From positions 1 to 22,180 of the IMG/VR virus record IMGVR_UViG_3300009610_000096: a stretch of 22,180 nucleotides of DNA; one strand, written 5' to 3'. The stretch is from a virus. The translations under genes and the position numbers were made by a program. The notes beneath the pieces were generated by a model that ran no database searches, was not told where the DNA came from, and saw only the letters and a program-made list of their open reading frames with translations. How positions within the stretch are numbered: the stretch's first letter is position 1; the number at the start of each line of letters is the position of its first letter. This document shows positions 1-22,180 of the stretch, piece by piece.

Positions 1-689
1 CGTGCTTGATTCATAGCATTTCTAGCAACAGCGGGAGCATTTCCTAAATGAGCTAATGAAGACAGAGCCATAAAACCAAGTTTACCTATATCTTGACCAG
101 TTTCACCAACACCAGAACCTTTTAAAACTTGTTTTGTTGCTTGACCACCAAGTGGTATCAATATTTTAGAAAAAAAGCCTAGACCAGGTGTAGAAAACAT
201 AGATCCAATATCGGAAACAACTTCTTGACTTGCACCAGAAAATTCTCCTTTTGGTTCAAGATATTTTCCAGTAAGTTCTTTTGTTTTTTCTCTAAGTTGA
301 TGAGCACTCGGAAATCCTTGAGGTTCTTCACCAGGAGGATATAATTCACCTTCTTCGGTTATATGAAGTTCAGGAGTGAGAAGATTTAAAAATCCTCCAA
401 CTCCTCCAAGAAATCCTTCTAATGCTCTAGCTCCATGTGCTGCGACTTCTCTAGTTCCAGTTTGAAAAGGTGTTTCTCTTTCATAAGCTTCTGTATCTGC
501 AATGTCCTGTAAGATCTTATCTTCATCGTCAAAATTCTGTTGAAAAGAATCTGCTAGTTCTGGTTTTGCAATTCCGATAGGAGGAATTATATTTTCACTC
601 TTATGCTGTTTAATTTGACCAAAAACAGGAGCCACCTGATCAATAGGTTGTTCATCGACTGTTTGAGATGCATATTTAAAAATAGACAT
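1..689 (-). CDS. Putative DNA-ejection/internal virion protein, N-terminal part (runs off left edge)
   Basis: An open frame starts at the ATG whose last base is 689 (protein begins MSIFKYASQTVDEQPI) and stays open to base 1, so about 229 residues are visible and the C-terminus is missing. It follows the stop of the neighbouring gene by one base. The visible part has an acidic, hydrophilic N-terminus (about residues 1-75) and a glycine- and leucine-rich segment (about 83-105) that could be amphipathic. Further Gly/Ser-rich stretches continue to the window edge. No enzyme motif is visible. In P22-type phages the genes after the tail hub encode ejection proteins, and this gene is third in such a series. 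That role is inferred from position and composition only; a large tail or lysis-associated protein is also possible. Confidence 0.6.
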   Translation of the reverse strand, partial: MSIFKYASQTVDEQPIDQVAPVFGQIKQHKSENIIPPIGIAKPELADSFQQNFDDEDKILQDIADTEAYERETPFQTGTREVAAHGARALEGFLGGVGGFLNLLTPELHITEEGELYPPGEEPQGFPSAHQLREKTKELTGKYLEPKGEFSGASQEVVSDIGSMFSTPGLGFFSKILIPLGGQATKQVLKGSGVGETGQDIGKLGFMALSSLAHLGNAPAVARNAMNQA

Positions 690-690
690 T

Positions 691-1971
691 CTAACCTCTC
701 TGATACGTACTTTCAGTAGGAATCTTAAAACCTAATTTTACGGCTTCAGCTTGAGCTTTCTTTTCATCATAATTGTTTTTTATCATTAAAATGCGTGCTG
801 CTCGCACTGTAAGAGGAGTGCCAGTCACTACATGTTTACCAACAATTTCTCTAGTTAGCTGTTCATCAGATAAGTTTTGTTCACGTCTTTTACGGATATC
901 ATAGGCCATTTCATCTTGTCTTTGCTCTGCATATTTTTCCATCTTTTCATCGGCTCTTTCTTCCACATCATTTCTGACATATCCTAATTTTTCGCGATCT
1001 TCATTAGCTGCTTCACGAATATATCTAGCACGTTGAGATTCTAGATCATCAATAAATTCTTCCATATCAAGAACAGTTTGATTTGATTCAGCATCTCTTC
1101 CTAAAGCCGCTTGTGCACCTACTAATTGTTGTTCAATAAACATGTTGGGCCTAGCTCCTCCACCAATAGAGGATAAATTCTCAATGAAACGTTGTTTCGA
1201 AGCTGTTTTAAATCTAGCGGATTCTGGATTTCTCCATAATTCTACTCCTGTTTTTTCAGCTAAAAATGGCAAAATTCCTTCTGTATTACCACTTGCAATA
1301 TCTCTTCTTTGTTGATTGATAAGACCTTTTCTAATAGGCGCTTTTTTTAGAATTTCATTAGCTGCTGCTACAGATGGTTCTGATGTTTTAGAATGAAATG
1401 TTCGATCTGCTTCAAATGATTTTCCTCTAGATTTTATTTCTTCCTGTCGTCTTTTCAATTCTTGCTTTGCAGGTTCTGAAATTTCTTTATCAGGAGCGCC
1501 AGAGGCAACAACTAACTGATCTTCACTCAGGTTTTTAAAAGGAGACTGTGTGGGCTGTGGAACACCTGGTTGCTGTGTTCCTTGTGGAACTTGTCCTGGT
1601 TGTCCTCCAAGTCCAAATTGTTCTAAACGCTTGCCCTTCTGAGATTCTTTATAGATCGCTGCCTGGGCTGTCGGATTGATCCCAGGGACTAATCCAGCTT
1701 CCTTTTCTCTTGTATCTTGCTGCTTCTGCTGCTGCTGTTCCTGAATCGTAGAATATCTATTCTGTAAAAATTGAATAGCTGCACTTTGTCGTTCAGGTGA
1801 TACCTGAGATAGGATTTGCCCTATATTGTTCTGTAAGACTGAAGGATCGTTTGAAGCCATGGATTCCTTCAAAATGCGGTCTATCGCATGCTCATCCCTA
1901 TTTTGCTGAAAAGTTTTAGAAAGATTGGTTCCTATCTCTCTTGCGACTTGAAATTCTATTGGTAATGACAT
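691..1971 (-). CDS. Putative ejection/internal virion protein, Gln-rich and helical, 426 aa
   Basis: The start chosen is the ATG at 1971, giving MSLPIEFQVA. It overlaps the TAA of the upstream gene by one base (TAATG) and has a GGGGG ribosome site about 7 nt upstream. A longer frame from 1992 would begin inside the upstream gene without a good site. The protein has a helical N-terminus, a Gln-rich run (about residues 75-90), a Gly/Pro/Gln linker (about 115-145) and a long charged helical C-terminal half rich in Glu, Arg and Lys, probably coiled coil. No catalytic motif is seen. Helical, Gln-rich composition and position after the tail genes fit an internal head protein ejected with the DNA, comparable by order to P22 gp7/gp20. 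This is an inference, not a homology call. Confidence 0.75.
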   Translation of the reverse strand: MSLPIEFQVAREIGTNLSKTFQQNRDEHAIDRILKESMASNDPSVLQNNIGQILSQVSPERQSAAIQFLQNRYSTIQEQQQQKQQDTREKEAGLVPGINPTAQAAIYKESQKGKRLEQFGLGGQPGQVPQGTQQPGVPQPTQSPFKNLSEDQLVVASGAPDKEISEPAKQELKRRQEEIKSRGKSFEADRTFHSKTSEPSVAAANEILKKAPIRKGLINQQRRDIASGNTEGILPFLAEKTGVELWRNPESARFKTASKQRFIENLSSIGGGARPNMFIEQQLVGAQAALGRDAESNQTVLDMEEFIDDLESQRARYIREAANEDREKLGYVRNDVEERADEKMEKYAEQRQDEMAYDIRKRREQNLSDEQLTREIVGKHVVTGTPLTVRAARILMIKNNYDEKKAQAEAVKLGFKIPTESTYQRG

Positions 1972-2594
1972 TAATGTGTCCCCCATTGCCATTCTGGCCC
2001 ACTAGTTTGAAATCCTCTTAATTGTCTTCTTTGCATAACTTCTGGATCTATAGGTCCTCTATATTGTTGTTGTGGAGGGGATTGTCTAAATAGATCGGAA
2101 AATGCGGGACTAGATAAATACCCTCCTGCTCCTGCTAAAGCACTTTGTCCCAATGAACGTGGATCTTGAGCCCCTGCACCCATGCCTAAAATGGAACCTA
2201 TAGCGCTTTGTTGTCTTCCCTTAGCAGCTTCTTGGTATTGCATCATATGTTGATTTAAGAGGGAGTCTAAGTCTACACCAGCTCTAGTGAGCGTATCATC
2301 TAAACCAGTGCCACGCTGCTGGCCCGATGCGATATATTGTTGTTGGATGTTAGGAGCTGTTTCATTTCTAAATCGTGCCTGAGCTGGTTCTACGAAGGAT
2401 TTCTTAAAAGCATCTTCATCAAAATTAAAGAGATCAGAATAAGGACCATCTCCTCCTAAAGATTTGATCAATTGATCGATTAGTTTCCGCTGAGTCCTCT
2501 GCATTCGGGTTTCACCTTGGCCACCTGATTGGCCTGCGAAGATACCTCCTGCAAGTGCACCGCCTCCACTAATTAATGCTGGTAAGAATGACAT
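1971..2594 (-). CDS. Putative DNA-transfer/ejection protein, 207 aa
   Basis: The protein starts MSFLPALISGGGALAGGIFA, a hydrophobic Gly/Ala-rich N-terminus typical of small phage virion proteins that interact with membrane or with a tail channel. The rest is helical and Gln-rich (about residues 80-175) with a Pro/Gln-rich tail. A GAGG ribosome site lies upstream of the start (GAGGATTTTATG). It is separated from the preceding gene by about 100 bp that hold a large hairpin, the longest gap among the tail genes. It overlaps the next gene by one base. Order and composition suggest the first of three ejection proteins. No specific family could be assigned with certainty. Confidence 0.7.
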   Translation of the reverse strand: MSFLPALISGGGALAGGIFAGQSGGQGETRMQRTQRKLIDQLIKSLGGDGPYSDLFNFDEDAFKKSFVEPAQARFRNETAPNIQQQYIASGQQRGTGLDDTLTRAGVDLDSLLNQHMMQYQEAAKGRQQSAIGSILGMGAGAQDPRSLGQSALAGAGGYLSSPAFSDLFRQSPPQQQYRGPIDPEVMQRRQLRGFQTSGPEWQWGTH

Positions 2595-2626
2595 AAAATC
2601 CTCATTTACTTTAATTTTTCATACTT

Positions 2627-2692
2627 TTATAATCGGGCTGCGCCCAGCGACTGAAGGTCGCGAACCAGGGCGCGAACCAAGCCCGATTATAA
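2627..2692 (-). promoter_or_regulatory. Nested intergenic hairpin with two identical 6-nt bulges
   Basis: Perfect 13-bp outer arms (2627-2639 and 2680-2692) enclose a 6-bp stem GCGCCC/GGGCGC (2640-2645 and 2668-2673) and an inner 5-bp stem GCGAC/GTCGC (2647-2651 and 2657-2661) with a 5-nt loop. In the mRNA sense, both bulges on the 5' side read UGGUUC and each is followed by GCG, making a tandem TGGTTCGCG repeat. No U-tract follows on either strand, so it does not look like an intrinsic terminator. It sits between the stop at 2697 and the start at 2594 and is far more GC-rich than its surroundings. Confidence 0.85.
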
Positions 2693-2696
2693 CTCA

Positions 2697-2963
2697 TTAG
2701 CCAAGCGTTGTCCAGGTGACATTTGTCGGACTGGTGTGGTTCGTTAACATTTCCACTTTGTTCGTACTCAAGTTTATATTTATAGAACCTTGCGCTAAAA
2801 ATGTATCTGTTGCCTGTCCATCAGTTGTTCGTTGATACAAGTCGGGCTTCTGATTAACAGACCTGGCTAGGTCAGTGTAAAGCCTCTGAAGCTTAAGGAC
2901 GAGATCTTCCACTGTCATTCCGTCAGTGCTTCCGAAATTGAATGTTTCAGGTAACTGCGCCAT
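2697..2963 (-). CDS. Small tail protein candidate, 88 aa
   Basis: An 88-residue protein starting MAQLPETFNFG, two bases after the stop of the tail-hub gene and with a GAGTGGG-type ribosome site. Residues about 18-40 form a likely amphipathic helix; the C-terminal half (about 50-88) is rich in Thr, Asn and Ser in a beta-like pattern. In P22 the gene after gp10 encodes the trimeric tail needle gp26. A short helix followed by a beta region in the same place could be a much smaller plug or a fibre-attachment protein. That parallel rests on gene order only. Confidence 0.7.
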   Translation of the reverse strand: MAQLPETFNFGSTDGMTVEDLVLKLQRLYTDLARSVNQKPDLYQRTTDGQATDTFLAQGSININLSTNKVEMLTNHTSPTNVTWTTLG

Positions 2964-2965
2964 GT

Positions 2966-4888
2966 TTACCCACTCGTTAATCCGCCCGGCTCACAATGCA
3001 GCCGCATAGAAGTCAATCGCAATTGTACTGCTGGACTTTGTTGTTTCATAGTGAATGTTAAAAAATTAGCTTCCTGATCTACTCCCATTGTAATCCACTC
3101 AGCAGCCTGATTCTCAATCGATGGCTTAAGCAATATATCTCGTTTAAATGGAGTTTCTGCTTGGTCAGCAAAAACATCAACCAGTAAACTTCCTCCATTC
3201 GTATCAATGAGAAATTCCACATGAGAGACAAAACAACGTCTTCCTTGTGATCTATACGGATTGAAAGGAATGGTTTCAGCTGAAAAACTGATGATCTTGG
3301 ATATACTTCCAGTATTTAGAGTATAAGCTGTCAGCAATGTACTATCCAGATTGATTTCTATAGAAGTGGATGTTGCTGAAATAACAACGTAAGGCTCTCC
3401 ATCAAACTCATCTGTTGCCTCATCAAAATTGTTGATACCACTATTTCCTTCCGCATCTAACATCCCTTGAATATTAGAAATAGTCACTAAGTCACCAGCC
3501 AAAATTCCGGTTGCAGAGACTGTTAGAAGAGTTGTTGCACCCGGAGTGACTGCCGAAATATTTGCAAAATAATCATCATAATCTTGATTTATGTCATAGA
3601 TGAATCCTAGATCATCTCCTGCAAGAGTCTTTTGAACGGCGACTCCTAATCCTATTCGATCCCAGATCTCTTCTGTCGTATCCCATTGTGCCCAAGATTC
3701 ATTTCCACCTGTCTCATCAATATCATCCCAGGTTAAACCTAGACCTAAATCTGTTTGCCCTAGAACACTAAATCTTTGATCAAAGATTGCCCAAGTATCT
3801 TCCTCATAATTCTTCACTAAGACAAAATCTTGAGTGAGACTTGCTGTATCTGATTGCTTGTAAGTCCAGAGAAATTGATTGTTAACTCGATCAAAACCAC
3901 CATAGGTGAGATTGAAGTTGACGGCATCCATTTCTTCACGAGTAAAGTTAGGAATCTTGTTGTCAATTCTTATGGTCTGGCGACCATCAGACCCAATAAT
4001 CCCAGTTTTCCCTATAGATGTTACAATCTCATTCCAGGAAACAGCAGAGAACTTAGCATTAGTCCCCAATACTCCAGGAACTGCTCTACCAAAGTATGGA
4101 TTGAAGGCATCTGTCGTTTTCTCAAGCGTGTAATTCATACGATCGAAATTAAGGACGATAACTTGGCCCAAGATGCTTATACCAGTAATAGTTTGATAAG
4201 TATCCGCCTGAAAGAGTCCAGAGCCTGCTACGTTGAATTTATCCCCATTCCCAGAGGCTGTGCGAATTCCTGAAAACAAAATGCCCTGAAAGAATTGAAT
4301 CCCTCCAATTGTCGGAACAATAAAATTCAAGCGCTCATTAAACCAGAGGACATAAATTGCTGTTGTCAGTGCACCCCCGGGAGGAGCAGCGTAATTGGGA
4401 TTATCGACTACTGATGTGAAATCTCTTACATCCGTTCCATTGTAAAAGAATATCGCTGATCCTGCTGCATTAGGAGTGATTCCCTCACCACAGAAGACAA
4501 AGCGTGCTCCATTAGTGGCTGTAGGATAAGAAGTTCCTGATACATATAAGTCTTTGGCTGAGATATTGAATCCACCATAAGCTGCCATACTCCCAGCAAA
4601 TGCAATCTGATCAAAGACACCAGTACCGGTATTAAACTTGTAAAGAAAGTTCTGATCGAAAGCTAAAAGTTCTTTAGTGGAATTTGGCAAAGTATGCTCG
4701 AATATGCCAAATATGCGTGTGTTCCCAGCTAGTCTAGGAGCGAAAAAACCCACTCCTTGACGAGATTGAAGAACCTGCTTATAGATGAATCCATTGGTAA
4801 TATTCTGGAATGAATCACCTGGCTGTAGATAATTAACGCCAGCATCAGAAACACCAGTCTGAAAGCCTGTAATTTCGTATACATCCAT
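2966..4888 (-). CDS. Tail hub/head-completion protein, P22 gp10-like, with an inserted FCCH-like domain, 640 aa
   Basis: A 640-residue, mostly beta protein with repeated Trp/Gly/Asp-rich strands across residues about 1-430, as in beta-propeller tail proteins of the P22 gp10 type that close the portal and carry fibres. Between about residues 440 and 535 is a distinct segment (ISAVTPGATTLL, then ILAGDLVTISNIQGM, then the TAYTLNTGS end). It follows the pattern of the beta domain often labelled E1 FCCH in phage proteins, here with a roughly 30-residue loop. The last 100 residues are again beta and contain the LRLTSMRLHCEPG end. Its start overlaps the previous stop by one base (TGATG). The virion role is well supported by size, composition and gene order; the gp10 name is tentative. 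Confidence 0.75.
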   Translation of the reverse strand: MDVYEITGFQTGVSDAGVNYLQPGDSFQNITNGFIYKQVLQSRQGVGFFAPRLAGNTRIFGIFEHTLPNSTKELLAFDQNFLYKFNTGTGVFDQIAFAGSMAAYGGFNISAKDLYVSGTSYPTATNGARFVFCGEGITPNAAGSAIFFYNGTDVRDFTSVVDNPNYAAPPGGALTTAIYVLWFNERLNFIVPTIGGIQFFQGILFSGIRTASGNGDKFNVAGSGLFQADTYQTITGISILGQVIVLNFDRMNYTLEKTTDAFNPYFGRAVPGVLGTNAKFSAVSWNEIVTSIGKTGIIGSDGRQTIRIDNKIPNFTREEMDAVNFNLTYGGFDRVNNQFLWTYKQSDTASLTQDFVLVKNYEEDTWAIFDQRFSVLGQTDLGLGLTWDDIDETGGNESWAQWDTTEEIWDRIGLGVAVQKTLAGDDLGFIYDINQDYDDYFANISAVTPGATTLLTVSATGILAGDLVTISNIQGMLDAEGNSGINNFDEATDEFDGEPYVVISATSTSIEINLDSTLLTAYTLNTGSISKIISFSAETIPFNPYRSQGRRCFVSHVEFLIDTNGGSLLVDVFADQAETPFKRDILLKPSIENQAAEWITMGVDQEANFLTFTMKQQSPAVQLRLTSMRLHCEPGGLTSG

Positions 4889-5541
4889 CAGATCGCTCTA
4901 TATGTTACTCGATAATTCCAGGTAGCTCCAGAAGCCGCTTCTTCCACTCTTAAACGAATATTTAAACCAGATGCATTGCTACCATTTCCAAATATCACAT
5001 TAAATTTTGGACTGGATGAGGAAATACTCTGCACTTGCTGTGCATAGGGCCATGCATCGCAAACAGTTGCATTTGATTTAAAGAATCCAGATTGTCCTCG
5101 TGTTGATCCATCAGTGGTTTGAAAGACATAAATGTCTCCGTACACACTAGCAGGAACTGCAACCATGGTTGTAAAACTTCCCGTGATTACATGAGTTCCT
5201 GTTAGAAATGAAGGAATGAACTGATAGATACCTGCTGCGTTTCTATGGAACCATTCAGAACGTGCATTCGTCGTCTTTGCATACAAAACACTATCCATAC
5301 CAGTCCCCACAACGGGATCTGTTGGTAATGCACCTACTGTGAATGCAGGAGATTGAATAAATCGATGACGACCATCCTCATTAGCTCCTACATTCCAAAA
5401 GTGATCGCGTGTTGTAACTGCATTCGTCCCGACAACACTATTTCCCATCGTCGTTTCGATGTAAGTCATATTGGTCTGAATGACTGTCTTGTTAGCTTTA
5501 ACAGAGACAGATCCCAACGGGCATACTGTATTCCATGGCAT
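4888..5541 (-). CDS. Virion protein, beta-rich, function unassigned, 217 aa
   Basis: Begins MPWNTVCPLGSVSVKANKTV with an AGGT ribosome site about 6 nt upstream, and ends in a TGATG overlap with the tail-hub gene. The sequence is rich in Thr, Val, Ser, Asn and Gly with short alternating hydrophobic stretches, i.e. mostly beta. No signal peptide or enzyme motif is visible. Tight coupling to the tail hub suggests it is made in similar amounts and assembled at the neck, tail or head surface. A head fibre or tail accessory protein would fit. I do not recognise a defined family. Confidence 0.75.
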   Translation of the reverse strand: MPWNTVCPLGSVSVKANKTVIQTNMTYIETTMGNSVVGTNAVTTRDHFWNVGANEDGRHRFIQSPAFTVGALPTDPVVGTGMDSVLYAKTTNARSEWFHRNAAGIYQFIPSFLTGTHVITGSFTTMVAVPASVYGDIYVFQTTDGSTRGQSGFFKSNATVCDAWPYAQQVQSISSSSPKFNVIFGNGSNASGLNIRLRVEEAASGATWNYRVTYRAI

Positions 5542-5561
5542 ATTTTACCTAATTCTCAAGT

Positions 5562-5795
5562 TTAATAAGCTTTTTTCTGCCCTTTAACAATCTTTCCAGC
5601 CTTCTTCTGAGGCTTCACACGAGGTTTCTTGGAATATCCTTGCTCTTTTTGAGAAAGTTTCAATTCTAAACCTAACCCAGCAGTGCGCATTTCTTTACCC
5701 TGCTTTTTAATCTGTTTTTTATCATATTCTTCATCATCCTCAACAAAGTTCTTCCCTTTCACAGCCTTTCCTTTGGCTTTCATCATCTTAGGCAT
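5562..5795 (-). CDS. Lysine-rich small protein, 77 aa
   Basis: Starts MPKMMKAKGKAVKGKN. Roughly a third of residues are Lys or Arg, with an acidic patch near residues 18-25. It overlaps the end of the preceding 49-aa gene by 8 bp and has a GGGAAG-type ribosome site inside that gene. Such basic, unstructured small proteins are common among phage structural genes and may bind DNA or an acidic virion surface, but function cannot be read from sequence. A chance frame is unlikely given the overlap pattern and position. Confidence 0.65.
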   Translation of the reverse strand: MPKMMKAKGKAVKGKNFVEDDEEYDKKQIKKQGKEMRTAGLGLELKLSQKEQGYSKKPRVKPQKKAGKIVKGQKKAY

Positions 5796-5937
5796 TTTTC
5801 TTCCCTTTCTTTTTTGGTTTTTTCTTTACTTTCTTAAGTAACTTTTTTCCTTTCGGAGTATGCTCTGCAAACTCTTTTGCTATCTCTGGCTTTTGAGAAT
5901 ATAAGTAAGCCCGCTGGCTTTGGCTACGAAACGGCAT
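5788..5937 (-). CDS. Conserved phage small protein (MPFRSxxQRxY type), 49 aa
   Basis: A 49-residue frame beginning MPFRSQSQRAYLYSQKPEIA and ending in a very basic Lys-rich tail. The N-terminus matches a small protein type I recognise from many phages and prophages, with the pattern MPF-(K/R)-S-x-x-Q-R-x-(Y/F)-x-x-x-x-P-(E/K)-I-A followed by a basic tail, function unknown. It starts three bases after the stop of the membrane microprotein and overlaps the next gene by 8 bp. The family resemblance is from memory and was not searched. Confidence 0.75.
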   Translation of the reverse strand: MPFRSQSQRAYLYSQKPEIAKEFAEHTPKGKKLLKKVKKKPKKKGKKNA

Positions 5938-5939
5938 TT

Positions 5940-6035
5940 CTACTTTTCCATGTTGTGAGTTCGATATAAAAGATACATCATACCTGCAAGCAAAGCACCC
6001 ATTATAATAAACGTAAATATCATACCTACATTCAT
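5940..6035 (-). CDS. Single-span membrane microprotein, 31 aa
   Basis: A 31-codon frame from the ATG at 6035 to the TAG at 5940-5942. It begins immediately after the stop of the adaptor gene (TAG then ATG) and has GAGG at the optimal 6-nt spacing. Residues about 3-24 are an uninterrupted hydrophobic Met/Ile/Phe/Gly/Leu segment, a clear membrane span, followed by a short positively charged tail (YRTHNMEK). It fits exactly between two genes, which argues against chance. Holin-like or lysis-timing proteins are often this small, but a single span of 31 residues is not diagnostic. A membrane peptide of unknown role is the safe call. Confidence 0.65.
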   Translation of the reverse strand: MNVGMIFTFIIMGALLAGMMYLLYRTHNMEK

Positions 6036-6725
6036 CTAAAACCTCGGAAGTGCTCGAGCCATTTTCACCTGATTGTGTGCATGTGTCAATTGCAGTTTTC
6101 TTTCACTCTTAAATGATGCCTCAATCAATGATCTAGCTTGTGCTTCATATCTAAAATCTCGCGCATAATTCACAGCTGCACCATAAGCCAAATAACGAAG
6201 CCAATAATCAAACTGTAAAGGCTCATCGGCATCTGGATAATCCTCATTTTTCTTATACCCGAAAATCTTTATCATGTAACTATCATTTGGTATCGTTCTA
6301 AAAGTAAATTCATTCCCATAATACAACATCATCGTAGGATATCCTGGAATGAGTATTTCATCATTATTGATACCCCAGATGGAAAAGAAGTCACCGGGAT
6401 TTTGCCAAATTGGAAGCTGATTCCATGACACAGAATTATTGATTGGATCAAGAAGTGAAATGTATGCCTCTTGAGATATATTCATGAACTCTGTATCCGC
6501 TCCTACCTCATTGAATGTATAAACACCAGTTGTGTTTGACTCATCAATGGTGAATGTAAGCGTTCCAAAACTTTCGAAAAGTTTTGTGTCGTTAGGCATC
6601 GAAAGACTGACGAAATCATTCAAATACCTAAGAAGAAGACTATCACTAGAGTCAGGATCATTCTCATTCCTCCTACCAATCGCCACTCTCATAATATCTA
6701 AAGTATCTTGAACGGTACGAGCCAT
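6036..6725 (-). CDS. Head-to-tail adaptor, P22 gp4-like, 229 aa
   Basis: Begins MARTVQDTLDIMRVAIGRRN with an AGGAAG ribosome site, one base after the preceding stop. The N-terminal helix with an arginine-rich turn (about 1-20), the central mixed region, and the helical C-terminus ending NQVKMARALPRF fit the phage adaptor type that docks under the portal (P22 gp4 and relatives). Such proteins often end in a basic tail with a conserved PRF-like motif that lies along the portal. It lies between capsid/decoration and tail genes, as expected for a neck protein. Family placement is by recognition of pattern, not by search. Confidence 0.7.
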   Translation of the reverse strand: MARTVQDTLDIMRVAIGRRNENDPDSSDSLLLRYLNDFVSLSMPNDTKLFESFGTLTFTIDESNTTGVYTFNEVGADTEFMNISQEAYISLLDPINNSVSWNQLPIWQNPGDFFSIWGINNDEILIPGYPTMMLYYGNEFTFRTIPNDSYMIKIFGYKKNEDYPDADEPLQFDYWLRYLAYGAAVNYARDFRYEAQARSLIEASFKSERKLQLTHAHNQVKMARALPRF

Positions 6726-6726
6726 A

Positions 6727-7197
6727 TTATGCTTCCTGATAAACTGTTGTTAATGAAAATCGAGGTTGTTTACCTGTTTCACGAGTCTCTCTAGATCCAT
6801 CTTTTAATGTGACCCAACCCCATACTGGATAACCTTTTTCACTAAGATAATGCACAATACATTCAGGAATATCGTAGATATGTCCAGGGATTAATTTTTC
6901 ATCATAGTGAATCAAATGATTGCTCAAAAATACTGGAACAGGATTCATTGACTTATCATTGTTGCCAAATTTAATGCGCTGTTTTGGATGAAGTTCCACA
7001 GGACATTGCTTGATTGGATAACGACACATCCTCAATTTCTTATTGAGTTTACGCGCTTCTTCATTATACAAACGATAATCTCTAAGTGTCTCTAGAGGCA
7101 TATTCTCAATCGGAAGCTTCTCTTCTTCAGCCACCTTAAGGCTGCTTTCCATTACATCGCCTGTCGTTCTATTCGCAACGTTTTTATGTCTTCCCAT
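6727..7197 (-). CDS. Hypothetical protein in the neck/tail module, 156 aa
   Basis: Starts MGRHKNVANRTTGDVMESSL with an AGGAG ribosome site 8 nt upstream. The N-terminal third is charged and helical. The middle (about 55-120) has Pro- and Cys-containing segments (RMCRYPIKQCPVELHPKQR) and a FLSNHLIHYDEKLIPG stretch. The C-terminus is beta-like (GYPVWGWVTLKDG). I recall similar proteins next to adaptor genes in P22-like phages but cannot name a function. Tight packing with the adaptor suggests a late structural or assembly role. Confidence 0.75.
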   Translation of the reverse strand: MGRHKNVANRTTGDVMESSLKVAEEEKLPIENMPLETLRDYRLYNEEARKLNKKLRMCRYPIKQCPVELHPKQRIKFGNNDKSMNPVPVFLSNHLIHYDEKLIPGHIYDIPECIVHYLSEKGYPVWGWVTLKDGSRETRETGKQPRFSLTTVYQEA

Positions 7198-7207
7198 TTA
7201 TTTACTC

Positions 7208-7558
7208 CTAGTTAGGGAATTCCTGATCTTCACTTGGATAAAAAATATAAGTCTGCTGCACTAAATTGCAGCTTCCCCCTTCAACATAAGGAGGATAGTT
7301 TGTAGAGTCAATAGGTAAAAATGTAATCGGATCTTGCAAAGTAAATGTTGTATCACTCGTCACAATGATCCTGAACTTGTAATTATTGAGAGGATCAACG
7401 CCTCTATGTATAGGTATAGAGCTATTTAAGTCTGTTAAACGAACAAACGAATGAGTCGAAAAACCATGAGCTTCTTCTGTCGTCACTTCACATGGAAGAG
7501 CATTCGTAACATCTACAATATTCACTCTTTCTGTAAGCTGTCCAATTGGGGCACTCAT
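7208..7558 (-). CDS. Small virion protein made of one FCCH-like beta domain, 116 aa
   Basis: The 116-residue protein is nearly all one domain. Residues about 28-100 share with the 253-aa protein encoded at 8286-9047 the pattern R-x-T-D-L-x-S-x-x-P-x-x-R-G-x-D-x-L-N-N, then TTF-x-L-x-D-x-IT, then PIDST-x-Y and YV-x-GG. They are clear paralogues. The domain resembles the beta module annotated as E1 FCCH-like in phage proteins; that name reflects fold similarity, not ubiquitin activity. The start overlaps the stop of the HNH gene (ATGA), and its upstream ribosome-site bases lie inside that gene's last codons. Decoration or fibre-base function is plausible but unproven. Confidence 0.8.
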   Translation of the reverse strand: MSAPIGQLTERVNIVDVTNALPCEVTTEEAHGFSTHSFVRLTDLNSSIPIHRGVDPLNNYKFRIIVTSDTTFTLQDPITFLPIDSTNYPPYVEGGSCNLVQQTYIFYPSEDQEFPN

Positions 7559-8181
7559 TTCCCGTGTTCCTTGTTATGACACTCTCTGCACAACCAGATT
7601 ACTTCTAAGGGCTTGCTGTAATCAGGATGATGGCCTTCTGGTTTACATTCTTTTAAACACCTTGAACAACTTGTGGGTCGGATTAGTACTCCAATCTCAA
7701 CCGCATAACTTACCAACAATCTAGCCTTTACTTTATGTGGATCATTTTTTCTCTGATTGCTAGCTGATCTTCTTCCATATTCTTTTACTTTTTCTGGATT
7801 TTTTAATCTCCACTCTTTGTCTGATTGTTTTTTTTCTTGTGCGTAAACTTGTCTATATAATTTATTGTATTCTTGTCTTTTACTTTTAAACTTTTGATAT
7901 GCTTTCTTACTACTTTTTTTATTGCTTTCCGTAAGAATTTTTTGATTATTTAATTTCCATTTTTTGTGTCTATCAATAAATTTATTAGGATCTCTTGTAT
8001 ATTCTCTCTTTGCATATTCTCTAGATTTTTTTAAATACTCTTCTCTGTTTTTATTTTTAAATTCCTTAATCTCTAAATTTCGACAAATTTTGCATTTTGC
8101 CGTTAATCCAGATTTTGTTCTTTTACAGGAATGGAATTCATTTTCAATTTTTTCAATTTTACATTTTCTACATATTTTCAT
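7555..8181 (-). CDS. HNH homing endonuclease (HNH3), 208 aa
   Basis: The N-terminus (MKICRKCK, then C19 and C30-x-x-C33) is a small zinc-binding module of the type that precedes phage HNH domains. Residues about 35-150 are a long Lys/Arg/Tyr-rich helical region, likely DNA-contacting. The C-terminal nuclease has CSRC, EGHHPDYSKPLEVIWLCREC and CHNKEH, i.e. the paired Cys and the HH, N/D and CxxCH elements of a treble-clef HNH. The gene separates two paralogous virion genes, is more AT-rich than they are, and ends in an ATGA overlap with the next gene. Unlike the other two HNH genes here it is co-oriented with the late genes. Its ribosome site AAGGGAG is inside a hairpin. Confidence 0.88.
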   Translation of the reverse strand: MKICRKCKIEKIENEFHSCKRTKSGLTAKCKICRNLEIKEFKNKNREEYLKKSREYAKREYTRDPNKFIDRHKKWKLNNQKILTESNKKSSKKAYQKFKSKRQEYNKLYRQVYAQEKKQSDKEWRLKNPEKVKEYGRRSASNQRKNDPHKVKARLLVSYAVEIGVLIRPTSCSRCLKECKPEGHHPDYSKPLEVIWLCRECHNKEHGK

Positions 8182-8183
8182 AG

Positions 8184-8209
8184 CTAGACTCCCTTAAAAG
8201 GGAGTCTAG
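8184..8209 (-). promoter_or_regulatory. Hairpin sequestering the ribosome-binding site of the HNH3 gene
   Basis: Two perfect 12-nt arms (8184-8195 and 8198-8209) are separated by two bases, forming an mRNA stem CUAGACUCCCUU/AAGGGAGUCUAG. The 3' arm contains AAGGGAG, the only Shine-Dalgarno-like sequence at the right distance (7 nt) from the ATG at 8181, and its complement CUCCCUU is in the 5' arm. If the hairpin forms, ribosomes cannot load. The same layout is known for homing endonuclease genes of T4-type phages, where it limits translation from read-through transcripts. Confidence 0.85.
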
Positions 8210-8220
8210 TCTATTTATTC

Positions 8221-8268
8221 TTATTTTTCAACACCTAGATCTGTAATCCTTATGTTATAGAACGCAAG
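8221..8268 (-). pseudogene. Possible remnant of a duplicated FCCH-like segment
   Basis: Between the 253-aa gene and the HNH hairpin, one frame reads LAFYNIRITDLGVEK then stop, with an in-frame stop just upstream. IRITDLG also occurs inside the 253-aa protein. The DNA at 8233-8253 matches 8647-8666 closely (about 17 of 21 bases in an ungapped comparison by eye). It has no start codon, so it is not a gene. It may be debris from a duplication or from gene conversion around the endonuclease insertion. The match is short. Confidence 0.4.
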
Positions 8269-8285
8269 TTAAATATCTAGGGGAT

Positions 8286-9047
8286 TTAGCTTAAATCACC
8301 TAAATCAGTTATCTGGCCCCACTTATAAACCTCCACCAAAAACACATCGTTGTCACTTTGCATCACATCTGTGCCTGCTGTAAGCTGATAAACGATCGGT
8401 TTAAAGGCGTATGGATTAGGAACATACGGTGTTACATCATATGGGCTGACTTCTGGATTATTTAAACTCAGGACCGCAGTCTCGAGTGTTAATCGTCCAC
8501 CTGACACATAAGCTGTATACGCTGTTGAGTCAATAGGCTCTCCAGTAATTACATCTTTTAGTGAGAATGTGGTAGCAGTGAGAACAACGATTCTGAACCG
8601 TAGGTTATTCAACTGGTCCATACCACGAGCTGTAGGCATATCGCTCCCCAAATCGGTAATCCTTATAATTTGATTGGTTTGGAATGTAAAAGTACTATGC
8701 GTAATCACACAAGGATCAGCTTGTGTAATACCTGAAATAGTCGCATGGTATGAATCCACACCACCTGCTGTATCCGCAACAGTAAATCCATTTGTACTGG
8801 CATCTTTAAAGTTGAAAGATTGAGCTGCTGCTGAATCAATTACAGTCTCTTGAAAAGCATGCGCTGTTGTTGTTTGACCACGAAACCAAACGGAAATTGG
8901 ATCTCCGCCTGCTGTTGCAGTCCACTTGGTAAGGTTGTTAAATACTACCTTATCAGGCTGAAAGTCGAATGAAAATGTATGAGCAGCACCAGCAGATATA
9001 AATTTATATGCCGCTGTCATTGTCTGCCCTTGAAATAAGTCTGACAT
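8286..9047 (-). CDS. Virion (probable decoration/head) protein with FCCH-like domain, 253 aa
   Basis: Encoded 11 bp after the capsid gene with a strong AAGGAGG ribosome site. The N-terminal half (residues 1-98) is beta-rich and includes TAAYKFISAGAAHTFSFDF, a pattern compatible with a capsid-surface protein. Residues about 100-190 are the FCCH-like domain shared with the 116-aa protein at 7208-7558 (RITDLGSDMP, RGMDQLNNLRF, TTFSLKD, PIDSTAYTAYV). The C-terminus ends KWGQITDLGDLS. Position directly after the major capsid gene and strong translation signals suggest an abundant head protein, for example a decoration protein; this is inferred. Confidence 0.78.
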   Translation of the reverse strand: MSDLFQGQTMTAAYKFISAGAAHTFSFDFQPDKVVFNNLTKWTATAGGDPISVWFRGQTTTAHAFQETVIDSAAAQSFNFKDASTNGFTVADTAGGVDSYHATISGITQADPCVITHSTFTFQTNQIIRITDLGSDMPTARGMDQLNNLRFRIVVLTATTFSLKDVITGEPIDSTAYTAYVSGGRLTLETAVLSLNNPEVSPYDVTPYVPNPYAFKPIVYQLTAGTDVMQSDNDVFLVEVYKWGQITDLGDLS

Positions 9048-9058
9048 GCTAATCCTCC

Positions 9059-9991
9059 TTATGCTTTAGTTGAAAGCAATGTTACGATATGAGAATCATC
9101 GAGGATTGCAGCGTTAAACCATGCTGTAAAGCCCATTGATTGAAAACGGTTCAAATAATCGTTGAACCCAAGAGGCTTCAAGATCATCTCTGTAGATACC
9201 TCATCGAGTCCTACATAACCGTAAGCATTTGCCCCAACAAAAGTGTTGTTGTAAACTGCTGGATTTGCGCTAGATACTTTTACAAGTGTAGAAGTAACCC
9301 AACGAGCTTCATCGGTTGCTCCGAACTCAGCTTGCAATACTGGCTCTTGCGAACCATATTGTGAAGTTGGAACGAATGCATCCAGATTACGAATATCTGC
9401 TTTCAAATTAACGTGAGCAGTCACCCAGAAACCAGATTCAACTGGACCTGTTCCAAAGCGGGAAGTTCCCTCAATGGTTGGTGTCATTTTCTCCGTATCA
9501 TTATCATCCAAATATTGAATAGCGCGGTTTACGTCTATTTGTGTCAATTCTGTGATCGCATTACCATTCGAGCCGTTTAGGCAAGAAATCTGTGGAACAG
9601 CAGCGTCCCAAACATCGCGGGTAACTTTATCAAGCATCGTGTGCATGCACTGAGAAAGGTTATCTGCGGTTTCTGAAGCTGTATCATCTTCCACAACAAG
9701 TAGAACTTTTCGACCGAGCAACACGACTTTACCAAATTCTTGGATCGTCACGTTGATGTCGAATTTTTGTACTTGTTCAGGTGCAGGATCTGCATCTTGG
9801 GAAAGAACAACGGGATCAGAATTCAAGTTCTCTTGACGTCTGAATGCCATTGTATCGGTATTCTTTTGTGGCAGCGTAAAAGCGCGACCAAAAAGATTGT
9901 GCACGCAACGAGGCTTGGATCGCTGTAGAAGTGCACGATGTGCCCATCTATCAGCCATCGAGCCGTAGCCGGATGTTGTTGTTACTGACAT
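9059..9991 (-). CDS. Major capsid protein, N4 gp56-like family, 310 aa
   Basis: The 310-residue protein follows scaffold and precedes the decoration candidate. Residues about 80-130 contain NVTIQEFGKVVLLGRKVLL, then a Thr/Ala/Asp helix and LDKVTRDVWDAAV. This resembles the E-loop/spine-helix region of N4 gp56-family HK97-fold coat proteins. The N-terminus has MADRWAHRALLQRSKPR and PQKNTDTMAFRR, and the C-terminus LGFNDYLNRFQSMGFTAWFNA. An AAGGA ribosome site precedes the ATG. Length is in the usual range for this family. A general HK97-fold coat assignment is secure from context; the N4 gp56 subfamily is from pattern memory. Confidence 0.85.
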   Translation of the reverse strand: MSVTTTSGYGSMADRWAHRALLQRSKPRCVHNLFGRAFTLPQKNTDTMAFRRQENLNSDPVVLSQDADPAPEQVQKFDINVTIQEFGKVVLLGRKVLLVVEDDTASETADNLSQCMHTMLDKVTRDVWDAAVPQISCLNGSNGNAITELTQIDVNRAIQYLDDNDTEKMTPTIEGTSRFGTGPVESGFWVTAHVNLKADIRNLDAFVPTSQYGSQEPVLQAEFGATDEARWVTSTLVKVSSANPAVYNNTFVGANAYGYVGLDEVSTEMILKPLGFNDYLNRFQSMGFTAWFNAAILDDSHIVTLLSTKA

Positions 9992-10005
9992 AATTTTCCT
10001 TATGC

Positions 10006-10662
10006 CTATCTACGCTTTTTCTTCGAATTCCTCCAAGCAGAAAATTCAGAATCAGACATATTCATTACGTCTAAAGCATCGTTCATAACAGCAGCTTTTG
10101 GCACAACTCCTGGGGCATTTGGAGCCTCTTTTTTAGGAACTGGTGGCTTTGTTAGCTGCTGTTGTTGTTTTGGTGTCAATGCTTCCATAAGTGTAAATGC
10201 CTCTTCATATCTATTTGGTGCCTGGTTTATCGCAGAAGCTAGATTAGGTCTTTGTTTTAAAAATTGAGGTAAATACTCATTAACCTTTTCATATTTCTCT
10301 GGATTACTCCTGATCCAATGTCGCTCTTCAACGACTCGGACAGCTTCCTCCTGAGAGCGAATAACATCTTCTCTGGTAGCAGATTCAAAACGTGAATTAT
10401 CCTCTTCTGGAGGCTTTTGTGCAGTTGCCTGAGCTTGTGCATTTCTTTGCCTTTCCCATTGAAGTTCTAATTCCAATTCCCTCTTTTGTTCTCGCAATTT
10501 CTGCGCAACAGATAAAGGAATCATTGTCTTTTTAGGTTGGGCTTCCCCTTCCTCATTTACCTCAGGAGCTTTTACATCACTTTCAACCGCTACTTCCGTT
10601 TCAGGTTGATCTAATATCTGCTCTATCGGCTCTGCTTGAGGCTTTACGGCTTCCTCATCCAT
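10006..10662 (-). CDS. Capsid scaffolding protein, 218 aa
   Basis: Lies immediately upstream of the capsid gene. The protein shows the typical scaffold make-up: an acidic Glu/Pro/Val-rich N-terminus (1-45), a long charged coiled coil (about 48-125, including LREQKRELELELQWERQRN), a Gln/Pro-rich linker (about 160-190) and a short basic C-terminus ending WRNSKKKRR. In P22 a basic C-terminal helix binds the coat protein. The ATG at 10662 has GGAG about 11 nt upstream. No protease signature is present in this gene or next to it, so the scaffold may be released intact, as in P22. Confidence 0.85.
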   Translation of the reverse strand: MDEEAVKPQAEPIEQILDQPETEVAVESDVKAPEVNEEGEAQPKKTMIPLSVAQKLREQKRELELELQWERQRNAQAQATAQKPPEEDNSRFESATREDVIRSQEEAVRVVEERHWIRSNPEKYEKVNEYLPQFLKQRPNLASAINQAPNRYEEAFTLMEALTPKQQQQLTKPPVPKKEAPNAPGVVPKAAVMNDALDVMNMSDSEFSAWRNSKKKRR

Positions 10663-10701
10663 ATGTTATTTCTCCGTCATTTGTAGCGTAAGTTTAGCCC
10701 C

Positions 10702-11097
10702 TTACGATTTAGGCATAGCGCCCTTTGCTTGCAGGTAGGCGACCCCTGATTGATTAAAATCTACTTTTAGTTTTTCTCCCTTTTTTGTGGGAGCAACCAT
10801 CCAAAGTAACTCTCGTATACCTCTACGATTACAAATCCACCATACAAATGAATTTGAAAGAAACGAAGGAAGTTTCTTAGTTATTTTTGGTGTATCAATA
10901 TTAAAATTTTCAGGATTCATTTTATCAAACTTCGCATGAAGTGTTAAAAAATATGAACCATCAATCCATGAAAATTGTCTTGTAACATTTTCCACATAAT
11001 CATCTATTACTTTTTTTAATGCTACTTTTTCGTCAATAAACTGACTTGGCAACATCAAACCACTAATAGGGCATTTCATTAAATTTCCTACAGACAT
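10702..11097 (-). CDS. Hypothetical protein between portal and scaffold, 131 aa
   Basis: Starts MSVGNLMKCPISGLMLPSQF with GAGGT five bases upstream of the ATG. It contains CPISGLMLP, a central WIDGSYFLTLHAKFD segment, a WWICNRRGIRELLWM aromatic patch and a basic C-terminus. A hairpin CGTAAG/CTTACG (10687-10706) overlaps its stop codon. No known family is recognised. Co-transcription with capsid genes suggests assembly or late function. Its start lies only about 30 bp from the divergent HNH1 start. Confidence 0.75.
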   Translation of the reverse strand: MSVGNLMKCPISGLMLPSQFIDEKVALKKVIDDYVENVTRQFSWIDGSYFLTLHAKFDKMNPENFNIDTPKITKKLPSFLSNSFVWWICNRRGIRELLWMVAPTKKGEKLKVDFNQSGVAYLQAKGAMPKS

Positions 11098-11126
11098 AAT
11101 ACCTCGCGTGTGTCATCATGTTGCAT

Positions 11127-11699
11127 ATGGAAATCAATTGCGCTTTTTGTCATAAAGTTTTTAAGACTCAACTTTGGAAGACAAAAAAATATAAAAATCT
11201 TTTTTGTTCTTTTGAATGTGCTACTGAGTTTAAGAAAAAACAAGTTGAATTGACTTGTCATTGTGGCAATAAATTTTCTGTTGCAATTTTCCGATTGTCT
11301 AAAAGTAAAACAATTAGTTGTTCTACAAAATGCGGATATAAAGCTATCAAGCTTAATGCGCAAATCACTAGGCAATGCAAATTTTGCGGAAAAGATTTTA
11401 GTTTTCCAAAATCTAGAGCAAAATATTCTAAAAAAGAATTTTGTTCTCTCATTTGTAGTAATAAATCTCAACCACGAGGAAAACAAGACAGTAATTATAA
11501 ACATGGAATAGGAAGATATAGAGAAATTGCTTACTCTAATTTTTCTAAAAAATGTACTTTCTGCAATAAAATAAAGAAATACATGGATGTACATCATAAA
11601 GATCATAATCGTCTTAATAATGACATTTCTAATTTGATTATTTTGTGTCGCAGTTGCCATCTTAAACATCACAAATCACATCCCACTCATCCCCCTTAA
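11127..11699 (+). CDS. HNH endonuclease with tandem Cys4 modules (HNH1), antisense to late genes, 190 aa
   Basis: The ATG at 11127 is chosen over that at 11118 because it gives the same M-x3-C N-terminus as the paralogue HNH2. Three zinc modules follow, spaced CX2CX18CX3C; the second has CHC in place of CxxC. Then comes an NYKHG linker and a C-terminal HNH domain: CTFC, MDVHHKDHNRLNN, ILCRSCH, KHH. The gene lies on the strand opposite to all virion genes and fills the gap between a 70-aa and a 131-aa gene. Its last 24 bases overlap the 3' end of the 70-aa gene. No ribosome site is visible. A weak promoter candidate (CAGACA-17-CATCAT, 11091-11119) ends seven bases before the ATG. Likely a free-standing homing endonuclease. 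Confidence 0.85.
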   Translation: MEINCAFCHKVFKTQLWKTKKYKNLFCSFECATEFKKKQVELTCHCGNKFSVAIFRLSKSKTISCSTKCGYKAIKLNAQITRQCKFCGKDFSFPKSRAKYSKKEFCSLICSNKSQPRGKQDSNYKHGIGRYREIAYSNFSKKCTFCNKIKKYMDVHHKDHNRLNNDISNLIILCRSCHLKHHKSHPTHPP

Positions 11700-11888
11700 G
11701 CTATCTTGTTGCTTCTGTGCTTTTTGCAATAGCTTATTAGCTTTTTGGCCATCTGCATTGCTCGTTGGTCCGCATTCTGGTTTAACACGGCTTGCAGCAC
11801 TCATTGGCGACTTTTTATATGAACACATTCCAACACCGTTGTCCATAAACTTTCCGCCACCATTTAATTTGCCTTTATCGTAGGCCAT
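11676..11888 (-). CDS. Small late protein, 70 aa, unknown function
   Basis: The ATG at 11888 is preferred: it has a GAGGT ribosome site about 7 nt upstream, whereas a longer frame from 11924 has none. The protein starts MAYDKGKLNGGGKFMDNGVG, is Gly/Lys-rich, and has a helical C-terminus (QKANKLLQKAQKQQ) ending GMSGM. Tail-to-tail overlap with HNH1 covers its last codons. It lies between portal and scaffold genes and is likely virion-associated, but I recognise no family. Confidence 0.7.
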   Translation of the reverse strand: MAYDKGKLNGGGKFMDNGVGMCSYKKSPMSAASRVKPECGPTSNADGQKANKLLQKAQKQQDSLRGMSGM

Positions 11889-11905
11889 AAAATACCTCGT
11901 TTTTC

Positions 11906-11934
11906 TTGTTTTAAATTCGTTCATAAACTATACT
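11906..11934 (+). promoter_or_regulatory. Candidate sigma70-type promoter for HNH2, giving a leaderless mRNA
   Basis: TTGTTT (11906-11911), a 17-bp spacer and TATACT (11929-11934) point to a start about seven bases downstream, at or next to the ATG of HNH2 at 11942. No ribosome-binding site lies between, so the message would be leaderless. Box matches are 4/6 and 5/6. It overlaps the upstream region of the 70-aa minus-strand gene. Confidence 0.55.
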
Positions 11935-11941
11935 CTAGTCT

Positions 11942-12721
11942 ATGATTGTTCATTGTGCCAAGTGCGATAAATCGTTTGAAACTTATCCCTATAAAATTAA
12001 AAAGCACAAACATCTTTTCTGTTCTACAATTTGCCAGTATGAATTCAAAAAAACTAGTAGCATTCTTAAATGTAGAATATGTGAAGCATTTTTTCAAATA
12101 GCAGCACATAGAATTAAAAATCAAAAAGAATGCTTTTGTTCTAAAAAATGTGCTAACAAAGCCCTTGAAGTTCCTAGAATTACTACTAACTGCAAAACTT
12201 GCGGAATTGAAATTCAATTTCTTGAATCTAGACTTAAACATTCCAATCGCGGTTATTGTTCTCTTCCATGTTTCTATAAGAATCAAAAAACAAGAAAAAC
12301 TCATTTTTGCGAAGCATGCAATAAGGAATTTCTTGTAGCACCTTCTGAAGAAAAAAACAAAAGGGGAAGATTTTGTTCCAAAACTTGCTATAGTTCGTTT
12401 TGCAAAAAAGAAAATTCTCCTAATTACAAACATGGACATGGCTGGTTTAGAAATATGTCTAGAGAAACGAGATCTAATAAATGCGAGATCTGCGATAAGA
12501 TTGGAAAAACAGATATACACCATATCGATGGTAATGAGAGAAATAATACTAACAGCAATTTTATAACTGTTTGTAGAAGTTGTCATATGCGTATACACCA
12601 TCTTTCTGGTAGAAGAGGAATACCAATTAAAAAGTCTCTAGAAATATTTAAAATCATCAGATTGCTCCCTCCCCACTCTCGTTCGACATGGGAGCTTGTT
12701 GAGAAGCTAAAGACTGAGTGA
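11942..12721 (+). CDS. HNH endonuclease with four tandem Cys4 modules (HNH2), antisense to late genes, 259 aa
   Basis: Four consecutive modules with identical spacing CX2CX18CX3C: C5/8/27/31, C44/47/66/70, C84/87/106/110 and C123/126/145/149. A SPNYKHGHGWFR linker and an HNH domain follow (CEIC, DIHHIDGNERNN, VCRSCHMRIHH). The module array is presumably a multi-finger DNA reader feeding a treble-clef nuclease. It is a paralogue of HNH1, with one extra module. The final 20 or so residues are encoded on the strand opposite the portal gene's 3' end (65-bp overlap), so the native C-terminus may have been extended after insertion. It is oriented against the late operon and has its own promoter candidate. 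Confidence 0.88.
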   Translation: MIVHCAKCDKSFETYPYKIKKHKHLFCSTICQYEFKKTSSILKCRICEAFFQIAAHRIKNQKECFCSKKCANKALEVPRITTNCKTCGIEIQFLESRLKHSNRGYCSLPCFYKNQKTRKTHFCEACNKEFLVAPSEEKNKRGRFCSKTCYSSFCKKENSPNYKHGHGWFRNMSRETRSNKCEICDKIGKTDIHHIDGNERNNTNSNFITVCRSCHMRIHHLSGRRGIPIKKSLEIFKIIRLLPPHSRSTWELVEKLKTE

Positions 12722-14825
12722 GTTGAATATTTTCCGCTGATCCTTGAGTCTCTGTATTAATCGCATCGGCTTTATTGAATACTTTTTGCGATACATTTTC
12801 CTGATCTTGTCTTTCTTGTAATTCAAGTGAATTGACAAAATCTAGAACTTTTAAGATACGATCTTCATTCATACTTGATATTTCAACTATAGTCTTAGCT
12901 CTTGCCAATGCTGCTTGGGCACGATTTTCCGATGCCTCTGAAACTCTTTCCTCGGCGAGGGCGTTTTTGCTAATTACATCAGCTCGTCTAGATTGAGCCA
13001 TAGCAATCATCTCTTCTTTATGAGCATTTCCAAGCTCTAGAGCCATTCTTTCTTGCTCATCAATCTTCTTCTGCTGATCTGATTTTTGCTTATCTTGTGC
13101 TTCAATCGCTTCTTGTAGATCGCTTAACCCCGCCATTGAAAGAGAACGCACAATTTCTGACTCAGGAACGTCCACAATACCATCACGCTTGAGATTAACC
13201 AGTTCATAATAGTAGGCATCCTTTTGAGATTTAGAACGTACCCCTTCTTTAATTACTGCATCGTATTGTTCGAATTCTTGCTCGTAGAATTGTTCTGTAG
13301 GCTCTTCGGCTAAAATGCGCTCTACTTTTCCTGGAGGATAATGCTCTTGAATTGCCGTCAGGATGAGTCCTCCGAGGATCTGTTGGGAAGTTTCGACATT
13401 GTCAAAGATCTTACGATTTCCACGAAGACCTTGTGCAATACGCACTTGTGCTAAACGACCAGATATTTGCGTATTTCCTTTGTCATCAATCCCCATGGAG
13501 CTTTCATTGACATTGGAAAGAGTTAAAGTCAGTTGATCTAAAACCTGCTGATATTGGATAAGAGCAGGATTTGTTCCCCCGCCACTTAGTTGTTGTACAG
13601 AATCAAGACCTTGCGGAGCATTCTCGGGGTCAACACCAATGATCTTGTTTTGACCAGATTGCTGAAGGTCTTGAGGGTCAGGAACAGAACCGATCAGGTA
13701 TTTAAACCCAGTCGATATATCTGAATCCATCATGTCCACAATCTTCATGTGGCGTTTGTTGAATTGACGTTGAGCACTCCAATTGCAAGAAGCTATGCCT
13801 TGGATACGTTGAGATGGCATCCATATCGATGGTTCCATGTAGCAAACGATGGGAACAAATGGATATGTTTTATTGATTCCAGTTTTGTCATCTCCGCAAT
13901 AAAGAAGATGGCCATTGAGCAATATATTCAGCTCAATGAAGCTGCGATTCACATCGCGAATCTCAATATTAGGAATCTCTGATTCGTCTATTTGCAACTC
14001 TTCGGCATTGTCTCTCATTTCATTAAAACGTCTAATGCCAAACTTCAGCTTCTTAATCTCTTCATTTGGAAGATCGGTTATGTCTCGGTAATAGGAGGAA
14101 TCCATGTCAACGAGGAACTTTCTTTCACGAGTCACACGCTTATAATATTGATCGTAAGCAATCAGATTCCGGTTCCGAGAAAACGTGGTAAACTCCGGAT
14201 GATATTGCATGAATTTATCATCGCGATAACCCATGGAAAGACTATCGATTTCTTCAGGATCAATGAATGGTAGCAATTGTTTTGCATATTGCTTATCGAT
14301 GAGATCCCGAGTGATTGCAAAAGAACAATCTCGAAGAGAAATTTCTGTAAAGGTCGGATCAAGATAAAATGAATTATAGGTTCTTTTGAAAAAGGAAATG
14401 TCTCCATTGACAAAGTCTTTGGAGTAATCCATTTGGATTCCACAGAGAGAGATCCCAGACTTGAAAGATTCATCACAAGCATCTAAGAAAGTAGGAAAGC
14501 CTAAGCCCTTATCCCATATGTAATAGGAAAGCTTCGTAAATTGATCGGCTGTCTTCTGGTCCGAGCCCTCGACTGGAGAATAAATGATTTCGTTGATATT
14601 ATCGCGAAGGTAGCCAGAGAAGAACTGAAGAGGACGGCGAATGATGTTGAATTCTAAAGGCTCTCGGCCTTCTTTTATCAGACTACGACGCTCATCATCA
14701 CTCCAGGTATAACCAGAAGCGGCTAATGTATAGACCTGAGCATCCTTATTGAAAGGAGCCCAGTAATCATGGGCATATCGGTAATTTTCCTGAAACTCGC
14801 CACGGATTTCATTATTTGTCAGCAT
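12657..14825 (-). CDS. Portal protein, P22-like, 722 aa
   Basis: The 722-residue length equals that of the P22-type portal (about 725). The N-terminal part (RYAHDYWAPFNKDAQ, SGYTWSDDERRSLIKEGREP, FNIIRRPLQFFSGY) is typical of this family's clip/wing start. The C-terminal 170 residues are a charged, Gln/Ala-rich helical barrel-like region. The protein forms the dodecameric DNA channel at the capsid vertex and works with terminase. The ATG at 14825 has no convincing ribosome site and follows a structured leader of about 200 bp, unlike other late genes here. The 3' end is overlapped by the antisense HNH2 gene. Confidence 0.88.
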   Translation of the reverse strand: MLTNNEIRGEFQENYRYAHDYWAPFNKDAQVYTLAASGYTWSDDERRSLIKEGREPLEFNIIRRPLQFFSGYLRDNINEIIYSPVEGSDQKTADQFTKLSYYIWDKGLGFPTFLDACDESFKSGISLCGIQMDYSKDFVNGDISFFKRTYNSFYLDPTFTEISLRDCSFAITRDLIDKQYAKQLLPFIDPEEIDSLSMGYRDDKFMQYHPEFTTFSRNRNLIAYDQYYKRVTRERKFLVDMDSSYYRDITDLPNEEIKKLKFGIRRFNEMRDNAEELQIDESEIPNIEIRDVNRSFIELNILLNGHLLYCGDDKTGINKTYPFVPIVCYMEPSIWMPSQRIQGIASCNWSAQRQFNKRHMKIVDMMDSDISTGFKYLIGSVPDPQDLQQSGQNKIIGVDPENAPQGLDSVQQLSGGGTNPALIQYQQVLDQLTLTLSNVNESSMGIDDKGNTQISGRLAQVRIAQGLRGNRKIFDNVETSQQILGGLILTAIQEHYPPGKVERILAEEPTEQFYEQEFEQYDAVIKEGVRSKSQKDAYYYELVNLKRDGIVDVPESEIVRSLSMAGLSDLQEAIEAQDKQKSDQQKKIDEQERMALELGNAHKEEMIAMAQSRRADVISKNALAEERVSEASENRAQAALARAKTIVEISSMNEDRILKVLDFVNSLELQERQDQENVSQKVFNKADAINTETQGSAENIQLTQSLASQQAPMSNESGEGAI

Positions 14826-14888
14826 ATTCTGACATTACGACATTCAATTTTTAAAATACAAGGTAAAAAAGAATTCCGCGATTTATCA

Positions 14889-14918
14889 TTGACACAAATC
14901 TATGCGGGTTGATATGGT
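14889..14918 (+). promoter_or_regulatory. Candidate plus-strand extended -10 promoter
   Basis: A perfect TTGACA (14889-14894), an 18-bp spacer and TGaTATGGT, an extended -10 at 14910-14918. Transcription would start near 14925 and run away from the portal gene, antisense to the 310-aa gene. No plus-strand gene follows directly, so a non-coding RNA or an antisense transcript is the likeliest product. Confidence 0.45.
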
Positions 14919-14942
14919 GGGAAACGTATAGTGCCCACCATA
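14913..14942. promoter_or_regulatory. 30-bp dyad (TATGGTGGG-N12-CCCACCATA) over the promoter start
   Basis: Perfect 9-bp inverted arms (14913-14921 and 14934-14942) separated by 12 bases. The left arm contains the -10 box of the plus-strand promoter candidate, and the dyad spans the predicted start point. This is the usual geometry of a repressor operator. It could equally be an RNA hairpin in the portal leader. Confidence 0.5.
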
Positions 14943-14946
14943 GAAC

Positions 14947-14996
14947 CACCCGAGGCCGTGCAAGGCTTATCGGGTGTTCGCATTTCAGGCCCGATA
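14947..14996. promoter_or_regulatory. Mutually exclusive hairpins upstream of the portal gene
   Basis: The segment TATCGGGTG (14968-14976) can pair with CACCCGA at 14947-14953 (7 bp, supported by an inner AGGCC/GGCTT stem) or with CCCGATA at 14990-14996 (7 bp). The two pairings use the same bases and exclude each other. This is the layout of an attenuator or conformational switch, and it works on either strand. No U-tract follows either structure. Confidence 0.5.
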
Positions 14997-15022
14997 TCCC
15001 GAAATTTAATCAATAAGTAATT

Positions 15023-15955
15023 TTATGCCTTTTTTGCTCGAGGTCGGCATTTATTGCAACAACTAGATCTATCATGAATAACTGTACAAAGTTTAATTTT
15101 TCTTATATTTCCGCAATGACATTTTACTAACGCTAAAGAGTTAGAAGTTATTTTACCTTTATCTAATATTTCTAATATTGTTTGAGTACCAAAAGTTTTT
15201 CCTTCTAATTCTTCAACCGTAAGTTTTCTTATTATCCTTTTTGGAATGTCATGTTTTTTTATACTTTTATCAATCTCTACCCTTTTCCAGATTTCTTCTC
15301 TTAAAATTTGATATACACTTGAGTTTCTTATATTAAATATTTTGCATAATTCTTTTATTGAATACATTCCAGAAAAATATAGTTCCTTTAATTCTAAAAT
15401 TTTAGAAATATTAAATTTTGTTCGAGAATTATTATCCCCCGTCCTATTTTCATATTTTCCACATCCACAAGATTTGTTTTGATAAAAATTCTTAGTACTG
15501 TAAAATTTTTTATTACCACATTTGCAAATACATTCAAAAAAAGTCCTACTTCCAATTAATTTAGCATCTATAATTTTTAGTTTACCGTTTTTTAATCCTA
15601 TCATTTCTTTTTTTCTCTCAAGACATCTAAGTGCCTTCGTTATTCCAGTACGGAGTTCACATCCACACGACATACAACTTTTATTTACAATTTTTGTTAT
15701 TCCACAATCACATCGCGCCTCATATTTACTATTACCCATATGTTTTAAAAATGTTAACTTTCCTTGTTTAGTGCCCTCAAAACTTTTCACTTGACATGAT
15801 TTACATTTTGATTTTATCTTACTGAATTGTTTGTTTATTTCTTTGCCACATTTACATTTTAATTTATAAAATTTGTTATATTTTATTTTTATAATATCTA
15901 TAACTTCTCTATCGCCTATCTTATCACCTATTTTATAAGGAAGTATTTTTTCCAT
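15023..15955 (-). CDS. Zinc-ribbon/HTH DNA-binding protein of the homing-endonuclease type, no nuclease domain seen, 310 aa
   Basis: The ATG at 15955 has AGGA five bases upstream and is preferred to 16000, which has no site. Four Cys4 ribbons of CxC...CxC or CxxC type are visible: C34/36/51/54, C82/84/97/99, C144/146/163/165 and C279/281/300/303. Modules two and three carry the G-x-L-x-(F/I)-(L/I) lead-in and SCGC ending. Between modules three and four (about 180-226) is an HTH of the kind found at the ends of phage HNH proteins (ELKELYFSGMYSIKELCKIF, then SSVYQIL...W). This combination normally accompanies AP2/HNH homing enzymes, but no HNH, GIY-YIG or LAGLIDADG motif is present. It is very AT-rich and overlaps the ParB-like gene by 23 bp. 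Confidence 0.7.
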   Translation of the reverse strand: MEKILPYKIGDKIGDREVIDIIKIKYNKFYKLKCKCGKEINKQFSKIKSKCKSCQVKSFEGTKQGKLTFLKHMGNSKYEARCDCGITKIVNKSCMSCGCELRTGITKALRCLERKKEMIGLKNGKLKIIDAKLIGSRTFFECICKCGNKKFYSTKNFYQNKSCGCGKYENRTGDNNSRTKFNISKILELKELYFSGMYSIKELCKIFNIRNSSVYQILREEIWKRVEIDKSIKKHDIPKRIIRKLTVEELEGKTFGTQTILEILDKGKITSNSLALVKCHCGNIRKIKLCTVIHDRSSCCNKCRPRAKKA

Positions 15956-16685
15956 ATTCTTCCTGTAATTTTGAGTGATTTTTGAAATTGTAAATTTCAA
16001 TAAGCAATGAATACCACTCTTGAGCGTTTCTTTGAGGTTTCAAGTCAAACCAACGAATATCTAGCTTTTTGAAAAATGTTTCCTTGTCAAATCCTGATGT
16101 ATTAAAAATCCATCTAAATGCCCTTGTGAAATTATGATTTGAAAACATACTAGATGGTGTGATGCGCTTATCTTTTACGTAAGCAGAAAAATCGTAGTAA
16201 AATTCCAATATCTCATTAGGATCTTCCTTCTCGGGAAAAATGAATCTACCACTCTTTACGAACTCAAGAATGCTTGAAGTTAAACAGCCTAAAATTAATG
16301 TCAAAAGGGCTTTAGGCCTAAGTCCAGACGCGTTTAACATTTTTCTAAGTAAAATATACTCAGGTTTTTTTTGTCTTATGCAAAAATAATCGATACGATC
16401 TTCGATGCGAGAGGCCTGTTGTATGCGAGCACTGAGAGCGTGTTCATCCCGAACAGTATCAGACTTAATGTAATAGATATTAAGACCAAGCTCCTTGGCT
16501 ACTTGTAATCTATGTTGACCATCGATAACATAGAAATCCTTGTTTACAATGATGGGATGCAATTCAAGTTGATTATCTTCTTCAATTGCTTTCTTAAGTT
16601 TTCGAACATGAATATTTAATAATTTAGGATTTCCATCCATGATCTTGAATTTTTTGTAATTTTGTGTGACTAATACTTCTGACAT
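15933..16685 (-). CDS. ParB/Srx-like nuclease-fold protein, 250 aa
   Basis: Residues about 27-75 match the ParB N-terminal-like fold: an IHVRKLKKAIEE helix, HPIIVN, then YVIDGQHRLQVAKELGL with the DGQHR signature (D55-R59), and IYYIK. In ParB-fold proteins this loop binds nucleotide (CTP in ParB itself), and some phage members are nucleases or modification cofactors. The remaining 170 residues are helical and I do not recognise them. A strong AGGAGG ribosome site precedes the ATG. The 3' end overlaps the next gene by 23 bp. Role in this phage is unknown; partitioning, DNA nicking or regulation are all possible. Confidence 0.75.
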   Translation of the reverse strand: MSEVLVTQNYKKFKIMDGNPKLLNIHVRKLKKAIEEDNQLELHPIIVNKDFYVIDGQHRLQVAKELGLNIYYIKSDTVRDEHALSARIQQASRIEDRIDYFCIRQKKPEYILLRKMLNASGLRPKALLTLILGCLTSSILEFVKSGRFIFPEKEDPNEILEFYYDFSAYVKDKRITPSSMFSNHNFTRAFRWIFNTSGFDKETFFKKLDIRWFDLKPQRNAQEWYSLLIEIYNFKNHSKLQEEYGKNTSL

Positions 16686-16714
16686 ATTCCTCCTTTAGGG
16701 TTTAAGGTTTTCAT
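16670..16714 (-). CDS. Possible 14-aa leader peptide overlapping the ParB-like start
   Basis: ATG at 16714 with GGAG eight bases upstream, reading MKTLNPKGGICQKY then TAG at 16670-16672. The codons for Pro-Lys-Gly-Gly coincide with the AGGAGG ribosome site of the ParB-like gene, so translating this frame would cover and then release that site. It may be a translational-coupling leader or a chance frame. Confidence 0.3.
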   Translation of the reverse strand: MKTLNPKGGICQKY

Positions 16715-16733
16715 AAAAAATCTCCGAATATTT

Positions 16734-17171
16734 TTATTCTTTTAGGGAACACCCAGTATATCTATAAAATTTATCTGTGAGTTCTACTGTAATATTTCCT
16801 TTCGGATTCCAAACTTTTGATTTGTCTGTAACTTTATTTAATCCTTTCTTTTCTAAAGATGCTAATCCACACATCATTGAAAAAGCTAATCCATATTCCA
16901 TTAATTCTTCTAGGGTAGCTGTAAACTCTTCTCCAATTTCATAACCATAAGCAATCAGAGACAAAGAAAAACAAATATGCATATTTTTTTTATCTTTAAT
17001 TTCATATGCATCGGCATAATTCTCTAAAGTTTCATCATCTAATGTTAATATATAAGAGTATAAATTTCCTTTTTCATTTATCAAATAATTTATCATTGGT
17101 TCCAATTCTTTTTGAATTTCCTCATGGCCGCCACTTAAAGTAACTTTTATATCTTCTTCTTGATCACTCAT
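16734..17171 (-). CDS. Hypothetical acidic protein, 145 aa
   Basis: Starts MSDQEEDIKVTLSGGHEEIQ and overlaps the upstream gene by 8 bp, with AAAGGAT upstream. The protein is acidic and helical, with a hydrophobic central helix (HICFSLSLIAYGYEIG), a second at EELMEYGLAFSMMCGLASLE, and a beta-like end (NITVELTDKFYRYTGCSL). No motif is recognised. It belongs to the chain of overlapping small genes between terminase and portal and is probably co-translated with its neighbours. Confidence 0.7.
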   Translation of the reverse strand: MSDQEEDIKVTLSGGHEEIQKELEPMINYLINEKGNLYSYILTLDDETLENYADAYEIKDKKNMHICFSLSLIAYGYEIGEEFTATLEELMEYGLAFSMMCGLASLEKKGLNKVTDKSKVWNPKGNITVELTDKFYRYTGCSLKE

Positions 17172-17382
17172 TTAATTTATATCCTTTTACCAATAAAATT
17201 TTATCAATAGAATTACACATATACATTGCATGAGCAAATTTATTTTTATCAAAAATGTGTGTATGTAAAAATTCTTCGAAAATATTATCCCAAGTTTCAT
17301 CTGCTTGCTTTTTTTTTAAACGAAGTTCTTTTTCTTCATTTTCTGGACGTCTAATATTTTTGATAATTTTTTTATTGATCAT
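17164..17382 (-). CDS. Hypothetical basic helical protein, 72 aa
   Basis: Overlaps its upstream gene by four bases (ATGA) and its downstream gene by 8 bp, with GAGGA about 7 nt before the ATG. The first 30 residues are Lys/Glu/Arg-rich and helical; the remainder has FEEFLHTHIFDKNKFAHAMY and a hydrophobic end. No family recognised. The double overlap supports it as a real gene. Confidence 0.65.
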   Translation of the reverse strand: MINKKIIKNIRRPENEEKELRLKKKQADETWDNIFEEFLHTHIFDKNKFAHAMYMCNSIDKILLVKGYKLNE

Positions 17383-17588
17383 TTTTTATCCTCATACTCA
17401 CATTGAGCTGCACTAAAGTGAAGACCAACTGTAAATTTGGTCGCATCTCTTCCACAAGCACATTTGATTACATTCCCATATTGATCATATCCTTTGCCTT
17501 GTCCAGGGACATAATCAATTGATGTTATCATTCCTTTATCTCTAAACCATTTAGCAATAAGATATTCTGATTTTTGTATTTCACTCAT
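17379..17588 (-). CDS. Hypothetical small protein with Cys pair, 69 aa
   Basis: Starts MSEIQKSEYLIAKWFRDKGM; overlaps the upstream gene by 8 bp and the downstream gene by 4 bp. It carries CAC near residue 43 and a further Cys near 63 (AAQCEYEDKK), too few for a standard zinc finger in one chain. The Tyr/Gly-rich middle (YVPGQGKGYDQYGNV) has no known match that I can name. Real by overlap pattern; function unknown. Confidence 0.65.
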   Translation of the reverse strand: MSEIQKSEYLIAKWFRDKGMITSIDYVPGQGKGYDQYGNVIKCACGRDATKFTVGLHFSAAQCEYEDKK

Positions 17589-17784
17589 TTTTTATCTTGG
17601 GGGGTTTGAGAGGCATCCAATGCGTTGGGTTCCGAATACAATATTTTACATGATTAGCTTCTATCCATTTATTTTTATGAGCATGATAAGCAACTACATA
17701 AATAGACTTCCACTTATGAAGGGGAGCATAGATTAAAACATGCGTTCCATCTTTTGGAGCGGATTCAATGGATTGCCATTTCAC
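17581..17784 (-). CDS. DUF551-like protein, GTG start, 67 aa
   Basis: The start is GTG at 17784, overlapping the preceding stop by one base (TAGTG). The sequence MKWQSIESAPKDGTHVLIYA and the end NPTHWMPLKPP match the DUF551 pattern W-x-x-I-x-(S/T)-A-P-x-D-G-T and THWMPL(P). This domain is common in phage accessory genes and has no established function. Full length for the family is about 60-75 residues, so it looks intact. Confidence 0.8.
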   Translation of the reverse strand: MKWQSIESAPKDGTHVLIYAPLHKWKSIYVVAYHAHKNKWIEANHVKYCIRNPTHWMPLKPPKIKNE

Positions 17785-18014
17785 TATTTAAGCTCCATTA
17801 ATTTCTTATAGATAGATTTCTCCATAGACTCAAAAGTTCTTTCAATTTTTCCTGTTTCTAAGTCAACAAAAGTAGCAACGTTATGAGCACATATTTTTAT
17901 GGCATAATTTATTGAAATTTTCCATTCTTCAGCTAAAAGAGCAGGAGACATGTCTGGATGGCATAACACATATCTTAATGCCCACTTTAATCTCTCTTCA
18001 CTTTTTTTTGTCAT
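17784..18014 (-). CDS. Small helical, possibly HTH protein, 76 aa
   Basis: Starts MTKKSEERLKWALRYVLCHP with AAAGG about 10 nt upstream and an ATGA overlap with the previous gene. Residues about 22-45 (MSPALLAEEWKISINYAIKI) could be an HTH: a helix, a turn at the WKIS segment, then a second helix. The C-terminus is a charged helix. Weak similarity only; a DNA-binding role is a guess based on that segment. Confidence 0.65.
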   Translation of the reverse strand: MTKKSEERLKWALRYVLCHPDMSPALLAEEWKISINYAIKICAHNVATFVDLETGKIERTFESMEKSIYKKLMELK

Positions 18015-18247
18015 TTTGTAGTTAACCTTTTAGCTTTAGGAATGGATGGAGCTGGCTCTTTCAATTTCTGTGGATCGACATTTCCATGATAGACAAGTCT
18101 TTCAATGAAGACTTTACGACACTTTTCTGAACAGATGTATAACTTCATACATCGCGTTCCATCTATTTTCTTAAGATGATCAGATGGCGATTCACAAATC
18201 CAACATTTAAGCGAATCTACTGTTATAGATCCTTGTACAGTACTCAT
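18011..18247 (-). CDS. Small zinc-finger-like protein, 78 aa
   Basis: Residues 15-43 contain C-W-I-C at about 15-18 and YICSEKC at about 37-43, i.e. CX2C-x20-CX3C. This is close to the CX2CX18CX3C spacing of the HNH-associated modules further downstream. The C-terminal third is Lys/Pro-rich and probably disordered. AGGGGG precedes the ATG at 18247, and the gene overlaps its successor by four bases. It probably binds zinc and perhaps nucleic acid. It could be a stand-alone version of the same ribbon module, but that is not certain. Confidence 0.7.
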   Translation of the reverse strand: MSTVQGSITVDSLKCWICESPSDHLKKIDGTRCMKLYICSEKCRKVFIERLVYHGNVDPQKLKEPAPSIPKAKRLTTK

Positions 18248-18248
18248 T

Positions 18249-18473
18249 TTATATCCCCCTCACATACCAATTTCGTTTCACTTCATAACGCTCAATTTCC
18301 TTTTCATCCACTTTATCTACGATCCATAAGCCTGGAACTTTCTTCAGCTCAATAATCGCTCCCACCATTTCCGGTGTGACTACATTAAGAAAAGCTACAA
18401 GTACTTCACCAGTTCTTGTAAGACTCGATTCTCCTTTCTCCTGAATTACTTTTGCCAATTCACATTGTCTCAT
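18249..18473 (-). CDS. Hypothetical protein, 74 aa
   Basis: Starts MRQCELAKVIQEKGESSLTR with GGAG upstream; its first codons overlap the end of the regulator gene by 14 bp. It has a helical start, a hydrophobic LVAFLNVVTPEMVGAIIELK segment (not a clear membrane span) and a charged C-terminus. No motif recognised. Translational coupling to the regulator suggests it is expressed with it. Confidence 0.65.
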   Translation of the reverse strand: MRQCELAKVIQEKGESSLTRTGEVLVAFLNVVTPEMVGAIIELKKVPGLWIVDKVDEKEIERYEVKRNWYVRGI

Positions 18474-18828
18474 GTGTTTTCTCCAATTTATGTTCTTGTT
18501 CTAATGTTTTAAGTCTTTGCATGGAGAGTGACGAAGGTTTGCTATGTCCTCTTTCCCATCTATTGACTGTCTGAAAAGAAACTCCAATAAGGTGAGCTAA
18601 GGCCTCTTGAGATAATCCTAAGCGCTTTCTTAGGGCTTTGATTTCATTCATTTCTTTTTCGCTAATTTCCAAAATATTTTCCATCTCTTTAACAAATATA
18701 GACGAAGGTTTAAAGCTATTTCTTTCCCAAGAACCAAGTGATGATGTACTTACCCCAACAAGCTCAGCGAATGCTTCTTGAGATAGTCCTAAACGCTTTC
18801 TTAGGGATTTGATTTTAGTGGGAGTCAT
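18460..18828 (-). CDS. XRE-family regulator with two tandem HTH domains, 122 aa
   Basis: Two copies of the same HTH_3 unit: residues about 5-50 and 62-107, both with (S/A)LRKRLGLSQEA, GVS, WER and KPSS. The repeat is exactly 57 codons at protein level and is still visible in DNA (18781 onward versus 18610 onward, 171 bp apart), so the duplication is fairly recent. A normal XRE regulator has one such domain and dimerises; this one may bind as an internal pseudo-dimer. An AGGA ribosome site precedes the ATG. A palindromic site and promoter-like boxes lie just upstream, so autoregulation is likely. The gene starts 60 bp after terminase ends. Confidence 0.88.
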   Translation of the reverse strand: MTPTKIKSLRKRLGLSQEAFAELVGVSTSSLGSWERNSFKPSSIFVKEMENILEISEKEMNEIKALRKRLGLSQEALAHLIGVSFQTVNRWERGHSKPSSLSMQRLKTLEQEHKLEKTHETM

Positions 18829-18840
18829 TCGTTTTCCTGA

Positions 18841-18858
18841 TATACGTTATGGTATAAC
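18841..18858. promoter_or_regulatory. Overlapping palindromic operator candidate upstream of the double-HTH gene
   Basis: GTTAT-N3-ATAAC (18846-18858) and TATAC-N6-GTATA (18841-18845 and 18852-18856) overlap. On the minus strand they cover a TATACC box that lies 18 bp from a TTGTCC box (about 4/6 matches each). Position right before the regulator's start is typical of an autoregulatory operator. Not tested. Confidence 0.5.
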
Positions 18859-18890
18859 ATGAAACTAAATTATTGGACAAGTGAATCTTT

Positions 18891-20399
18891 CTAAAATAGA
18901 GACTTCCGGCTAGAAACTGCCTTCTTATGCTTGGCTAAAGCCTCTTCTCTATTTCCTACATTTCCTGCTTTATCTATGTTCAAAGCAAGAATACGAAAAC
19001 TATCTGAGCAATGAGAAGCAAAGTTATGAAGAGGTTTTGAACTCCAGCATCCTTGATTATCGTTCCATTGCTTCCGATAGGAATCTAAATACTTAATGCC
19101 AGTTGCACACTTCTCTTCATCGAAATAGCATCTGTGGAGTATGTTTCGAACTGAATCTATTCCTTCTTGAATTCCAAGATTTAACGATTGAATAAAACGA
19201 ATACCAAGAGAACGAGCTATTTCAGTTCTTGTCAAACCACTTCCAAATTCATGTTGAGAGGCATCGTGAGGAACAAAGTGGTTTTCGTAAGTATAGCCCT
19301 TTGCTTTCAGCCAAGATATGTAAAACGGTAGAGCTTCACCTGAATTCTCGTAATACTCCAAGAGATTAATGCGTTGACCATCAAGTTGAAATAACCATAT
19401 CGCCGTTGAATCTGCATATCCTAAATCCCATGCTGTATGCACAGTTTTTGTAGGATTGTGAAAGACTTTTGTGATGCGTCCATCTTTTCTTGCTTTCGTC
19501 AAATGATTAGAGTAATAATTGCCATCTAAGGATGTTTCCCAAGACTCTTCCGGAATACTTGGATACTCCCGCTTCATGTCTTCTTTTTGACTTTCTAACT
19601 TTTTGACATACCACGCACGTTGCCCTAAGGATAGTTTGCGATATGTTTTTGCTTCGATTGTATGAAAATAGTTATCCATCTCTGGAGTGATGAGAACATT
19701 TTTAGGCTCTAGAATATATGAAGGATCTGTGTCCCAAGAGTAAAAGTGGAAGCGAAAATCTAATTTCGTAAGTGGTTTTCCACTCCCTTGCATATCTTGC
19801 GCAGTTTTACAAATGTCGAAAAAGTACCCGTCACGACCTTCTGCTGTACTTTCGATAAATACATATTGACCTGCTGCAATTGTATTAAGTGATCCTGTAA
19901 TGATCTCTCGAGCCTTTTCGGGATATTTTGCCGACAGTTTTGCCATCTCACTGACATGGAGATATTGTAAAGTCTGTCCACGCATAGATGTTCCTACACG
20001 TATGCTAGAACCATTTGAGAAGGAAAGCTCTCGCGCACTATCAAGATTTGCAGGAAGTATCTTCTTCAAAGCATCGGGTAGATTATCGTATGCAAACTTA
20101 ACGCGACGAAAAAAGATCTCCGAATCTTCTCTTGTGTGGCAAATGATCCCTGCGCTGCAATTGCTATTGAAGAGGCAACGATCAAGAAATAGAAGTCCAA
20201 TAAATGTGCTGATACCTAGCTGACGAGCCTTTAAAACGATATTACAATACCACATATCGTTGTAGAGTCGTTTTTGTGCCCAATTCAACTTGAAGATGAC
20301 TTTACAACCTTCTTTATCGATGATGTTGTATAAGTGATTGATGCGCCAAAAAGGATCTGATAAGGTATCTTGAGCTATCTTAATGTCAGTTTTGTTCAT
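18891..20399 (-). CDS. terL: Terminase large subunit, 502 aa
   Basis: The ATPase shows an adenine-binding NWAQKRLY (about residue 39), a Walker A variant K57-A-R-Q-x-G-x-S-T, a Walker B-like LQYLHVSEMAKL (about 160) and a coupling ESTAEG motif (about 195). The C-terminal nuclease has HTAWDLGYADSTAIWLF (about 325) and HFVPHDAS (about 375), supplying the acidic metal ligands. The ATG at 20399 is preferred; the frame upstream begins only with a TTG. It overlaps the preceding gene by 14 bp. The enzyme cuts concatemeric DNA and drives it through the portal. A headful mechanism would fit its P22-like neighbours but cannot be read from sequence. Confidence 0.92.
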   Translation of the reverse strand: MNKTDIKIAQDTLSDPFWRINHLYNIIDKEGCKVIFKLNWAQKRLYNDMWYCNIVLKARQLGISTFIGLLFLDRCLFNSNCSAGIICHTREDSEIFFRRVKFAYDNLPDALKKILPANLDSARELSFSNGSSIRVGTSMRGQTLQYLHVSEMAKLSAKYPEKAREIITGSLNTIAAGQYVFIESTAEGRDGYFFDICKTAQDMQGSGKPLTKLDFRFHFYSWDTDPSYILEPKNVLITPEMDNYFHTIEAKTYRKLSLGQRAWYVKKLESQKEDMKREYPSIPEESWETSLDGNYYSNHLTKARKDGRITKVFHNPTKTVHTAWDLGYADSTAIWLFQLDGQRINLLEYYENSGEALPFYISWLKAKGYTYENHFVPHDASQHEFGSGLTRTEIARSLGIRFIQSLNLGIQEGIDSVRNILHRCYFDEEKCATGIKYLDSYRKQWNDNQGCWSSKPLHNFASHCSDSFRILALNIDKAGNVGNREEALAKHKKAVSSRKSLF

Positions 20400-20649
20400 G
20401 CTCAAAATTGTTATAGACATCTCCACCATCAGCAATCTCAAGCATGAAGTGAAGTTGATCTTTTATATCCTCAATTCCATAAACCCAATTGCGAATTAAT
20501 TCATCCTTTTCGTCTTCTTGCATATCTGAAAACCATGTTGGGTAATCCTTAGGCCTGCTTGGCAATAGATCTTTTTCGAATAAAGTATGATCCAATAAGA
20601 CGCGCAATAGGATCGATAATCTTCCTAAATCTTCAATCCTCTGTCTCAT
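20386..20649 (-). CDS. Small protein between terminase subunits, 87 aa
   Basis: The ATG at 20649 (MRQRIEDLGRLSILLRVLLD) has a strong AAGGAG eight bases upstream, so it is preferred over an earlier ATG at 20673. The gene overlaps terS by 17 bp and terL by 14 bp. The protein is acidic and helical, with WFSDMQEDEKDELIRNWVYG and FMLEIADGGDVYNNFEHE. No family recognised. Its place between the two terminase genes suggests a packaging accessory role, which is inference only. Confidence 0.7.
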   Translation of the reverse strand: MRQRIEDLGRLSILLRVLLDHTLFEKDLLPSRPKDYPTWFSDMQEDEKDELIRNWVYGIEDIKDQLHFMLEIADGGDVYNNFEHEQN

Positions 20650-21088
20650 TTGCGAGCTCCTTACTTGTACCATCGATATTTTTTAGAATGAAAGAAAGAG
20701 GGTTTTCAGCATCGCCAGAGAGCTTTGTTTCGGTACGCTCACTCCAACCACAGATATTTCCCATGACAAATTTAGTGAAGCCCGCATTGAATTCATCTAG
20801 CAAGCCACCTTCAGCTAATTTTGTCTCCTGCCATTGACGTACTTTATTCATGACTTCCGCAAACTTACTGCTGACAGCAGCGAATTCTGGAAATCTTTGA
20901 GGAGAGTATCCCCTATCTAAAGCGAAACGTTTGAAATAGATATTTTCTGGTTGTTCTATCCATTTTTCAAAAGCCTCCGCTTCTGCTTCGATAAATTCTG
21001 TAGTATATTCTTTTGGTCTTCCACCTTCGCAATTAACATTGTATGGAAGATGTCCTATAGGTGGAGCAGGTTTTTTAGGTACTTTCAT
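20633..21088 (-). CDS. terS: Terminase small subunit, 151 aa
   Basis: GRPKEYT then IEAEAEAFEKWIEQPENIYF, FALDRGYSPQRF and VRQWQETKLAEGGLLDEFNA followed by FVMGNICGWSERTE follow the P22 gp3-type small-terminase layout: DNA-binding helices, then a GGLL...FN...GW oligomerisation region. Length fits (P22 gp3 is 162 aa). AGGAG lies five bases before the ATG. It recognises the packaging start and recruits the large subunit. The usual pac site is within or near this gene, but I cannot identify it. Confidence 0.85.
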   Translation of the reverse strand: MKVPKKPAPPIGHLPYNVNCEGGRPKEYTTEFIEAEAEAFEKWIEQPENIYFKRFALDRGYSPQRFPEFAAVSSKFAEVMNKVRQWQETKLAEGGLLDEFNAGFTKFVMGNICGWSERTETKLSGDAENPLSFILKNIDGTSKELANETED

Positions 21089-21193
21089 TTATGCTCCTGA
21101 TGTTTTAAAAGTTATTCTATGTTTCTTGCATAATATATAAGGAGATTTAAAGAGAAAAGTGATATTTTCAAGTTGGGAAAGGAGGTGTATACT

Positions 21194-21421
21194 ATTTCTG
21201 CACCATTTTCTGTTAACCTAAGTCAAAAGACTCAGGTAGAAGTAAATGAGTCATGCCACTGCTGCATACCATTTAGAAAAAGAAAGGACAACAACGTTGT
21301 CATTTTAACGGATGAAGTTTATTACCGAACCACGATTCAAGTGGAGAGGTATAATCCAAAGAAACTTCAAGTTCCAAAGCCATCAGCGCCAAACGGCACT
21401 GAATCTGGCATTAAGAAGTGA
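21194..21421 (+). CDS. Small plus-strand protein with apparent AUU start, 75 aa
   Basis: The plus strand carries AAAGGAGGTG at 21178-21187, a near-perfect ribosome-binding site. At the optimal eight-base spacing the in-frame codon is ATT at 21194; no ATG, GTG or TTG is in range after the site. The frame runs 75 codons to TGA. It encodes a basic, Cys-containing protein (NESCHCCIPFRKRKD, then TDEVYYRTTIQVERYNP). Its 3' end overlaps the resolvase gene tail-to-tail by 55 bp. Codon content looks coding. It points against its neighbours. Function unknown; a regulator is possible. Confidence 0.5.
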   Translation: MSAPFSVNLSQKTQVEVNESCHCCIPFRKRKDNNVVILTDEVYYRTTIQVERYNPKKLQVPKPSAPNGTESGIKK

Positions 21422-21813
21422 ATCTTAACAGCATAGTGCTTTGAGATAACCTGATTATAGGCCACTTCGATGCGCTCATCGCTATCGGCGCGTCCTGGTC
21501 TATAATCGTTTGTGATAACCTCGCAGCATGCATCGAGTAAATATTTTACTGATATTGGCAAATTATCATGTTTATCTAGCTTTCTAGGAGCGTATCGTGT
21601 TATATTGATATGGCACGGCACCTTTAATAGGGGGCGTTTTGGTCTAAGGAGCATATATATGAGAGCTTTTTGCTTCTTATGACGTTTGTGTTTGACTCGC
21701 CAGTGGTCAGTACAATTAGCTTCGCTGACGGTGCGGATGGGGATGGTTATTTCGACCCAATTGAGGCCAGAAGTGCAAGAAAGTTTAAAAGGTTCATCAA
21801 CTTTAATATTCAT
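21367..21813 (-). CDS. RusA-like Holliday junction resolvase, 148 aa
   Basis: The central region RYAPRKLDKHDNLPISVKYL followed by LDACCEVITNDYRPGRADSD matches the RusA layout: clustered acidic residues D80, D83 with N84, K90 and D94, then a loop and a second acidic patch. RusA-type enzymes are dimeric metal-dependent resolvases of four-way junctions and in phages trim branched DNA before packaging. Length is slightly above that of E. coli RusA (120 aa). The ATG at 21813 has no clear ribosome site. Placement just before terminase fits a packaging-preparation role. Confidence 0.75.
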   Translation of the reverse strand: MNIKVDEPFKLSCTSGLNWVEITIPIRTVSEANCTDHWRVKHKRHKKQKALIYMLLRPKRPLLKVPCHINITRYAPRKLDKHDNLPISVKYLLDACCEVITNDYRPGRADSDERIEVAYNQVISKHYAVKIHFLMPDSVPFGADGFGT

Positions 21814-21898
21814 TATACACTTTTACGAAAACTCACCAGAAGCTCCAGGATCGCGTATTTCATGTTTTACGTACGATTCTGCCTTTTTCATTCGTTGC

Positions 21899-21943
21899 GA
21901 TCAAGGATAGCTGTTTCTGTGCGAAATTAGGCCATCCTTGATC
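21899..21943. repeat. Inverted repeat GATCAAGGAT/ATCCTTGATC
   Basis: Ten-base perfect arms at 21899-21908 and 21934-21943 enclose 25 bases, in the 142-bp gap between the resolvase and SSB-like genes. No U-tract follows on the minus strand, so a terminator is unlikely. It may be an operator or an mRNA processing stem. A 22-codon frame (21823-21891, MKKAESYVKHEIRDPGASGE...) also lies in this gap but lacks a ribosome site and is not called. Confidence 0.6.
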
Positions 21944-21955
21944 ATTGATTGAATC

Positions 21956-22180
21956 TTAAAACGGCATTTGATCACCGTTTTCATCTTTTTTGGTAAAAAC
22001 TGATTTTGATTCCCAGGATCTCTTTTCAAGGAATTCCTTTATATCTTTCTCCAAAAAGTTACTGTCTTGAATAAAAGCTTGATAAAATTCTTTCTTACCA
22101 TTCTTCGAAACACCGAAGCCTGCGACGTTCCAGAACATGCCACCGTTGCCGGCTTTTTTCCGGATGTAGGCGACGCGGTA
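21956..22180 (-). CDS. SSB-like single-stranded DNA-binding protein, C-terminal part (runs off right edge)
   Basis: The frame is open from 22180 to the TAA at 21956-21958, so the N-terminus lies outside the window; the internal ATG at 22138 is not the start. The 74 visible residues include YRVAYIRKKAGNGGMFWNV, AFIQDSNFLEKDIKEFLE and an acidic end DENGDQMPF. A terminal acidic stretch followed by (I/M/V)PF is the partner-binding tip of SSB-type proteins and of several phage ssDNA-binding families. Its location before a resolvase supports a replication/recombination role. Confidence 0.6.
   Translation of the reverse strand, partial: YRVAYIRKKAGNGGMFWNVAGFGVSKNGKKEFYQAFIQDSNFLEKDIKEFLEKRSWESKSVFTKKDENGDQMPF

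Follow-up and report, generated by a model that had tools for sequence, protein, structure and literature searches.

A free-standing HNH endonuclease gene in a P22-like phage operon, its buried ribosome-binding site, and a candidate sigma70-like promoter inside the hairpin

How might a selfish nuclease gene reside within a phage structural operon without being expressed at the level of that operon? The question is raised by the virus record IMGVR_UViG_3300009610_000096 of IMG/VR, of which a stretch of 22,180 bases (the window, abbreviated W) was analyzed. The window carries a portal gene of P22-like type (PF16510, E = 2e-47) and, on the minus strand, a structural operon, and a free-standing HNH gene lies between two genes of this operon. 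The names fcch and fcch2 are labels used here for these neighbors, taken from a weak E1_FCCH match.

8286..9047, minus strand: upstream gene fcch, FCCH-like structural protein, 253 aa; weak E1_FCCH match below the cut-off; orthologues in about 80 contigs
7555..8181, minus strand: free-standing HNH-type endonuclease gene, 208 aa (PHROG 2340)
7568..7572, minus strand: AAGGA, probable Shine-Dalgarno sequence (SD) of fcch2, inside the 3' end of the HNH gene
7208..7558, minus strand: downstream gene fcch2, 116 aa, short paralogue of fcch; weak E1_FCCH match below the cut-off

The product of the HNH gene matches the PHROG 2340 endonucleases (E = 6.8e-32), and a Pfam search of the same product returned no hit at 1e-3. 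A C-x2-C motif and the C-terminal EGHHxDYxKPLEVxWLCxxCH, which supply the HNH and zinc residues, are kept in six relatives; motif and family together predict nuclease activity. The stop codon of the HNH gene and the ATG of fcch2 overlap as ATGA, and the 3' end of the HNH gene places AAGGA before the fcch2 start, so that the neighboring gene retains an SD. The first-pass annotation of this DNA had likened a hairpin at the HNH start to those of T4-like phages that keep neighbor genes expressed, an idea that the position of AAGGA supports only indirectly. Just after the fcch stop (8239-8220, minus strand), and likewise in the relative loci L002 and L086, a short out-of-frame peptide can be read (RITDLGVEK, RITDLGVEV or RLTDLGIEK, each followed by a stop) that resembles the C terminus of fcch (ITDLGDLS), as would a duplication remnant or a frameshift extension.

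The hairpin directly precedes the start codon of the HNH gene and consists of the following elements.

8198..8209, minus strand: 5' arm, CUAGACUCCCUU (inverted repeat, fold, covariation)
8184..8195, minus strand: 3' arm, AAGGGAGUCUAG, containing the SD (inverted repeat, fold)
8189..8195, minus strand: SD, AAGGGAG, 7 nt before the ATG at 8181-8179

The arms at 8184-8195 (CTAGACTCCCTT) and 8198-8209 (AAGGGAGTCTAG) are 100% complementary over 12 bp, with a gap of 2 nt, and AAGGGAG is located at 8195-8189, 7 nt from the ATG at 8181, both as originally annotated. When perfect 12-nt repeats with at least five G/C and a gap of 2 to 12 nt were counted, one was observed in the window against 0.025 expected per shuffled window. 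As RNA, the isolated hairpin forms 11 pairs around a 4-nt loop at -17.9 kcal/mol; the minus strand from 8290 to 8130 folds at -34.2 kcal/mol (z = -3.86), with 0 of 200 shuffles equally good. On modeled read-through RNAs starting at 8300, 8400, or 9060, the probability that the SD core GGGAG is unpaired is 0.000. This predicted accessibility supports the earlier proposal that a read-through transcript would sequester the SD, whereas the accompanying statement that the SD is paired along its whole length holds for the core only, the two leading A's of AAGGGAG being partly free at the loop. As in T4 I-TevI, the SD lies in a stable hairpin on RNA initiated upstream. Elsewhere in the window (2627-2692), a 13-nt perfect inverted repeat (TTATAATCGGGCT/AGCCCGATTATAA, 40 nt spacing) lies upstream of the gene at 1971-2594.

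Further gene starts in the window were folded, and none had its SD in a stem of this kind directly adjoining the start codon. Two more HNH-family genes (PHROG 1271) are located at 11118-11699 and 11942-12721 on the plus strand, opposite to the operon; both lack a clear SD and a hairpin and, being antisense to the operon, would not be read through. A further gene (15023-16000, minus strand), which overlaps the 3' end of the gene at 15933-16685, matches PHROG 374 (HNH endonuclease) and contains an HTH_7 domain; no SD hairpin was found on folding its start near 15955. Thus, the design is not universal even among the HNH genes of this window. An intrinsic terminator was considered and rejected, given that on the minus strand the stem is followed by CUAUGAAAAUAUG, with no U-run, and that the terminator scan flags the stem on the plus strand only. 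No known RNA family of Rfam was matched in the window.

If the read-through message is closed, translation of the HNH gene could depend on a transcript that carries the SD but not the 5' arm, and a candidate promoter for such a transcript overlaps the hairpin.

8226..8231, minus strand: predicted -35 element, TTGAAA, separated by 17 nt from the -10 element (promoter scans); TTGAA-17-TAGACT is also found in L002
8203..8208, minus strand: predicted -10 element, TAGACT, within the 5' arm (promoter scans)
8194..8198, minus strand: predicted transcription start zone, at about 8196 in the hairpin loop

A standard promoter scan identified TTGAAA-17-TAGACT (8231-8203, minus strand) with 9 of 12 matches, a moderate score, and this site alone is not significant, the region having 8 such sites where chance would give 7.1. 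When 160 nt were searched with a weight matrix, the same site came out first, its predicted start at 8196 falling between the two arms, in their 2-nt gap. Promoters were scored throughout against a sigma70-like consensus, which may not be that of the host. On model RNAs starting at 8195 or 8196, the SD core is only about 0.5 unpaired. The annotated expectation that a transcript starting within the hairpin would free the SD is therefore borne out in silico, by the best-scoring promoter of the 160 nt and by the modeled opening of the SD. A promoter whose RNA would lack the 5' arm is thus predicted with moderate strength for the window and strongly for the set of relatives; because the site in the window is moderate, it is the comparison with relatives that carries the case for a promoter.

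Relatives (loci numbered L001 and up) were found by scans with the HNH and fcch genes; a search of genome contigs yielded only two. The scans recovered 12 distinct HNH genes at the site between fcch and fcch2, along with many empty sites. An SD-burying hairpin abuts the start codon in 12 of these 12 genes. The mean probability that the SD core is unpaired was 0.019 for them, compared with 0.49 for the SD of fcch2 where the site is empty (38 sites; P = 8e-7), and the mean promoter scores were 6.63 and 1.08, respectively (P = 1.5e-7), among relatives that are not fully independent of one another. The comparison with HNH-free relatives, which the first-pass annotation had suggested, thus came out in favor of the hairpin, the empty sites leaving the SD of the next gene unburied. 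Covariation was assessed on 11 hairpins that align in one register, 10 from the site in question and one (L022) from an HNH gene elsewhere. Of the stem cells, 95.5% are paired, compared with 83.5% in column shuffles and 32 to 52% when the partner is slid, and 7 of the 10 stem pairs are altered on both sides. Divergence of the arms without compensation, named beforehand as grounds for abandoning the hairpin, was accordingly looked for, and the outcome favored the hairpin. The pairing, its conservation, and the placement of the promoter signal are directly visible in these sequences.

The contig of L003 also contains L085, in which fcch and fcch2 are almost identical to those of the window but the HNH protein is only 49% identical. 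The hairpin of L085 (CCCTCCTAGATATA/TATATTTAGGAGGG) is unrelated in sequence to that of the window and alike in design. Because near-identical flanks here enclose a different HNH gene and an unrelated hairpin, the hairpin, and with it the promoter, is best read as part of the HNH cassette, traveling with the cassette rather than with the phage. In L102, the gap after fcch contains a hairpin and an ATG (ACTAGGACTCCCGTAAAAAGGAGTCTTAGTATG) with no HNH frame, probably the scar of a lost HNH cassette.

Mobility of the cassette is indicated by a single contig that begins with the allele of the window (L001) and ends with an HNH-free allele (L086). Comparison of the two alleles over the 1,200 nt upstream of the insertion gives 37 differences, every one of them in the final 208 nt leading up to the fcch stop; on the downstream side, the first 114 nt of fcch2 contain three.

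8286..8493, minus strand: putative co-conversion tract, with 37 differences from the HNH-free L086 and none in the preceding 992 nt

Co-conversion during homing leaves differences crowded beside the insert. The empty allele and the tract resembling co-conversion support recent homing, and the comparison of L086 with the window and L001 shows what is expected of a mobile gene: an empty allele, a near-identical genome, and donor-like flanks. The gap between fcch and fcch2 (8286-7558 in the window; L085 to L164) is an insertion hot spot for more than HNH genes. It accommodates small Cys-cluster genes of YkgJ-like appearance in L087, L091, L095, L114, L137, and L158; L115 to L117 have an orphan frame of 57 aa in this gap.

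SD-burying hairpins also occur in HNH relatives that occupy other sites in unrelated phages: the mean local fold z at these HNH starts is -2.60, compared with -0.25 in 300 control genes. Across the broader HNH family, the hairpin is confined to roughly one-third to one-half of the genes. In a set of 30 hairpin-bearing HNH genes, the highest-scoring promoter with a start inside the hairpin averaged 7.50, versus 4.15 in dinucleotide shuffles (the mean of which had a standard deviation of 0.31) and 3.28 for control genes taken from the same contigs (P = 6e-14). The signal forms a sharp peak upstream of the HNH starts, with predicted transcription starts at -20 to -11 (6.77 versus 2.41). The -10 element is an exact TATAAT in 9 and TATACT in 6 of the 30 genes; the -35 element, scored independently of the choice of -10, is enriched (z = 4.4, or 3.3 when just one W-like member is retained), with spacers of 17 to 18 nt preferred. 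Such a pair of elements at such a distance would be recognized by a holoenzyme of the sigma70 type. T4 late promoters have no -35 element; the enriched elements here fit TTGACA-17-TATAAT, with a -35, and are not of that type.

A held-out test was conducted with criteria declared before a further scan. The first pass, underpowered with only 7 starts that had an SD, showed no difference and failed as declared. The motif filter, which had dropped many HNH genes, was loosened after this first look, and only unused starts were admitted, giving a wider set of 56 starts with an SD, six sequences of which had been seen beforehand. In this set, hairpins were found at 18 of 56 HNH starts and 8 of 146 control starts (P = 2.5e-6), the promoter score in the declared window was 5.61 versus 2.11 (P = 6e-5), and promoters starting in the hairpin scored 7.94, the shuffled sequences reaching 3.84 (combined P = 2.6e-11). 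The wider set is read as a replication, with the change of filter as a caveat. Among named phages, the HNH genes of 000TH009 and Moonbeam have SD-pairing stems, and those of mEp013 and mEp515 have no comparable hairpin. In L069 and L077, terminator-like stems lie directly upstream of the HNH starts, before the SD, which is not buried; these are perhaps an alternative block to read-through.

Taken together, the gene is probably a homing-endonuclease gene of the free-standing HNH kind that carries its own lock against read-through, together with a sigma70-like promoter that starts transcription in the loop of the lock. The late-operon read-through message would carry both arms, the hairpin would bury the SD, and the HNH gene would stay silent while fcch2 is translated from its own SD on the same message. 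From the promoter with its -10 element in the 5' arm, a separate short message would start in the loop (at about 8196). Beginning at the SD and lacking the 5' arm, this message could not re-form the stem, and the HNH gene would be translated. The start site, the translational block, and cleavage by the nuclease are in this sense deductions from sequence. Locked on the read-through RNA and open on the short RNA, the gene would supply nuclease at the modest level of its own promoter rather than at that of the late operon.

Could the hairpin instead belong to the operon, as an attenuator, a leaky terminator, or a stabilizer of mRNA ends after the capsid genes, which the HNH start merely abuts? 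Most empty sites indeed have a hairpin in the intergenic gap after the capsid-side gene, followed by a T-run in several (L094, L110, and L128), and in the window and several other loci the HNH hairpin is the sole strong one in the gap. The hairpins of HNH-free gaps (for example, L094, L100, L110, and L128) are nearly universal and diverse in sequence, and are likely an expression step-down element or an mRNA stabilizer. However, they leave the next SD free and come without a promoter signal, as the scores given above indicate; a resident hairpin and an SD-burying hairpin stand side by side in L091, L130, L138, and L151; HNH genes elsewhere in unrelated phages share the SD-burying form; and the hairpin of the window has no T-run in the minus direction. 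This alternative is therefore largely refuted and considered improbable, although part of the role of the hairpin in the window could come from the operon's own hairpin. Its simplest version, a plain site-derived hairpin, is ruled out by the contrast with empty sites and by the loci that hold both hairpins.

The lock might also be opened by other means than an internal start, such as a change in temperature, cutting of the stem by an RNase, or an RNA or protein acting in trans. SD-burying stems elsewhere act as RNA thermometers or small RNA targets, as exemplified by ISPpu9 (PMC8450116), and the internal start at about 8196 is a prediction. Against this, the internal promoter signal is strong, well positioned, and replicated, and the arms share no conserved sequence that a common ligand could recognize. 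A stem of about 10 to 14 bp at -15 to -20 kcal/mol, as found here, is both too stable and too short to act as a thermometer or an RNase III site. Release by these routes is accordingly unlikely, and the internal start is the preferred way of opening the read-through lock.

Least probable, and very doubtful, is that the palindrome serves mainly as a DNA site, for example, an operator for autorepression by the HNH protein. In its favor, the palindrome and the predicted promoter overlap, the arm sequence CTAGACTYC is common to close HNH relatives and differs in more distant ones, and I-TevI is described, in work cited within PMC3014915, as repressing its own promoter. On the other side, the SD is always within one arm, and where stem cells are not Watson-Crick pairs, most are G-U (8 cells, versus 5 unpaired, 4 of these at the loop-closing pair), which an RNA stem tolerates and a DNA palindrome does not. 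Such a role could coexist with that in RNA.

The read-through lock has close counterparts among known mobile genes. In IS10, IS50, and others, the transposase SD is hidden on read-through RNA, and the element's own promoter yields an open message. The HNH gene resembles these elements in being a mobile gene shielded from impinging transcription; they differ in that the transposase lies within inverted repeats and is under dam and antisense control, and there is no homology. For the T4 genes I-TevI, I-TevII, I-TevIII, and segB and for mobE of Aeh1, hairpins hide the SD in early and middle transcripts, and late promoters give RNA without the 5' part of the hairpin (PMC2988022, PMC3014915). The parallel with the T4 homing endonucleases drawn in the first-pass annotation is apt, the logic being the same (PMC2988022): a selfish gene, an SD buried on read-through, a promoter whose RNA would lack the 5' part of the hairpin, and a hairpin that varies in sequence while its structure is retained. 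Conversely, the T4 genes rely on phage late promoters and temporal control, whereas here the predicted promoter is sigma70-like with a -35 element, its -10 usually lies within the 5' arm or at the arm's base, and the setting is a P22-like genome in which an unrelated-looking HNH gene of PHROG 2340 is read through from a structural operon. A counterpart of T4 late timing is neither shown here nor expected from the sequence. Deletion of the I-TevI hairpin disturbed splicing and did not reduce viability (PMC2988022, PMC3014915), so that prevention of toxicity should not be assumed as the purpose here. In Aeromonas phage 25, a very stable hairpin lies directly upstream of the homing endonuclease gene seg43(25) and leaves the SD free (PMC2988022). 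Both this gene and that of the window are preceded by a hairpin, but only the latter's buries the SD; the terminator-like stems of L069 and L077 resemble seg43(25) in this respect.

Hairpin control of homing endonucleases has so far been known mostly from a few T-even cases linked to late promoters. On balance, we lean toward the view that free-standing HNH genes of many non-T4 phages are generally insulated by a promoter inside a hairpin, a device which would have arisen repeatedly with different arms, would move with the nuclease gene, and would allow insertion into highly expressed operons without overexpression. If so, the same hairpin logic would be common in unrelated phages, with an ordinary sigma70-type promoter within a hairpin whose sequence turns over while the design stays. 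This would provide a simple sequence signature for finding such endonuclease genes, would allow small reporters to be used for asking why the control of endonucleases has to be so tight, and would explain how selfish genes can reside within late operons.
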